64,000 bases of DNA. Source: Kushneria sinocarnis. Its GTDB lineage: Bacteria > Pseudomonadota > Gammaproteobacteria > Pseudomonadales > Halomonadaceae. The stretch is from positions 372,001-436,000 of the forward strand of contig NZ_RBIN01000003.1 in the NCBI RefSeq assembly GCF_003633775.1, in the 5' to 3' direction. Position numbers and translations under genes: made by a program. How positions within the stretch are numbered: the stretch's first letter is position 1; every line of letters begins with the position of its first letter. This document shows positions 1-64,000 of this stretch, in pieces. A model generated the notes under the pieces. The model did not search any database and was not told the origin of the DNA. It saw only the letters and a program-made list of their open reading frames with translations.

Positions 1-1
1 A

Positions 2-346
2 CTGGCGGCCATGGAGCGGGAGCTGCAGCAGCTCCGCCAGCGTGACGGCTCACCCTATCGACTGATCGCCCTGCCATGGCCGAAGCCCTGCTTCGATCCG
101 GAAGACGGCCATCGCCTGCCGGCCACCTATGCCAACTTCCTGATCATCAACGGTGCGGTACTGGTCCCCGTCTACGCCGATGCCGCGGATACCCGGGCCC
201 TGCAGGCCATGGCCACGGCCTTCCCGGAGCGGGATATCATTCCCATCGACTGTCGCAGCGTCATCCGCCAGCATGGCAGCCTGCACTGTCTGACCATGCA
301 GCTGCCGCAGGGCACGCTGAATCACTCTGCAGCGGAGGTATCATGA
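2..346 (+). CDS. aguA: Agmatine deiminase, C-terminal part (5' end outside window)
   Basis: The frame is open from the first bases of the window, so only the last 114 codons are present. The product hydrolyses agmatine to N-carbamoylputrescine and ammonia in the cytoplasm, the first step of the arginine-decarboxylase route to putrescine. The visible part matches the end of the agmatine/peptidylarginine deiminase fold: a conserved TYANFLIINGAVLVPVY strand and the HGSLHCLTMQ segment that carries the catalytic cysteine near the C-terminus. The stop codon overlaps the start of the next gene, the amidase that takes its product, as ATGA, which implies translational coupling and supports the assignment. 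Upstream regulation cannot be seen. Confidence 0.85.
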   Translation: MAAMERELQQLRQRDGSPYRLIALPWPKPCFDPEDGHRLPATYANFLIINGAVLVPVYADAADTRALQAMATAFPERDIIPIDCRSVIRQHGSLHCLTMQLPQGTLNHSAAEVS

Positions 347-1251
347 GCCCGGATCTCAACGTCGGCATCGTCCAGCAGCGCGCCTGGAACGACAAGCATC
401 GCAGCCTCGACGAGAGCGAACGCGGCCTGCGCGCACTGGCTGCGCGGGGCGCCCGGCTGGTGCTGCTGCAGGAGCTGCACGCCACCACCTACTTCTGTCA
501 GACCGAGGACACCAGCGTCTTCGACATGGCCGAGTCCCTTGAGGGCCCGACCGTCACCCGGCTGGCCGGACTGGCGCGTGAGCTCGATCTGGTCATTGTC
601 GGCTCGATCTTCGAGCGTCGCGCTGCCGGTCTCTATCACAACACGGCCGTGGTGCTCGATCGGGATCGCGGGCTGGTGGGCACCTACCGCAAGATGCACA
701 TTCCCGATGATCCCGGCTTCTACGAGAAGTTCTATTTCACTCCTGGTGACAGCGGGCATGGCCGGGGCCGGGGCTTCACACCGATCGATACCTCGCTCGG
801 TCGACTGGGGGTGCTGGTGTGCTGGGATCAGTGGTATCCCGAAGCGGCCCGGCTGATGGCGCTGGCCGGCGCCGATCTGCTGCTCTACCCGACCGCAATC
901 GGCTGGGATCCCAATGATGATGCTGCCGAACAGCAGCGTCAGCTGGAGGCCTGGCAGCTGATCCAGCGTTCCCACGCCGTGGCCAACGGGTTGCCGGTGG
1001 TGGTGGCCAACCGTATCGGCCACGAGGCCGACCCTTCCGGTCACGGTGACGGCATCGATTTCTGGGGCAACAGCTTCATCGCCGGTCCCCAGGGGGAACT
1101 GCTGGTACAGGCCGACAGGGAAACGGAGCACCCGATGGCCACCCTCCCGCTCGGTCGCAGTGAAACGGTACGCCGGATCTGGCCCTACCTGCGGGACCGC
1201 CGGATCGACGCCTATCAGGATCTCACCGAGCGCTATCTCGATCATCGCTGA
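343..1251 (+). CDS. aguB: N-carbamoylputrescine amidase
   Basis: A 302-residue nitrilase-superfamily enzyme that converts N-carbamoylputrescine to putrescine, CO2 and ammonia. The Glu-Lys-Cys catalytic triad is visible: E44 in LLQELH, K117 in YRKMHIP and C160 in LVCWDQWYPE. The DQWYPEAAR segment after the cysteine is typical of the plant/bacterial AguB subgroup. The ATG at 343 is preferred to upstream in-frame starts because a GGAGG lies at 334-338 and the start overlaps the aguA stop by four bases. Length is normal for the family. Together with aguA it forms a two-gene agmatine-to-putrescine operon. Confidence 0.93.
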   Translation: MSPDLNVGIVQQRAWNDKHRSLDESERGLRALAARGARLVLLQELHATTYFCQTEDTSVFDMAESLEGPTVTRLAGLARELDLVIVGSIFERRAAGLYHNTAVVLDRDRGLVGTYRKMHIPDDPGFYEKFYFTPGDSGHGRGRGFTPIDTSLGRLGVLVCWDQWYPEAARLMALAGADLLLYPTAIGWDPNDDAAEQQRQLEAWQLIQRSHAVANGLPVVVANRIGHEADPSGHGDGIDFWGNSFIAGPQGELLVQADRETEHPMATLPLGRSETVRRIWPYLRDRRIDAYQDLTERYLDHR

Positions 1252-1291
1252 GCCCCGGGCGACACCGCTCTCTGTACCCGCTCGACGGAAG

Positions 1292-1315
1292 CCGTTATGC
1301 TTCGCAAGATAACGG
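1292..1315. promoter_or_regulatory. Inverted repeat just upstream of the Tus-like gene
   Basis: CCGTTAT (1292-1298) and ATAACGG (1309-1315) are exact complements separated by ten bases. The spacer contains CTT and AAG, which can extend the pairing around a CGC loop with one bulged G. No T-run follows, so it is a poor terminator for aguB. It ends 16 bases before the start of the Tus homologue. In E. coli a Ter site lies at this place and lets Tus repress its own gene. Operator function here is inference, and the sequence does not match the E. coli Ter core. Confidence 0.45.
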
Positions 1316-1331
1316 TATAAGGAGGTCCGCC

Positions 1332-2201
1332 ATGACCCTGCAGTACCAACTGCTTGCCGAACTGGAGCACGCCTTCGATGCACTCGTCGACAGTACCGAG
1401 GCCCTGCTGGCGCACTGTGATCGCCAGTGGCCGGCGGCCTGGGCCCTTGGCACGCAGCCGGCGGACAGCCAGTGGCTGCGTCGGGCCCTGACGGATTTCT
1501 GGTATCAGGATGGTCAGGATGGCCGCACCACCCGCAACTACATCGGGCTGGTGGTCGCCGATGCGGTCATGCTGGAAGAGGTGGCCAGGATCAATCGGTG
1601 CAAGGATCACTTCGCCGCCCTGCTGGAACAGATCCGTCGCGATCATCCCGCCATGGTGCCCGAGATCAAGGCGACCCTGCCCTTTCGTCATCCGGTGCTG
1701 CACGATCACCTGCGGGGCGAAGGCCTGGCCCGGCTGCATCTCAAGCAGTGCTGGCGCCACATTCCCGTGGCGGAAGCGCCGGTAGCCCGGGTCCGCATGG
1801 CCTGGTACTCGAGCGGTCGTTCGATCAAGCGCCTGACCGTCAGCGAGGTGGAAGAGAAGCTGTCGCGGCTCAACAATGAAGCGGCCCATGTGCGCATTCA
1901 GTGGCAGAAGCTGGCGGGACTGCCCAGCGGCGAGATACTGGCGCAGGTACAGCAGCAGGCGCCGCTGATGCGCGCCAATCTCTTCTACCGGGAGCCGCTC
2001 GAGGATGGGCGTACGCGACGCGCGCTCAACGTGCCGCTGCCGGTCTTCCTGCCCGCCGAGGACAACCGGCTGCCGCAGGTCAATCAGCCGCCCGAACACC
2101 CCCCCGAGAAGCGCACCCGGGCCCTGCGGGGTGATGCCAAGCTGGAAAGCGAGCCTTTCATCCCCAGTCTCAGGGTCTATCGTTACCGTCAGCGCAACTG
2201 A
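1332..2201 (+). CDS. tus: Tus-like DNA replication terminus site-binding protein
   Basis: A 289-residue protein, close to E. coli Tus (309). Tus binds asymmetric Ter sites and blocks DnaB helicase coming from one side. I recognise it by remembered similarity along the chain: EEVARINRCKDHF near residues 82-94 parallels the IQHINKLKTTF region of Tus; VARVRMAWYSSGRSIKRL (151-168) parallels LRFGWANKHIIKNL; WQKLAGLP then PLMRANLFYR parallels the IAALP...PIARVWY strand; and the end PFIPSLRVYRY parallels LRLIIPRLHLY. The start has AAGGAGG at 1319-1325. An inverted repeat lies immediately upstream. It follows aguB by 80 bp and may be read through from it. Divergence from enteric Tus is considerable, so its cognate Ter sequence is unknown. 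Confidence 0.82.
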   Translation: MTLQYQLLAELEHAFDALVDSTEALLAHCDRQWPAAWALGTQPADSQWLRRALTDFWYQDGQDGRTTRNYIGLVVADAVMLEEVARINRCKDHFAALLEQIRRDHPAMVPEIKATLPFRHPVLHDHLRGEGLARLHLKQCWRHIPVAEAPVARVRMAWYSSGRSIKRLTVSEVEEKLSRLNNEAAHVRIQWQKLAGLPSGEILAQVQQQAPLMRANLFYREPLEDGRTRRALNVPLPVFLPAEDNRLPQVNQPPEHPPEKRTRALRGDAKLESEPFIPSLRVYRYRQRN

Positions 2202-2235
2202 ACCGCGCGATGCATGCATCCACGAGGAGTGCCCG

Positions 2236-3009
2236 ATGCCGCACCTGGTGACCAGCCGACAGCGTCTTTTCAGTCCATCGCACCGGGACACCGGGCACAG
2301 CTCCCATCTGCGCTGGGAGAACGTCAACGCCTTTACCTACAAGCTGGGCGGCCTGCTGTTCGTGCTGGGCAGTATCCTGTTCTTTCCCATGCTGGCCGAC
2401 TATCAGCGTATCGGTGCCTGGCTGTTCTTTCTGGGCTCGCTCTGCTATCTGCTGGTTACCGCCCATGACCTGTTCGAGGCGCTGCGCTACTGGCACAGGC
2501 ACCGGACAGCCACGAGTGCCGATCACATAGAGCTGACAGCGGCCCTCAACTATGTCAGCGGCAGCCTCCTGTTTGCCATTGGCAGCCTGCTGTTCCTGCC
2601 CGGGCTGGCGCTGGAGCATGCCGGCGCCTGGAGCTTCATCGTGGGGTCGGTCTTCTTCGTGGTGGGGGCCTGCGCCAATCTGCTGCAGCTGGTCGATGCC
2701 CCCTCGAAGCTCTACATGCAGCTTTTCAACTTCACCCTTGCGACCTTCATCGTGGGTTCGGTGCTGTTCGTGGTGGCTTCCGTCCCCTATCTGATCCATT
2801 TCGACAGCTCGGGCGATGAAACCGCCATCCATCGGCTGGCCGCCGGCCAGTTCACCTTCGCCAGTCTCCTGTTTCTGCTGGGCGGCCTGTTCATCTACTG
2901 GCGAATGTTTGCCCAGCGCATGCTGGAACACGAGCACGGTGCCGACCGCTTCGGCAAGAACTTCATCATGGCGATACGTCGTGAAAACCGACGGGAGCGC
3001 AGCGGCTGA
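2236..3009 (+). CDS. Multi-pass membrane protein with repeated YrhK-like units
   Basis: 257 residues with about six hydrophobic segments. Three internal units share the pattern G-x-LLF-x-x-GS-x-LF, then a short loop, then GAW-x-F-x-x-GS. They lie roughly at residues 32-75, 103-155 and 162-222, with the last unit degenerate. This resembles the YrhK domain, a small two-helix membrane module, present here in tandem. There are no catalytic motifs, so function is unknown. The start at 2236 has GAGGAG at 2224-2229; a longer open frame upstream runs through the tus gene and was discarded. The C-terminus is basic (RRENRRERSG) and probably cytoplasmic. It lies 34 bp after the Tus-like gene on the same strand. 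Confidence 0.7.
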   Translation: MPHLVTSRQRLFSPSHRDTGHSSHLRWENVNAFTYKLGGLLFVLGSILFFPMLADYQRIGAWLFFLGSLCYLLVTAHDLFEALRYWHRHRTATSADHIELTAALNYVSGSLLFAIGSLLFLPGLALEHAGAWSFIVGSVFFVVGACANLLQLVDAPSKLYMQLFNFTLATFIVGSVLFVVASVPYLIHFDSSGDETAIHRLAAGQFTFASLLFLLGGLFIYWRMFAQRMLEHEHGADRFGKNFIMAIRRENRRERSG

Positions 3010-3030
3010 TACGCCCCCGCGGGCAGGCAT

Positions 3031-3055
3031 CAACCGGCTTCAGCAGAGCCGGTTG
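3031..3055. terminator. Hairpin between convergent genes
   Basis: CAACCGGCT (3031-3039) pairs with AGCCGGTTG (3047-3055) around a seven-base loop. It overlaps the last codons of sthA and follows the YrhK-like gene by 21 bases, so it could serve both strands. There is no T-run on either side, so intrinsic termination is uncertain. Confidence 0.4.
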
Positions 3056-4431
3056 AGCCCGTTGTAGGCCGCGATCCGGTAGGCTTCCGCCATGGTCGGG
3101 TAGTTGAAGGTGGTATTGACGAAATAGTTCAGCGTATTGGCATCACCCGGCTGATTCATGATCGCCTGACCGATATGCACGATCTCGGAGGCCTGATCGC
3201 CGAAGCAGTGGATGCCGAATATTTCCAGCGTATCCGGGTGGAACAGGATCTTCAGCATGCCCACGGTATCGCCGGTAATCTGCGCGCGGGCGGTATCCTT
3301 GAAGAAGGCCTGGCCCACTTCATAGGGAATCCGGGCCTCGGTCAGCTCCCGCTCGTTGCGGCCCAGCGAGCTGATCTCGGGGATGGTGTAGATACCGGTG
3401 GGGATGTCATTGACATAGCGGAAGGCGCCGTTCAGTGCATCGCCGGAGGCCGAGCGCCCCTGGTCATAGGCGGCACTGGCCAGGCTCGGCCAGCCGATCA
3501 CGTCGCCGGCGGCATGGACATGCGCCAGCGTTGTCCGGTAATGCTCATCGACCTGCAGCTGACCGCGCGAATTGGCTTCCAGTCCCAGCTTGTCCAGGCC
3601 CAGCTGATCGGTGTTGCCGGTCCGCCCGTTGGCCCACATGAAGGTATCGGCGCGCAGTCGCTTGCCCGATCGGAGATGAAGGGTGACCCCGGTATCGTCA
3701 CCTTCGACCCGCTCGTACTCCTCGTTGTGGCGGATCTGCACCCCGTTGTTGCGCAGATGGTAGGAGAGCGCATCGCTGATCTCGTCATCCAGGAACGACA
3801 GCAGCCGATCCCGGGTATCGATCAGGTCCACCTTGACGCCCAGCCCCGAGAAGATCGAGGCGTACTCCGAACCGATCACCCCGGCCCCATAGATGATCAT
3901 CCGGCGCGGCGTGTGCGACAGCCCCAGAATGGTATCGGAACAGAAGATGCGGGGGTGTCGAAAGTTGATGTCCTTCGGCCGGTAGGGCCGCGACCCGGTA
4001 GCGATCACGAAATTGTCGGCACGGACTTCCACATGGCCTTCGTGCGCATCACGCACCACCAGGCTGTGCGGATCGCTGAAGCTGGCCATGCCGTGGTGAA
4101 CATCGATGCGATTGCGGCTGTAGAAGGCCGTGCGCATTTCCACCTGCTGCTCGATCACCCGGCGTGACCGCTCCAGCATGCGGGGAAACGAGACCCCGCG
4201 CGGTTCGGCGATCTCGCGAAACAGCGGATTGTCACGAAACTGCATCAGCTGTTTGACGGCATGCCGCAGGGCCTTGGAAGGAATGGTACCGCGATGGGTA
4301 CAGTTGCCGCCGACCGTGGTCTGCGCGTCCACGATGGCCACGCGCCTGTCATGCTTGGCGGCATTGATGGCGGCACTTTCACCGGCCGGTCCCGAACCGA
4401 TGACAACAACATCATAATGATAAACGGTCAT
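3040..4431 (-). CDS. sthA: Soluble pyridine nucleotide transhydrogenase
   Basis: A 463-residue cytoplasmic FAD flavoprotein that transfers hydride between NADPH and NAD+, generally burning excess NADPH. It has an N-terminal Rossmann FAD motif [13 protein letters not shown] (9-21). At [13 protein letters not shown] the usual redox disulphide of the family is broken: C44 is kept but the second position is T49, the hallmark that separates SthA from lipoamide dehydrogenase and glutathione reductase. An NAD(P)-binding [13 protein letters not shown] and a C-terminal dimerisation domain with [14 protein letters not shown] follow. It lies 29 bp after nqrM and is probably cotranscribed with it. Length is normal. 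Confidence 0.95.
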
Positions 4432-4460
4432 ATCCCGGCATCTGCTCCTCTGCCAGCTGC

Positions 4461-4700
4461 TCAGCGTTGCCGGGTAGCATCAACGGCAAGATCCGTGCGC
4501 AACTGTTGACCGGCCTCGCGCGAACGTTTCTCGCACACTTCATCATTTCCGCCGCAGATGTCACACCCCTCCTTCAGACCCAGCTGATTGAGTCCGCCGC
4601 AGGAGCCGGCGATCGGCTTGCGGCCGAGCAGCACGCCAACCGACATGGCGGTTACCAGCATCAGCATGGCAACCAGCACCAGAAGCCAGGTGGTCATCAT
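4461..4700 (-). CDS. nqrM: Na+-NQR maturation factor NqrM
   Basis: A 79-residue protein with one N-terminal membrane helix (residues 4-25) followed by a cysteine-rich stretch: GSCGGLN, then CDICGG and a later C. This is the small DUF539 family needed to assemble the Na+-translocating NADH:quinone reductase, thought to deliver or hold the iron placed between NqrD and NqrE. Two ATGs are adjacent; the first at 4700 has GAGGAT upstream. A strong terminator (4818-4852) separates it from nqrF, so it probably has its own promoter and is expressed with sthA. The apbE flavin-transferase gene often found beside nqrM is absent here. Confidence 0.9.
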
Positions 4701-4725
4701 CGGATCCTCACCCTGTTATCCGCTT

Positions 4726-4750
4726 CGATGCGGCCAATCCGGCCGCATCG
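4726..4750. repeat. Inverted repeat upstream of nqrM
   Basis: CGATGCGGCC (4726-4735) and GGCCGCATCG (4741-4750) form a perfect 10-bp stem with an AATCC loop. It lies 25 bp before the nqrM start on the minus strand and about 70 bp beyond the nqr operon terminator. It could be a leader hairpin, an operator, or a second terminator; no T-run follows on either strand. Confidence 0.45.
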
Positions 4751-4817
4751 CACTGTATCAATGGTACACATCAAGGGTAGACCGCCGCCCTGCACGGGTC
4801 ATGGCCGTAACACGGCA

Positions 4818-4852
4818 GCGGGCGCCGAAGGCTTTCGGCCTTCGGCGCCCGC
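4818..4852 (-). terminator. nqr operon terminator
   Basis: A perfect 15-bp stem (4818-4832 with 4838-4852) closes a five-base TTTCG loop nine bases after the nqrF stop codon. It is followed on the minus strand by a weak T-containing tail (TGCCGTGTTA). The long GC stem in this place makes it the likely end of the nqrABCDEF transcript. Confidence 0.75.
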
Positions 4853-4860
4853 ACGCGCGA

Positions 4861-6093
4861 TCAGCCGCCGAAATCGTCCAGCAGGATGTTTTCCGGTTCG
4901 ACCCCCATGTCGGTCAGCATCCTGATCACGGAGGCGTTCATCATCGGTGGACCACACATGTAGTATTCGCAGTCCTCGGGTGCCGGATGATCCTTCAGAT
5001 AGCGCTCGTAGAGCACGTTGTGGATGAAGCCGGTCGGACCTTCCCAGTTGTCCTCGGGCTGCGGATCGGAAAGCGCCAGATGCCATTCGAAATTGGCGTT
5101 TTCCTGCGCCAGTCGGTCATATTCGTCATTGTAGAAGGACTCGCGCATCGAGCGCGCGCCATACCAGAACGAGATCTTGCGCTCCGAACCCAGCCGCTTG
5201 AGCTGATCGAAGATGTGACTGCGCATCGGCGCCATTCCGGCGCCCCCACCGATAAAGATCATCTCGGCATCGGTATTGCGTGCGAAGAATTCGCCGAAGG
5301 GTCCGTATACGGTGACCTTGTCGCCTTCCTTGAGATTGAACACCCAGGTCGACATCAGCCCCGGAGGGTGATCGCTGTTCGGTGGTGGCGTGGCGATGCG
5401 GATATTGAACTTGAGAATACCGCGCTCTTCGGGATAGTTGGCCATCGAATAGGCACGGATCACCGGCTCGGTGGTCCTGCCGCGCACATTGAACAAACCG
5501 AACCTTTCCCAGTCGCCACGATACTCCTCGGGGATCTCGAAATTGCTGAAGGCGATGTCATAGGGGGGCGCTTCGAGCTGCATGTAGCCCCCGGCCCGAA
5601 AGGCCACATCCTCGCCCTCCGGCAGCTTCAGGGTCAGTTCCTTGATGAAGGTGGCCACGTTGTCGTTGGAAACGACGGTGCACTCCCACTTCTTGACCCC
5701 GAACACCTCTTCGGGCACCTGGATCTTCATGTTCTGCTTGACCGGTACCTGACAGGAGAGCCGCCAGCCCTCCTTCTTTTCACCCATGGTGAAATGACTC
5801 TCCTCGGTCGGCAGGATCGAGCCGCCCCCATCCAGCACCCGGCACTTGCACTGGGCGCAGGAGCCGCCGCCACCGCAGGCGGATGAGAGAAAGATGCCGT
5901 TGCCGGCCAGCGTCTGCAGCAGCTTGCCGCCCGCCTGAGTCGTCAGGGTATTGTTCGGGTCATCGTTGATCTCGATGGTGACGTCGCCGCTGCTCACCAG
6001 CCGGCTGCGTGCTGCCAGAATCACGACCACCAGCCCGAGGACGATCACCGTGAACATGACGACACCGAGCAGGATTACGGATGTATCGACCAT
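4861..6093 (-). CDS. nqrF: Na+-translocating NADH:quinone reductase subunit F
   Basis: The 410-residue electron entry subunit. It takes hydride from NADH onto FAD and passes electrons through a 2Fe-2S centre. The N-terminus has one membrane anchor (about 4-27). The ferredoxin domain holds C73, C79 and C82 in [10 protein letters not shown] and C114 in RLSCQVP. A ferredoxin-reductase module follows, with the FAD-binding RAYSMANYP, the NAD-binding [13 protein letters not shown] and a C-terminal [10 protein letters not shown]. The chain ends in the conserved DDFGG. It is the last gene of the operon, 47 bp after nqrE, followed by a strong terminator. Length matches the family. Confidence 0.97.
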
Positions 6094-6140
6094 GCCTGTT
6101 TCCTGTTATTCATCATTGCGTTGGGGGACACGGCCGCGGC

Positions 6141-6761
6141 TTACAGCTGCACGCCGGAAAAGGACATGAAGCCCAGCGACATCAGGCCCACCGTCAGGAA
6201 GGTAATGCCCAGGCCCTGCAGCCCGGCAGGTACATCACTGTACTTGAGCTTCTCGCGGATACCGGCCAGTGCCGTGATCGCCAGTGCCCAGCCCACGCCG
6301 GCACCGAGACCATAAACCACCGATTCGCCGAAGGCGTAGTCGCGCTGCACCATGAACAGCGAAGCCCCGAGAATGGCGCAGTTCACCGTGATCAGCGGCA
6401 GATAGACCCCGAGTGTGTTGTAAAGCGAGGGCACGAACTTGTCGAGGAACATCTCCAGAATCTGTACCAGCGCCGCGATGACCCCGATATAGCTGAGCAG
6501 CCCGAGAAAGGTCAGATCGATGCTGTCCGCGCCCGCCAGCCCGGTCCAGCCGAGCGCACCCGGGCCCAGCAGGTAATTGAGGATCAGATTGTTGACCGGC
6601 ACCGTGATCGTCAGTACCACGATCACGGCCACGCCCAGGCCGATCGCCGAGGAAACCTTCTTGGACACCGCCAGGAAGGTACACATGCCGAGAAAGAAGG
6701 CCAGCGCCATGTTTTCGACGAACACGGCCTTGATGAACAGGCTCAGATAGTGCTCGAACAT
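6141..6761 (-). CDS. nqrE: Na+-translocating NADH:quinone reductase subunit E
   Basis: 206 residues, an integral membrane subunit with six predicted helices, homologous to NqrD and RnfA/RnfE and inserted in opposite orientation to NqrD. Conserved features include the N-terminal [12 protein letters not shown] and the central [12 protein letters not shown]. The cysteines in these two segments belong to the set that, with NqrD, coordinates an intramembrane iron centre. Its ATG directly abuts the nqrD stop codon, so translation is probably coupled. Confidence 0.96.
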
Positions 6762-7433
6762 TCAGGTGGCCTCCAGGGGGCTGGTGTTGGGACGAATCCG
6801 GTACTCCGTGGTCTCGACCTGCTCGGGACTGAGACTGCGCAGCCCCCAGATCAGCAGGCCGATCACGAAGAAGGCCGAAGGCGGCAGCAGCATCAGGCCA
6901 TTGGGGATGTACCAGCCGCCGTTGCTGACCGTGGGCAGTACGGTTATCCCGAAGATCGACCCCGACCCCAGCAGTTCCCGGAAGAAACCGACGATGAGCA
7001 GGATCACGGTGTAACCCAGTCCGTTGCCGATGCCATCCAGAAAGCTCATGACCGGCCCGTTCTGCATCGCGTAGGCCTCGGCACGCCCCATGACGATACA
7101 GTTGGTAATGATCAGTCCCACGAATACCGACAGCTGCTTGGAGATGTCATAGGCGTAGGCGCGCAATACCTGATCGACCACGATGACCAGCGAGGCAATG
7201 ATGGTCATCTGTACGATGATCCGGATCGAGGACGGCATCTGATGGCGGATCAGCGAGACAAAGAAGCTCGAAAAGGCCGTCACCAGACAGACGGCAATCC
7301 CCATGACCAGAGCGGTCTGCATGGCGTTGGTGACTGCCAGCGCCGAACAGATGCCGAGAATCTGCAGGGTAATCGGATTGTTGCGAAAGATCGGCGTCGT
7401 CAGGACACCCGTGGGCGTATCGGTATTCGCCAT
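6762..7433 (-). CDS. nqrD: Na+-translocating NADH:quinone reductase subunit D
   Basis: 223 residues with about six membrane helices. It shows the paired motifs of the family: [20 protein letters not shown] near the N-terminus and [17 protein letters not shown] in the centre. Cysteines in both lie near the cluster shared with NqrE. The chain is slightly longer than the approximately 210 residues usual in Vibrio because of an N-terminal tail. Two bases separate it from nqrC and none from nqrE. Confidence 0.96.
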
Positions 7434-7435
7434 GG

Positions 7436-8221
7436 TCAGACTCCTTGGGACACGTCACGAAAGCGCGCGAGATATTTGGCAAAGCCCTCGTCGCCCAGCC
7501 AGAACTGCATGAGCTCGGTGACGCCGCGACTGGTCAGGGTGGCCCCGGACAGGGCATCCACCTTGTGCTCGGCGTCCGGGGTATTGCCGTCCACGCCCCC
7601 CTTCACCAGCCGGATGGCGGGCTCCGTGCTGCCGGCGGGATAGATCTCCTTGCCCGGCCACAGTGCTTTCCACTGGGCACTGTCGACCTTGCCTCCCAGC
7701 CCGGGCGTCTCACCCTGCTGATAGAAGGAGAGCCCCGTCACGGTATTGCCATCTCCCTTGAGGGCGAGATAGCCCAGCATCAGTGACCACAGCCCCTGCC
7801 CCCGAACCGGCAGAATGATCTCATCGGGATTGTCGGGATCACCGACCAGATAGACCGTGGCGTAGTCTTCCCGCCGGCCGATCCCGGCGCGATCTTCCGG
7901 GCCGCTCAGTGTCCGCGACTGCGATGGATCTGCTGCCGCGGCCAGCTGATCGTACTGCTGCGGATCGATGCTGTCGGCGTATTCGCCGGTATTCAGATCG
8001 ACCACCCGGGGGGTGATCTGCGCAAACTGTGCCTGGATGCTGCGCCCTGCGTCATACAGCCCGGCCACCCGAAGGATGTTGCTCTTGCGATCGAGTTCCT
8101 CGTTCTGCTGCTGTTTCGGCCGCAGGGCCACGGCCGCGGTCGAGACCACGACCGAGCAGACCACACAGAGCACCAGGGCCACGATCAGGGTGCGGGCAAC
8201 GGAATTCCTGCTGGCAGCCAT
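7436..8221 (-). CDS. nqrC: Na+-translocating NADH:quinone reductase subunit C
   Basis: 261 residues with a single N-terminal membrane helix (about 11-33) and a large periplasmic FMN-binding domain. The flavin is attached covalently to threonine in the SGAT motif, here [13 protein letters not shown] with T228. That attachment is normally made by ApbE, whose gene is not in this window. It directly abuts nqrB. Confidence 0.96.
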
Positions 8222-9451
8222 TTATGCCACCTCCCGGCCGGTGTCGATCAGTGTCAGCCGTTTCTGACGGCGCTTGATGTTGGCCTGGATCACGAAGTGA
8301 TCGATCAGCGGCGCAAACAGGTTGGCGAACAGGATCGCCAGCATGACCCCTTCCGGAAAGGCCGGGTTGGCCACCCGGATCAGCACCGTCATCACCCCAA
8401 TCAGCGCACCGAAGCAGAGCTTGCCGGGATTGGTCATTGAGGCGGACACCGGATCGGTGGCCATGAACACCATGCCGAAGGCGAAGCTGCCGATCACCAG
8501 GTGCCAGTACCAGGGCACGGCGAACATCGGATTGGTGGTCGAACCGATCCAGTTGAACAGCGAGGCGGTCGCGATCATGCCGAGCAGCGTACCGAGCATG
8601 ATTCGCCACGACGCGATCCGGGTCCACAGCAGTACCGCGGCGCCCAGCAGGATCATCAGCGTCGAGGTCTCCCCGAGCGAGCCCTGCATGAAACCGAAGA
8701 AGGCATCACTCCAGCCGGTCTGCGCCATCAGTTGCTGCAGGCCGTCCTGGGCGGCGGTCGAAAGCGCGGTCGCACCGCTGTAGCCATCGGCCGGTACCCA
8801 GACCGAATCCCCCGACATCTGGGCGGGATAGGCGAAATAGAGGAAGGCCCGACCGGTCAGGGCCGGATTGAGGAAGTTCTTGCCCGTCCCCCCGAAGACT
8901 TCCTTGCCGATGACCACCCCGAAGGTGATCCCCAGCGCCACCTGCCACAGCGGGGTGGTGGCCGGCAGGGTCAGGGCGAACAGCACCGACGTCACGAAGA
9001 AGCCCTCGTTGACCTCATGGCCGCGCCTGATCGCGAACAGCACTTCCCAGAACCCGCCGACAATGAAGGTCACGGCATAGATGGGCACGAACCAGGTCGC
9101 ACCCAGGACGAAATTGGCCCAGAGGCTGCCGGGATCATGGCTGCCTGCCAGCAGCATGGTGATCGCTTCGCGCCAGCCGGCAAGCGATCCGGCACCATCG
9201 GCCATGGCCAGATTGGCCTGCAGCCCGGTGTTGTACATGCCGAAGAACATGGCCGGGAAGGTACACAGCCATACCGTGATCATGATCCGCTTGAGATCGA
9301 TGCCATCACGGACATGAGCCGTGCTGCCGGTCACCGTCGGCGGCGAATAGAAGATGGTATCGACCGCCTCATAGAGGGCGTAATAGCGTTCGAGCCGGCC
9401 ACCCTTGTGAAAGTGCGGCGCAATGTTATCCAGATAGCGACGAATCCCCAT
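8222..9451 (-). CDS. nqrB: Na+-translocating NADH:quinone reductase subunit B
   Basis: 409 residues, the largest membrane subunit. It holds riboflavin and a covalently bound FMN and is part of the sodium channel. The FMN attachment motif is [10 protein letters not shown], threonine T228. Conserved RNF-type segments [19 protein letters not shown] and [15 protein letters not shown] precede it, and the C-terminal helices include [16 protein letters not shown]. It starts three bases after the nqrA stop. Confidence 0.97.
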
Positions 9452-9454
9452 GCG

Positions 9455-10810
9455 TCACACCTCTTTTTCTATCGTTGTCAGGTTGTCGCGCAGGATCGGT
9501 CCGTACTCGTACTTGCCCGGACAGACATAGGTACACAGCGCCAGATCCTCTTCATCAAGCTCCAGGCAGCCCAGCGCCATGGCCGACTCGATGTCACCGA
9601 CAATCAGCGAGCGCAGAAGCTGGGTAGGCAGGATATCCAGCGGCATCACCGTTTCGTAGCTGCCCACCGGCACCATGGCCCGTTCCGACCCGTTGGTATT
9701 GGTGTTCGGCTGGTACTCGGCCGGCTTGATGAAACGCGACAGATAGATGCCCAGCACGGAGTGGCGCTTGCGACCGGGTGACAGCCAGCCCATGAAGGTG
9801 TGGCGATCCCCCTCCTCGATCAGGCTGACCTGATTGTGAAAGCGTCCCAGGAATGCCTGGGCGCCCCGGGCGGTGGTGCCGCCGAACACGGAACCGGAAA
9901 TGACCCGGGTATCCGCAGGCTGCTCGATTTCATCACGCAGCAGCTCATCAAGGCTGGCACCGAGCCGGGTCCGCAGCAGCCGGGGATGACGCGCCCGCGG
10001 GCCGCCCACGGCAATCACCCGTTCGCTGTCGAGCCGCCCCTCGGCGAACAGCACGCCCATGGCGATGACATCCTGATAGCCCAGATGCCAGATCTGTCGC
10101 GCCAGCCCGACCGGCGAAAGATGATGCACATGAGTGCCGGGCAAACCGGCGGGATGCGGGCCACTGAAGGTTTCGTGCCGGATGCGCTCGAGTTCGCCAC
10201 CCGGAATATCGGCACCCGGCGCCTGGCAGACGAAAACACTTCCCCGGGTCAGCCGCCGCAGTACCGCCAGACCATTGACGAACGCCTCGCGTCGCTCCCC
10301 GATCACCAGCGCGGGATCACCTGCCAGCGGATGCGTATCCATGGCAGTCACGAAGATATCCGCCGGCTCGGCATCCAGCGCCGGCACACGCGAAAACGGC
10401 CGGGAGCGCAGGGCCACCCACAGCCCGGCCCGGTTGAGTCGTTCGACAATCCGCTCGCGCGCCATCTCATCGAGCTCATGACGCTCGATCGGCTCGAACT
10501 CCGCCGCCTGCGAGGACGCCGTTTCATCGATGCGAATGACGACCGACAGCAGGCGACGCCGCTCCCCCCGGTTGATGGCCACCACTTCCCCGGCGGCCGG
10601 GGCACAGTAGCGCACGCCTTCGGTCTTCTTGTCGGTGAACAGTGTCTGACCGAGTGCTACCCGATCGCCTTCGCTGACCGCCATGGTCGGCTTCATGCCG
10701 ATATGGTCGATACCCAGTACGGCTACATGCTCGACGCGCTGTCCCGGGTCAATCTGCCGGGCCGGTGCTCCCGCGATGGGAAGGTCCAGGCCTCGTTTGA
10801 CTTCTATCAT
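9455..10810 (-). CDS. nqrA: Na+-translocating NADH:quinone reductase subunit A
   Basis: A 451-residue peripheral cytoplasmic subunit with no membrane segment, and first gene of the operon. The N-terminus [15 protein letters not shown] is the family signature, and the C-terminal third contains the conserved [18 protein letters not shown]. It associates with NqrB at the quinone site. A near-consensus -10 element lies about 170 bp upstream. All six subunits are intact, so a working sodium pump is expected, which fits a halophilic or marine lifestyle. Confidence 0.97.
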
Positions 10811-10980
10811 GGACTTGCCCAGTTGCCGGTTTCAGAACCTGTTTGCTGGTCAGGGGGAGCGCCCGAGCACGAATCAGGAAGGTCGATGGTGTTCGAGCCG
10901 GTACCTCGCGGGCGGGATGCGTCCGATCGGCGACGATCGGGAACAGTCGCAACAGGAAGTTCCCACTGAAAATCGGCCGC

Positions 10981-10986
10981 ATTATA
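10981..10986 (-). promoter_or_regulatory. Probable -10 element of the nqr operon promoter
   Basis: The minus strand reads TATAAT here, 171 bp upstream of nqrA. A T-rich stretch (GGTTTTT) lies near the -35 position but does not match TTGACA well. The rest of the 286-bp interval between gap and nqrA holds no gene that I can support. Confidence 0.5.
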
Positions 10987-11063
10987 TGGTCAGGAGTTCA
11001 TAAAAACCACTGTTCGAACGGCGCAAATGAGCCCTGCAAACAGCGTTGATCGGGCTTTTGGAT

Positions 11064-11090
11064 CCGCCCGGAAGGGTGACTTCCGGGCGG
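11064..11090 (-). terminator. Hairpin after gap
   Basis: CCGCCCGGAAG (11064-11074) pairs perfectly with CTTCCGGGCGG (11080-11090) around a five-base loop, six bases past the stop codon of the GAPDH gene. The position suits a terminator, but the tail on the minus strand is ATCCAAAAG rather than a T-run. Confidence 0.5.
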
Positions 11091-11096
11091 CAGGCA

Positions 11097-12548
11097 TCAC
11101 TGTCCGGGCAGGGAGGGCAGTCGCACACCGGCCATCTGCTGCACCAGCCGGATGACCTGGCAGCTGTAGCCGAACTCGTTGTCATACCAGACGTAGAGCA
11201 CTATTCGGTTGCCATCTGCGATGGTCGCCCTGCCATCGACGATGCCGGCATGCCGATTGCCGATGAAGTCCGACGACACCACCTCGGGAGAGTCGACATA
11301 GTCGATCTGACGACGCAGCCCCGAAGAGAGCGACAGCTCGCGCAGATGGGCGTTGAGCGCATCGCGCTCGACCTCGTCTGCCAGGTTCAGATGCAGGATG
11401 GCCATCGAGACATCGGGGATCGGAACACGAATGGCACTGGCGGTCAGCCGGCCCTCGAGCTCCGGCAGCGCCCGGGCCGCCGCCCGGGCCGCACCGGTTT
11501 CGGTCAGCACCATGTTGAGCGCAGCACTGCGCCCGCGCCGCTCGCCCTTGTGGTAATTGTCGATCAGGTTCTGATCATTGGTATAGGCGTGCACCGTCTC
11601 CACATGACCATGCAGGATGCCGTAGCGCTCGTGGATCGCCCCCAGAATCGGCACGATGGCATTGGTGGTACACGAGGCTGCCGAAACGATGCGTTCATCG
11701 CTCGGCAGCGAGGCGTGGTTGATACCGAAGACCACGTTGCGAATATCGCCCTTGCCCGGCGCCGTCAGCAGCACCCTGGCCACTCCGCGGGCCTCCAGAT
11801 GCTTCGACAGCCCCTCGCGATCACGCCAGCGCCCGGTATTGTCGATGACCAGCGCGTCCTCGATGCCGTAGGCGGTATAGTCGATCGCTTCCGGTGACTC
11901 GGCATGCAGAAAGCGGATGTAATTGCCATTGGCGATGATCGCGCCATTTTCCTCGTCGAGCGTCAGGGTACCGGCGAAGGCACCATGCACCGAATCCCGC
12001 CGCAGCAGGCTGGCGCGCTTCTCCAGATCCTCGGCGCCACCCCGCACGACGACCGCCCGCAGGCGCAGCGCCGAGCCGCTGCCGGTCCGCTCGATCAGCA
12101 GCCGTGCCAGCAGTCGCCCGATCCGCCCGAAGCCGTAAAGCACCACATCCCGCGGGCGTTCGGCCGCCCGTTCATCCTCTCCGTGCCGACCCACGATGGA
12201 GGCGAGTGTCTCGCGCAGATAACGCATCGGATCCTCGCGCAGCGGGCTTTCCGACAACCCCTGGGCCAGCTGCCCGAGATCGATGTGGGCCGCCCCCGGC
12301 GAGAGCTCCAGCAGCCGCTTGAGCAGTGGAAAGGTCTCCCGTACCGTCAGCTCGACCCCCGTCACGCGCCGGGCATAGCGGTGATGCTTGAGAATGCCGA
12401 TGACCGACTGGTTGACCAGCGACCGGCCGTACAGCAGCGGCACCACGTTGTACTGACGATAGAGCTGTCCCAGTAGCGGAATCATCTCCTCGGCCAGCGC
12501 CTCCTGGGCCTGCCACTGCTCCAGACATGCCTCACGCCGATCCCCCAT
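11097..12548 (-). CDS. gap: Glyceraldehyde-3-phosphate dehydrogenase with N-terminal extension
   Basis: 483 residues against about 335 for ordinary GAPDH. The catalytic part begins near residue 133: the NAD-binding motif VVLYGFGRIGRLLARLL has GFGRIG at 139-144, and the active site is SAASCTTNAIVP with C293. The first ~130 residues form an extra, probably helical domain (EEMIPLLGQLYRQYNVVPLL and following) without a recognised catalytic motif. Long GAPDH-like proteins of this type occur in Pseudomonas next to mfd, as here. Role in glycolysis or gluconeogenesis is likely, but the use of the extension is unknown. GAGGAG precedes the ATG, and a good promoter lies at 12615-12643. Confidence 0.85.
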   Translation of the reverse strand: MGDRREACLEQWQAQEALAEEMIPLLGQLYRQYNVVPLLYGRSLVNQSVIGILKHHRYARRVTGVELTVRETFPLLKRLLELSPGAAHIDLGQLAQGLSESPLREDPMRYLRETLASIVGRHGEDERAAERPRDVVLYGFGRIGRLLARLLIERTGSGSALRLRAVVVRGGAEDLEKRASLLRRDSVHGAFAGTLTLDEENGAIIANGNYIRFLHAESPEAIDYTAYGIEDALVIDNTGRWRDREGLSKHLEARGVARVLLTAPGKGDIRNVVFGINHASLPSDERIVSAASCTTNAIVPILGAIHERYGILHGHVETVHAYTNDQNLIDNYHKGERRGRSAALNMVLTETGAARAAARALPELEGRLTASAIRVPIPDVSMAILHLNLADEVERDALNAHLRELSLSSGLRRQIDYVDSPEVVSSDFIGNRHAGIVDGRATIADGNRIVLYVWYDNEFGYSCQVIRLVQQMAGVRLPSLPGQ

Positions 12549-12887
12549 TGCCTGCTCTCCTCGTTGCCACGCTGCGACTGGACATGGGCCACCGACGGGC
12601 CCGCTCGGGCCGGAATTATCCGAGGGCGCATCCGGGCAGGCAACGCAGGCGTGGTCGCAGCCACTTCAGCCCCGCTACATGATGGCCGCGGCAATCCGGG
12701 GGCAGCCCCTGCGGCCGGGCGGCGGCGCTCATCCACCCGGGGCATCCCCGCCGGCCCGAAACGCACACTCGGGCACAATCGGAAGCTTCCCCCCTGTCCG
12801 GTGCCACGCGATGCTTTAAACGACCTCGCCGGGGCCCCATCAAACGGCTACTTTCTGTTATTGTTCCGTCACACCGACAACCGATCG
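12549..12887. other. Divergent intergenic region between gap and mfd
   Basis: 339 bases without a gene. It holds the gap promoter (12615-12643) and the gap ribosome site. I could not identify a convincing sigma-70 promoter or Shine-Dalgarno sequence for mfd. An open frame runs through it in the mfd frame but looks non-coding. Confidence 0.6.
12615..12643 (-). promoter_or_regulatory. Probable sigma-70 promoter of gap
   Basis: On the minus strand TTGCCT (12638-12643) and GATAAT (12615-12620) are separated by exactly 17 bases. They lie 67-95 bp upstream of the gap start, in the gap-mfd intergenic region. Confidence 0.6.
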
Positions 12888-15800
12888 ATGCCCGTGTCCA
12901 GTACCGTACTCAGCCCGCTGGCGCCACAGGCGCCCACCTCGAATCGCGAACTCCGCTACTGGCAGGCGCCACACGGTAGTGCCGATGCCCTGGCCCTCGC
13001 CCGTCTGGCCGATGAGAGCAGCGTGCCGCTGCTGATCATGACGCCGGATACCGCCAGTGCCCAGCGCCTGGAGGGTGCCCTGCGCTTCTATGGCAGCGAC
13101 CCCGACGGCATCCTGGTCTTTCCCGACTGGGAGACCCTGCCGTACGACAGCTTCTCGCCCCATCAGGACATCGTTTCCTCGCGCCTGCGCACCCTGCGCC
13201 AGCTGCAGCAGGGGAAGGCCCGCATCATCCTGGTGCCGGTCAACACCCTGATGCAGCGGCTGCCACCGAGCGATTTCGTGGCCATTCAGGCCCTTCGCCT
13301 CGAAGTGGGCATGCGCATTGACCGGGAGCACTTTCGTCATCAGCTCCACCGCAGCGGCTATCGCGCCGTGGAAACGGTCCAGGAGCCGGGCGAGTACACC
13401 TTTCGCGGCGCCCTGATCGATCTCTACCCGGTCGGCAGCGAAGCACCCCTGCGCATCGATCTGTTCGATGACGAGATCGATACGCTGCGCACCTTCGATC
13501 CCGAGACCCAGCGCTCCCGCGATCGCATCGAGCAGATCGAATTGCTGCCGGCACACGAGTATCCACTGACGCCGGAAGCCATTGCCCGGTTCAGGGAAGG
13601 CTTCGAAACGCTCTTTGATGTCGATCCGCGCCACTGCCCGCTCTATCTCGATGCGCTGCAGGGGATTCCGGCACCGGGTCTGGAGCAGTATCTGCCGCTG
13701 TTCTTCGAACAGACGGCCACCCTGTTCGATCACATCGGGGATCGGCTGCAGATCGCCATGCTGCCGGGCACCTTCGAAGCCGCGGAGAGCCACTGGGATT
13801 CGATCCAGACCCGCTTTGACAATCTCGGGGTCGATCCGACCCGGCCACTGCTGGCCCCCCACCGGGTCTTCACGCCGGTCAGCGAACTGTTCGAGCGCAT
13901 CAAGCGCTACCCGCGCCTTCAGATCACCCGCGAGGATCATCGCCACGCCGTGGCGCTGGCCACGGCCGCACTGCCCGAGGTAGCCGTCGACGGCCGCTCG
14001 ACCACACCCCTGCGCTCGCTCGAGCAGTTTCTGGCCGAGCATGACGAGCAGCGTGTGCTGTTCGTGGCCGAATCGCGGGGTCGTCGGGAGGCGCTGGAAG
14101 AGACCCTGACGCCGCTCGGACTGACCCTGTCCGAGGTCACCGACTGGTCGAGCTTCGTGACCTCCGACAGCTACCGCTACGCCCTGGCCGAAGGTGAGCT
14201 CGACGAGGGCGTCTGGCTGCATGACGAGGGACTGATCGTACTGACCGAAACCGAACTGTTCGGCGAGGTCGTGCGCCAGAGCCGCCGCCAGCAGAAGGCG
14301 ACCGATGACAGCGAACTGGCCGTGCGTCACCTGTCCGAACTGCGCCCCGGCTCACCGGTCGTCCACCAGCACCACGGCGTGGGCCGCTATCTGGGGATGG
14401 AAACCATCGAGGCCGGCGGGACCCCGGCGGAATTCCTCTCGCTCGAATATGCCGAGGGTGCCCGGCTCTACGTCCCGGTGGACAGCCTGCACCTGATCTC
14501 GCGCTACAATGGCGCCAGCGACGAATCCGCGCCGCTGCATCGCCTCGGCAGCGACCAGTGGGACAAGGCGCGGCGCAAGGCCGCCGAAAAGGTACGCGAC
14601 ACGGCAGCCGAACTGCTGGATGTCTATGCCCGCCGCGAGGCACGCGAGGGCTTTGCCTGTGATGCCCCCGACGATGCCTACGCCCGCTTTGCCGCGTCCT
14701 TCCCGTTCGAGGAGACGCCCGATCAGCGGATCGCGATTGATGCCGTGATCCACGACATGACCGCTACCCGGCCGATGGATCGGGTGATCTGCGGTGACGT
14801 CGGCTTCGGCAAGACCGAAGTCGCGATGCGGGCCGCCTTCCTGGCGGTCCAGTCGGGGCGACAGGTGGCGTTGCTGGTGCCCACCACCCTGCTGGCCCAG
14901 CAGCACTATGACAACTTCCGCGATCGCTTCGCCGATACCGCGGTCAACATCGAGATCCTCTCCCGCTTTCAGGGCGGCAAGCTGCAGTCCCGCGCCTTCG
15001 AGCGCATCGGCGACGGTCGCGCCGACATTGTCATCGGCACTCACAAGCTGCTCGGCCGCGAACTCGAATTTGCCAACCTCGGACTGATCGTCGTCGATGA
15101 GGAGCACCGCTTCGGGGTGTCGCAGAAGGAGCGGCTCAAACAGCTGCGTGCCGAGGTCGATATCCTGACCCTGACCGCCACCCCCATTCCGCGAACCCTG
15201 TCGATGGCGATGAGCGGGATGCGGGATCTGTCGATCATCGCCACGCCGCCGGCACGCCGGCTGTCGGTCAAGACCTTTGTCCAGCAGCGCAACGAGGCCA
15301 CCCTCAAGGAGGCCATCCTGCGAGAACTGCTGCGCGGCGGTCAGGTCTACTACCTGCACAACGAGGTGCGCACCATCGAAACCACCGCCGAAAAGGTGCG
15401 GGAGCTGGTGCCGGATGCCCGGGTGGGCATTGCCCATGGCCAGATGCCGGAACGGGCGCTGGAACGGGCCATGTCCGACTTCTATCACAAGCGTTTCAAC
15501 GTGCTGGTCTGCTCGACCATCATCGAGACCGGGATCGATGTGCCCAGCGCCAACACCATTGTCATCGAGCGGGCCGACAAGTTCGGTCTAGCCCAGCTGC
15601 ACCAGCTGCGCGGACGCGTGGGACGCTCCCACCACCAGGCGTATGCCTATCTGCTGACACCGCCGCCGAAGCAGATGACCGCCGATGCCGGCAAGCGCCT
15701 GGAGGCCATCGCCCAGGCCGAGGATCTTGGCGCCGGGTTTACCCTGGCCAGCCACGACCTGGAGATCCGTGGTGCCGGTGAGCTGCTGGGTCAGGAACAG

Positions 15801-16361
15801 AGCGGCCAGATCGAAACCATCGGCTATACGCTGTACATGGAAATGCTCGATCGGGCGGTGAAGGCGATTCGCAACGGTCAGACGCCCAATATCGAGGCGC
15901 CGCTCGAGGCCGGTATCGAAATCAGTCTCAACATGGCGGCCCTGATTCCGGAAGAGTATCTGCGGGATGTGCAGCAGCGGCTGATCATGTACAAGCGCAT
16001 CAGCAACGCCGCCGACGAGGAAGCGCTACGAGAGCTTCAGGTGGAGATGGTGGATCGCTTCGGCCTGCTGCCTGATGCCGTGCGCAATCTCTTCCGCCAG
16101 ACCCGCCTGCGACTGCAGGCCGCCCGGCTCGGCGTGACCCGGCTGGAAGCCGGCGAACAGCGCGGCCGCATCCAGTTCACCGACAAGCCGGCCATCGATC
16201 CCATGACCCTGATCGAACTGATCCAGAAGGAGCCGAAGCGCTACAGGCTGGATGGCAGCGATACGCTGCGCTTTGAAGCCGACATGGCGGAGCCGGAGCA
16301 GCGCTTTGAAGCGGTGGAAGCACTGCTTGACCGGCTGGAGCAGCAGGCCGAGGCCGCCTGA
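12888..16361 (+). CDS. mfd: Transcription-repair coupling factor Mfd
   Basis: 1157 residues, as in E. coli (1148). Mfd removes RNA polymerase stalled at DNA damage and recruits UvrA. Parts visible in order: the UvrB-like N-terminal module (FPDWETLPYDSFSPHQDIVSSR), the RNA-polymerase interaction domain (GSPVVHQHHGVGRYLGME), and the RecG-like translocase with Walker A GDVGFGKTEVAMRAAF (about residue 636), DEEH box VVDEEHRFGVSQ, TATPIPRTLSMA and QLRGRVGRS. The C-terminal TRCF domain is complete. ATG 12888 gives the standard N-terminus; its Shine-Dalgarno is poor. The upstream frame extension was discarded. Confidence 0.96.
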   Translation: MPVSSTVLSPLAPQAPTSNRELRYWQAPHGSADALALARLADESSVPLLIMTPDTASAQRLEGALRFYGSDPDGILVFPDWETLPYDSFSPHQDIVSSRLRTLRQLQQGKARIILVPVNTLMQRLPPSDFVAIQALRLEVGMRIDREHFRHQLHRSGYRAVETVQEPGEYTFRGALIDLYPVGSEAPLRIDLFDDEIDTLRTFDPETQRSRDRIEQIELLPAHEYPLTPEAIARFREGFETLFDVDPRHCPLYLDALQGIPAPGLEQYLPLFFEQTATLFDHIGDRLQIAMLPGTFEAAESHWDSIQTRFDNLGVDPTRPLLAPHRVFTPVSELFERIKRYPRLQITREDHRHAVALATAALPEVAVDGRSTTPLRSLEQFLAEHDEQRVLFVAESRGRREALEETLTPLGLTLSEVTDWSSFVTSDSYRYALAEGELDEGVWLHDEGLIVLTETELFGEVVRQSRRQQKATDDSELAVRHLSELRPGSPVVHQHHGVGRYLGMETIEAGGTPAEFLSLEYAEGARLYVPVDSLHLISRYNGASDESAPLHRLGSDQWDKARRKAAEKVRDTAAELLDVYARREAREGFACDAPDDAYARFAASFPFEETPDQRIAIDAVIHDMTATRPMDRVICGDVGFGKTEVAMRAAFLAVQSGRQVALLVPTTLLAQQHYDNFRDRFADTAVNIEILSRFQGGKLQSRAFERIGDGRADIVIGTHKLLGRELEFANLGLIVVDEEHRFGVSQKERLKQLRAEVDILTLTATPIPRTLSMAMSGMRDLSIIATPPARRLSVKTFVQQRNEATLKEAILRELLRGGQVYYLHNEVRTIETTAEKVRELVPDARVGIAHGQMPERALERAMSDFYHKRFNVLVCSTIIETGIDVPSANTIVIERADKFGLAQLHQLRGRVGRSHHQAYAYLLTPPPKQMTADAGKRLEAIAQAEDLGAGFTLASHDLEIRGAGELLGQEQSGQIETIGYTLYMEMLDRAVKAIRNGQTPNIEAPLEAGIEISLNMAALIPEEYLRDVQQRLIMYKRISNAADEEALRELQVEMVDRFGLLPDAVRNLFRQTRLRLQAARLGVTRLEAGEQRGRIQFTDKPAIDPMTLIELIQKEPKRYRLDGSDTLRFEADMAEPEQRFEAVEALLDRLEQQAEAA

Positions 16362-16373
16362 GCGACCGGGCGG

Positions 16374-17108
16374 TCAGCCGGCGCCGAGCAGCGCCGTTAC
16401 GACCCGACGCGCCCGGCCGATGCCCTGTTCGAGCGCGGCGTGAATCTCGTCGAGACTGATCTCGCGCTCGACCACGCCCGCCGCCGGATTGACCACCAGG
16501 GCCAGGCAGGCGTACTCCAGCCCCAGTTCCCGGGCCAGTACCGCTTCCGGCATCCCGGTCATGCCCACCAGCGTACAGCCATCACGGGCCATGCGGGCCA
16601 CTTCGGCAGCCGTCTCCAGCTGTGGCCCCTGGGTAGCGCCGTAGACCCCAGCTGCCCTCACCGTCTCGCCACACTCGGCTGCGGCGCCGAGCAGCTGCTG
16701 GCGCAGCGCTTCGGTATAGGGCCAGGAGAAGTCGATGTGCTGCAGCGGGCGGAATCGGCCGTCGAAGAAGGTCGAGTCGCGACCATGGGTGTAATCGATC
16801 AGCTGATCCGGCACGGCCATGGTCCCCGTCGGCAGTGACGGGTCGATCCCACCGACCGCGTTGACGCCCACGATCCGGGTCGCCCCGGCCTGCTTCAGTG
16901 CCCACAGGTTGGCGCGGTAATTGACCCGGTGCGGCGGCAGCCTGTGCGGATGACCGTGACGCGCCAGAAACAGCAGTTCACGGCCCGCGAGGCGCGCGTG
17001 CAGTACACCGGCAGAGGCCGCCCCGAGCGGTGTCTCGCTGCCATGCCGCCGCAGCAGCTCGAGCCCTGTCAGCTCACTCATGCCGGTCCCACCGATCACC
17101 GCCAGCAT
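16374..17108 (-). CDS. mtnP: S-methyl-5'-thioinosine phosphorylase (MTAP/PNP family)
   Basis: 244 residues of the purine nucleoside phosphorylase / methylthioadenosine phosphorylase family. The start MLAVIGGTGM, the phosphate-site RHGHPHRLPPHRVNYRAN, the NAVGGIDPSL segment and the purine-site VGMTGMPEAVLARELGL are visible. The equivalent Pseudomonas gene near mfd, nagZ and psrA encodes an enzyme preferring 5'-methylthioinosine. By position and length this is likely the same activity, recycling the spermidine-synthesis by-product with hpt taking the released hypoxanthine. Substrate preference is inference. GGGAGG precedes the ATG. It lies 54 bp after hpt on the same strand. Confidence 0.82.
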   Translation of the reverse strand: MLAVIGGTGMSELTGLELLRRHGSETPLGAASAGVLHARLAGRELLFLARHGHPHRLPPHRVNYRANLWALKQAGATRIVGVNAVGGIDPSLPTGTMAVPDQLIDYTHGRDSTFFDGRFRPLQHIDFSWPYTEALRQQLLGAAAECGETVRAAGVYGATQGPQLETAAEVARMARDGCTLVGMTGMPEAVLARELGLEYACLALVVNPAAGVVEREISLDEIHAALEQGIGRARRVVTALLGAG

Positions 17109-17162
17109 TGGGGTCGCCTCCCTGTCATTCGAGCCGTACCACTGCCGGTCGGCGTGGCACGG

Positions 17163-17759
17163 TCAGAGTCCACGCGGGGCAAAGATGCCCGGCGCGTTAC
17201 GCCAGTAGCCCTTGTAATCCATGCCGAAACCGAACACATAGCGATCCTCGACTTCAAGCCCGCAGTAATCGGCTCGCCAGCCGGGGATCGCCTTGCGATC
17301 GTGCTGCTTGTCGACCAGGACGGCGCTGGCAATGCTGGCAGCCCCGCTGGCCCGGCAGTGCTCGATGATCGCCGCCAGGGTGGTGCCTTCATCCAGAATG
17401 TCGTCCACGATCACTACATGGCGACCACGCATGTCGACTTCGGGCGCCACCCGCCAGTGCAGTTCGCTACCGTGAAGCTCACCGCGATAACGGGTGGCGT
17501 GCAGGTAGTCCACCTCGAGCGGGAACCCCAGCCGGGGCAGCAGATGCCCGGTGGTAATCAGGCCACCGTTCATGACGCAGTAGAATACCGGCAGATAATC
17601 GGCCAGGTCACGGGTCATCTGTTCGGCCATGCGATCCAGCGCCGCCTCCACGGCCGGCCGTTCGACCAGACAGTCCGACTGGGCCATCAGCGCACGCATG
17701 TCGGCGTGCTGGCGCTGCCATTCGCTGGCGAAACGCTCGTGATGCGATGTGTCAGGCAT
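17163..17759 (-). CDS. hpt: Hypoxanthine-guanine phosphoribosyltransferase
   Basis: 198 residues of the type I phosphoribosyltransferase fold. It salvages hypoxanthine (and guanine) to IMP/GMP using PRPP. The PRPP loop VVIVDDILDEGTTLA is perfect, and the purine-site residues follow in AVLVDKQHDRKA and DRYVFGFGMDYKGYWRN. The ATG at 17759 was chosen because GGGAGAG precedes it; longer upstream starts lie inside the mscS 3' end. It overlaps the mscS stop by eight bases. Together with mtnP it makes a short salvage route from methylthioinosine. Confidence 0.93.
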   Translation of the reverse strand: MPDTSHHERFASEWQRQHADMRALMAQSDCLVERPAVEAALDRMAEQMTRDLADYLPVFYCVMNGGLITTGHLLPRLGFPLEVDYLHATRYRGELHGSELHWRVAPEVDMRGRHVVIVDDILDEGTTLAAIIEHCRASGAASIASAVLVDKQHDRKAIPGWRADYCGLEVEDRYVFGFGMDYKGYWRNAPGIFAPRGL

Positions 17760-19008
17760 CGCTCTCTCCCTGCTCCTGTTCTTCGGGGCCGCTCTCCCCC
17801 CGACGTGGGGGGCGCCTGTCCCGGGACGGGTTATCGGTTTGCGCTGCGTCACTGTCCTCGCCGTTGCCGGTCTCGCCGGCACTGCCGCCATGGACCGTCA
17901 CGCCCTCCGGCATATACAGCTGGGACATCGGCAACGCCAGTTCGGCACCATGCTCATGAATGATGTCGCGCACCTTCAGCAGGATGGCCTGCTTGATCTC
18001 GTGAAAGCGCTGCCAGTCCGTAACGCCGGTAAAGGCATAAAGCATGATCTCCAGCGAGTAGTCACCGTAATGGACGAAATTGATGGTGATCAGCTCTTCC
18101 TGGTCGATCTCGTCATGCTCGCTCAACATCTTCCGGATGCTACCGGTGATGCCCTCGATGGCATCGGCATCCCGATAACGGATACCGACCTTCTCCCAGA
18201 GTCGACGGCTGTGCATGCGGGTCGGGGTTTCCACCGAGATCTGGCTGAACCAGGAGTTGGGGACATACAGCGGCGGCCCGGCAAAGGTGCGGATGGTTGT
18301 CAGACGCCAGCCGATATCCTCGACAATGCCCTCGATCTGACGCTCGGGCGAACGGATCCAGTCGCCGACCACGAAGGGCTTGTCGAGATGCACCACCATG
18401 CCGCCGAAGAAGTTGGCCATCACGTCGCGCGCGGCAAAACCGATGACCAGTCCGCCGAAACCGCCCATTGCCAGAATGCTCGACATGGATACGCCGAGCA
18501 GCTGCAGGCCGATCAGGGCCACGGTCACGATCAGCGCCGCCCCGCCGATCTTGGTCACCGCCGAGGCCGAGGTGGCATCCACCGGCTTCGCATGACAGCT
18601 GGCCGGTGGAAAGACCAGCCGCTGTTCGAGCCGCCGCAGCAGCCGGATACCGCCCCAGGCCACCAGCAGCAGCGTCACCAGTGCCCCGATCAGCGACAGG
18701 TAGCGGGCCATTGCCGTGACCCCGAAATGACTGCCGGCAACGCCGATACTGACGATCAGGGCGGTCAGCCAGATCCAGATTCGCAGCGGAACGCGAAGGC
18801 CGTGGATGAGGGGATCATCCCAGCGCCGCGGCGACTCCTGCAGCCGATGCTCCAGCCGTCGCATCAGGTAGAGGATGACCAGGTCGATGATGACCGCGCC
18901 GAGCAGCAGCAGCCCCGGCAGCAGGATCCAGCCCGGAATGTGCAACCACTGCGCAAGCTGCTGCTGCAGTGACCATGCCAGCGAGGCACCCGAATCGATG
19001 ATATTCAT
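17752..19008 (-). CDS. Small-conductance mechanosensitive channel, MscS family
   Basis: 418 residues. About four N-terminal membrane helices lead into the MscS pore helix (SSILAMGGFGGLVIGFAARDVMANFFGG). The cytoplasmic beta domain has KPFVVGDWI and the conserved VPNSWFSQISVETPTR, followed by the C-terminal alpha-beta domain. The last 50 residues are a charged, low-complexity tail (DNPSRDRRPPRRGESG and acidic repeats). Such channels release solutes on hypo-osmotic shock. The architecture is nearer to YbdG-type MscS paralogues than to minimal MscS. It is first in a probable mscS-hpt-mtnP operon and overlaps hpt. Confidence 0.88.
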   Translation of the reverse strand: MNIIDSGASLAWSLQQQLAQWLHIPGWILLPGLLLLGAVIIDLVILYLMRRLEHRLQESPRRWDDPLIHGLRVPLRIWIWLTALIVSIGVAGSHFGVTAMARYLSLIGALVTLLLVAWGGIRLLRRLEQRLVFPPASCHAKPVDATSASAVTKIGGAALIVTVALIGLQLLGVSMSSILAMGGFGGLVIGFAARDVMANFFGGMVVHLDKPFVVGDWIRSPERQIEGIVEDIGWRLTTIRTFAGPPLYVPNSWFSQISVETPTRMHSRRLWEKVGIRYRDADAIEGITGSIRKMLSEHDEIDQEELITINFVHYGDYSLEIMLYAFTGVTDWQRFHEIKQAILLKVRDIIHEHGAELALPMSQLYMPEGVTVHGGSAGETGNGEDSDAAQTDNPSRDRRPPRRGESGPEEQEQGESDA

Positions 19009-19068
19009 GATGGCTTTGATCGAATTGAAAACAGGGCATTGAAACGCACACCGATACCGCGCCCCACC

Positions 19069-20091
19069 CTACTCCAGCTGCAGCAGGCGAGACCGGATCT
19101 CGCTCAGGCGGGCATCATCGGTCAGCTCGCTCAGGGCCGGACGCGGCCCCGCCAGCTGCAGCCGCGCCAGACGATGGCGCTGCGCCTGCGAGGCCCCCTG
19201 CGCAGCGACCGTACGGCGTGCTGCCGCAGCGGCCGCGGGATCATTGCACATCAGTACGAGATCGCAGCCCGCCTCCAGCGCGGCGCGGGTACGCGCACCG
19301 GCATCCCCCGCCACATGAGCGCCCTGCATCGACAGGTCATCGGAAATGATCGCCCCTTCGAACCCGGGCAGGGCCCGCAGCATGTCGAGCCACCGGCGGG
19401 AGAAACCGGCCGGCCGTTGATCCACCGCCGTGAACCGGACATGCGCCGGCATGATGCCGGCAAGGCGCGCCGCCAGCTGCTCGAACGGAATCAGGTCACG
19501 GCCGCGCAGCTCTGCCAGCGACCGGTCATCCTCCGGCAGGGTCAGGTGGGAGTCCAGAGAGACCCCGCCGTGACCGGGGAAATGCTTGCCCACCGCTGCC
19601 ATGCCGGTCTCTGCCAGGCCACCGATGAAGGCGCCGGCCAGCGCCACGACCGCTTCCGGCTCGCTGCCGAAGGCCCGGTTGCCGATCGCCGGACAGCGCG
19701 CATCGTCCAGATCCAGCACCGGTGCAAAGCTGAAGTCCACCCCGCAGCTCGCCATTTCGGTCGCCAGCAGCCAGCCGGTATCGCGTGCCAGCGCCACTGC
19801 CGCTTGCGGTTCGCTCTGCCAATAGCGGCCCAGCGCCGCCATGGGCGGCAGGCGGGTCACGCCCTCGCGCAACCGCTGCACGCGCCCCCCTTCCTGATCG
19901 ATGGCAATCAGCAGCCGCGCATTGAGCGCACGGATTTCATCGCACAGGGACCGCATCTGCGCGGGCGACTCGACATTGCGGGCAAACAGGATGATGCCCC
20001 CCAGCGCCGGGTCCTGCAGCCAGTCGCGCTCTTCATCGCTCAGTGACGTACCGGCGATATCGCACATTACCGCTCCGGACACCCCGTTCAT
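19069..20091 (-). CDS. nagZ: Beta-N-acetylhexosaminidase NagZ
   Basis: A 340-residue, cytoplasmic, family 3 glycoside hydrolase. It removes N-acetylglucosamine from anhydro-muropeptides during wall recycling and so influences AmpC induction. The family signature KHFPGHGGVSLDSH is present, with the catalytic His on its mobile loop, as is the nucleophile region ISDDLSMQGA. No signal peptide is present, as expected. GGGAG lies upstream of the chosen ATG. In Pseudomonas the order nagZ-psrA-lexA is also found. Confidence 0.94.
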   Translation of the reverse strand: MNGVSGAVMCDIAGTSLSDEERDWLQDPALGGIILFARNVESPAQMRSLCDEIRALNARLLIAIDQEGGRVQRLREGVTRLPPMAALGRYWQSEPQAAVALARDTGWLLATEMASCGVDFSFAPVLDLDDARCPAIGNRAFGSEPEAVVALAGAFIGGLAETGMAAVGKHFPGHGGVSLDSHLTLPEDDRSLAELRGRDLIPFEQLAARLAGIMPAHVRFTAVDQRPAGFSRRWLDMLRALPGFEGAIISDDLSMQGAHVAGDAGARTRAALEAGCDLVLMCNDPAAAAAARRTVAAQGASQAQRHRLARLQLAGPRPALSELTDDARLSEIRSRLLQLE

Positions 20092-20148
20092 GTGCGCGAT
20101 CTCCCGCGGTTGCCTTGCGACAGGCGCAACAGGCGTCGGGCGCGCACC

Positions 20149-20844
20149 TCAGATACGGATGGGCATGGCATGGTCGGCATCAAGCTCCTCACTCGTGGTG
20201 GCATTCGTGGCCGGCAGGGGCGCCCGCATGGCGCTGATGGCTACCGGTCTGAGGCGCCGGATCAGGGTACGTACCCGGAGCTGCTGGTGATAGGCATTCT
20301 CGGCCAGATCGCGCAGGGTGGCCGGATCCGACAGGGTGAAGATGACCGAACCGAGCAGAAAGTGCAGTCGCCAGAAACGCTCGTCGGTCGGCAGTTCCGG
20401 CGTGGCCTGGCGCAGGATCTCGAGAACACGCGCCATGCTGTCGCCGTAATGGCGCCACAGATGGGTACGCAGGTGCGCCTGTCCCTGACTGTAGGCGACA
20501 CCGAGCAGTTTCATGAAGGTTCGCAGGTCACCACTGCGCGAGGGCGTTTCCAGCATGCTGTCGAACAGCACATCCAGCAGCTGCTCAAGGGTGGGCGGCT
20601 CGCCACCGGCCCGCGCTGCCAGACGATCGAGCGCGTCATGCAGATGGGCGCAGAAGGGGGTCAGATAACGGGAAAAGACCGCCTCGATCAGCGCCTGCTT
20701 GGAGCCGAAATGATAGTTGACCGCCGCCAGATTGACACCGGCACTGCTGGTGATACGGCGCAGCGAGGTTTCGGTGAAGCCGTGCTCGGCAAACAGCGCC
20801 TCGGCCGTATCGAGAAGACGTGTCACGGTATCAGGGATGGTCAT
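20149..20844 (-). CDS. psrA: TetR-family regulator, PsrA-like
   Basis: 231 residues. The N-terminal helix-turn-helix (LFAEHGFTETSLRRITSSAG, VNLAAVNYHFGSKQALIEAVFSR) is nearly identical to Pseudomonas PsrA as I recall it. PsrA is a long-chain-fatty-acid-responsive regulator of beta-oxidation genes and rpoS. The C-terminal ligand domain is present in full. Divergent arrangement with lexA is the same as in Pseudomonas. ATG 20844 is preferred by alignment to PsrA; an in-frame ATG at 20910 would add 22 residues. Neither has a clear Shine-Dalgarno. No PsrA-type operator was recognised between the two genes. Confidence 0.82.
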   Translation of the reverse strand: MTIPDTVTRLLDTAEALFAEHGFTETSLRRITSSAGVNLAAVNYHFGSKQALIEAVFSRYLTPFCAHLHDALDRLAARAGGEPPTLEQLLDVLFDSMLETPSRSGDLRTFMKLLGVAYSQGQAHLRTHLWRHYGDSMARVLEILRQATPELPTDERFWRLHFLLGSVIFTLSDPATLRDLAENAYHQQLRVRTLIRRLRPVAISAMRAPLPATNATTSEELDADHAMPIRI

Positions 20845-20899
20845 GACAGTATCGCTTGTCCGTTCGTTGCAATCTCGGAACTTCGGCAGGTCCCGGCGG

Positions 20900-20928
20900 T
20901 TGGCATCCACCTGACAGCTGGATACAAT
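20900..20928 (+). promoter_or_regulatory. lexA sigma-70 promoter
   Basis: TTGGCA (20900-20905) and TACAAT (20923-20928) are separated by 17 bases. The first LexA box covers the -10 element, the expected arrangement for SOS autorepression. Confidence 0.8.
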
Positions 20929-20933
20929 TACAG
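20918..20933 (+). promoter_or_regulatory. LexA (SOS) box 1
   Basis: CTGGATACAATTACAG matches the consensus CTG-N10-CAG with the AT-rich centre of gammaproteobacterial SOS boxes. It overlaps the lexA -10 element. Confidence 0.85.
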
Positions 20934-20934
20934 G

Positions 20935-20950
20935 CTGTATACATTAACAT
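20935..20950 (+). promoter_or_regulatory. LexA (SOS) box 2
   Basis: CTGTATACATTAACAT keeps the strong CTGTATA left half and ACA at the right but ends in T instead of G. It starts 17 bases after box 1, so both can be bound on the same face, like the tandem boxes upstream of E. coli lexA. Confidence 0.75.
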
Positions 20951-20963
20951 CGTGAGCCTGCCC

Positions 20964-21590
20964 ATGACACGTTCGCTCACCCAGCGCCAGCAGCTGGTCT
21001 ACGATTTCATCCGTCAGACCATTCAGGATTTCGGCTACCCACCGACCCGCGCCGAAATTGCCTCTGCCCTGGGATTCCGCTCGCCCAATGCCGCCGAGGA
21101 ACATCTGCGCGCCCTGCGCCGCAAGGGCGTGATCGACATGGTGCCGGGGACCTCGCGCGGCATCCGGTTACCGCCGAGCGAGGATGCCGATGAAGGCTTG
21201 CCGGTCATCGGTGAAGTGGCCGCGGGCAGCCCCATCCTGGCGGCCGAGCACATCGATCGCCACTGCCCGCTGCCGCCCGATTTCTTTAATCCGCGGGCCG
21301 ACTACCTGCTGCGGGTTCGCGGGCTGTCGATGCGCGATGCCGGCATCCTTGAAGGCGATCTGCTCGCGGTGCATCGCACGGCGGATATCCGCAACGGCCA
21401 GATCGTGGTGGCCCGCCTCGATGACGAGGTCACGGTCAAGCGTTTCGAGCGTCACAGCAACCGCGTGCGTCTGCTGGCCGAAAACCCTGACTTCCAGCCC
21501 ATCGAAATCGATACCGCTACCCAGACCCTGGAAATCGAAGGGGTAGGCGTCGGAATCATCCGCGGTGGCAACGGCCAGGGGCTCGACTGA
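20964..21590 (+). CDS. lexA: LexA repressor
   Basis: 208 residues. The winged-helix DNA-binding domain (1-70) contains [25 protein letters not shown]. The RecA-dependent self-cleavage bond is A87-G88 in GEVAAGSP, and the Ser-Lys dyad is S122 (RGLSMRDAG) and K159 (VTVKRFER). Start ATG 20964 gives the usual N-terminus [10 protein letters not shown]; the longer open frame upstream crosses its own operator. It is autoregulated by two SOS boxes. No sulA follows, although that is the usual partner in Pseudomonas. Confidence 0.97.
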
Positions 21591-21614
21591 GACACTGACC
21601 CGAAGCAGAGCTGC

Positions 21615-21634
21615 GCCCGACGCTCATGTCGGGC
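21615..21634. terminator. Weak hairpin between convergent lexA and small ORF
   Basis: GCCCGAC (21615-21621) pairs with GTCGGGC (21628-21634). The stem is short and no T-run follows. It is the only candidate terminator after lexA. Confidence 0.3.
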
Positions 21635-21650
21635 ATGGCCCTGCCGATCG

Positions 21651-21893
21651 TCAATGGACGACCGACGGCCGCTCGCTCTCCTCTTCGGTGTCCTCTCCTT
21701 CCCACAGGGTCGTGCGCGAAATGACATGATCCAGCATTTCGCGTGCCACCTCGAAACGGCTGCAGCGCAGCATATCCAGCACTTCACTGGAAAACCGGAT
21801 GGCCACCAGCGGCTCCTCGTTGCTCTGCGAAGGCCGTAGCACCACCTCGCCATCGGCAAGTTCAACGATTTCCAGAATCGCGGCGTCGGACAT
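21651..21893 (-). CDS. Small acidic protein of unknown function
   Basis: 80 residues. It begins MSDAAILEIVELADGEVVL and ends in an acidic tail (EGEDTEEESERPS). I do not recognise a domain. A small uncharacterised protein occupies the same place between lexA and topA in Pseudomonas, which suggests a conserved hypothetical, but I cannot confirm homology. An AGAGAGG-type sequence lies just upstream of the ATG. A terminator at 21945-21976 separates it from the topA operon. No signal peptide, membrane helix or cysteine-rich motif is present. Confidence 0.7.
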   Translation of the reverse strand: MSDAAILEIVELADGEVVLRPSQSNEEPLVAIRFSSEVLDMLRCSRFEVAREMLDHVISRTTLWEGEDTEEESERPSVVH

Positions 21894-21944
21894 TCGTTAC
21901 CTCTCTGGCCATGAGCGGACAGCCCTGCCTGTCCGACAACGAAA

Positions 21945-21976
21945 AGCGACCACGACATTCGGGTGTCGTGGTCGCT
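21945..21976 (-). terminator. Terminator of the topA operon
   Basis: AGCGACCACGACA (21945-21957) pairs perfectly with 21964-21976 around a six-base loop. On the minus strand it is followed by TTTTCGTTG. It lies 36 bp past the stop of the DUF6586-type gene. Confidence 0.85.
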
Positions 21977-22012
21977 ATGAAACATGCAGCCTAACACGGC
22001 CGGCATGCGGCG

Positions 22013-22471
22013 TCACCACTCCATACCGGTCTCGCGCAGCGCCGGCAGCAGCTCGCGAAAGCCCTCGAGTGCCGCCTGCAGATCATCCGCCAGACTGCCC
22101 CGGCTGGTACTGGCGATGGTGGCCATCGATCGCGTTCGCGTGGCAGCGCCCTCTTCGCCGTGCAGCCTGTCGATGTGCCCAAGCAGCCGAGCCAGCCAGC
22201 TGTCGGCCTCTTCACGCAGGGCCCGCAGGCGCTCGATCTCCGCCACCCTGCGGGGCGGATCGATCAGCGCCTGACGCCAGTCCACATCCGGCCAGTGACA
22301 GGTATGAGCAATCTCCTCGATGGTCGAGGCCAGCGCCAGCTCGAGCTGCGCCAGCGCCCCTTCCTCGAGCGCCATGCGACGCGCTTCGGCATGCTCATCC
22401 TCGCCCACCGGCATCGCCAGCAGCAGGCGTGTCTGATACAGCAGCTGATTGGTGCGTGATCGTGCGCTCAT
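22013..22471 (-). CDS. DUF6586-type protein of unknown function
   Basis: 152 residues, mostly helical, starting MSARSRTNQLLYQTRLLL. This N-terminus and the context (directly after topA) match an uncharacterised family known from Pseudomonas (DUF6586). No catalytic motif, membrane helix or signal peptide is visible. The charged helices around residues 20-60 and 75-130 suggest a helical-bundle protein. The ATG at 22471 is preceded by GGGGG; the longer frame runs into topA. It starts 22 bp after the topA stop and shares its terminator. Confidence 0.75.
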   Translation of the reverse strand: MSARSRTNQLLYQTRLLLAMPVGEDEHAEARRMALEEGALAQLELALASTIEEIAHTCHWPDVDWRQALIDPPRRVAEIERLRALREEADSWLARLLGHIDRLHGEEGAATRTRSMATIASTSRGSLADDLQAALEGFRELLPALRETGMEW

Positions 22472-22493
22472 GAACGACAACCCCCTTCGCTGA

Positions 22494-25133
22494 TCACGAA
22501 GCCTTGCGACCCTTGCGGTTATCCTCGACCCGCCACTGGCCGTCATCGAAGACCGCGCGCCAGCCGCTGGCCTTGCCATCGACTTCGGTCATCACATACT
22601 GGCTTTTCGTCTTGCGCGAGAAACGGATCTGGGCTGGATGGCCATCCGGGTCCTCCTCCGGCGCCTTCAGCAGAAAGTGATACTTCTCCGGCAGCTCTTC
22701 GCCATGCGGCTTGAGCTCACGGACCAGCGGCGGCCGGGTCTCGCGGTTCTTCGGAAACTGACTGGCCGCCAGAAAGAGCCCGCTGGCACCATCGCGCAGC
22801 ACATAATGGTCGTCCACCTTGCGACAGGCCAGCTCCGGCATCGGGATGGGGTCCATCTTGGGCGGTGCCGGCTCGCCGCTTTTCAGCAGCTTGCGAGTGT
22901 TGCGGCAATCATCGTTGGTGCAGGCGAAATACTTGCCGAACCGCCCCGAGCGCAGCTGCATCTCGGCACCACACTTGTCGCACTCGATGGTGGGCCCTTC
23001 ATAGCCCTTGATCCGGAAATGGCCGTACTCGATCTCGTAGTAGCCATCATCGTCGTTGCTCAGATGCAGCTTGCGGGTCTCGTCGACCAGATAGCTGTCC
23101 ATGGCGGTACCGGTATTCGGATTGCGCCGCTTGGCGCGCAACGCCTCGGTTTCCGCTGCTTCATCGGCATCCGACGGAATGGCCTCGTCGCCGGGCAGCA
23201 GATCGATGGTGGTCTTGCAGCGCTCCTTCGGCGGCAGGTTGTAGCCCGAGCAGCCCAGGAAGACGCCCGTCGAGGCGGTACGAATCTGCATCTTGCGCCC
23301 GCAGGTAGGGCAGTCGATGTCGGTCTCCACCGGCTGGTTGGGCCGCATGCCGTTCTCGCCTTCGGCATGATCGAGCTTGCGCCGGAAGTCCTCGTAGAAG
23401 GCATCCAGCAGCCCCCGCCAGTCACGCTGACCTTCGGCGACGTCATCGAGCTCGTCCTCCATGCGCGCCGTGAAACCATAATCGAGCAGATCGTGGAAGG
23501 ACTCCACCAGCCGATCGGTCACGATCTCGCCCAGCTTTTCGGCATAGAAGCGCCGGCTTTCGAGCTGGACGTAACCACGCTCCTGAATGGTCGAAATGAT
23601 CGAGGCATAGGTCGAGGGACGACCGATTCCGCGCTTTTCCAGCTCCTTGACCAGACTGGCCTCGGTATAACGTGCCGGCGGCTTGGTGAAGTGCTGTTGC
23701 GGATCGAGCGCCTCCAGCGTCATTGCAGCACCCTGCTGCAGATCAGGCAGCGACTGATCCTCCTCACGCCTGCCGCTCGGCTTCATCACCCGGGTATAAC
23801 CATCAAAGCGCAATACCCGGCCGCGGGCGCGCAGCTCGAAACCTTCGGTCTCGATGGTCAGCGTGGTGGACAGGTACTGTGCCGGCGTCATCTGACAGGC
23901 CACGAACTGGCGCCAGATCAGCTCGTACAGCCGCTCGGCATCCCGCTCCATGCCACTGAGATCCCCCGCGGTACGATCCACGTCACTGGGACGAATGGCC
24001 TCGTGAGCCTCCTGGGCCCCTTCGCGGCTGCTGTAGCGATTGGGGGAGTCGGGCAGATAGCGCTTGCCGAACTGTTCGTCGATGTAGGCACGCGCCATGC
24101 TGACGGCGTCACTCGACAGGTTGGTCGAGTCGGTCCGCATATAGGTGATATAGCCCGCCTCATAGAGACGCTGTGCCAGGGTCATGGTCTTCTTGACCGA
24201 AAAGCCCAGCCGCCCGCTGGCGGCCTGCTGCAGGGTCGAGGTAATGAAGGGCGCATTCGGCTTGCTGGTGGTCGGCCGATCCTCGCGCCCAATAATGGCG
24301 TAATCCGCCTCGTGCAGCGGCGCAATCTTCTCGAGTGTTTCCCTTTCGGAAGCGGGCTGGAACTGCTCGCCCCGGTGACGCGCCACCTCGAAGCGTACCG
24401 GACTGCCATCCGGCGCCTTGAGGTCGGCATGCACATCCCAGTACTCACGCGGCACGAAGGCGCGAATCTCGCGCTCGCGCTCGACGATCAGGCGTACCGC
24501 CACCGACTGCACCCGCCCCGCCGAGAGCCCGCGCGCCACCTTGTTCCAAAGCAGCGGGGAGAGCATGAAGCCCACCACGCGATCGAGAAAGCGCCGGGCC
24601 TGTTGGGCATGGACCCGGTCGAGCTGGAGCTCGCCGGGCTGCTCGAAGGCCTGCTGGATCGCGTTTTTGGTGATCTCGTTGAACACCACCCGCCGATAGC
24701 GGGTATCATCCCCTCCGATGGTTTCGCGCAGGTGCCAGGCAATCGCCTCCCCCTCACGGTCCAGGTCGGTGGCGAGATAGACAGCATCGGCCCGTTCGGC
24801 CAGCCGACGCAGCTCATCGACGACCTTCTCCTTGCCGGGCAGGATTTCGTAGTGCGCCTGCCAGCCGTTCTCGGGGTCCACACCCATGCGCCGGATCAGC
24901 TGATCATGCTGTTTCTGCTGTTTCCAGGCAGCCTTTTCCTCGGGCGACATCCGGCGCGTGGCAGCAGCCTGTCGAGCCCGCTCGTTCGGATCGCTGGCCG
25001 ACTTGCCCTGTCCACTGGTCGGCAGGTCACGAATATGACCCACACTCGACTTCACGATGAAGTCGTTGCCCAGATACTTGTTGATGGTCTTGGCCTTGGC
25101 CGGCGACTCGACGATCACCAGTGACTTACCCAT
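22494..25133 (-). CDS. topA: DNA topoisomerase I
   Basis: 879 residues, a type IA enzyme that relaxes negative supercoils. The Toprim domain starts with [18 protein letters not shown] and has [16 protein letters not shown]. It carries a roughly 50-residue charged insertion (about 45-95), a feature I associate with Pseudomonas-type TopA. The nucleophile is Y331 in [15 protein letters not shown]. The C-terminus has two four-cysteine zinc ribbons (CPTCGRKM...C...C and CDKCGAEM...C...C) and a further basic domain ending RKGRKAS. ATG 25133 follows GGAG. Length is a little above E. coli (865). Confidence 0.97.
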
Positions 25134-25586
25134 AGGTCTCCATCTCTGCCTGTCCGATGCTGCTACCGATCCGACCAACGCCGCCGGCGACATCCTTGTG
25201 GTGTCCGATGCTCGTCCGGACCCCGTGTCTGTATCCACCCATTACATTCGCCGCCCGTTGCCGTACCACGGTCCTGACCGGCTTCGGGAGCAGGCGACAA
25301 TGGCACGATAACGTCATGAGTGCCAAAATCGCGCCTACCCTACCCCGACTTGATTGACGGTGCCAGCACCGGTTTTCATGCCATCCGGTCGCGGCGGGGT
25401 ACGACACCCTGTCCCGGGCATCGCACACCGCCCGGGTGCCCATGGTGCTCGACAGAACGGGCAACAGAGCTCACGTGATGTCTGATCGACCGGATTGCAA
25501 GAGGGACCCGATACGATTCAGTGCCGGACGAACCCCGGGGGAATGTAGTAAGCTCAATACGCTATTCCGCGCAAGGAGAGAGTCTC
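25134..25586. other. Divergent intergenic region between topA and pyk
   Basis: 453 bases without a supported gene. It should hold the promoters of both genes, but I found no hexamer pair good enough to call. A CCCGGG...CCCGGG inverted pair lies near 25411-25436. A HexR-like half (TGTAGTAA, about 25553) before pyk lacks the second half-site. Confidence 0.5.
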
Positions 25587-27056
25587 ATGTCGCAATCGTA
25601 TACCGGCCGCATTCGACGCACCAAGATCGTCTCGACACTCGGTCCGGCCAGTGACCGCGAGGGTGTGCTTGATGCCATGGTGCATGCCGGTGTCGACGTG
25701 GTTCGCCTGAACTTTTCACATGGCGATGCCGATGATCATCGACGTCGCGTCCAGGCCGTACGTCAGGCCGCCGAGCGCCAGGGCCGCAACGTGGCGATCC
25801 TGGGTGACCTGCAGGGGCCCAAGATCCGCATTGCGCGCTTCAGGGAAGGTCCCGTCGAGCTCGAGGAGGAGCAGTCCTTCATCATCGATATGGCGCTGGG
25901 CCGTGACGAGGGCGATGCCACCCGGGTGGGTTGCGACTACAAGGCCCTCGCCGATGATGTCTCCCCCGGGGACGTGCTGCTGCTTGATGATGGCCGACTG
26001 GAACTGGTGGTCGAGAAGGTCGAGGCACCACAGATTCACTGCCGGGTTCGCGTGGGCGGTGAACTCTCCAACAACAAGGGCATCAACAAACAGGGTGGCG
26101 GCCTCTCCGCCTCGGCACTCACCGACAAGGATCGCGAGGACCTGAAAACCGCCATCGATCTGGATGTCGACTATCTGGCGGTCTCCTTCCCGCGTTCCGG
26201 CGAGGACATGGACCTGGCGCGCGAACTGCTGGGTGAAACCGGCCGTCACATCGCGCTGGTGGCCAAGGTCGAGCGTGCCGAGGCCGTGGCGGATGAAGCC
26301 ACCATGGACAGCATTATTCTGGCCTCCGATGCCGTCATGGTCGCTCGCGGCGATCTCGGCGTGGAGATCGGCGATGCCCAGCTGATCGGCGTACAGAAGC
26401 GCCTGATCGCCCGCGCCCGGACCCTCAACCGGGTGGTGATCACCGCAACCCAGATGATGGAGTCGATGATCGAATCGCCGCTGCCCACCCGGGCCGAGGT
26501 CTTCGATGTCGCCAATGCGGTGCTCGATGGCACCGATGCCGTCATGCTGTCCGCGGAAACCGCCGCCGGCCAGTATCCGGTAGAGACCATCGAGGCAATG
26601 AACCGGCTCTGTCTGGGAGCCGAGCGCGAACGGGAAGCGCAGCAGTCCAAGCATCGCATGATGGATGAGTTCCATCGCATCGATGAGACAGTAGCGCTCT
26701 CGGCGATGTATGCCGCCAACCATCTCGAGGGCGTGGCTGGCATCGCCTGCCTGACCGAAACCGGCTATACGCCGCTGATCGCCTCGCGCATCCGTTCCGG
26801 GCTGCCGATCGTCGCGCTATCGGGCAATCAGCGCACCATGCGTCGCATGGCGCTCTATCGCGGGGTCATCGCCATTCACTTCGATACCGACGAGATCCCC
26901 AATGGCGAAGTCAACCGGCGTGCCATTGCCGAGCTCGAAAAGCGCGACCTGGCCCGCGCCGACGATTTCGTGATTCTCACCCGCGGTGATCATGTCAACG
27001 CCCAGGGAGGGACCAATACCATGAAGATCGTGCGCGTCGGCAGCCATATCGGCTGA
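25587..27056 (+). CDS. pyk: Pyruvate kinase
   Basis: 489 residues. It makes pyruvate and ATP from phosphoenolpyruvate and ADP. The N-terminus TKIVSTLGPAS, the catalytic LVAKVERAEAV segment and the metal-binding MVARGDLGVEIGDAQL are visible, and the regulatory C-domain is complete with FVILTRGDHVNAQGGTNTMKI. The sequence is nearer to the AMP/sugar-phosphate-activated PykA type than to PykF, a judgement from memory. The ATG at 25587 has AAGGAGAG upstream; earlier in-frame starts lack one. Glycolytic context includes gap and the PPi-dependent phosphofructokinase in this window. Confidence 0.95.
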   Translation: MSQSYTGRIRRTKIVSTLGPASDREGVLDAMVHAGVDVVRLNFSHGDADDHRRRVQAVRQAAERQGRNVAILGDLQGPKIRIARFREGPVELEEEQSFIIDMALGRDEGDATRVGCDYKALADDVSPGDVLLLDDGRLELVVEKVEAPQIHCRVRVGGELSNNKGINKQGGGLSASALTDKDREDLKTAIDLDVDYLAVSFPRSGEDMDLARELLGETGRHIALVAKVERAEAVADEATMDSIILASDAVMVARGDLGVEIGDAQLIGVQKRLIARARTLNRVVITATQMMESMIESPLPTRAEVFDVANAVLDGTDAVMLSAETAAGQYPVETIEAMNRLCLGAEREREAQQSKHRMMDEFHRIDETVALSAMYAANHLEGVAGIACLTETGYTPLIASRIRSGLPIVALSGNQRTMRRMALYRGVIAIHFDTDEIPNGEVNRRAIAELEKRDLARADDFVILTRGDHVNAQGGTNTMKIVRVGSHIG

Positions 27057-27067
27057 CCTCTCCCGCG

Positions 27068-27099
27068 CCGGAGCAGCCGGTATCACGCCACTGCTCCGG
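27068..27099. terminator. Hairpin between convergent pyk and DUF429 remnant
   Basis: CCGGAGCAG (27068-27076) pairs with CTGCTCCGG (27091-27099) around a 14-base loop that includes the stop codon of the minus-strand remnant. No T-run follows. Confidence 0.3.
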
Positions 27100-27770
27100 T
27101 ACGCCCCAGGATCCATCCCTCCCAGTCCAGCAGTACCGGATCGGCCGGACGCTCTTCCGGTTGATGACCCGCCACCACGGTGGTCATGTGGAGCACGCCT
27201 AGCATGGCGTCAAAGGCATCCTCGCCCACAGCCCGGCTGCCAAAGCCGTCGGCCAGCTGCTCCAGCGCCGCACTCTCCCAGTACCAGACCGTCTCCTGTC
27301 GCTGCAGAAGCTGACGCCCCCAGTCACGGCGATCCGCCTGACGCCGCTTGCTGCGGCGTCCCCCGGTAGCCAGCCCGAGCGCCCGAGACGCCCAGCGCCC
27401 GCGCCAGATCGTGCTGACACTGGCCGCGCCGGGCACGGCGGGGATAGAAGGGATGTCCCGGGTGAACGGTGGCGATATCGTCGGCCACCTCGAAGAAGGC
27501 CTGCCAGCGCCCTCGCCCCAGCTCCTGCAGGGCTTCGGGGAAACGCCCTGCGGGGAGCGAGGGCCGCACTGCCCGGGACAGGCCGATGGGCATGTCGAAC
27601 CCGGCCAGTGTGGCCCGCTCATCGGCCTGCTTGAACAGCAGTGTCAGGGTATCCCGCGGCACCGGTCGGGAAGGCTCGATGACCCAGCCGCCCGAAGTCC
27701 GGGTTGCCGTGGCATACCAGCACTTGTCAGCACGAACACTCCAGTCGAAATGAAGCAGACGCTCGAACAT
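27083..27770 (-). pseudogene. Decayed DUF429-family gene (frameshift and probable internal deletion)
   Basis: Two minus-strand frames encode pieces of one protein. From ATG 27770 the first gives MFERLLHFDWSVRADKCWY, then AGFDMPIGLSRA and HPFYPRRARRGQCQHDLARA, typical of the N-terminal half of DUF429 proteins. The second frame continues with RRSKRRQADRRDW, EDAFDAMLGVLHM and EGWILGR, typical of the C-terminal end. The frames differ by one base; removing one G from the GGGGG run at 27360-27364 joins them. From memory of the family, a central stretch of roughly 80-100 residues (LFWTLG...ETYP region) is missing, so a deletion rather than a simple sequencing slip is likely. The start overlaps the upstream gene by 44 bp. 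Confidence 0.7.
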
Positions 27771-28338
27771 GGTAATGGGCGTTCCCTGGGCTCGCCACGG
27801 TAAAACCGGACCGCAGCAGGGTGGCAGTCGACAGCAGCTCCAGATGCGCCGCCGGCGAGGCCAGCCGGGTCCAGATCTGCTGATGGTGGTCGATGATCGT
27901 GTCAGCGGACAGCGCACCACGATCGCAGGTGGTATGAGCATCCGCCACGGCCACCACGTCGAAGCCGTGACTCAGCGCTGCGCGCAGCGTGGTATCGACT
28001 GCCAGTTCGGTGGCATGCCCGGTCAGCAGCAGGCGCGTGACCCCGGCCTCGCGAAGCGACTCGGCCAGGGCAGTCCCCAGAAAGGCATCGCTGGCGTCGC
28101 GGCGGATCACCCGATCCATGTCCGGACGCTCGATCGGGGGCAACAGCTGCCAGCCGGCGTGCAGCGGCGCCATGGCCGACTCGGGTGCGCCATCGAACTG
28201 CAGATGGATTACCGGGCTGCCCTGCGCGCGCATCCCTGCCGCCAGCGCATTGATCCGATTGATGACGCCATCGATATCGTGACAGGGCCTGCCGGTGCAG
28301 ATTCCGATCTGCATATCGATAACAAGCAAGGCATCCAT
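27727..28338 (-). CDS. Isochorismatase-fold protein lacking the catalytic cysteine
   Basis: 203 residues of the isochorismatase-like hydrolase fold. ALLVIDMQIGI (D8) and a final VVAVADAHTTCD segment are conserved. At the nucleophile position, where cysteine hydrolases have TE-x-C-V, this protein reads TGHATELAVDTT, with alanine at 113. The usual lysine before the second helix also appears as arginine (VIRRDASDAFLG). So a nicotinamidase-like mechanism is unlikely. It could be a lyase- or isochorismatase-type variant, or a non-enzymatic protein. ATG 28338 follows GGAGAG; a GTG at 28347 is the alternative. The 3' end overlaps the DUF429 remnant. Confidence 0.8.
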   Translation of the reverse strand: MDALLVIDMQIGICTGRPCHDIDGVINRINALAAGMRAQGSPVIHLQFDGAPESAMAPLHAGWQLLPPIERPDMDRVIRRDASDAFLGTALAESLREAGVTRLLLTGHATELAVDTTLRAALSHGFDVVAVADAHTTCDRGALSADTIIDHHQQIWTRLASPAAHLELLSTATLLRSGFTVASPGNAHYHVRASASFRLECSC

Positions 28339-28487
28339 GAGGGGCACTCTCCGATATTCGTCACTTCCTCGCGAAAGTGCATTGATGTTGCAGTGAACGT
28401 CGCTGACGTTCCATGCCGATCAGGATGCCACCAACCGGCGCAGGCGATCGGATAAAAAGCGCGCAGACTTGTCGCCAATCGCGCCGT

Positions 28488-29108
28488 TCAGTCGGAATGG
28501 ACCCGCTCGCTCCGGCCGCTGGCGAAAGCGTGACACTCGTGGATATCCTCGGCCAGGGTACGCCCCAGGGAGAGCGGCGGCAATGCATCAAGGGAGAAGA
28601 AATCGGCCGCATCGGTTTCGTTGTTGTCCACGAATTCGCCCCCCAGATGATCACAGACGTAGAACAGCTTGTAGATGTGATCCGGCGTCGCCGGCTGATA
28701 GGGATGCAGGCTGCGGTCCTTGAGCATGGCCAGTCGCGGGTTCTCGGCACGATGACCGGACTCCTCGACAATCTCTCGCAGCACGCCTGCTGACGGTGCT
28801 TCACAGACGTCCGCCCAGCCACCCGGCAGGGTCCATCGACCATCCTTGCGCTCGCGTACCAGCAGCACCCGGTTTTCGACGAATACCGCGCCACGCACAT
28901 CCACCTTGGGCGTCGCGTAGCCGCGATCGGGCACGATGAAGTTTTCCACCCGTTCGACGGGGACATCACCGAGTACCGCAAACATCTGATTGGTCAGTGC
29001 TTCCAGCTCACGGTAGCGCTCGAGTTCATAGTGGTTGGTGGTATAGGTCTGCCCGGTCTGCGCAATCGAGCGCAGCTGCTTGGCGAAATCGACCCAGTCG
29101 TGTGCCAT
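28488..29108 (-). CDS. Nudix hydrolase with N-terminal Nudix-associated domain
   Basis: 206 residues. The N-terminal ~60 residues (WVDFAKQLRSIAQTGQTYTTNHYELERY) match the helical domain found before the Nudix core in one subgroup of hydrolases. The Nudix box is perfect: G-x5-E-x7-RE-x2-EE-x-G in GWADVCEAPSAGVLREIVEE followed by SG. It cleaves nucleoside-diphosphate derivatives with a divalent metal; the substrate cannot be read from sequence. ATG 29108 has GGGAAG upstream. It is separate from the isochorismatase-like gene by 149 bp and divergent from the LysR gene. Confidence 0.88.
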   Translation of the reverse strand: MAHDWVDFAKQLRSIAQTGQTYTTNHYELERYRELEALTNQMFAVLGDVPVERVENFIVPDRGYATPKVDVRGAVFVENRVLLVRERKDGRWTLPGGWADVCEAPSAGVLREIVEESGHRAENPRLAMLKDRSLHPYQPATPDHIYKLFYVCDHLGGEFVDNNETDAADFFSLDALPPLSLGRTLAEDIHECHAFASGRSERVHSD

Positions 29109-29492
29109 GTAACACTTCCCGTTGCTGAATGCCCGGATCACAAGTCGATCCCGGCGGATGGATGGATGCGGTCGCAGGGGGCGGCCTCTCCGTGTTGCTC
29201 GTGACTGCTGATCAGAACGGCTCCCTGATCAGGCCATGCACCACCGAGGATGGCACACGAGCCGGTTTTCCGCCTTGCACCGGGCGGCTTTCGGTGAGTC
29301 CATCCTGTACCCCCGGCAGTGGCCGTAAAAGGCGCAGCACCGCCCTGTAGCTGTTACCATACCCGAAGTCGGCCATCTGCAGTGACAGACGCTGTCATGC
29401 CACACAGGCAGCCAGTGCAGCGTCGCGCGCGAGCAGTCATCTGCTGCGCTGCCCGGCCGGAATTTCTGCCGCCACCCGACCCGGATCTCTGC
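29109..29492. other. Divergent intergenic region between Nudix and LysR genes
   Basis: 384 bases without a supported gene. Its main feature is a duplicated 8-bp palindrome (29208-29232). I see no clear T-N11-A LysR operator or strong promoter. Confidence 0.5.
29208..29232. repeat. Repeated palindrome CTGATCAG
   Basis: The self-complementary octamer CTGATCAG occurs at 29208-29215 and again at 29225-29232, 17 bases centre to centre. It could be a pair of operator half-sites in this divergent promoter region. Function is not shown. Confidence 0.5.
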
Positions 29493-30467
29493 ATGACCCA
29501 GCCCGCGCTGCTCAATCGGCTGACCTTTCGTCAGTTGCAGGTTTTCCAGACCGTCTATCGCCAGCACTCCTATTCCCGTGCCGCGGCCGAACTGGGCCTT
29601 ACCCAGCCGGCCGTCAGCGCCCAGATTCGGCAGCTGGAACAGGCACTCGGTCAGTCCCTGTTCAAGTATGCCGGCAAGACGCTGCATGTCCTGCCGCCGG
29701 CCGATGCGCTGGCGGAGTCGATCGGTACCATCTTCAGCGAGGTTGCCAGCCTGCAGATGGCGCTCTCCAGGCTGACCGGGACACTGCGCGGAGAGCTGAA
29801 TATCGCGGCGGTCAGCACGGCGCAGTATATCGTGCCTCACATCCTGGCACGCTTTCGTGCCCGCTATCCCGAGGTGCGGCTGCGCCTGCGGGTGGTCAAT
29901 CGCAACGAGGCCCTGGCCCATCTGGCCGAACGCTGCGATGACCTGGTCATCATGGGCATGGCCCCCGAGGACAGCGATCTGACCTTCATGCCGATCCTGC
30001 ACAACGATCTGCTGCCGATTGTCTGGCCCGGCCACCCGCTGCTGCAGGCCGAACAGCCGGGTCTGGCGGCCTTCACCCGCTATCAGGTCCTGATGCGTGA
30101 ACCCGGCAGCGGCACCCGGCTGGCGCTCGAGACATTCACCCGGCAACAGCAACTGGCACTCGATCACACGCTCGAACTGGGCACCAGCGAAGCCATCAAG
30201 CAGGGCGTCATGGCGCGGCTGGGGGTCGCGGTACTGCCCCGGGTAGCCGTCCAGCTGGAGTTGCAGAGCGGTCTGCTGGCGACCCCCAAACTGCCGGGCT
30301 TTCCCCTGCGGCACGCATGGGGGGTGGTACAGCATCGCGAGCGCTATCCGACACCGGTGACCGAAGCCTTCATGCAGCTGTTGCGTGAACTGCTGCCCGA
30401 ACTCGAACAGCTTTTCAGCGACTCCCTTGCACCACGTTCCGATGCCACCTTCAGCTGTCTGCCCTAG
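29493..30467 (+). CDS. LysR-family transcriptional regulator, CbbR-like
   Basis: 324 residues. The N-terminal winged helix-turn-helix reads LTFRQLQVFQTVYRQHSYSR then AAAELGLTQPAVSAQIRQLE. A type 2 periplasmic-binding effector domain follows (LNIAAVSTAQYIVPHILARF onwards). The N-terminus and PHILARFRARYPEVRL resemble the CbbR/RuBisCO-operon regulator group, but no carbon-fixation genes are nearby and the target is unknown. ATG 29493 gives the canonical N-terminus; it lacks a good Shine-Dalgarno. Effector domain is complete. The dehydrogenase gene 71 bp downstream on the same strand may be cotranscribed. Confidence 0.88.
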   Translation: MTQPALLNRLTFRQLQVFQTVYRQHSYSRAAAELGLTQPAVSAQIRQLEQALGQSLFKYAGKTLHVLPPADALAESIGTIFSEVASLQMALSRLTGTLRGELNIAAVSTAQYIVPHILARFRARYPEVRLRLRVVNRNEALAHLAERCDDLVIMGMAPEDSDLTFMPILHNDLLPIVWPGHPLLQAEQPGLAAFTRYQVLMREPGSGTRLALETFTRQQQLALDHTLELGTSEAIKQGVMARLGVAVLPRVAVQLELQSGLLATPKLPGFPLRHAWGVVQHRERYPTPVTEAFMQLLRELLPELEQLFSDSLAPRSDATFSCLP

Positions 30468-30538
30468 GCCCTGGCGTGCCGGGGTGTGCTGGGCCACAAT
30501 GAAGGCATCGAATCACATCGCCGAACAAAGAGGATCCG

Positions 30539-31555
30539 ATGAAGGCAATTGCAACGAAAGGCGCCAGTGATGTCCGAGCGACCGGTGCACTGGAACTGAT
30601 CGAGCTCGATATCGAAGAACCGCACGGGCACGATCTGCGGGTGCGCATCGAGGCCATCGCGGTCAATCCGGTCGATACCAAGGTACGTGCCGGGGCGCTC
30701 GGCCCGCTTGATGACGCCAGGATCCTGGGCTGGGATGCCGTCGGCCGGATCGAGGCGATCGGCGAGCGGGTCACGGATTTCGCGGTAGGCGAACGGGTCT
30801 ATTATGCCGGGCAGGTGGATCGACCGGGCTGCAACGCCGAACAGCAGCTGGTGGATTCACGGCTGGTCGCGTATGCCCCGCGCTCGCTGGAAATCGAGGA
30901 AAGTGCGGCCATGCCGCTCACCGGTCTGACCGCCTGGGAGGGACTGTTCGATCAGCTGCGCCTGGCGGTCGATCCGAAGGCACACGGCGACGAGACACTG
31001 CTGGTCATCAATGGTGCCGGCGGCGTCGGCTCCACGGTCATCCAGCTAGCGCGCCAGCTGACCGGCCTGACCGTGATCGCCACCGCGTCGAGACCCCAGT
31101 CCGCCGAATGGTGCCGCGAGATGGGCGCCCACGAGGTCATCAACCATCATGAGCTGGTCAGCGAGCTGCACGCCACCGGCCGCCAGACGGTGGATTACAT
31201 CTTCAACTGCCATGATATCGGCGTGCACTGGGAGAACATGGCGACGCTGATTCGTCCGCTGGGGCGAATCGTGGCGATTGCCGAAACCGCACAGCAGGTC
31301 GATCTGAATGCGCTGCAGAGCAAGGCGGTCAGCTTCAGCTGGGAGTTCATGTTCGCTCGCGCCCTGCACGGCTATCACCCCGAACGTCAGGGCGAGATTC
31401 TGGCCGAACTGGCCACCCTGCTCGACGAGGGACGGATCCGCAGCATCCTGGGCGAGGTCATCGGCCCGCTCGATGTCGACCATCTGACCCGTGCTCACGA
31501 ACAGCTGGAAGCCGGCCATACCACCGGCAAGCTGGTGCTGACGGCCATGCGCTGA
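30539..31555 (+). CDS. Medium-chain dehydrogenase/reductase, quinone-oxidoreductase-like
   Basis: 338 residues of the MDR superfamily in the 'zinc-binding alcohol dehydrogenase family' (ZADH1/YogA-like) branch. The N-terminal GroES-like domain has AIAVNPVDTKVR and LGWDAVGRIEAIG. The Rossmann domain has the NAD(P) motif LLVINGAGGVGSTVIQLARQ. The usual catalytic and structural zinc cysteines are absent, so it is probably an NADPH-dependent reductase of enones or quinones rather than a zinc alcohol dehydrogenase. AGAGG precedes the ATG. It follows the LysR gene, which may regulate it. Confidence 0.88.
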   Translation: MKAIATKGASDVRATGALELIELDIEEPHGHDLRVRIEAIAVNPVDTKVRAGALGPLDDARILGWDAVGRIEAIGERVTDFAVGERVYYAGQVDRPGCNAEQQLVDSRLVAYAPRSLEIEESAAMPLTGLTAWEGLFDQLRLAVDPKAHGDETLLVINGAGGVGSTVIQLARQLTGLTVIATASRPQSAEWCREMGAHEVINHHELVSELHATGRQTVDYIFNCHDIGVHWENMATLIRPLGRIVAIAETAQQVDLNALQSKAVSFSWEFMFARALHGYHPERQGEILAELATLLDEGRIRSILGEVIGPLDVDHLTRAHEQLEAGHTTGKLVLTAMR

Positions 31556-31584
31556 GCTGCGGCGGGCTCCCCGGAGACCGGCCC

Positions 31585-32216
31585 TCAGGGATCGAAAGGC
31601 CCCGGCGAGGGTCGGGGCGTCGGCCGCCGGCGCCCCAGCCGGGAGAGCCTCCGGCTTACCGGCGGCAACCGCAACAGCATCAGCGTCGTCGCCGCCAGCG
31701 CATACCCGCCCCACTGCCCGAGATCGGCCCGCACGATCCAGAAGAAGTGCAACAGGATCAGCGCCAGCGCGGCATACACCCATCGGTGCAGCGGCTTCCA
31801 GCGCTTGCCCAGCCGCTTCATGGCAGCACGATTGGAGGTCGCGGCCAGCGTCAGCAGGATGAGCAGCGCCAGCGCCCCGACAATGATGTAGGGACGCCGG
31901 CTCAGATCCGCCCCCAGCGCCGACCAGTTGAGTTCGAGAATGAACAGCAGATAGCAGACCAGGTGGAGTACCGCGTAGCTACAGGTCCAGAGCCCCAGCT
32001 GGCGCCGTATGACGCTGAACCCTTCCAGCGGATCAGCCGCGTCAGCGGTGTCAGACAGAGGGTCAGCAGCAGCAGGATCAGTCCGCCCTCCCCCAGATTG
32101 AGCAGCAGATAGCGCCCCGGCTCGGGGCCGGCGGCGTTGTTCGCCACCTGCCACCCCCACCAGAGCAGCGGCGCCAGCGCTGCGAAAAAGACCGCAACCC
32201 GCCATGACCGGATCAA
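31585..32216 (-). pseudogene. msrQ: MsrQ haem subunit, interrupted by a -1 frameshift
   Basis: MsrQ is the haem b membrane protein that feeds quinone-pool electrons to MsrP. The N-terminal part, translated from a TTG at 32216 that overlaps the msrP stop, gives FFAALAPLLWWGW and LILLLLTLCLTPLTRLIRWK. The rest continues only in another frame: SVIRRQLGLWTCSYAVLHLV, RPYIIVGALALLILL, TSNRAAMKRLGKRWKPLHR and ALILLHFFWIV. Adding one G to the GGG at 32020-32022 (minus strand) restores RWKGFSVIRRQLG exactly in family register. No slippery heptamer is present at the junction. It is either a young pseudogene or a sequencing error. Confidence 0.85.
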
Positions 32217-33229
32217 TAGTGCTTCCTCAGGTCCATGCCCCGATAGAGTCCGGCCACCTGTTCGCCATAGCCGTTGAACATCCGGGTATCAATCACGTTG
32301 GGATTGAACAGGCTGTTGGGCAGGCGCCGTTCGGTGGCCTGGCTCCAGCGTGGATGATCGACCTGCGGATTGACGTTGGCATGGAAGCCATACTCGTCCG
32401 GAGCCAGCTGATGCCATGAGGTCTGCGGCTGCTCTTCGACCAGCGAGATGCGCACGATCGACTTGATGCTCTTGAAGCCGTACTTCCAGGGCACCACCAG
32501 GCGGATCGGCGCCCCGTTCTGATTGGGCAGCACCCGGCCGTACATGCCCACTGCCAGAAACGCCAGCGGATTCATCGCTTCATCGAGTCGCAGACCTTCC
32601 CGATAGGGCCAGTCGATCAGACCGAAACGCGAGCGCTGACCGGGCATCTGCGAGGGCCGTTCGAGGGTTTCCAGACGCACGTATTTCGCATTGCCTGTTG
32701 GTTCGAGCCGATTGATGACCTCTGCCAGCGGTACGCCCAGCCACGGGATGACCATCGACCAGGCTTCCACGCAGCGCAGCCGATAGATCCGCTCCTCCAG
32801 CCGTTCGGGACGGATCAGCTCCGCCACACTGTACTGTCCCGGGCGGGCAACCTCGCCATCGACTCTGACGCTCCAGGGCTCGGTCACCAGCTGACCGGCA
32901 TTCTCGGCAGGGTCTTCCTTGCCAGAGCCGAACTCGTAGAAATTATTGTAGTGCGTCGCATCCTCGAACGGCGCCACCCTGTCCAGCTCCGGATTGTCGG
33001 GCGTGACCGCCTGCCACCGGGCCCCGGCCAGCTTCTCCCCGAACCAGGCCGGTGCATCAGCCGGTTTGACGTTCTCGTATTCGGAAGCCGCCCATACACT
33101 GCGCGGAACACCTGCTGCCAGTCCCAGCGCTGCCACGCCGGCCATGAACTGTCGGCGCGAGTGATAAACGGATTCGGGAGTAACGTCATTCTCTCCCGCG
33201 GCACTGCGATCACGGCTACGAATCAGCAT
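32213..33229 (-). CDS. msrP: Periplasmic methionine-sulfoxide reductase catalytic subunit MsrP
   Basis: 338 residues with a Tat signal (SRRQFMAGVAALGLAAG, 24-40) and the sulfite-oxidase-fold molybdopterin domain. The molybdenum ligand is C153 in YRLRCVEAWSMVIPW, and the substrate-site region GAPIRLVVPWKYGFKSIKS is intact. The mature protein reduces oxidised methionines in periplasmic proteins with electrons from MsrQ. ATG 33229 follows GAGGTG; a GTG at 33238 is also possible. The gene is complete although its partner is frameshifted. It overlaps msrQ by four bases. Confidence 0.95.
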   Translation of the reverse strand: MLIRSRDRSAAGENDVTPESVYHSRRQFMAGVAALGLAAGVPRSVWAASEYENVKPADAPAWFGEKLAGARWQAVTPDNPELDRVAPFEDATHYNNFYEFGSGKEDPAENAGQLVTEPWSVRVDGEVARPGQYSVAELIRPERLEERIYRLRCVEAWSMVIPWLGVPLAEVINRLEPTGNAKYVRLETLERPSQMPGQRSRFGLIDWPYREGLRLDEAMNPLAFLAVGMYGRVLPNQNGAPIRLVVPWKYGFKSIKSIVRISLVEEQPQTSWHQLAPDEYGFHANVNPQVDHPRWSQATERRLPNSLFNPNVIDTRMFNGYGEQVAGLYRGMDLRKHY

Positions 33230-33348
33230 GGCTGTCACCTCGCTGCTGGAGATACCGGGAGTTACAGTACATCACCGGCAAGCCGTTGCGGGGAAAATGC
33301 CGGAAATTTCCTCGGCCGGCTGTACGGCAAGTACCGACCGCCCACACA

Positions 33349-33377
33349 AAAGCGCCCGATCCGGCAGGATCGGGCGC
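33349..33377 (-). terminator. Terminator of the lipB-lipA transcript
   Basis: GCGCCCGATCC (33352-33362) pairs perfectly with GGATCGGGCGC (33367-33377). On the minus strand it is followed by TTTTGTGTGG. It lies 33 bp past the lipA stop. Confidence 0.85.
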
Positions 33378-33410
33378 CATGATGCGAATCAGCCGGCAAA
33401 GTGTCCGGAA

Positions 33411-34385
33411 TCAGCTGACCTTTTCGCCGTGCGCCTGCTTGTCGGCATGATAGCTGGAACGCACCAGCGGACCGGAAGCGACATGCCGGAAGCCCATCTC
33501 GTAGCCCTTCTCGGCAAACCATTCAAAGGTCTCGGGATGTACCCAGCGATCGACCGGCAGGTGATCACGCGAAGGCTGCATGTACTGCCCCAGGGTCAGC
33601 ATGTCGACATTGTGTGCCCGCAGATCACGCATCACCTCGAGCACCTCCTCGTCGGTTTCACCCACGCCCAGCATCAGCCCGGACTTGGTCGGCACCTCGG
33701 GACGCACCTGCTTGTAGCGTTCGAGCAGATCCAGCGACCACTCGTAGTCGGCTCCGGGCCGAACCCGGCGATAGAGCGACGGCACCGTTTCCAGATTGTG
33801 GTTGAACACATCCGGCGGCATCTGCTCCATGATGCCCACGGCACGCTCCATGCGACCGCGGAAATCCGGCACCAGTACCTCGATTTCGATCTCCGGATTG
33901 AGCCGGCGGATCTCTTCGATGCAGTTGTTGAAATGCTGGGCACCGCCATCACGCAGGTCGTCGCGGTCCACCGAAGTGATCACCACGTAATTCAGGCGCA
34001 TGTCGGCGATGGCCTCGGCCAGCTCGCGCGGCTCATCCTCGTTGAGCGCGTTGGGGCGGCCATGCGCCACGTCACAGAACGGGCAGCGCCGGGTACAGAT
34101 GTCCCCCATGATCATGAAGGTTGCCGTACCGCCGCTGAAGCACTCGCCCAGGTTGGGGCAGGAGGCTTCCTCACAGACCGTGTGCAGGCCGTGCTTGCGC
34201 AGGGTCTGCTTGATCCGCGATACCTCGGGTGAGGCCGGCATGCGAACCCTCAGCCAGTCCGGTTTCTGTGGCAGCGTCTCGGTGGGAATGACCTTCACCG
34301 GAATGCGCGACACCTTGTCGGCGCCACGAAGCTTGACGCCGCGTTCAGCCCGCTGCTTCTTCGGCGTTGCAGTAGTCTCGGTCAT
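33411..34385 (-). CDS. lipA: Lipoyl synthase
   Basis: A 324-residue radical-SAM enzyme that inserts two sulfurs into octanoyl groups on E2 and H proteins. Both 4Fe-4S clusters have their ligands: the auxiliary set C71, C76 and C82 ([12 protein letters not shown]) and the SAM set C97, C101 and C104 (CTRRCPFC). The C-terminal serine that ligates the auxiliary cluster is in [12 protein letters not shown]. It shares one base with the lipB stop (TGATG), so translation is coupled. It is last gene of the long wall/lipoate cluster. Confidence 0.97.
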
Positions 34386-35095
34386 CAGTTCGATCCTGTT
34401 CCTCGAGAGTGTTCGGCCAGCACTTCCGGTATGCCGGAAGCTTCCCTGAACGCCAGTCCGCCCAGTCGGCGTGAGAGATAACCAAGCCAGCGTTCGGCTT
34501 CCCGCGCCCTGTCGACCGGCCCAGCCACCAGCTCACGCAGCTGCGTCATGGTCTGACCGGCGTGGCCGCAGGGATTGATTTGCCCGAAGGGGCCGAGGTC
34601 CATGTCCAGATTGAAGGCAATACCATGAAAGCTGCTACCCCGGCGAATGCGCAACCCCAGCGAAGCGATCTTGGCCCCGCCGACGTAGACACCGGGGGCA
34701 TCAGCGCGTGCATGGGCATCAATGCCGTGTTCGGCCAGCGCATCAATGACCGACCCTTCCAGCGCACTGACCACGGCGCGCACGCCCAGCCCCCGCCGAC
34801 GGACATCCAGCAACGGGTAGGCAATCAGCTGACCCGGACCATGATAGGTCACCTGGCCGCCACGATCCGTCTGAACCACCGGAATATCGCCCGCCATCAG
34901 CACATGTTCGGCCCGCCCGGCCTGTCCCTGGGTAAAGACGGGAGCATGCTCGACCAGCCACAACTGATCCGGCGTGCGGGCATCGCGCTCATCGGTGAAG
35001 CGGCGCATCGCCTGCCAGACCGGCAGGTAGTCTCGCACTCCCAGGTGATAAAGCGACACCGGGAGAGGCGGAGAAGCTGCCACCTCGGCCGTCAT
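34385..35095 (-). CDS. lipB: Octanoyl-[acyl-carrier-protein]:protein transferase
   Basis: 236 residues. It moves octanoate from ACP to lipoyl domains, the step before LipA. Conserved regions: [38 protein letters not shown], the lysine in [15 protein letters not shown] and the acyl-cysteine in [11 protein letters not shown] 35095 fits the family length; the longer frame enters the ybeD gene. It starts four bases after that gene and overlaps lipA by one. Confidence 0.96.
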
Positions 35096-35099
35096 CTGC

Positions 35100-35396
35100 T
35101 TACAGCACCATCTGGACCATGCCGGTTGCCTTGAGCTCGTCAAACAGCGCCTTGAGCTGCTGCTCACCGGTAGTATACAGGGTGACATGCAGCGAGCGGT
35201 ACTTGCCGCTGCGGCTGTCATGATGGGTCACCGCGCCGCGATCGACCTCGGGATCGAAGCGCTCGACCACATCGAGCATGCTGGTTTCGAAATCGACGGC
35301 ATTGTTGCCGACGATGCGAATGGTGTAATAGCAGGGAAACTCTATGCGCGGCGCCTGTTCACCCTCGGTGGCGCCCGCCGGTGCGGAAGGTGTCAT
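35100..35396 (-). CDS. ybeD: YbeD-family protein (DUF493)
   Basis: A 98-residue small ACT-like protein. The core [20 protein letters not shown] and [20 protein letters not shown] match the YbeD family, which sits next to lipB in most gammaproteobacteria and has been suspected of a regulatory role in lipoate or amino-acid metabolism. The mechanism is unknown. The first ~15 residues ([13 protein letters not shown]) are a variable extension. AAGG lies before the ATG. Confidence 0.92.
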
Positions 35397-35495
35397 ATGC
35401 CTTGATCCGGGACTCAGCCTTTGTATCCATTCTACGCGAACAAGGGGCGCCCCGTCAGCCGGAACGCCCCCTTCACCGCCGAAAACGGATGAAGA

Positions 35496-36692
35496 TCAGT
35501 CAAACAGACCGAGCACGAATTTCACGACCTGGTCCCACATGCGCTTGATGAAGCCGCCCTCATCCACTGCCGACAGGGCTACCAGCGGCTCCTGATCGAT
35601 GCTCTTGTCACCCTGCACCACCTCGAGCGTGCCGAGCTGCTGGCCCTTGCTGATCGGCGCGCTGAGGTCGGACTGAATGTTGAGCCGGGCGTTCAGCTTG
35701 TCATCGCTCTGCGCGGAAATGGTGGTGTAGACATCGTGATCCACCCCGATCGGCACTTCATCCTGGGCGCCTCCCCAGACCCGGGCCCGATTGAGCACGT
35801 CGCCCTTGCTGTAGAGCTTTCGGGTCTCGAAATAGCGGAAACCATAGTTCAGCAGCTTCTGGGACTCCTGGGCACGAGCGTCCTCGGACTTCGTTCCCAT
35901 GACCACCGCGATCAGTCGAGTGCCCTCGCGACTGGCCGAGGACACCAGGCAGTAGCCGGCTTCTTCGGTATGACCGGTCTTGAGACCATCGACCGACTTG
36001 TCACGCCACAGCAGCAGATTGCGATTGGGCTGACGGATATCGTTCCAGGTGAAGTACTTCTCGGAGTAGAGCTTATAATGATCCGGGAAGTCATTGATGA
36101 TGTGACGCGCGATGATCGCCAGATCATGTGCCGAGGAGTAGTGCCCCTCGGAAGGCAGACCGGTGGGATTTTCGAAGTGGGTGTTCTTCAGGCCCATGCT
36201 CTGCGCATACTGATTCATCAGCGTCGCGAATGCCGATTCGCTGCCGGCCACGTGCTCGGCCACGGCAACCGTGGCATCGTTGCCCGACTGCACCACGATG
36301 CCCTGCATCAGATCCTTGAGCGGCACATAGCTGCCCACCTTGACGAACATCCGCGAACCGCCCGTCTGCCAGGCGTTGTTGCTGATGCGAATTTTGTCAT
36401 CTTCCGAAAGATCACCGTGGTCGATCTCGTATTCGGTGATGTAGGCCGTCATCATCTTGGTCAGACTGGCCGGCGGCAGGCGCTCGTCGGCATCATGCTG
36501 GACCAGGATCTGGCCGCTTTTGGCGTCCATCAGCACCCATGACTTGGCATTGAGGCTGGGGGGCGATGGCACGAAACTGGCAATGCCCCTGGCATCTTCA
36601 GCCCATGCAGGGGAGGCAATCAGGGTGAGTGCCAGCCCGATCAGTGCGATCAGTTGACGCCAGCAACTCTTGGGTGCAGCTAAAAGTGTCAT
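35496..36692 (-). CDS. dacA: D-alanyl-D-alanine carboxypeptidase, PBP5/6 type
   Basis: 398 residues. A signal peptide ends at PAWA-ED (about 31). The penicillin-binding motifs are S76-x-x-K79 in PPASLTKM, S136-G-N138 and K238-T-G240. A PBP5 C-terminal beta domain follows, and the end GGFIKRMWDQVVKFVLGLFD is an amphipathic helix that anchors the enzyme to the outer face of the inner membrane. It trims the terminal D-alanine from peptidoglycan pentapeptides. An ATG at 36707 would add five residues; the choice is not certain. Confidence 0.94.
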   Translation of the reverse strand: MTLLAAPKSCWRQLIALIGLALTLIASPAWAEDARGIASFVPSPPSLNAKSWVLMDAKSGQILVQHDADERLPPASLTKMMTAYITEYEIDHGDLSEDDKIRISNNAWQTGGSRMFVKVGSYVPLKDLMQGIVVQSGNDATVAVAEHVAGSESAFATLMNQYAQSMGLKNTHFENPTGLPSEGHYSSAHDLAIIARHIINDFPDHYKLYSEKYFTWNDIRQPNRNLLLWRDKSVDGLKTGHTEEAGYCLVSSASREGTRLIAVVMGTKSEDARAQESQKLLNYGFRYFETRKLYSKGDVLNRARVWGGAQDEVPIGVDHDVYTTISAQSDDKLNARLNIQSDLSAPISKGQQLGTLEVVQGDKSIDQEPLVALSAVDEGGFIKRMWDQVVKFVLGLFD

Positions 36693-36719
36693 GTTACACG
36701 TTCTCATTGTGCCTGATGT

Positions 36720-37769
36720 TCAGTCATTTACCGAAACGATGTAGCCCTGGTCGAAACCGGCATCGCGCAGTTCGGACCGGACGGATTCAGCCATGATCGG
36801 ATCGCTGAGCGGACCAACCTGGACACGATGGAGGGCAGCGTGCCGGGAAATCCGGACCGGCTGGTTCAGACGCGACTCCAGCCGCGCCTTGAGTGCCTCG
36901 GCGCCGGCCCGGGAGCTCAACGCTGCCACCTGCAGATACAGGGGAGAATCCCCTGCCGATTTCCCGCCGGCCCCGGCCCTGCCGGAAGCGCCCGGCGAGG
37001 TCGCGACCTGCGCATGCGCCTCGCGGGTGTCATTGGCAGCGTTGCCCTCGGGCGTCGCTGACCGTGGTGTTTGCTCCTCCCTGCCGGTCCGGACGGCAGC
37101 TGTCACGGACGACTGAGCCCCGTCATTCTGCCGGCTGTCGGCTACCGCCCGGCCGGGGGATGAAGCCCCCTCATGACGGCGCTGCCAGGCTACCGGATCA
37201 ATCGCCGTCACCCGTACCCGGGCCGTGCCCTGATCCAGCATATCGAGGCGTGCCGCAGCCGCATAGGAGAGATCGATCAGCCGATCTTCGTGAAAGGGCC
37301 CCCGATCATTGACCTTGACGATGACATGCCGCTGGTTGGCCAGGTTGGTCACGCGGGCATAGGTCGGCAGCGGCAGCGTCTTGTGCGCTGCCGTCATCCG
37401 ATACATGCTGTACTCCTCGCCGCTGGCGGTCGCATAGCCATGAAACTTGGTGCCATAGAACGAGGCCTTCCCGACCGCACTGTAATCGTCGGCACTCTGC
37501 ATGACGTGATAGGTCTGTCCCCACACCGAATAGGTCGACCGATTGCCGGAGGCCGAACGCGGCTCCACCTTCGGAACGGCATCCGGCACCTCGGAGACAT
37601 CGATCGCACCGTCCGGATAACCATCCTGCGACTGACTGTAGCGGCCACCATCGCCATTACCACCGCCCTTCGTCGCACCGCCGCCCTGCACGCCGCCGCC
37701 GGACCCGGCACAGCCTGCCAGCAGCAGGCAGAGTACACTACTCAGCCATGCCGATCTGCTGCCCATCAT
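36720..37769 (-). CDS. rlpA: Septal ring lipoprotein RlpA
   Basis: 349 residues. The lipobox is LLLAGC with C20. A Gly-rich linker leads to the double-psi beta-barrel domain (GKASFYGTKFHGYATASGE; RVTNLANQRHVIVKVNDRGP), which in Pseudomonas is a lytic transglycosylase acting on glycans without stem peptides. A long low-complexity segment then leads to the SPOR domain (about 275-349) that binds such denuded glycan at the septum. Its start is four bases from the mltB stop. The catalytic-region motif NDRGPFHEDRLIDLS is intact. Confidence 0.94.
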   Translation of the reverse strand: MMGSRSAWLSSVLCLLLAGCAGSGGGVQGGGATKGGGNGDGGRYSQSQDGYPDGAIDVSEVPDAVPKVEPRSASGNRSTYSVWGQTYHVMQSADDYSAVGKASFYGTKFHGYATASGEEYSMYRMTAAHKTLPLPTYARVTNLANQRHVIVKVNDRGPFHEDRLIDLSYAAAARLDMLDQGTARVRVTAIDPVAWQRRHEGASSPGRAVADSRQNDGAQSSVTAAVRTGREEQTPRSATPEGNAANDTREAHAQVATSPGASGRAGAGGKSAGDSPLYLQVAALSSRAGAEALKARLESRLNQPVRISRHAALHRVQVGPLSDPIMAESVRSELRDAGFDQGYIVSVND

Positions 37770-37773
37770 GATC

Positions 37774-38802
37774 TCAGTCGTCCTGATTCAGTTCGGCATG
37801 GATACGCTCGGCCAGCGTGGTCACGGCAGCCGCATAGAGATGGCTGTGATTGTAACGGGTGATGACGTAAAAGTTGTTCAGCCCGAAGGCATAGCGCTTG
37901 TGCCCGTCCTCGAAGTCCAGTGCCAATGGCATGACCCGGGTATCGCCGGCCAGACTGCGCTCGGGCGTGATCCCCATCTTCTCGAACCGGCTGACCGGCT
38001 GATCGGGCGCGCTGACGGCGTTGAAGCTGATGCCGTCATCCGGAGTGCCGGAAGCCTGCGCCGGAATCATGACCGGCTGGCCATGCTGCCAGCCGTGTTC
38101 GGCCAGATAGTTCGCCACACTGCCAATGGCATCGACCGGCTCATGCCACAGGTCTCGCACACCATCGTTATCAAAATCGACGGCATAAGCCTGATAACTG
38201 GTAGGGATGAACTGCGGATAACCCATGGCACCGGCATAGGACCCCTTCAGGGAGAGCGGATCCAGGTCCTGCTGCAGGGTCAGGGTCAGATAGGCCTCGA
38301 GCTGCTTGCGAAAGAAATCCGCGCGCCGGGGGTAGTCGAAGGCCAGCGTCGACAGCGAGTCGATGACACGATAGCTGCCCTTGTGACGACCATAGAAGGT
38401 TTCCACACCGATGATGGCGGCAATGACCTCAGGCTCGACCCCGTAGCGCTCTTCCGCACGCTGCATGGCCTGGCGGTGATCGATCACGAACTGGACACCC
38501 GCGGAAACCCGCGACGGCTGGATGAAGATATCGCGATACTTTTCCCAGCTCAGCCGCCCCTCCGCCGGCCGGGAGATGGCATCAATGATGCTCTGCTTGT
38601 GGGAGGCATCACTCATCGCCCGCTTCAGCGCCTGTCGATCGAGCCCCTGCGCGGAGAGCTGGTCGATCATCTGCTCGACCGGAGGGTGCGAGGCGGGGTC
38701 GAAATCGTTGGCAGCCTGACCCGCTCCGGGCAGGGTACCTGCTGCTGCCAGCACCATCAGGAGCATCTGGCGCGAACGACCGGCAAAACGGCGTGACTTC
38801 AT
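37774..38802 (-). CDS. mltB: Lytic murein transglycosylase B
   Basis: 342 residues with a signal peptide (to about residue 31) and no obvious lipobox, so it is closer to soluble SltB1 than to lipoprotein MltB. The family features are the catalytic glutamate in IIGVETFYGRHKGSYR, the substrate groove AMGYPQFIPTSYQAYAVDF and an EF-hand-like DFDNDGVRDLWH calcium loop. It cleaves glycan strands to 1,6-anhydro-muropeptides. It lies between rodA and rlpA, 11 bp after rodA. Confidence 0.94.
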   Translation of the reverse strand: MKSRRFAGRSRQMLLMVLAAAGTLPGAGQAANDFDPASHPPVEQMIDQLSAQGLDRQALKRAMSDASHKQSIIDAISRPAEGRLSWEKYRDIFIQPSRVSAGVQFVIDHRQAMQRAEERYGVEPEVIAAIIGVETFYGRHKGSYRVIDSLSTLAFDYPRRADFFRKQLEAYLTLTLQQDLDPLSLKGSYAGAMGYPQFIPTSYQAYAVDFDNDGVRDLWHEPVDAIGSVANYLAEHGWQHGQPVMIPAQASGTPDDGISFNAVSAPDQPVSRFEKMGITPERSLAGDTRVMPLALDFEDGHKRYAFGLNNFYVITRYNHSHLYAAAVTTLAERIHAELNQDD

Positions 38803-38813
38803 GCAGTTTCTCT

Positions 38814-39950
38814 CTAACGCGGCGACATTTTACGGTGACCGAAAACGGCCATCAGAATACCGAAGCCCGCCAGCAGGGTCACGCTGGATGTCCCACCGAA
38901 ACTGATCAGTGGTAGCGGCACTCCGACAATCGGCAACAGTCCACTGACCATGCCGACATTGACAAACACATACACGAAAAAGGTCAGCACGATACTGCCT
39001 CCGGCAAGACGGCCGAAGGTATCGGGCGCCTGTGCTGCCATGTAGAGCCCGCGCCAGATCAGGAGCAGATAGACGCTCAGCAGCACCATCATGCCGATCA
39101 GCCCGAACTCCTCGCCCAGCACGGCGACGATGAAGTCAGTATGGCGCTCGGGCAGGAACTCCAGCTGCGACTGGGTACCCTGCATCCAGCCCTTGCCCCA
39201 CAAGCCTCCCGAGCCGATGGCCGTCTTCGACTGGATGATGTTCCAGCCGGTCCCCAGCGGATCGCTTTCGGGATTGAGAAAGGTCATCACCCGCTGGCGC
39301 TGATAGTCATGCATGTTGAACCACAAAAGCGGCATGACCGCGGCGACCATCAGGGCACAGATCCCCACCACACGCCATGACAGGCCCGCCAGCAGGATCA
39401 CGAACACGGCCGAGGCAGCAACCAGCAGGGAAGTCCCCAGGTCCGGCTGATCGGCGATCAGCCCCACCGGAATGACGATCAGCAGCACACAGAAGATCAG
39501 ATCCATCCAGCTCGGCGGCAGCTGACGCCGGGCCAGATAGCTGGCCAGCATCATCGGCATGACCAGCTTCATCAGCTCCGAGGGCTGGAAACGGAACAGC
39601 CCCGGGATCTCCAGCCAGCGCTGGGCACCCATGGCATGGCTACCGATCAGATCCACCGCCAGCAGCATCAGGGTCACGGCCAGGTACAGCAGCCATGCCA
39701 GACGCATCATCAGTCGTGGCGGGATCTGGGCAATGCACAGCATCACCGCAACGGCCAGCAGCAGACGCAGCGCCTGCCCCTTGACCAGCACCATCGACTC
39801 CCCGCCCGCGCTGTAGAGCACCATCAGTCCACCGGCCATGATGACCAGCAGCATGAGCAGCAGCCATGGATCAATGTTCAGCGTGGCCCAGTTGAAGCGC
39901 TGATAGCGGCGGCGCGAACGTCGAATCCAGCGGGACCAGGTTTCCTTCAT
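38814..39950 (-). CDS. rodA: Peptidoglycan glycosyltransferase RodA (SEDS)
   Basis: 378 residues with ten predicted membrane helices. RodA polymerises lipid II for lateral wall growth together with PBP2, encoded just upstream. The SEDS signatures are seen in FRFQPSELMKLVMPMMLA, in DQPDLGTSLLVAASA with the essential Asp, and in LPLISFGGTSSVTLLAGFG near the C-terminus. Eight bases separate it from mrdA. Confidence 0.97.
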   Translation of the reverse strand: MKETWSRWIRRSRRRYQRFNWATLNIDPWLLLMLLVIMAGGLMVLYSAGGESMVLVKGQALRLLLAVAVMLCIAQIPPRLMMRLAWLLYLAVTLMLLAVDLIGSHAMGAQRWLEIPGLFRFQPSELMKLVMPMMLASYLARRQLPPSWMDLIFCVLLIVIPVGLIADQPDLGTSLLVAASAVFVILLAGLSWRVVGICALMVAAVMPLLWFNMHDYQRQRVMTFLNPESDPLGTGWNIIQSKTAIGSGGLWGKGWMQGTQSQLEFLPERHTDFIVAVLGEEFGLIGMMVLLSVYLLLIWRGLYMAAQAPDTFGRLAGGSIVLTFFVYVFVNVGMVSGLLPIVGVPLPLISFGGTSSVTLLAGFGILMAVFGHRKMSPR

Positions 39951-39958
39951 CTCATACC

Positions 39959-41857
39959 TCAGTCATGCACGTCCTGCGTGGATTCCCGAACGGGCTGATC
40001 GAGCAGTCCCGGCTTGTCCTTCCTTTTGAGCCGGGGCAGCAGCCAGTGATCGAGCAGCTTGCGGACTACCGGCCCGGCATTCTTGCTGCCCCAGCCGGCA
40101 TTCTCGACCACGACCGCCACTGCGATCTGCGGGTTCTCGACCGGTGCGAAGGCGGAAAACAGTGCATGATCGCGCAGGTGTTCCTTGAGCTCTTCGGCGT
40201 TGTATTTCTGATCGTTGTTGAGCGTAAAGACCTGCGCGGTGCCCGACTTGGCCGCCATGGTGTATTCGCGACCGGGCCCGGTCGCCTCGGTCTTGTTGGC
40301 GACATCCTGCATGGCGTCGATGATCAGGTTCCACCACTCGGGATTCTCGAGCTCGATATCCGGTGGCGTATCGGGAAACGGCGGCTCGATGTCACGATCC
40401 CCGATCCTTTTGGCCAGATGTGGCCGTACCCACTCGCCCCGGTTGGCCAGCACCGACATGGCATTGGCCATCTGCAGCGGTGTTGCCAGCCAGTAGCCCT
40501 GGCCGATCCCTGCCGACAGGGTTTCGCCGGGATACCAGACCTTGTCGTAGCGGGCACGTTTCCACTCCCGGGACGGCATCAGGCCGTCGCCGGCCCCCCA
40601 GACATCGAGGGTATGATCCTCACCGAAGCCGAACTTGTGCATGAAGGGGGCAATGCGGTCGATGCCAAGCTCATGGGCCAGGTGGTAGAAGTAGGTGTCG
40701 TTGGACACCACGATCGCCCTGTGCATGTCCACCCGACCGTGCCCCCAGCGCAGCCAGTTGTGATACCGGCGATCGCCGTTGGGCAGCTTGTAGTAGCCCG
40801 GATCATAGATGGTGTCCGAAGGCCTGACGGCCCCCGTCTCGAGACCATCCAGCGCCATGTAGGGCTTGACCGTTGATGCCGGCGGATACTGGCCACGGGC
40901 GGCCCGGTTGTAGAGCGGCAGGTCGGTATCCTGCTGCAGTGCCTGGTAGGCCTTGCTGCTGATGCCGTTGACGAACTGGTTGGTGTCATACCCCGGCGTC
41001 GAGACCATCGCCAGGATATCGCCGTTGCGCGGATCGATGGCGACGATGGCGCCCCGCTTGCCCTTGAGCAGCCTGGCGCCGAAGGCCTGCAGATCCTTGT
41101 CGATGGTCAGGGTCAGATCCTTGCCGGGCTGCGGCGGGGTACGGCTGATTTCCCGCAGGATGCGCCCCCGGGCATTGGTTTCCACCCGGCGCACGCCGGC
41201 ATTCCCGTGCAGTTCCTGTTCGTAAAAGCGCTCGATGCCGGTCTTGCCGATGTAATGGGTACCGGCATAGTTACCGCTGTCGATGCGCTTTTCATCCTCC
41301 TGGCTGATACGCCCGACATAGCCCAGCACATGCGCCATGATCCGGCTGTCGGGGTAGTAGCGCATCAGCTGGGCCTCGACCTCGACGCCCGGCAGTCGGT
41401 ACCGATTGACGGCAATGCGCGCGATCTGGTCCTCGGTCAGATCACTCAGCAGCAGTGCCGGCTCGAATGGGCGCTGACGCTGACGTGAACGCTTCTGCAG
41501 GGTGTCATACATGTCATCCGGCAGGGCCAGGATCCGGATCAGGCGCTCGAGGGTCTGATTGACGTTATCGGCCTGTTCGCGCACCAGGGTGAGGTTGTAG
41601 GTCGGCCGATTCTCGGCCAGCACCTGGTGATTGCGATCGTAGATCAACCCCCGATTGGGCGGCAGCGGCTCGACCCGGATGCGGTTGTTATCCGAACGGG
41701 TGATGAAGACATCGTGCTCGAAGATCTGCAGGTAGACGAGCCGTCCGACCAGGGTCCCCATCAGCAGCAGCACGATCAGCGCCGCCAGCAGGCTGCGTCG
41801 GCGAAAGACCGCGAGCTCACGCTCGGTATTGCGCAACGAAGAGTGTGGACGACGCAT
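39959..41857 (-). CDS. mrdA: Penicillin-binding protein 2 (transpeptidase)
   Basis: 632 residues. A single N-terminal anchor (LLAALIVLLLMGTLVGRLVY) is followed by the pedestal domain and the transpeptidase domain with S-x-x-K in PPASTVKPYMALDG, SND in VVSNDTYFYHLAH and KSGT in AAKSGTAQV. It crosslinks lateral wall in the elongasome with RodA. Length and motifs are normal. A 189-bp gap with no evident gene separates it from rlmH. Confidence 0.97.
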   Translation of the reverse strand: MRRPHSSLRNTERELAVFRRRSLLAALIVLLLMGTLVGRLVYLQIFEHDVFITRSDNNRIRVEPLPPNRGLIYDRNHQVLAENRPTYNLTLVREQADNVNQTLERLIRILALPDDMYDTLQKRSRQRQRPFEPALLLSDLTEDQIARIAVNRYRLPGVEVEAQLMRYYPDSRIMAHVLGYVGRISQEDEKRIDSGNYAGTHYIGKTGIERFYEQELHGNAGVRRVETNARGRILREISRTPPQPGKDLTLTIDKDLQAFGARLLKGKRGAIVAIDPRNGDILAMVSTPGYDTNQFVNGISSKAYQALQQDTDLPLYNRAARGQYPPASTVKPYMALDGLETGAVRPSDTIYDPGYYKLPNGDRRYHNWLRWGHGRVDMHRAIVVSNDTYFYHLAHELGIDRIAPFMHKFGFGEDHTLDVWGAGDGLMPSREWKRARYDKVWYPGETLSAGIGQGYWLATPLQMANAMSVLANRGEWVRPHLAKRIGDRDIEPPFPDTPPDIELENPEWWNLIIDAMQDVANKTEATGPGREYTMAAKSGTAQVFTLNNDQKYNAEELKEHLRDHALFSAFAPVENPQIAVAVVVENAGWGSKNAGPVVRKLLDHWLLPRLKRKDKPGLLDQPVRESTQDVHD

Positions 41858-42046
41858 GAACTAGCGATGAACCGGAAGGAAAGAGGAGATGACTGCAGTC
41901 GGCATGACAACGATCAATAGCGGCTCGAGCATTAGACACAATCGCCTGACTGAAGGATGAAACCGGTTCCCGGGGCGCACCTGTACACGGGCCGTTGATC
42001 GAGTAATCACCGGCTCCGACCCTGCCATGTCGGCCCCGCCGCTGCC

Positions 42047-42514
42047 TCAGCGGTGATAGGGATGCCCCACCAGCAGCGTCCAGGCCCGATAGAGCTGCTC
42101 GGCCAGCACGATCCTGACCAGCGGATGCGGCAGGGTCAGGGCCGACAGCGACCAGCGCTCTGCCGCCTTCGCCAGACAGCGTTCATCCAGGCCATCCGGC
42201 CCGCCGACCAGCAGCGCTACATCACGCCCGCCATGGCGCCACTCATCGAGCCGCCCGGCGAGCCGTTCCGTGCTCCACTGCCGGCCTGCCACGTCCAGCG
42301 CTACCACATGATCATCCCGGCCCAGGCGGGAGAGCATGCGCTCCCCCTCGTGCGCCACGGCACGGGCAGGATGATCGCTGCCGCGCCGGTTACCGGGCGC
42401 TATCTCGATGATCTCCAGTGCCATGTCTCGCGGCAGACGCTTGCGATATTCGGCAACGCCCTGCTCGACCCAGCCCGGCATCTTCTGACCGACAGCCAGA
42501 ACACGCAGCCTCAT
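42047..42514 (-). CDS. rlmH: 23S rRNA (pseudouridine1915-N3)-methyltransferase
   Basis: A 155-residue SPOUT methyltransferase that methylates pseudouridine 1915 in helix 69 of 23S rRNA. The SAM-binding knot is visible in [15 protein letters not shown] and in [23 protein letters not shown]; the C-terminal YHR is the expected end. It overlaps rsfS by four bases, the usual pairing. Confidence 0.97.
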
Positions 42515-42870
42515 TGCGGTGCCGGGCTTGCGCCTTCGCGTACCACATCACTGGGCAGCTCGGTCCAGAGCCGCTCGAGATCGTAAAGCTTGCGGGTCTC
42601 GGGCATCATGACATGGACCACCACATCGCCGAGATCCACCAGCACCCACTCCTGGCTGCCCTCGACTCCCAGCGGTCTGACACCGCTCTTCTTGGCATGT
42701 TCCACCACGTTGTCCGCCAGCGCGCCAACGTGGCGACTCGATGTACCGCTGACCACCACCATCACGTCGGTGACACTGGTCAGCCCGGCAACGTCAAGTT
42801 CGGCAATCTCGCGCCCGCGGAGTTCCTCGAGCGCCTCGATTACCAGCGATGAGAGTGCTTCTGTCTGCAT
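42511..42870 (-). CDS. rsfS: Ribosomal silencing factor RsfS
   Basis: 119 residues. It binds L14 and blocks subunit joining when nutrients are low. The family core is seen in [39 protein letters not shown] and [16 protein letters not shown] strong GAGGAG precedes the ATG. It sits 110 bp after nadD and overlaps rlmH. Confidence 0.96.
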
Positions 42871-42980
42871 AGCTCCTCATGGATGTAGTCACGCAGTCGG
42901 CATTGTACCGATGCATGGCGGTTTCGGCACTGATGTTTTGCCCTTCCCCGCGGTCGAATCGGCTCTCGGGCGCCTGCCCC

Positions 42981-43670
42981 TCACTGGCTGTCGGGACCGT
43001 AAAGCTGATGATCGCGGATATAGCGCTCTACCCCTGCCGGAAGCAGATAACGCACACTCGTACCAACAGCAAGCCGTCGGCGAATTTCGGTGGCCGAAAT
43101 CGCCATGGCCGTGGGCAGCTCCAGATACATCATCCGCCCGTGCGCGTGCGCCATCAGCGATGGGATATCACTGACCTCGCGCCCGCGGATCAGCGCCTCG
43201 AGCGCCGGATCGTCCGGGCGCTGATGCTCGGGACGCCCGATGACGACAATGTGTGCCTGATCAAAGAGCGCTGCCGGCGCATGCCATTCGGGTAACAGCC
43301 GAAAGGCGTCCAGTCCCAGCACCATGATCAGCCGGGCCTGCTCGCCATACTCGATACGCAGTGATTCGAGCGTCTGCAGCGACCATGACGGACCATCACG
43401 ACGCATTTCGCGATCATCGGCCGTCAGTCCCGGAGTGTCACCGATACCGGCCGCCACCATGGCCAGCCGATCGCTTGAAGCCACGCCCGGCGCCTCGCGA
43501 TGCGGCGGCAGGTGGCTGGGGATGAGATGGAGGCGATCCAGCGCCAGCACTTCCCCGAGCTCGACCGCTGCCCGCAGATGACCGAGATGTATGGGATCGA
43601 AGGTACCGCCCAGCATGGCAACCCGTGGCGGCCCCGTTTCATCGCCTGTTTCAGTGCCGGACATGGCCAT
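42981..43670 (-). CDS. nadD: Nicotinate-nucleotide adenylyltransferase
   Basis: 229 residues. It makes deamido-NAD+ from nicotinate mononucleotide and ATP. The nucleotidyltransferase motifs are [20 protein letters not shown] near the N-terminus and [13 protein letters not shown] near the C-terminus. The first ten residues form an extra polar tail. ATG 43670 and ATG 43664 are both possible, and both lie inside the proA 3' end (14-20 bp overlap), implying coupling. No clear Shine-Dalgarno is seen. Confidence 0.95.
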
Positions 43671-44952
43671 CGCCGATCACGATGTATTTCCGGGTAGTCA
43701 GCCCCTCCAGCCCCACCGGACCGCGCACATGCAGCCGGTTGGTCGAGATGCCGATCTCCGCGCCCAGGCCGTACTCGGCACCATCGGCAAAGCAGGTAGC
43801 CGCGTTGACCATCACCGAACTGGAGTCAACCGCCGCCATGAAGCGGCGGATATTGCCCTGATGCTGGCTGACAATGGCATCGGTGTGATGGGAGCCGTAG
43901 TGATTGATGTGATCGATCGCGCTCTGCAACCCATCCACCACGCGAATCGACAGGATCGGGGCCAGATACTCGCTCGACCAGTCGCTCTCCTCGGCAATAC
44001 CGGCCTCGATCAGCTGCCGGGTGCGGTCGCAGCCGCGCAGTTCAACGCCCTGCTCGCCCAGCCGACGCGCCATCTCCGGCAGGAAGTCGGCGGCCACTGC
44101 CTCATCCACCAGCAGGGTTTCCATGGCCCCGCAGATGCCGTAGCGGTAGCACTTGGCATTGAGCGCAATCTCACGGGCCTGGTCGAGATCGGCATGGCGA
44201 TCGACATGCACGTGACAGATGCCTTCCAGATGCTTGATGACCGGCACGGTCGCACCGGCACTGATGCGCTCGATCAGCGACCGGCCACCTCGCGGGATGA
44301 TGACATCGACATGCTCATCCATGCGGATGAGCGCACCGACCGCTTCCCGGTCACTGGTGCCCACACGCTGTACGCACGCCTCCGGCAGACCGGCCTGCAC
44401 CAGTCCGGCCCGGATGCACTCGGCAATCGCCGTGTTGGAGTGCACCGCCTCCGAGCCGCCGCGCAGGATGGCGGCATTGCCCGACTTCAGACAGAGCGCG
44501 GCGGCATCGATGGTGACGTTGGGACGGGACTCGTAGATGATCCCGATCACCCCCAGCGGCACACGCATCTGTCCGATCTGCAGGCCGTTGGGACGGGTAC
44601 GCAGGCTATCGATCTCGCCGACCGGGTCCTGCAGGGCAGCCACCGTTTCCAGGCCGGTGATCATGGCGTCGATGCGCCGATCATCCAGCTGCAGACGATC
44701 GACCAGCGCTGCCGAAAGGCCCTCCTGCCGGGCATGTTCGAGGTCACGCGCATTGGCCGAACGCAACTGTTCACGCTGCTGTTCGAGCTGGGCCGCCATG
44801 GCTCGCAGGGCGGCATTCTTCTCCTCGGCAGTGGCTTCACGCAGGATGGCCGCTGCACGGCGGGCCTGCTGACCCAGACGGGTCACATGCGCGGCAACAT
44901 CCTCGCACCGCTCGCTGTCGGCAATGGTCCGGGTCTCGGCTGAAGACGCCAT
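43651..44952 (-). CDS. proA: Gamma-glutamyl phosphate reductase
   Basis: 433 residues. The NADPH-dependent second step of proline synthesis, relevant for osmolyte supply. The aldehyde-dehydrogenase-like catalytic cysteine is in [17 protein letters not shown], with conserved [20 protein letters not shown] and [20 protein letters not shown]. It is slightly longer than the E. coli enzyme because of its N-terminal ~20 residues. ATG 44952 follows GGGAGAG. The upstream open frame lacks coding character. First gene of the proA-to-lipA run. Confidence 0.96.
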
Positions 44953-45198
44953 CTGGCGCACTCTCCCGTGGGCAGATACATGGAACCGTCGGAGCGGCGT
45001 ATAGACGAACGGGTACCGTCGGTCGGGGCGGTCACCTATACTGGCTGCCCCCGGCGACCTGCAACGCGCTCGGCAGGCCGTTCGCCGACTGTCCGGCGGC
45101 GCAATGGTACTGCCTGTCACTATACGGCAGTCGCCTGACCCGATACAAAGTCGCCGGCCGAACCCCCATCGTTCGCCCTTCCGCTCATGGAGTCCCGG

Positions 45199-46605
45199 AT
45201 GTCGCCCGTTGACTGGATCACCCAGCTGAGCCACAGTCCGCTGCTGCTGATTCTGGCCGTGGCCGTGACCGCCTTTGCCGAATCCCTGGCGCTGGTGGGG
45301 CTGCTGGTCCCGGGCGTGATCATGCTGACGGCAGCCGCCTCGCTGGCGGGCCACGACCAGGTATCGATCACGGCACTGCTGATCAGCGGCTTTATCGGCG
45401 CGGTACTCGGCGATGGCATCAGCTACTGGCTGGGTCACAGATACCGCGAGCGCATCGTGCAGTGGTGGCCGTTCACACGGCATCCGGAACTGATCGAGCG
45501 CGGTCGAGCCTTTTTCGAACGTTACGGCAGCCTCTCCATCATCTTCGGCCGTTTCGTCGGGCCGGTCAGACCGGTCATTCCGCTGGTCGCCGGCATGATG
45601 GCGATGCCCTGGCGGCGCTTCATGCTGGTCAATGCGCTGTCGGCCGCCGCCTGGTCACCCGCCTATCTGCTGCCCGGTTACTTCCTGGGGCGCAGCTGGC
45701 AGGAGCATTTCGATCTGCCGATGCACAGCGAACACTGGCTGAGCGTGCTGCTGCTGATCGTGATCGTGGCCGGCCTGCTGTTCTCATGGCTGCGACGCCG
45801 ACTCGATCGGGACAGCCGCTTCTACCGGCTGCTGCTGCGTCAGGCACGACGCCACCAGCCGCTGCGCTGGCTGTGGCTGCGTCTGCGTCACGACCATCTG
45901 CATGGCGAAGTGCCGCTGGCCTCGGTCGCCATGCTGCTCACCACGGCCATCGGCTTCGTGACCTGGACCCTGCTGGCCACGGGGCTGCAGCAGCCGCTGC
46001 TGATGGATGTACAGGTCCAGTCCATCTTCCAGCTTGTCCAGCACCCCTGGCTGACCCGGCTGGCCGTGATCTGTGCGCGCATCGGTGACGCCTATGGCAC
46101 CCTGGCACTGCTGCTGCCCTGGCTGCTCTGGCTGCTGGCAGGGCGCTATCGTGCCGCCCTGTTTCACTGGCTGGTGGGGCTGGGGCTGCTGTCGATCGGC
46201 AACACCCTGCTCAAGCAACTGATCGGCCGCACTCGCCCGGACGCCCCGGAGTATCTGGCCCACTCCTTCTCCTACCCCAGTGCCCACGCCTCGACGGCAG
46301 TCCTGGTCGCCGGCCTGGCCAGCGCCTTCTGGGCCGAATCGCTATCGCTCAAGCGGCGCCACTGGCCCTATCTGCTGGCAGTGCTGTGGGTCACCGTGAT
46401 CGGCATGTCACGGCTGGTCTTCGGCGTCCACTGGAGCAGCGACATCATCGGCGGCATTCTGTTCGGGCTGACGCTCTGCGCGGGATTGCGCATCAGCTAT
46501 CACGCCAGCACCCACAAGGTAGTGACCGGCGCTCCCTGGCTGATGCTGGGGATGGCCTCGCTGGTCCTGGTCGGCGCGCGCATCCTCTGGCTGCCGCCCT
46601 TCTAG
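45199..46605 (+). CDS. DedA-PAP2 fusion membrane phosphatase
   Basis: 468 residues in two parts. Residues 1-200 are a DedA/VTT domain ([40 protein letters not shown] with the conserved F/G-R and proline pattern), a family linked to polyprenyl-phosphate or phospholipid movement across the membrane. Residues 240-468 are a PAP2 phosphatase with all three motifs: [17 protein letters not shown] and [12 protein letters not shown]. The fusion suggests dephosphorylation of a lipid pyrophosphate coupled to its return across the membrane; this is inference. ATG 45199 with GGAG upstream is preferred to ATG 45187. Divergent from proA. Confidence 0.88.
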
Positions 46606-46609
46606 CAGC

Positions 46610-46633
46610 GCCCGGCTGCCATGTCAGCCGGGC
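46610..46633. terminator. Bidirectional hairpin between DedA-PAP2 gene and mpl
   Basis: GCCCGGCTG (46610-46618) pairs with CAGCCGGGC (46625-46633) around a six-base loop, placed centrally between the two convergent stop codons. There is no T-run. Confidence 0.5.
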
Positions 46634-46638
46634 AACCC

Positions 46639-48030
46639 TCATGACAGCGGAGCGTCGGCACGCTGCATGAGCGCCTCGAGCAGGCGCTCGTGCAGCCCGT
46701 CAAAGCTGCCGTTGCTCATGATCACGATGCGATCCCCGGGCTCGGCATCGCTGACCAGCGCATTGATCAGCGCATCGATGCCGTCGAAGACCGCCGAAGG
46801 AGGACGACAGGCCTCGGAGACCTCGTGCACCGACCAGCTCAGATTGGGGGGCTGATACCAGTAAACCCGATCGGCAGTGGCAACGCTCTCCGGCAGGCGA
46901 GTCTTCATGGCACCCAGTCGCATGGTATTGGAACGGGGCTCGATGACCGCCAGCAGTCGCCCGCTCCCCGCCAGCGAACGCAGCCCGGTCAGGGTGAAAG
47001 CAATGGCGGTGGGATGATGGGCAAAATCGTCGATGACCTCGATGCCATTGACCACGCCGCGCAGCTCCTGACGCCGCCGCGGCGAGGCAAATTCGGCCAG
47101 CGCCCGGCCGGCGGCTGACACACTGACGCCCTGGGTTTCGGCCGCGACTATCGCCGCCATGGCATTGGCCAGATTATGCTCACCGCTCAGCGACCATTCG
47201 ATGGCAACCGGCGCGTGATCGCGATGATGCAGGGTAAACCGGCGCGTCTCGCCCGGCTCATGGCTGACCTGCCAGTCACCCTGTCGTTCACCGACGACAC
47301 CACCGAACCGGGTCACCGGCGTCCAGCAGCCCTGCGCCAGCACCCGCTCCAGCGCCGGCTCAGCGGCATTGACGATCAACGCCCCCCGTCCCGGCACGGT
47401 ACGCACCAGGTGATGAAACTGGCGCTCGATGGCCGCCAGGTCGTCGAAGATATCGGCGTGATCGAATTCGAGATTATTGAGTACGGCCACGTCCGGTCGG
47501 TAGTGCACGAACTTGGAGCGCTTGTCGAAGAAGGCCGTGTCGTACTCGTCGGCCTCGATGACAAAGGGAGCGCCCGCGCCGCCCAGCCGGGCCGAAACAC
47601 CGAAATTGCGTGGCACGCCACCGATCAGAAAGCCCGGTGCAAGACCGGCATGCTCGAGCAGCCAGGCCAGCATGCTGGCGGTGGTCGTCTTGCCATGGGT
47701 ACCTGCCACGGCCAGTACCGGCCGCCGTGTCAGCACGTGCTCCTGCAGCCACTGCGGGCCGGAGGTATACGGCAGATGGCGATCCAGCACCGCCTCGACC
47801 TCGGCATTGCCGCGCGACAGGGCGTTGCCGATGATGACCAGATCGGGCGCCGGCTCGAGATTGGCGGGCGCATACCCGTCCATCAGGGCGATCCCCTGCG
47901 CTTCAAGCTGGGTACTCATCGGGGGATAGACACCGGCATCCGAGCCTGTCACCCGATGCCCGAGTTCGCGTGCCAGCAGCGCCAGACTCCCCATGAAGGT
48001 GCCGCAGATGCCGAGGATATGAATATGCAT
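46639..48030 (-). CDS. mpl: UDP-N-acetylmuramate:tripeptide ligase Mpl
   Basis: A 463-residue Mur ligase that joins recycled L-Ala-gamma-D-Glu-mDAP tripeptide to UDP-MurNAc. N-terminal IHILGICGTFMGSLALLARE, P-loop VAGTHGKTTTASMLAWLLE, the metal-site EADEYDTAFFDKRSKFVHYR and the C-terminal DDFAHHPTAIAFTL are all typical. It works in the same recycling pathway as nagZ and the lytic enzymes in this window. Length matches E. coli Mpl (457). GAGAG is just before the ATG. Confidence 0.96.
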   Translation of the reverse strand: MHIHILGICGTFMGSLALLARELGHRVTGSDAGVYPPMSTQLEAQGIALMDGYAPANLEPAPDLVIIGNALSRGNAEVEAVLDRHLPYTSGPQWLQEHVLTRRPVLAVAGTHGKTTTASMLAWLLEHAGLAPGFLIGGVPRNFGVSARLGGAGAPFVIEADEYDTAFFDKRSKFVHYRPDVAVLNNLEFDHADIFDDLAAIERQFHHLVRTVPGRGALIVNAAEPALERVLAQGCWTPVTRFGGVVGERQGDWQVSHEPGETRRFTLHHRDHAPVAIEWSLSGEHNLANAMAAIVAAETQGVSVSAAGRALAEFASPRRRQELRGVVNGIEVIDDFAHHPTAIAFTLTGLRSLAGSGRLLAVIEPRSNTMRLGAMKTRLPESVATADRVYWYQPPNLSWSVHEVSEACRPPSAVFDGIDALINALVSDAEPGDRIVIMSNGSFDGLHERLLEALMQRADAPLS

Positions 48031-48350
48031 GCCACTCTCTGTATGAAATCAGCCAACCGGCCGGAGCTTACCAGAAGGCGACAGCCACGAACGAACATCA
48101 TTCGACGCCGGCCCGCCATCCATCGGGGAGCCACGCCGATGCCCGGATCGGCCTGGCAGCCACAGGAGCGCGGCCTCACCCTGTAGCCGGCAGCGACATC
48201 CTGTCGCACCCGGTCCGGGAGTCGACTATGCTGCCCGGGCGGCGAGCGGCTTCGCCGTCGCGAGCTTCATCCGCCCGCCGGATGGAGCATCATCGGCCGT
48301 TACCAGAACGGCTACTGTCGAGAGAGCTCCGATAACGAAGCAGGAATTCC
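48031..48350. other. Divergent intergenic region between mpl and pfp
   Basis: 320 bases without a supported gene. Some short inverted repeats (for example GCCGT/ACGGC near 48296-48312) are present, and GCAGGAATTCC provides the pfp ribosome site. I could not call promoters. Confidence 0.5.
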
Positions 48351-49610
48351 ATGACTGCCTATAATGCCTTCTACGCGCAATCCGGCGGTGTCTCGGCCGT
48401 CATCAATGCCAGCGCCTGTGGCGTGATCGAAACCTGCCGCCGGCATGACGATCGGATCGGGCGTGTCTACGCCGGCCGCAACGGTATCATCGGCGCCCTC
48501 ACCGAGGACCTGATCGACACCACCCCGGAGAGCGATGAAGCCATCGCCGCGCTGCGCCATACCCCGGGCGGCGCCTTCGGCTCCTGTCGCTACAAGCTCA
48601 AGGATATCGAAAGCCACCGGCGTCAGTACGAGCGTCTGATCGAGGTCTTCAAGGCCCACGATATCCGCTACTTCTTCTACAACGGCGGCGGCGACAGTGC
48701 CGATACCTGTCTCAAGGTTTCCCAGCTTGCCGAGCACATGAACTATCCGATCCAGGCCATTCATGTTGCCAAGACCGTCGACAATGACCTGCCGGTGACC
48801 GACAACTCCCCCGGTTTCGGATCGGTTGCCAAGTACATTGCCACTTCCGTGCGTGAAACCGCCCTGGATGTGGCCTCGATGTGCTCGACCTCCACGAAGG
48901 TCTTCATCCTGGAAGCCATGGGGCGCCACGCCGGCTGGATTGCCGCGGCCGGGGCGCTGGCCAGCGAGGACAACGACGGACCGCCCCACATCATCCTGCT
49001 GCCGGAAGTCCCCTTCGACCGCAAGCGCCTGATGGCACGCATCGACGAGACCGTGAAGCGCTGCGGCTACTGCGTGATCGTGGTCTCCGAGGGAACCCGC
49101 TACGAGGATGGCACCTTCCTGTCCGATGCCGGCAACACCGATGCCTTCGGTCACCGCCAGCTCGGTGGCGTGGCGCCCACGCTCGCCGGCATGGTCAAGC
49201 AGGATCTGGGGCTGAAGTATCACTGGGCCGTCGCCGACTATCTGCAGCGCGCAGCGCGTCACATTGCCTCCCGGGTCGATGTCGAACAGGCCTATGCCGT
49301 CGGCCAGCGCGCCGTGGAGTGCGCGCTCGAGGGGCAGAATGCGGTGATGCCGGCCATCCGCCGCGACAGTGAATCCCCCTACCGCTGGTCACTGTTCGAT
49401 GCGCCGCTGAGCGAGATCGCCAATCAGGAGAAGTTCATGCCGCGGGAGTTCATCCGCGAGGACGGCTTCGGCATCAATGAGCTCGGGCGGCGCTATCTGC
49501 GACCGCTGATCCAGGGCGAGGATTTTCCACCATTCGAAAACGGGCTGCCGAAGATGGCGCAGCTGGCACTGCGTCCGGTCGAACGCCGGCTGCCCGAATT
49601 CGAACTGTAG
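48351..49610 (+). CDS. pfp: Pyrophosphate-dependent 6-phosphofructokinase
   Basis: 419 residues. The PPi-dependent type is read from two positions: the GGGDS motif (112-116) has Asp where ATP enzymes have Gly, and KTVDND (141-146) has Lys where ATP enzymes have Gly. The substrate region NSPGFGSVAKYIA and MGRHAGWIAAAGAL are intact. The reaction is near equilibrium, so it can serve both glycolysis and gluconeogenesis and spares ATP. Two genes downstream lies inorganic pyrophosphatase, which would compete for PPi. AGGAAT precedes the ATG. Confidence 0.93.
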   Translation: MTAYNAFYAQSGGVSAVINASACGVIETCRRHDDRIGRVYAGRNGIIGALTEDLIDTTPESDEAIAALRHTPGGAFGSCRYKLKDIESHRRQYERLIEVFKAHDIRYFFYNGGGDSADTCLKVSQLAEHMNYPIQAIHVAKTVDNDLPVTDNSPGFGSVAKYIATSVRETALDVASMCSTSTKVFILEAMGRHAGWIAAAGALASEDNDGPPHIILLPEVPFDRKRLMARIDETVKRCGYCVIVVSEGTRYEDGTFLSDAGNTDAFGHRQLGGVAPTLAGMVKQDLGLKYHWAVADYLQRAARHIASRVDVEQAYAVGQRAVECALEGQNAVMPAIRRDSESPYRWSLFDAPLSEIANQEKFMPREFIREDGFGINELGRRYLRPLIQGEDFPPFENGLPKMAQLALRPVERRLPEFEL

Positions 49611-49621
49611 GCAGTCGTCGG

Positions 49622-49648
49622 CCGGTTCGGCCCGCCGGGCCGGACCGG
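49622..49648. terminator. Hairpin between convergent pfp and the kinase-like gene
   Basis: A 12-base arm (49622-49633) pairs with 49637-49648 with a single G-T wobble and a three-base loop. It lies between the two stop codons; no T-run. Confidence 0.45.
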
Positions 49649-49649
49649 G

Positions 49650-51425
49650 TCAGTGCAGCCACCAGGAAAGTACCAGCAACAGCAGCAGCACACCCGCCAC
49701 CATCTGCCAGAGCTTGGCGGGCTCGCGCCAGACCGGACGCTTCTCCCTCTCCTCTTGCTCGGTGGCAACGGCTGCCACGTCGGCTTTCCGATCCCCGCCC
49801 CGGGGTTCCTGACGCAGCGCATGCACGAATTCCGACAGGCGCCGATAGCGCAGTGCGCGCTGCGGCGAAAGCGCCCGCTCCAGCGCACTGTCCAGCGCCT
49901 CGGGAATCGCCGGATCATAGCTGCGAATGCTGCGATACCGCAGCTGCGAGAGCTCGGCAGGCTGACGCAGCGATGTCATCGGATAGTCATAGGGCAGCGC
50001 ACCTGACAGCAGCCAGTAGATGGTCGAGGCGAGCGAAAACTGATCGCTGCGCCGGCTGACCTGCCCCTCCAGGGCATACTCCGGCGCGCTGTGCACGCTG
50101 AGCCCCACCTCGCGTGCCAGCCGCACGGCCTCTCCGTGCTCTTCGTCCTCACGCCGTGAGCAGGCGCCGAAATCGATCAGCACCACCTGCTCATGCGGGT
50201 CGAGCATGACATTTTCCGGGCGAATGGCCTGGTGCAGCAGCTCGCGGCGATGCAGCGAGTGCACGGCCTTGGCGAGCTGACGCGCAATATCCAGCCGCTG
50301 CTCGAGCCCCGCCGCGGCATGGGTCTTCAGCCACTGATCCAGAGTCACACCCCCGACATCGCGCATCAGATAGTAGAGATAGCGTCGCGGCCGGGGCGGG
50401 TCGACCACCTTGACCACGAACGGTGATCTGACCCGACTGGCAACCCAGTGCTGCAGCATGAAATGCTCCAGGTAGGCGTTGCGCTGTGACAGCTCCGGGC
50501 TGGGAGCCTTCATGATCAGACGTGTGCCGTGCTCGCCATCACGCACCCGATAGACCCGCGCCTTGGCGTTGCGCGACAGCACCGCCTCCACCTCGTAACC
50601 ATCGAGCCGATCGCCCGGCTCCATTTCCGAGGGGATCGGCAGGGTGTCATAACGCTGAAAGCTCGGCTCGCCCTTCGCCTCCGGCAGCCGATCCACCCGC
50701 ACCAGCTGAAAGCAGAAGGCCTCGGCGCCGTAGCCCCGATCCAGCGCCCGCTCGCTGGCAAAATGGGCCAGCCGCTCACAGGCAGCATCGAGATCGCTGG
50801 CATTGCGACGGATCAGCTGGACATAGTCCGAGGGCAGCAGCGTGCCCCGCACGGCCTGGGTGGTGAAGAGAAAGATATCGCCCTGCTTGAGCGGCATGCT
50901 CAGATAGTCGATATCGATGCTGCCATCCATGCCCAGCGCCCGGGAGGGGTAGCGATAGCCGCCGAGATCGGTGACATGATCACGCGAGAGCTGCTCGAAC
51001 TCCGCGCCGCGCAGCCGGAACACCAGCGTGTCGCCCATGTGGAAGAGATGGGCCTCTTCCCCGCGGAACACCACCGCCGACAACGAGCTGACATAGCTGC
51101 CCCCGGTCACGAAACGGCTCTGGCTGAAGCACCAACCGTTGAGGGCCCGCAACACCCGGGTAGCGGATGTCTTGACGTCCCAGTGCTCGGGAGTGGAAAA
51201 GTAATCCGCCAGAAAGCCGCGCACCGAGAGATCGCCCGCCTGGCGGGCAATGGCATTGCGCCAGGTGGAATCGGCGATCACCGCGCAACCGCCCTTGGCC
51301 GCCAGCTGCACCGATTGTTCCGGAACCTGAACCGCCATCGAGGAGCGATGATGGCGCTGATCGGGTGCAACAAAGGCGTGGCCGAAGCTCAGCGATAGTT
51401 CATTCTCCACGTAACCCCCTGTCAT
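49650..51425 (-). CDS. Membrane-anchored PP2C-like / Ser-Thr kinase-like fusion with degenerate active sites
   Basis: 591 residues. Residues 1-245 are PP2C-like: an ADST at 51-54 replaces the ADG of active enzymes, HMGDT (129-133) is kept, and the second metal Asp of the TDG motif is Q190 (FTTQAVRG). Residues 275-545 are kinase-like: the Gly-loop is degenerate (VLSRNAKARVY), K306 and DFG (418-420) and SAPEY are kept, but the catalytic HRD-type Asp is A400 in LLHQAIRPENVML. A single C-terminal helix (573-590) anchors it, with the domains in the cytoplasm. It is homologous to 'bifunctional kinase/phosphatase' proteins of Pseudomonas type but probably inactive in both parts. A GTG at 51410, preceded by AGGGGG, may be the true start. 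Confidence 0.85.
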   Translation of the reverse strand: MTGGYVENELSLSFGHAFVAPDQRHHRSSMAVQVPEQSVQLAAKGGCAVIADSTWRNAIARQAGDLSVRGFLADYFSTPEHWDVKTSATRVLRALNGWCFSQSRFVTGGSYVSSLSAVVFRGEEAHLFHMGDTLVFRLRGAEFEQLSRDHVTDLGGYRYPSRALGMDGSIDIDYLSMPLKQGDIFLFTTQAVRGTLLPSDYVQLIRRNASDLDAACERLAHFASERALDRGYGAEAFCFQLVRVDRLPEAKGEPSFQRYDTLPIPSEMEPGDRLDGYEVEAVLSRNAKARVYRVRDGEHGTRLIMKAPSPELSQRNAYLEHFMLQHWVASRVRSPFVVKVVDPPRPRRYLYYLMRDVGGVTLDQWLKTHAAAGLEQRLDIARQLAKAVHSLHRRELLHQAIRPENVMLDPHEQVVLIDFGACSRREDEEHGEAVRLAREVGLSVHSAPEYALEGQVSRRSDQFSLASTIYWLLSGALPYDYPMTSLRQPAELSQLRYRSIRSYDPAIPEALDSALERALSPQRALRYRRLSEFVHALRQEPRGGDRKADVAAVATEQEEREKRPVWREPAKLWQMVAGVLLLLLVLSWWLH

Positions 51426-51483
51426 ACCGCGTCCACTGTCTCCCTGCGCACTATGCGCAGATGGCGATCGTTCCGGACCCGTA

Positions 51484-51513
51484 TTGGTAATCGCACAACC
51501 CAGTTCGTATAAT
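51484..51513 (+). promoter_or_regulatory. Probable sigma-70 promoter of ppa
   Basis: TTGGTA (51484-51489) and TATAAT (51508-51513) are separated by 18 bases, 54 bp upstream of the ppa start. Confidence 0.7.
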
Positions 51514-51566
51514 TCCGGGGATTCTCGCCCTTAAGACCATCAACCCGCAATGCAAGGACTCAATCA

Positions 51567-52106
51567 ATGAGTTTCGACAGGCTCCCTGCCGGCAAGGATA
51601 TCCCCGATGATCTGTACATCGCGATCGAGATCCCTGCCAACCATACGCCGATCAAGTACGAGATCGACAAGGAACTGGATGCCGTGATGGTCGATCGCTT
51701 CATGGCGACTCCCATGTTCTATCCGGCCAACTACGGTTTCATCTCCAACACCCTGGCAGATGACGGCGATCCACTGGATGCCCTGGTCGTGACCCCCTAT
51801 CCGGTACAGGCCGGCTCGGTGATCCGGGCGCGTCCGGTGGGTATCCTCAACATGAGCGATGAAGCCGGTGAGGATGCCAAGCTGATCTGTGTGCCGCATC
51901 GCAAGCTGACCAGCCTCTATGACAGTGTCGAGGAGATCACCGATCTGCCCGAGCTGCTGCGCCAGCAGATCGCCCACTTCTTCGAGAACTACAAGGATCT
52001 CGAGAAGGGCAAGTGGGTCAAGGTCGACTCCTGGGACAACGCCGACGCTGCCCGCCGCGCCGTCGAGAAGGCCGTTCGCGCCTGGGAGCAGGAACAGCAG
52101 CAGTAA
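51567..52106 (+). CDS. ppa: Inorganic pyrophosphatase
   Basis: A 179-residue family I soluble enzyme that hydrolyses PPi to two phosphates and pulls biosynthetic reactions forward. The active-site acidic cluster is seen in [11 protein letters not shown], with the N-terminal [17 protein letters not shown] and [14 protein letters not shown] lies upstream of the ATG. It is divergent from the pseudokinase-like gene, and both share the 141-bp promoter region. Length is normal. Confidence 0.97.
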
Positions 52107-52150
52107 TCCGGCTGCTGCCGGTCGACAGTGGCCAGCCCTGCCTCCCTTCT

Positions 52151-52177
52151 GCGCCCGGCCTCGCCGGGCGCAGCTTT
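52151..52177 (+). terminator. ppa terminator
   Basis: GCGCCCGGC (52151-52159) pairs perfectly with GCCGGGCGC (52163-52171) with a three-base loop and is followed by AGCTTTATCC. It lies 45 bp after the ppa stop. Confidence 0.65.
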
Positions 52178-52254
52178 ATCCAGCCCGCTCCGCGCTCTCG
52201 TCAAGCGCCATCGGGACGGCTATCCTGCCGCCTGATTCACTGCCGGAGCTCACG

Positions 52255-54216
52255 ATGCCTCGTCCCGTTTGGGTCCTGCTTGTTCTGCTCGGCTGGATGC
52301 TGCTCCTGCCTGCCATGGCTGAACCAACGGCATCATCGACCTTTCCCGATAGTACCTCATCCCCGGCGTCCGGTCGCTGGTTCGACGGTACATCACCGAA
52401 TGACCTGCTGCCTGCCGAGCGGGCCTTCAAGAGTCATGTCTGGCGCAGCAATGGCCAGGTTCATGCCGGCCTGCAGAGTGCCGAGGGCTACTACCTCTAT
52501 CGCCACAGCCTCGCCCTGCACAGCGCCACGCCGGGACTCCTGCTCGGCTCCTTGCAGATGCCCGCCGGCGAGCACAGGCAGGATGAGTGGATGGGCGAGG
52601 TGCAGGTTTTCCACGACCGTGTGACAGTCAGCGCCCCGCTCAGCACCGTGGCCGATGTCGACCCGCGGCTGCTTGATGTTCGACTGGAGTTCCAGGGCTG
52701 CGCCGAATCACGTCTCTGTTACCCGCCCCGGCAGCGCCAGCTGGCGGTTTCCGCCCGCCAGCCGCCAGCTGGTTTCACCCCTCCCGACACCTTCAATGCA
52801 GCACCATCCGGCGAGCGTTCCACTGCCACTTCGGATCCGGCTGCCTCCATCCCCGACCCGGCCACCGGCAACGGGCATTATACCGACCTGCTTGCACAGG
52901 CTTCGCTGCCCTGGCTGCTGGGCCTGTTTCTGCTGGCGGGACTCGGCCTGACCTTTACTCCCTGTGTGCTGCCGATGCTGCCGATCGTCACTACCCTGGT
53001 CGTGGGACAGCACGCCCGGCGCAGCCGGGCACTGGTGCTGTCGCTCGGCTATGTCGCGGGCATGGCCGCCACCTATGCGCTGGCAGGCACCCTGACCGGG
53101 CTGTTCGGCGCCGGGCTCAACCTGCAGGCACGCCTGCAGTCTCCCTGGGTGCTGGGCAGCGTTGCCCTGCTGTTCGTACTGCTGGCGCTCTGGCTGACGG
53201 AGTGGGTTCGCCTGCCCGCGCTGCCCGGCAACCGGCTGCGTCAGGGCCTCGAGGCCCTTCAGCACCGACTGCAGCAGGCCGGCCTCGGCGGCGCCATGCT
53301 GGCCGGCGCACTCTCCACGCTGGTGGTTTCGCCCTGCATCTCGGCGCCCCTGGCCGGTGCCATGGTCTACATCTCGACGACCGGCAATGCCCTGCAGGGC
53401 GGGCTGGCGCTGCTGGCACTGGGGCTGGGCATGGGCATTCCACTGATACTGGTTGCCACGCTCGGCGCCGGCTGGCTGCCCCGCAGCGGCCCCTGGCTGC
53501 ACAGCGTACGCCTGGCCTTTGCCCTGCTGCTGCTGGCCCTGGCGCTCTGGCTGATCCAGCGTCTGCTGCCGCCACCGGTCACCGTGCTGCTCTGGGGCGC
53601 CCTGGCGCTCTGCATCGGCGTGGGGCTCGGCGCCCTGCGCCTCGACACCCCGGCCGGCTGGCCGCGCCTGCGTCAGGCCCTCGCCCTGGTCGCCACGGTC
53701 TGGGGCATTGCCTGCATCATTGGCGCAGCCCGGGGTACAAGCGATCCGCTGCAACCACTGGGAGCGACGGAAACATCCGCTCCAGCCGGGGCCTTACACC
53801 ATGCCAGCGAGCCGCAGTTCACCACGGTCACCTCTCCCGACGAGTTGCAGGCCGCTCTGCAGCGTGCGGCCGAGCGCGGCCGGCCGGCACTGGTGGACAT
53901 CTACGCCGACTGGTGCATCAGTTGTCGCAAGATGGAACGGGATGTCTTCCCCGCTGCCACCCTGGCCGAGCGGCTCGACCGCTTCACCCTGATCCGGGCC
54001 GATGTCACCGCATCGCCCGGGCAGGCCATCCTGCGCAATCGCGACCTTTTCGGCCCACCGGCCGTGCTGTTCTTCTCGCCGAACAGCGATGGTGCGCCAA
54101 CAGAGCAGCGCGCCCTGCGCAGCCAGGGAGAGATCGGCATCGAAGAGCTGGGCCGGCTGCTCGATAGCGCTCTGGCGAACGCGACCTCCCGGCACTCCCT
54201 GTCCGAACGGCAGTGA
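52255..54216 (+). CDS. dsbD: Thiol:disulfide interchange protein DsbD
   Basis: 653 residues. It moves electrons from cytoplasmic thioredoxin to periplasmic DsbC/DsbG/CcmG. A signal peptide ends near MAEP. The N-terminal alpha domain has C149 and C155 (GCAESRLCYPP), the eight-helix CcdA-like core has C237 (FTPCVLPMLPI) and C361 (VVSPCISAPL), and the C-terminal thioredoxin domain has C554-I-S-C557 (YADWCISCRKME). All six redox cysteines are present. It is longer than E. coli DsbD (565) because of linkers after the signal, between domains 1-2 and 2-3. ATG 52255 has a weak ribosome site. Confidence 0.96.
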   Translation: MPRPVWVLLVLLGWMLLLPAMAEPTASSTFPDSTSSPASGRWFDGTSPNDLLPAERAFKSHVWRSNGQVHAGLQSAEGYYLYRHSLALHSATPGLLLGSLQMPAGEHRQDEWMGEVQVFHDRVTVSAPLSTVADVDPRLLDVRLEFQGCAESRLCYPPRQRQLAVSARQPPAGFTPPDTFNAAPSGERSTATSDPAASIPDPATGNGHYTDLLAQASLPWLLGLFLLAGLGLTFTPCVLPMLPIVTTLVVGQHARRSRALVLSLGYVAGMAATYALAGTLTGLFGAGLNLQARLQSPWVLGSVALLFVLLALWLTEWVRLPALPGNRLRQGLEALQHRLQQAGLGGAMLAGALSTLVVSPCISAPLAGAMVYISTTGNALQGGLALLALGLGMGIPLILVATLGAGWLPRSGPWLHSVRLAFALLLLALALWLIQRLLPPPVTVLLWGALALCIGVGLGALRLDTPAGWPRLRQALALVATVWGIACIIGAARGTSDPLQPLGATETSAPAGALHHASEPQFTTVTSPDELQAALQRAAERGRPALVDIYADWCISCRKMERDVFPAATLAERLDRFTLIRADVTASPGQAILRNRDLFGPPAVLFFSPNSDGAPTEQRALRSQGEIGIEELGRLLDSALANATSRHSLSERQ

Positions 54217-54244
54217 CATGGGGGTCGCAAAACGGTGTTCGTCA

Positions 54245-54269
54245 TGCGCTGGACAGCACAGTTTTTTTT
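54245..54269 (+). terminator. Possible dsbD terminator
   Basis: TGCGCTG and CAGCACA (54245-54260) can pair with one C-A mismatch around a very short loop and are followed by eight Ts (54262-54269). The T-run is strong, the stem weak. Confidence 0.4.
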
Positions 54270-54463
54270 CGGCAAACTCCGCCGACATCGTACCCGGACG
54301 GCAACGTCCCTGATTGTGACGTGATCTTGTCGCTGAAAGGGCAGGTTAACAGCGTCTCTCATGCCCGCGATCACGGCGCCCATCACGGCCATCGCTGCCC
54401 GTCCGGATTCGGGTTCCCCCGCGGGACCGGGTCGACCAATCACTTATTCAGCGGAACAACGAC

Positions 54464-54934
54464 ATGGACATTCGCAAGGTCAAGAAACTGATCGAGCTGC
54501 TGGAAGAGTCCAACATCAGCGAAATCGAGATTCAGGAAGGCGAGGAGTCCGTGCGGATCAGCCGCAATCTGCTCGGTCAGGGATCAGCGCCCCAGCAGCC
54601 GATGGGCTACTATCCGCAGCCCCAGGCACCGCAGGCCGCACCTCAGCAGGGGGCAGCCCCCACTGCGCCCGCCGAGGAGGCACCAGCCGAGACACCGACC
54701 GGCAACAGTGTCAACTCGCCCATGGTCGGCACCTTCTATCGCGCTCCGGCACCCGGCGCCAAGCCCTTCATCGAGGTCGGCCAGCGCGTTCGCAAGGGTG
54801 ACACCATCTGTATCGTCGAAGCGATGAAGATGATGAACCAGATCGAAGCCGATCATGACGGTGTGATCGAATCCATTCTGGTCGAGGACGGCGAACCGGT
54901 CGAATTCGATCAGCCGATGATCATCATTGCCTGA
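54464..54934 (+). CDS. accB: Biotin carboxyl carrier protein of acetyl-CoA carboxylase
   Basis: 156 residues, identical in length to E. coli AccB. The N-terminal dimerising helix ([20 protein letters not shown]) is followed by a Pro/Ala/Gln-rich linker (41-80) and the biotinyl domain with K122 in [14 protein letters not shown] and the thumb region [16 protein letters not shown]. It carries CO2 from AccC to the carboxyltransferase for fatty-acid synthesis. In Pseudomonas aroQ lies between dsbD and accB; here only 247 bp separate them and no aroQ is seen. Confidence 0.97.
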
Positions 54935-54946
54935 CGGAATGTGACC

Positions 54947-56290
54947 ATGCTGGAAAAGGTACTCATCGCCAATCGCGGCGAGATTGCACTGCGCATCCTG
55001 CGTGCCTGCAAGGAACTGGGCATCCGCACGGTAGCCGCCCACTCCAAGGTCGACCGTGACCTGATTCATGTCCGTCTGGCCGATGAAGCCGTCTGTATCG
55101 GCCCGACGCCTTCACCGGGTTCCTATCTCAATATCCCGGCGCTGATCTCGGCTGCCGAGGTCACCGACTCGACCGCCATCCATCCCGGTTACGGCTTCCT
55201 TTCGGAGAATGCCAATTTCGCCGAACAGGTCGAGCGTTCCGGTTTTGTCTTCGTCGGCCCGACGGCGGACGTGATCCGCATGATGGGTGACAAGGTCTCG
55301 GCGATCGAAGCCATGAAGCAGGCCGGTGTCCCCACGGTGCCCGGCTCGAACGGCCCGCTGCCGGACAATGACGACGAGGTGGTGGCCATCGCCCGGCGCA
55401 TCGGTTTCCCGGTCATGATCAAGGCAGCCGCCGGTGGCGGTGGTCGGGGCATGCGCGTGGTGCGCGACGAGACGCAGCTGGTCTCCTCGGTCGCCATTAC
55501 CCGCTCGGAAGCCAACGCGGCCTTCGGCAGCGACGTCGTCTACATGGAGAAATATCTCGAACGGCCGCGCCATATCGAGGTCCAGGTACTCGCCGACGGC
55601 CAGGGCAATGCGATCCATCTGTATGACCGCGACTGCTCGCTGCAGCGTCGTCATCAGAAGGTGCTCGAGGAAGCCCCGGCACCGCATGTCAACGAGGAGT
55701 CACGCCAGCGGGTGCTGCAGGCGTGTGTCGATGCCTGCATCGAAATCGGTTACCGCGGCGCCGGCACCTTCGAGTTTCTCTACGAAGACGGCGAGTACTT
55801 CTTCATCGAGATGAATACCCGCGTGCAGGTCGAGCATCCGGTTACCGAGATGGTCACCGGCGTGGATATCGTCAAGGAGCAGCTCAAGATCGCCTCCGGC
55901 ATGCCGCTGTCGATCCGGCAGGAAGACGTGACCGTGCTCGGCCACGCCTTCGAATGCCGCATCAATGCCGAGGATGCCCGCACATTCATGCCCTCTCCCG
56001 GTCGCATCGAGTTCTATCACGCCCCTGGCGGTCTGGGCGTACGCATGGACTCGCACATGTACACCGGCTATACCGTGCCGCCCAGCTATGACTCGCTGAT
56101 CGGCAAGCTGATCACCTGGGGCGAGCATCGCGAGAGTGCCCTGACGCGCATGCGCAACGCACTGGATGAACTGCTGGTGGAAGGCATCAAGACCAACACC
56201 GACCTGCACAAGGACCTGGTCCGCGATCCGGCCTTCCGGGAAGGTGGCGTCAACATCCACTATCTTGAGCACAAGCTCGGCCTCGAATAA
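54947..56290 (+). CDS. accC: Biotin carboxylase subunit of acetyl-CoA carboxylase
   Basis: 447 residues. ATP-grasp enzyme that carboxylates the biotin on AccB. The N-terminus [20 protein letters not shown], the Gly-rich ATP lid [14 protein letters not shown], the biotin/bicarbonate site [18 protein letters not shown] and the base RRHQK are all present. ATG 54947 is preferred to a GTG six bases earlier. It is 12 bp after accB, and a good terminator ends the pair. Confidence 0.97.
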
Positions 56291-56315
56291 CCCCCGGGGC
56301 ACATCACGATCGATG

Positions 56316-56349
56316 ACGGAGGCGATTCATTCGCCTCCGTTTTCGTTTC
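56316..56349 (+). terminator. accBC terminator
   Basis: ACGGAGGCGA (56316-56325) pairs perfectly with TCGCCTCCGT (56331-56340), followed by TTTCGTTTC. It lies 25 bp after accC. Confidence 0.9.
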
Positions 56350-56384
56350 CTCCCTTACACCGCCGACAGCAACGGGATACCACC

Positions 56385-57296
56385 ATGGCCTGGCTGCAAC
56401 TCAAGGCACATGTCTCACCGGACAATGCCGAACTGCTCGAGGAACTGCTGACCGCCGAGGGGGCCAGCGCCATCACCCTGGAAGATGCCGTCGATGATCC
56501 GGTATTCGAGCCCGAGCGCGGTACCACGCCCCTGTGGCAGCAGACCGTGCTGACCGGGCTGTACGATGATCTCGAGGACGTCCAGGCAATGATCGAGCGC
56601 GTGGCCCGTGGCTGGGCCGAGCAGGCCGCCGAAGAGCCCTGCCCCGAGATCGAATACGATGTGCTCGAGGATCGCGACTGGAGCCGCGAGTGGATGGAGG
56701 GCTTCGAGCCGTTGCAGATGGGCCGGCGACTGTGGATCGTCCCCAGCTGGCAGGAGGCTCCCGACCCGGAAGGCGTCAATCTGCTGCTCGACCCCGGCCT
56801 GGCCTTCGGTACCGGCACCCATCCGACCACGGCACTCTGTCTGCGCTGGCTCGATGAACTCGCCGATCAGGGCGCTCTGACCGGCGCCGAGATCATGGAT
56901 ATCGGCTGCGGCTCGGGCATTCTGGCCATTGCCGCACTGAGGCTGGGCGCGCGCCATGCCATCGGCACCGACATCGACCCCCAGGCGCTGCAGGCCAGTC
57001 GCGATAATGCCCGGCGCAACGAGATCGAGGACGATGACTTCGATCTCTACCTGCCCGAACAGGCGCCCGACAGCGCGCACGGCGTGGTGATCGCCAACAT
57101 CCTGGCCATGCCGCTGATCGAGCTGGCCGATACCATCGCCGGCAGCGTGGCGCCCGGCGGCCGCATTGCCCTGTCCGGCATTCTCGTCCATCAGGCCGAA
57201 AGCGTGCTGGAAGCCTATCGCGAGCGCGGGCTGATCATGCATGAGCCCACCGAGCAGGAAGGGTGGATACGTCTGGACGGCTACCGACCGGCCTGA
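56385..57296 (+). CDS. prmA: Ribosomal protein L11 methyltransferase
   Basis: 303 residues. It trimethylates L11 using SAM. The N-terminal recognition domain (AWLQLKAHVSPDNAELLEEL) is linked to a Rossmann methyltransferase with DPGLAFGTGTHPTTALCL, motif I IMDIGCGSGILAIAALRLGA and the NPPY-like VIANILAMPLIEL. ATG 56385 gives the family N-terminus. It follows the accBC terminator and so needs its own promoter, which I could not identify in 35 bp; read-through is possible. Confidence 0.96.
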   Translation: MAWLQLKAHVSPDNAELLEELLTAEGASAITLEDAVDDPVFEPERGTTPLWQQTVLTGLYDDLEDVQAMIERVARGWAEQAAEEPCPEIEYDVLEDRDWSREWMEGFEPLQMGRRLWIVPSWQEAPDPEGVNLLLDPGLAFGTGTHPTTALCLRWLDELADQGALTGAEIMDIGCGSGILAIAALRLGARHAIGTDIDPQALQASRDNARRNEIEDDDFDLYLPEQAPDSAHGVVIANILAMPLIELADTIAGSVAPGGRIALSGILVHQAESVLEAYRERGLIMHEPTEQEGWIRLDGYRPA

Positions 57297-57433
57297 CACC
57301 CTGCGCCATGGCAAACGCCGACACCATGTCACCGACGGTTGCCATGCGGGCATGGAATTATCCATCAATGGTTCTTCAAGAAGCGCTGCCGTGCCGTTAT
57401 CATGTGCATCCTCTTCCCGCAAAGCCCGACTTC

Positions 57434-58447
57434 ATGACTCAGCCTCTGCCTCGCATCGGTCAGCATGAGCTGTCCGGTCGTGCCATTCTGGCCCCCATGG
57501 CCGGGGTCACCGATCGCCCCTTCCGGCAGCTCTGCCGAAGGCTGGGTGCGGCGCTGGTGGTGTCGGAAATGGTCACGGCCGACAAGCGGCTGTGGCATAC
57601 ACCGAAGTCGCGGCTGCGGCTGGATCATCGCGGCGAACACGGACCGCGCAGTGTACAGATCGCCGGCGGTGATGCCGCCATGCTGGCCGAGGCGGCACAT
57701 ATCAATGCCGACCATGGCGCCGACATCATCGACATCAACATGGGCTGTCCGGCCAAGAAGGTTTGCAACAAGGCCGCAGGGTCGGCGCTGATGCGCGACG
57801 AATCGCTGGTCGCGGAGATTCTCGCGGCAGTCGTGGCCGCCGTCGATGTACCGGTCACCCTGAAGATACGCACCGGCTGGTGTGAAAACAGCCGCAATGC
57901 GCTGACCATTGCCCGGCTGGCCGAGGAGCATGGTATCGCGGCGCTGGCCGTGCACGGCCGCACCCGCGAGCAGCGCTACAGCGGCAGCGCCGAATACGAC
58001 ACCATTGCCGAAATCAAGTCGCAGCTGAGCATCCCGGTCTTTGCCAACGGGGATATCGATCACCCCGAGCGGGCCCGTGAGGTACTGGATTATACCGGGG
58101 CCGATGCCCTGCTGATCGGTCGTGGCGCTCAGGGCAACCCCTGGATCTTCCGCGAAATCGAGCACTACCTGCGCACCGGCCACCACCTGGCACCCCCGGA
58201 TGACGAAGAGCGTCTCGGCGTCATGAGCACGCATCTCGACGCACTTCACGAACACTATGGCGAATACATGGGCGTTCGCATCGCCCGCAAGCACATCGGC
58301 TGGTACCTGGCGGCCGGCGTGCATGATGATGCGCTGCGCCAGGCCTTCAACGGGCTGACCAAACCAGACGAGCAGCACCGGTTTCTCGCCCGGTTATTCG
58401 CCGGTACGCAGGGACGTGCCGCAACCAAGGGAACTCGTGCAGCATGA
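57434..58447 (+). CDS. dusB: tRNA-dihydrouridine synthase B
   Basis: A 337-residue FMN enzyme that reduces uridines in the tRNA D-loop. The FMN barrel begins [19 protein letters not shown]. The catalytic cysteine region is [20 protein letters not shown], and the phosphate-binding [20 protein letters not shown] is conserved. The dusB-fis overlap (ATGA) is the classical arrangement in gammaproteobacteria and supports DusB over other Dus paralogues. The C-terminal tail after RLFAG is short. Confidence 0.96.
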
Positions 58448-58740
58448 CCACTGAATATGCCCTGACCCCCAACGATCGGATGCGACAGGAGTCATCGGCG
58501 TCGGCGCCCGAAGCGCAGACCCTGCGTGAAGCCGTGGAGCGCGCCATGACCCGCTATTTCGATCATCTCGACGGCGAAACCGTCACCGACCTGTATCCGA
58601 TGGTACTGGCCGAGGTCGAAGCGCCCCTGCTGCGCTCCGTCATGGCTTATACCAACGGCAACCAGACCCAGGCGTCCAGCATGCTGGGCCTCAACCGTGG
58701 CACCCTGCGCAAGAAGCTCAAGCAGTACGACCTGATCTGA
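58444..58740 (+). CDS. fis: Fis nucleoid protein
   Basis: 98 residues, as in E. coli. The C-terminal helix-turn-helix [20 protein letters not shown] is intact. The N-terminal half is variable and carries the activation loop. Fis bends DNA, activates rRNA promoters and organises recombination sites. It overlaps dusB by four bases and is expressed from the dusB promoter as in other gammaproteobacteria. Confidence 0.97.
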
Positions 58741-58839
58741 GCCGGGCGGCCCGAACGGTCTGCTCCTCCGGAGTACCGCTCTACCCGCCCGGGCCACGCA
58801 TGACACCCTTCCGACCACCCCGAACAACGGATTCACGCC

Positions 58840-60429
58840 ATGGCCGATGCCTCTTCCGTTTCCGCCACGACTCCCGTACGTCGCGCCCTGCTCAGCGTTT
58901 CAGACAAGACCGGCATCGTCGAATTCGCTCGCGCCCTGTCCGAGCGAGGCGTCGAGCTGCTCTCCACCGGTGGTACCTTCCGGCTGCTGCGGGACAGCGG
59001 CATTGCCGTCACCGAAGTCTCCGATCACACCGGCTTTCCGGAGATCATGGATGGGCGCGTCAAGACGCTGCATCCCCGCATTCATGGCGGCATTCTCGGC
59101 CGGCGCGGCGAGGATGACGCGGTCATGAGCGAGCACGACATCCCGCCGATCGACATGGTGGTAGTCAATCTCTACCCCTTCGAGGCCACTGTTGCCCGCC
59201 CCGGATGCAGCCTCGAGGAAGCCATCGAGAACATCGATATCGGCGGCCCCACCATGGTGCGGGCGTGCGCCAAGAACCATGCCCATACCACCGTGGTGGT
59301 GGATGCTGCCGATCACGCCCGCGTGCTGGAGAGCATGGAGGCTCACGCCGGAAGCGTCGACGCCACGCTGCGTTTCGATCTCGCGGTGCGCGCCTTCGAG
59401 CACACTGCCGGCTATGACGCCGCGATCGCCCGCTACCTGGGACGCCGGGTGGAAGAAGACGACATGCCGCGTACCTGGAGCACCCAGTACTACAAGCGCC
59501 AGAGCATGCGCTACGGCGAGAACCCGCATCAGCAGGCGGCCTTCTATGTCGATCGCGAGGCACCGGAAGCCTGTGTTGCCACCGCCGAGCAGCTGCAGGG
59601 CAAGGCGCTCTCCTACAACAACGTGGCCGATACCGATGCCGCGCTCGAATGCGTCAAGAGCTTCGATGATGCCGCCTGTGTCATCGTCAAGCATGCCAAC
59701 CCCTGCGGCGTCGGCGTCAGCGCCGAGGGCAGCATCGCTCAGGCCTATGAGCTGGCCTTTGCCACCGACAGCGAATCCGCCTTCGGCGGCATCATCGCCT
59801 TCAATCGTGAACTCGATGGCGAGACTGCGGCCCGGATTGTCGAGCGTCAGTTCGTCGAGGTCATCATTGCCCCGCAGGTCAGTCAGGCGGCCCGTGACGC
59901 CGTGGCCGCGAAGAAGAACGTGCGCCTGCTGGCATGCGGCGAGTGGCCCGCCGAGCGGACCCCGGATGTCGATTACAAGCGGGTCACTGGCGGATTGCTG
60001 GTCCAGAGCCGCGATATCGGTACCATCCGGCGCGAGGAGCTGCAGGTGGTAACCGAACGCGCCCCGAGCGAGCAGGAGCTCGATGATCTGCTGTTCGCCT
60101 GGCGGGTTGCCAAGTTCGTCAAGTCCAACGCCATTGTCTACGCCCGCAACGGCCAGACCGTGGGCGTCGGCGCCGGCCAGATGAGCCGGATCAATTCGGC
60201 GCGCATCGCCGCCATCAAGGCCGATCAGGCCGGCCTCGAGGTACGCGGCTCGGTCATGGCCTCGGATGCCTTCTTCCCCTTTCGGGACGGCATCGACAAC
60301 GCCGCGGCGGCCGGTATTACCGCCGTCATTCAGCCGGGCGGGTCGATGCGCGACGAGGAAGTCATCACGGCTGCCAACGAGACCGGCATGACCATGGTCT
60401 TCACCGGCATGCGTCACTTCCGCCACTGA
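58840..60429 (+). CDS. purH: Bifunctional AICAR transformylase / IMP cyclohydrolase
   Basis: 529 residues. It performs the last two steps of IMP synthesis. The N-terminal MGS-like cyclohydrolase domain has [31 protein letters not shown] and [18 protein letters not shown]; the transformylase domain has [25 protein letters not shown] and [18 protein letters not shown]. It lies after fis, the conserved order in pseudomonads. Length is normal. Confidence 0.97.
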
Positions 60430-60453
60430 GCGGCGAATGACGCCCCAGCTGTC

Positions 60454-60478
60454 GGTCCCGCTACGGGGTAGCGGGGCC
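60454..60478. terminator. Hairpin between convergent purH and amidohydrolase
   Basis: CCCGCTAC (60457-60464) pairs with GTAGCGGG (60468-60475), extendable at the base. It covers the stop codon of the minus-strand gene and follows purH by 27 bp. No T-run. Confidence 0.4.
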
Positions 60479-61537
60479 GCGGCGTGATGCCTGATCCATC
60501 AACCGACGGAAGTTGTCCTGCGCCACTGCGCGCGATGTGCTGCCATCCAGCTCATCCAGAAAGGGCCGGAAGCCATCCATTACCCTGCCCAGCGGGCCGA
60601 AATGGCCGACCAGATCGCTGCCCAGCATGAAGCGTGTCGGGTAGCGCTCGACCAGTGCCACCCACGTTTCCCGCGCTTCCCCCCGGCCATCCAGCAGATA
60701 GGGGTGCAGCACACTCCAGGAGAGATCGACATACAGGTTGGGGTAGCGCTCGAGCAGCCGCGCCACGGTTGCGTTCAGCCATGCCAGCTTCCCATGGCGC
60801 TGATTGAGCACTTCGCTGGTGCCGGCATGCGCCCAGATGAAGGTGGTATCGGGGTTGGCGGCGATGGCCCGCTCGAGCTCCGGCAGATAGCGGGGCTCGG
60901 CGGCATCGACCGGGGCAACATTGCTGTGCAGCAGCACCGGCAGATGACGCCGCCCGGCCAGCGCGTAGACGGCCATCAGCGCCGGATGATCGGCCCGGGC
61001 GGTTTCGCCTTCGGTGAGACGGCTGAGTTCGTCATGACGGGTCAGGATTTCTCCGATACCGCGCCAGAGTCCGGGATAGAGCGACAGCAGCCGGGCAATG
61101 CGCTCACTGGCATGCCGATCGGTGGGATTGAAGCCGGAAATGAAGGGGTAAAAGCGCTCGCGAACCTCGGGCGAGGCCCGGGAGAGCTCCGCTGCCAGCC
61201 GATAATCGGTGGCCGAGTACCAGTACAGCGCCGGCGTGTCTCCTTCCAGCGCCCGGGGCGGATGCTGAAACTGCGTTGACCACTTGCGGGTCACCGCCAG
61301 CCCCATCAGCTGTGCCTGCGCCACCCCGGCACGATCCATCGCCTCGACCAGTGCTTCCAGCCCCTCGCTGCGCTGAACAAAGTCCACATAGTGCAGGTGG
61401 CTGTCGACATAACCCGGCTCGGAAGCGGCGGCCCGGGTATCGGCTGACCACACCCCGGCCAGGCAGCCGGCCATCATCAGTATCCCCGACATTCGCTTCG
61501 CGCCAGTACCACCCTGCTTCAGCTGCCACCACCCCAT
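60461..61537 (-). CDS. Exported amidohydrolase-family protein
   Basis: 358 residues of the amidohydrolase-2 (COG2159) TIM-barrel type. Metal ligands are visible as H47-x-H49 in VDSHLHYVDF, a later VLLHSN histidine, WAHAGTSE and LGSDLVGHFG aspartate. The N-terminal 38 residues look like a signal sequence (MSGILMMAGCLAGVWSADTRAAA); MMAGC could be a weak lipobox. So it acts in the periplasm or on the membrane, which is unusual for this family. Substrate unknown. ATG 61537 follows GGGGGG; ATG 61573 is an alternative. Confidence 0.8.
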   Translation of the reverse strand: MGWWQLKQGGTGAKRMSGILMMAGCLAGVWSADTRAAASEPGYVDSHLHYVDFVQRSEGLEALVEAMDRAGVAQAQLMGLAVTRKWSTQFQHPPRALEGDTPALYWYSATDYRLAAELSRASPEVRERFYPFISGFNPTDRHASERIARLLSLYPGLWRGIGEILTRHDELSRLTEGETARADHPALMAVYALAGRRHLPVLLHSNVAPVDAAEPRYLPELERAIAANPDTTFIWAHAGTSEVLNQRHGKLAWLNATVARLLERYPNLYVDLSWSVLHPYLLDGRGEARETWVALVERYPTRFMLGSDLVGHFGPLGRVMDGFRPFLDELDGSTSRAVAQDNFRRLMDQASRRGPATP

Positions 61538-61582
61538 GACGCCCCCCGGCTCCGGATTCGATGCTGGCATCATACACCACGC

Positions 61583-61611
61583 AAAAGCGGCGACACTGAA
61601 GTGTCGCCGCT
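61583..61611 (-). terminator. Terminator after the DUF2061 gene
   Basis: AGCGGCGACACT (61586-61597) pairs with 61600-61611. On the minus strand TTTTGCG follows. It lies 40 bp past the stop of the small membrane protein and upstream of the amidohydrolase start. Confidence 0.75.
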
Positions 61612-61651
61612 GATGATCATCGAGCCGGGCAGCCGGTCAAGGCCGTAATGA

Positions 61652-61930
61652 TCAGGCGTGCAGGCGGGGATGCCGCTCCGGCGATGTGCGAATCCGGGGA
61701 CAGAGCTCACAGGGCTGCTCGGCGCTGCAGGCAGTAGCAGCAGGCTCCTGCGCGGTCACCGGATGCAGCAGCCGTCGCCACAGTGCGCTGTTGGCGAGCA
61801 CGGCCACGGCATGCACCGCAGGTGCTACCAGCGATACCAGACCGCTGATCCACGGATCACGCGTGAGGGCAAACGTGATGCCGAAGGCAAGGGCAAATTG
61901 AATGATCCCCAGATTCATGCGATTGATCAT
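61652..61930 (-). CDS. Small DUF2061-type membrane protein
   Basis: 92 residues. Two hydrophobic segments (LGIIQFALAFGITFALT and WISGLVSLVAPAVHAVAVL) followed by NSALWRRL fit the DUF2061 membrane module. The C-terminal 40 residues hold three cysteines (ACSAEQPCELCPR), which could bind metal or form disulphides and are not part of that module as I know it. Function unknown. GGGAGG stands six bases before the ATG. It is a single-gene unit with its own terminator. Confidence 0.72.
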   Translation of the reverse strand: MINRMNLGIIQFALAFGITFALTRDPWISGLVSLVAPAVHAVAVLANSALWRRLLHPVTAQEPAATACSAEQPCELCPRIRTSPERHPRLHA

Positions 61931-62132
61931 GAGTGCCTCCCGTGAATGACCACCAGCGTGATTGAACCGACGACTGCCTTATCAACCTGATCACAGTCTA
62001 TTAAGGGATGGTGTCATTTGCAACCCCGGTTAACTCAATACACGCACGTTGCCTTTCACAACCGCAGACAGCTCTCGGTCTGCCCGTTGCAGGCATCTCT
62101 CGTCGCTGCCACACACGCATCGTCCCGGCATC

Positions 62133-62160
62133 AAAAAAGGGAGGCCCCGAAGGACCTCCC
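62133..62160 (-). terminator. gabD terminator
   Basis: On the minus strand GGGAGGTCC-TTCG-GGGCCTCCC forms a stem with one mismatch and is followed by six Ts (62133-62138). It lies 35 bp past the gabD stop. Confidence 0.9.
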
Positions 62161-62195
62161 TGCTACAAGCACTGCCGACGCTGTCGGCGCCGGCT

Positions 62196-63659
62196 TCAGG
62201 TATCGATGTTCATGCAGAGATACTTGGTCTCCATGAACTCTTCGAGCCCGTACTTCGAGCCCTCGCGGCCCAGCCCGGACTCCTTCATGCCCCCGAAGGG
62301 CGCAGCGGCATTGGAAACCAGCCCTTCGTTGATGCCGACAATGCCGTATTCGAGCGCTTCCGCTACCCGCCAGGTGCGGCCCAGATCACGCGTATAGAAA
62401 TACGCCGCCAGCCCGAACTCGGTATCGTTGGCCATGCGGATACCCTCCTCCTCGCTTTCGAAGGAGAACACCGCGGCCAGCGGGCCGAAGGTTTCCTCGT
62501 GGGCAACCTTCATGTCGGGACGCGCCCCGTTGATCAGCGTGGGCTGGAAGAAGCGGCCACCCAGCTGCTGATGCTGCCGGCCACCGATCATCAGCTCGGC
62601 GCCCTTCGACAGTGCATCCTCGACGTGATCGGTCACCTTCTCGACCGCGGCATCATTGATCAGCGGGCCGATATTGACCCCTTCCTGCATGCCATCGCCG
62701 ACCACCAGATCGGTATTCATCGCGGCCGCCAGCTTCTCGCAGAAGGCGTTGACCACGCCGGATTGCACCAGGAACCGGTTGGTGCAGACACAGGTCTGAC
62801 CGGCATTGCGGAACTTGGCTGCCATGGCGCCGGCGACGGCAGCATCCAGATCGGCATCCTCGAACACCATGAACGGCGCGTTACCGCCCAGCTCGAGCGA
62901 TACCTTCTGGATATGCTCGGATGCCTGACTCATCAGCTGACGCCCCACCGGCGTGGAACCGGTGAAGGTGATCTTGCGCACCAGCGTGGAGTGCGTCAGC
63001 GTCTCACCGATCTCACGGGGATCACCCGGCAGCACGTTGAAGACGCCGCGCGGCACCCCGGCCTGCTCGGCCAGGGCCGCCAGTGCCGTGGCCGACAGCG
63101 GCGTCTGCTCGGCCGGCTTGACCACGAAGGTGCAGCCTGCCGCCAGCGCCGCCGCCGCCTTGCGGGTAATCATCGAGGAGGGAAAGTTCCACGGCGTGAT
63201 GGCGCCCACTACCCCGACCGGCTGCTTGGTGACCAGAATGCGCTGATCGCGCTTGGCTCCGGGGATCGTGTCGCCATAGGTACGGCGTGCCTCCTCGGCG
63301 AACCAGCGCATGAAGCTGGCGGCATAGGCAATCTCGCCCTCGGCTTCCTTGACCGGCTTGCCCTGCTCGAGCGTCATCAGCCGGCCGAGATCGCTCTTGT
63401 GCTCGAGCATCAGCTCGTACCACTTCATCAGGATATCGGCGCGCTCCAGCGCGGTGCGCGATCGCCAGTCGGCAAAGGCCGCGTGAGCCGCCTCGATGGC
63501 CCGCTCGGTCTCGGCGCGGCCGAGACGGGGCACCTGCGCGATGACCTCACCGGTCGCCGGATTATCAACGTCGATCTGCTCGCCGCTGTCGGCAGCGACC
63601 CAGTTGCCGTCGATATAGGCAAAGGGGCGATAGAGATTCTGGTCGGATAGCATGTCCAT
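62196..63659 (-). CDS. gabD: NADP-type succinate-semialdehyde dehydrogenase
   Basis: 487 residues. It oxidises succinate semialdehyde to succinate in the GABA pathway, which also drains putrescine. Aldehyde-dehydrogenase features: VGVVGAITPWNFPSSMITRK, FTGSTPVGRQLM, the general base in VSLELGGNAPFMVF and the nucleophile in NAGQTCVCTNRF, where the CVC pair is the redox-switch signature of GabD. The C-terminal PFGGMKESGLGREGSKYGLE is standard. ATG 63659 follows GGGAGAG; ATG 63653 is possible. gabT is not visible here. Confidence 0.94.
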   Translation of the reverse strand: MDMLSDQNLYRPFAYIDGNWVAADSGEQIDVDNPATGEVIAQVPRLGRAETERAIEAAHAAFADWRSRTALERADILMKWYELMLEHKSDLGRLMTLEQGKPVKEAEGEIAYAASFMRWFAEEARRTYGDTIPGAKRDQRILVTKQPVGVVGAITPWNFPSSMITRKAAAALAAGCTFVVKPAEQTPLSATALAALAEQAGVPRGVFNVLPGDPREIGETLTHSTLVRKITFTGSTPVGRQLMSQASEHIQKVSLELGGNAPFMVFEDADLDAAVAGAMAAKFRNAGQTCVCTNRFLVQSGVVNAFCEKLAAAMNTDLVVGDGMQEGVNIGPLINDAAVEKVTDHVEDALSKGAELMIGGRQHQQLGGRFFQPTLINGARPDMKVAHEETFGPLAAVFSFESEEEGIRMANDTEFGLAAYFYTRDLGRTWRVAEALEYGIVGINEGLVSNAAAPFGGMKESGLGREGSKYGLEEFMETKYLCMNIDT

Positions 63660-63825
63660 GCGGCTCTCCCTGTCCAATGATGTCTGCCGGAGCCAGCCGG
63701 CAGTTCCCTGAAGGATGGCGACTGATCCGGCGCTCTGCCAGTTGATGATGCCTCGCTGAAACACCGGCCGAAAGCATTCTGCGGCTAACGATCAAGGTAC
63801 CGGTCAGGCCGGCATCGAGGGGCCC

Positions 63826-64000
63826 TCAGGCCTGCCGGCCGGCCAGGTTGAGAAACTCGTTGCGGGTCGCCTGGTGCTCGCGAAAGTCACCCAGCATCAC
63901 CGAGGTCTTCATGCTGGAGTTCTGTTTTTCGACCCCGCGCATCATCATGCACAGATGCCGCGCCTCGATGATCACCCCCACGCCGCGGGCATCGGTGGCC
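63826..64000 (-). CDS. folE: GTP cyclohydrolase I, C-terminal part (5' end outside window)
   Basis: The minus-strand frame open to the window edge ends at 63826. The 57 visible residues include [20 protein letters not shown] with the zinc/active-site cysteine, then [18 protein letters not shown] and a terminal [10 protein letters not shown]. This is the typical end of FolE, which opens GTP to dihydroneopterin triphosphate for folate synthesis. The upstream part, promoter and neighbours cannot be seen. Confidence 0.92.

Follow-up and report, generated by a model that had tools for sequence, protein, structure and literature searches.

A PP2C-kinase fusion retained across the Halomonadaceae with catalytic residues replaced in both halves

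The fusion gene, its neighbors and its domains

The window, that is, the whole stretch of 64,000 nucleotides of Kushneria sinocarnis DNA that was analyzed, contains a gene for a PP2C-like/kinase-like fusion protein of 591 aa (P0001; 49650..51425, minus strand). The gene for a diphosphate--fructose-6-phosphate 1-phosphotransferase (PPi-PFK; 48351..49610, plus strand), which matched NCBIfam PRK14072 at 4.9e-191, is convergent with the fusion gene, and the gene for an inorganic pyrophosphatase (ppa; 51567..52106, plus strand) is divergent from it. The open reading frame, its strand and coordinates and these two neighbors had been given in a first-pass annotation of the sequence, and the ORF list and the PRK14072 match bore them out. 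The outer genes, beyond PPi-PFK and ppa, are dsbD and one that, by its sequence, is presumably mpl. A scan for promoters and terminators returned a single promoter-like site, where 0.5 would be expected, and a single terminator-like site, where 1.1 would be expected.

Both a PP2C fold and a kinase fold were present in an AlphaFold2 model of the protein (mean pLDDT, 78.7; pTM, 0.53), which was built from 43 sequences, namely, the window protein and 42 from Halomonadaceae. The N-terminal domain (residues 12-244; 50694..51392, minus strand) aligned with the PP2C phosphatase tPphA (2j82) over 209 residues with a DALI-scale Z of 24.6 and an rmsd of 2.4. The second domain (residues 267-542; 49800..50627, minus strand) aligned with the kinase PknB (5u94) over 252 residues with a Z of 25.4 and an rmsd of 2.9. 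By sequence, the window protein matched the Pfam Pkinase model at 2e-21, and its match to PP2C_2 was below the cutoff (E of 0.01), compared with 9.2e-12 to 5.6e-15 in four relatives with intact motifs. The sequence match of the N-terminal half alone to solved structures was also weak (best E, 0.0029), and the PP2C assignment therefore rests on the AlphaFold2 model and on the relatives. The NCBIfam matches of the fusion protein reflected general kinase and PP2C similarity and were all far below their cutoffs. A hydrophobic helix at the C terminus (residues 570-590; 49656..49718, minus strand) was modeled by AlphaFold2 and is probably a tail anchor. The layout of a PP2C-kinase fusion with a membrane anchor, which had been read from the sequence at first pass, is in agreement with both modeled folds and with this helix.

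Motif residues in the two halves

The protein was compared with its relatives in an alignment of 201 distinct full-length sequences, consisting of 120 halomonad orthologues (the "dead" set, including the window protein) and 81 relatives with intact motifs (the "intact" set). The intact set comprised 4 halomonad paralogues and 77 sequences from 45 other families, and the 119 dead sequences besides the window protein comprised 63 named Halomonadaceae records and 56 sequences from 18 of 24 genus groups. Of 235 relatives in the collection of genomes, 80 named loci were retained, all of them Halomonadaceae by NCBI ranks, and loci identical in sequence placed Kushneria species in the genus group of the window. 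Identical or contained sequences were merged (from 234 to 200, plus the window), and ORFs shorter than 450 aa, hits covering fewer than 400 positions and best hits below 150 bits were left out. The 120 distinct orthologues were read out of 272 family matches; outside the family, part of all matches was read, and dead forms are counted within that part only. The 120 dead sequences represent one family and not 120 independent events. The two-fold chain, with PP2C at the N terminus and the kinase at the C terminus, was common to the window protein and all 81 intact relatives in the full-length alignment, and a hydrophobic 17-mer was present within the last 60 residues of 118 of the 119 other dead proteins and 79 of the 81 intact ones.

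The roles given here to the motif residues follow general knowledge of the PP2C and kinase families. In the phosphatase half, the metal-binding acids of the NED motif are replaced by R27-S28 (51342..51347, minus strand), with R27 and S28 each found in 119 of the 120 dead sequences. The intact relatives carry E, Q or D at position 27 and D at position 28 in 80 of 81 rows, the remaining row being a gap. The ADG motif is replaced by ADST (51264..51275, minus strand), in which D52 is kept (119/120) and G53 is lost (0/120 dead versus 81/81 intact). The Asp of the TDG motif is replaced by Q190 (50856..50858, minus strand); this position was Q in 103, R in 13 and P in 4 of the dead sequences and D in all 81 intact ones. 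In the window protein, the Arg of the GD[ST]R motif is also changed, to Leu at position 134. D132 was present in 120/120 dead sequences, and position 235 was D in 62, E in 38 and another residue in 20, which leaves an acid in 100/120. Given D52, D132 and the acid at 235, weak metal binding at the PP2C site is possible. It is an attractive guess that R27 is an Arg standing in for the metal. The N-terminal half combines a PP2C fold with the loss of metal-coordinating acids, the pattern by which a PP2C pseudophosphatase is recognized.

In the kinase half, the beta3 lysine K306 (50508..50510, minus strand) is kept; it was K in 117/120 dead and 81/81 intact sequences and Ala in one dead locus (L053). 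The alphaC Glu is replaced by Q325 (50451..50453, minus strand), with Q in 120/120 dead and E in 81/81 intact sequences. The Asp of the catalytic loop (HQD) is replaced by A400 (50226..50228, minus strand). Position 400 was variable in the dead set (Q in 48, R in 33, A in 11, H in 10, N in 8, G in 7, S in 2 and L in 1) and never D, and it was D in 81/81 intact sequences. No migrated catalytic Asp was found in the loop of the 120 dead sequences. A shift of the Asp within the loop was rejected, as the sole acids close to the loop, at positions 395 and 404, were about equally common in the intact relatives. N405 was found in 112/120 dead sequences and replaced in 8/120. D418 of the DFG motif (50172..50174, minus strand) was kept in 116/120, and the DFG glycine was present in just 34/120. 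E449 of the APE motif (A447-P448-E449) was found in 119/120. The glycine-poor loop at 283-292 was common to the 81 intact relatives and the dead set and is therefore no sign of activity loss. A kinase fold is classed as a pseudokinase when the beta3 Lys, the HRD Asp or the DFG Asp is missing, and the HRD Asp was absent in 120/120. As K306 was lost in L053 and N405 in 8/120, nucleotide is probably not essential everywhere.

From these residues, both halves are predicted to be catalytically inactive. Some predicted pseudokinases have turned out to be active, and a residue pattern predicts inactivity and does not prove it. The replacements at Q190, ADST and A400 and the presence of K306 and of the APE motif had been described in the first-pass annotation and were all found in the window protein. 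That list of losses was correct as far as it went but missed the NED acids, the alphaC Glu and the GD[ST]R Arg. The degenerate glycine loop, cited there as a sign of loss, is real but does not carry that meaning. Likewise, DFG is retained in the window protein (D418-F-G) but not across the family. The check proposed there, whether A400 and Q190 are fixed in an orthologous clade, showed Asp to be absent at 190 and 400 in 120/120 sequences of one clade, with Q at 190 in 103 and A at 400 in 11.

Retention, selection and gene neighborhood

Of the 275 family genomes, 272 had a match to the fusion, and so did all 254 good genomes. The three family genomes without a match are incomplete assemblies (71-88%), and six further ones, incomplete or contaminated, gave weaker matches only (E of 1e-74 to 1e-126). 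In other families of the same order, 92 of 187 genomes had a match at an E of <1e-50. Sequencing error or the oddity of one genome was rejected as an explanation, as the losses were seen in 120/120 distinct orthologues.

The NG86 dN/dS between the window and G125 was 0.060 for the fusion gene, 0.056 for the neighboring PFK gene and 0.009 for the pyrophosphatase gene. In 40 close pairs of dead sequences, the median dN/dS was 0.040 (range, 0.012 to 0.178; 4 of 44 pairs were dropped because of saturated dS), and in four intact pairs it was 0.066 (1 of 5 dropped). The dN/dS of the dead clade shows strong purifying selection. Isolated damage was observed: the G031 orthologue (L043) is frame-shifted near residue 427, beyond which its own alignment columns are unreliable, and the G128 and G165 orthologues have one internal stop each. 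These three cases are what a decaying relic would offer in its favor. That reading is hardly credible, given the matches in every good genome, the low dN/dS and the newly fixed residues described below, and it is refuted in bulk. A search for relaxed selection and truncation, by which the first reading of this gene could have been overturned, gave strong selection and truncation in these isolated cases only. The expectation that a protein dead by sequence in both halves is kept under selection was thus upheld.

The two halves were not conserved to the same extent. The mean pairwise identity among dead representatives was 0.65 in the PP2C half and 0.51 in the kinase half, compared with 0.49 and 0.47, respectively, among intact ones, and dN was lower in the PP2C half than in the kinase half in 33 of the 40 dead pairs. 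This better conservation suggests that the protein works through the surface of its pseudophosphatase half. Site conservation was compared between 23 dead and 77 intact representatives. Five sites were conserved in both sets but with different residues, including D28->S, D190->Q and E325->Q, and 25 sites were fixed in the dead clade only; M30, R528 and R529 are among the newly fixed residues. D400, G420 and D235 were released from constraint. The base position was thus set free, and other former catalytic sites were fixed anew with different residues.

The same data bear on a repurposed enzyme, in which the kinase fold keeps ATP and performs another transfer, like the AMPylation by SelO or the glutamylation by SidJ. 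SidJ and SelO are presented as pseudokinases with new activities in PMC12599244, and the wide retention of K306 (117/120), D418 (116/120) and N405 (112/120) would suit such an enzyme. However, the alphaC Glu that partners the beta3 Lys is Gln in 120/120, eight different residues occur freely at the base position, the DFG glycine is frequently missing, and K306 is lost in one lineage. The kinase half is also the less constrained one, whereas the strongest conservation would be expected at a reacting site. A repurposed enzyme is considered quite improbable.

The gene neighborhood was compared by measuring distances on stop-to-stop ORFs, with flanks that reached about 1.5 kb at most for loci L066-L088 and L209-L237 of the intact set and L002-L065 of the dead set. 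PFK was convergent and within 400 bp of the dead gene in 86/119 dead loci, and ppa was divergent and within 700 bp in 114/119. In three dead loci scored as "PFK only", ppa is probably masked by an over-long frame. This proximity makes PFK and pyrophosphatase candidate partners and raises the question of a regulator of gluconeogenic PPi metabolism that would bind or sense the products of PPi-PFK and pyrophosphatase. The Chromohalobacter PPi-PFK (csal1534) acts as a fructose bisphosphatase in vivo, according to the available part of PMC6692947, and pyrophosphatase would pull that reaction. However, the genes are convergent and divergent and do not form one operon, and mpl and dsbD also stay in the block, so that slow gene-order change may suffice to explain the proximity. 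Moreover, PFK was absent from the flank examined in the Chromohalobacter and Salinicola loci, and the dead protein is retained in G005 and G274, where PFK had no match at all. Such a regulator is therefore judged unlikely. The position between PPi-PFK and pyrophosphatase, to which the first-pass annotation had drawn attention, stands as a location but is weak as support, since the partly conserved order also occurs in some intact relatives.

Origin, known systems and proposed role

In a 100-row maximum-likelihood tree from a quick search, the 23 dead representatives grouped as a single clade with an SH-aLRT of 100 and a stem length of 0.99 changes per column, and each residue loss in this clade may be a single event. 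Together with intact relatives of the same order, the dead clade belongs to a set of weak support (83), in which the branching next to it is an open fork. An origin of the dead clade from the nitrate-type paralogues of the halomonads themselves was rejected, with a p-AU of 0.026 for grouping the dead clade with 17 such rows; this value is only a guide, as the 17-row group was picked after inspection of the tree. The nitrate-type halomonad paralogues were set apart behind a branch with an SH-aLRT of 97. A tree joining the dead clade with the sequences of G290 and G331 (f17), which have a related gene order, was 0.27 log units worse (p-AU, 0.49), and this grouping is allowed.

A nitrate or nitrite gene was located within 700 bp of 68 of the 81 intact sequences. 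The neighbor was NarK in 47 cases, a formate/nitrite transporter in 17, NirB in 3, and in 1 case a presumed FAD-reductase, which we label NasB-like. The gene next to NirB is, by its position, presumably NirD. Near the dead form, no nitrate or nitrite gene was found within the flanks examined at 119 loci. In the window's genome, NirB is on another contig, and G120, one of 10 genomes of the genus, has no full-length NirB match and keeps the dead protein.

Portions of the mpl-PFK-kinase-ppa-dsbD locus also harbor some of the intact relatives in other families. The intact gene adjoins PPi-PFK in convergent orientation in G295, G335 and G421, and in G295 and G421 it is also near NirB. It lies 2.8 to 6.6 kb from PPi-PFK in G442, G397, G339 and G331, and it adjoins mpl in G422. 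In G290, it is divergent from the pyrophosphatase gene, followed by DUF2333 and dsbD, and the order in G331 is mpl-PFK-...-kinase-DUF2333-dsbD. On the simplest account, this locus once carried an intact fusion linked to nitrate genes; the nitrate genes then disappeared from it, and the fusion remained and lost its catalysis.

The Pseudomonas aeruginosa fusion gi|9947763 is presumably PA1782. PA1782 is named only as a possible Ser/Thr kinase in PMC8560001. The authors of PMC1262709 (Krupa and Srinivasan 2005) claim the first description of PP2C-kinase fusion, for Pseudomonas and Deinococcus. The dead protein shares with the gammaproteobacterial fusions (Pseudomonas and others) the order of PP2C and then kinase, the C-terminal membrane helix, a length of about 540 to 610 aa and about 30 to 39% identity over most of its length. 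Unlike the halomonad clade, the fusions examined keep D190, E325 and D400 (81/81) and mostly adjoin nitrate or nitrite genes (68/81). The halomonad clade is a descendant of the PP2C-kinase fusion family without its catalytic and usual gene-neighbor features.

TAB1 is a PP2C pseudophosphatase with a diverged active site. To our knowledge, TAB1 and PHLPP2 are eukaryotic and neither is fused to a dead kinase, and EssB/YukC has no PP2C domain. The halomonad protein resembles PHLPP2 (PMC12002173) in that the active site within its PP2C fold has diverged. It is comparable to EssB/YukC of type VII secretion, a bacterial membrane-anchored pseudokinase that serves as a structural hub; unlike the halomonad protein, EssB/YukC has all three kinase motifs degraded and is part of a secretion system, according to the available part of PMC12599244. 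The same source (O'Boyle et al. 2025), in the part available, describes the bacterial pseudokinase families ActPs1-3, GLW, DLHK, CP1 and DYD, and the present comparison covers these named families out of its full 42-family scheme. The seven families are grouped there by divergence of all three motifs or of the ATP- and metal-binding motifs, and PP2C is not mentioned in that part of the text (PMC12599244). Like the members of these families, the halomonad protein has a Ser/Thr-kinase fold without canonical catalytic residues, conserved within a clade, and its kinase domain is followed by a membrane segment, as in GLW members. Unlike GLW, which has GLW for HRD and a bulky residue for the beta3 Lys, it has HQ[A/Q/R/...] and K306, and unlike ActPs1-3, DLHK and DYD, its clade keeps K306 (117/120) and D418 (116/120). 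CP1, some members of which have a single degraded motif, was compared by its description (PMC12599244). The halomonad clade has lost the catalytic-loop Asp and the alphaC Glu, and its kinase is fused to a PP2C that is dead as well; the clade fits neither group as these are described in PMC12599244.

We assign a probability of about 0.7 to the reading that the protein is a fixed double pseudoenzyme, in which both activities were lost once on the Halomonadaceae stem and which became a core membrane-tethered binding protein. The ancestor would have been a PP2C-kinase fusion with intact motifs and a membrane tail, usually with a nitrate or nitrite gene adjoining. Both active sites would have been lost once on the stem of the Halomonadaceae, where the gene then became core. 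The C-terminal helix would hold the protein on the membrane, facing the cytosol in the predicted topology. The better-conserved pseudophosphatase half would dock a putative partner and so may form the main interface. The pseudokinase half would be a structural module, which may hold nucleotide, as K306, N405 and D418 are mostly kept, and would not transfer phosphate. With catalysis gone from both halves, binding or a new reaction would be left to it, and the protein most likely functions through binding rather than through adding or removing phosphate. The further proposal, that a kinase-phosphatase switch from a nitrate-assimilation setting became a core non-enzymatic membrane hub with new residues frozen in, is favored by somewhat better than even odds. 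A scaffold or sensor role had been suggested at first pass from the loss of both activities in a full-length frame; the loss and the retention were borne out, while the role itself we infer.

Halomonads are a family used in biotechnology as producers of ectoine and polyesters. No halomonad PP2C-kinase pseudoenzyme was found in the literature searched, in titles and the starts of abstracts. If the double-pseudoenzyme reading is true, this would be the first bacterial pseudokinase and pseudophosphatase fused and jointly conserved, as far as the literature was searched. One natural protein would then isolate the non-catalytic work of the kinase fold and of the PP2C fold. The intact relatives that occupy portions of this locus in other families suggest the ancestral form, against which the functions that survive the loss of catalysis could be recognized.

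Pseudoenzymes often occur beside the active copy that they regulate, and the switching of true enzymes is a common role of eukaryotic pseudoenzymes. By analogy, the halomonad protein could be a partner that acts in trans as the switch of a genuine Ser/Thr kinase or phosphatase, and a second Pkinase match was found in many halomonads. In the window's genome, however, the fusion is the sole Pkinase match, so that no Ser/Thr kinase is detectable with that model for it to regulate, and no PP2C_2 match was found there in a search that left out PF00481. A single Pkinase match was likewise found in 7 of the 10 genomes of the genus. Action in trans on such an enzyme is accordingly regarded as very improbable, while the binding role of the double pseudoenzyme is preferred. 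The window's genome encodes one SpoIIE-type phosphatase, which leaves a phosphatase partner possible.

Neighbourhood of the intact fusions

A nitrate or nitrite gene lies within 700 bp of the PP2C-kinase fusion in 68 of the 81 relatives with intact motifs (Gammaproteobacteria; loci L066-L088 and L171-L237). The commonest such neighbour is NarK, encoded on the same strand. This proximity suggests that the intact fusion has a role in nitrate assimilation.

Locus L191 (genome G406) carries a tandem pair of fusions, at 4304 and 7279, which belong to separate clades; in one of the two the loop reads MHGDLKPDN, which is unusual, and its branch is long (1.52). A PP2C-only match (G160:C1:413484-414200) is located about 2 kb from the intact halomonad fusion of locus L054.

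Insertion and erosion in the dead orthologues

The 120 dead orthologues, which lack D190, E325 and D400, contain a short insertion at residues 229-232 of the window's protein, immediately N-terminal to the former DN metal motif, and the intact relatives do not have it. Within this insertion RG is invariant, and RGY is present in 118 of the 120 sequences.

The pseudokinase half is degraded further in the sub-clade of L053 (G005), L040 (G117) and L044 (G274), where about 20 residues or fewer are inserted near position 475 and N405 is substituted. In L053 (G005), the beta3 lysine K306 is also replaced by alanine.

The orthologues of G128 and G165 each contain a single internal stop, and that of L043 (G031) is split by an apparent frameshift near residue 427 into two pieces in different frames; the gene could be disrupted, or the assembly could be wrong at this point.

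DUF2333 genes at the pyrophosphatase locus

In several genomes, the pyrophosphatase/dsbD section of the locus includes a DUF2333 protein (PF10095), encoded at L104:4052-5164, L176:11801-12826 and L205:7501-8532. In the window, the pyrophosphatase gene ppa is followed directly by dsbD.
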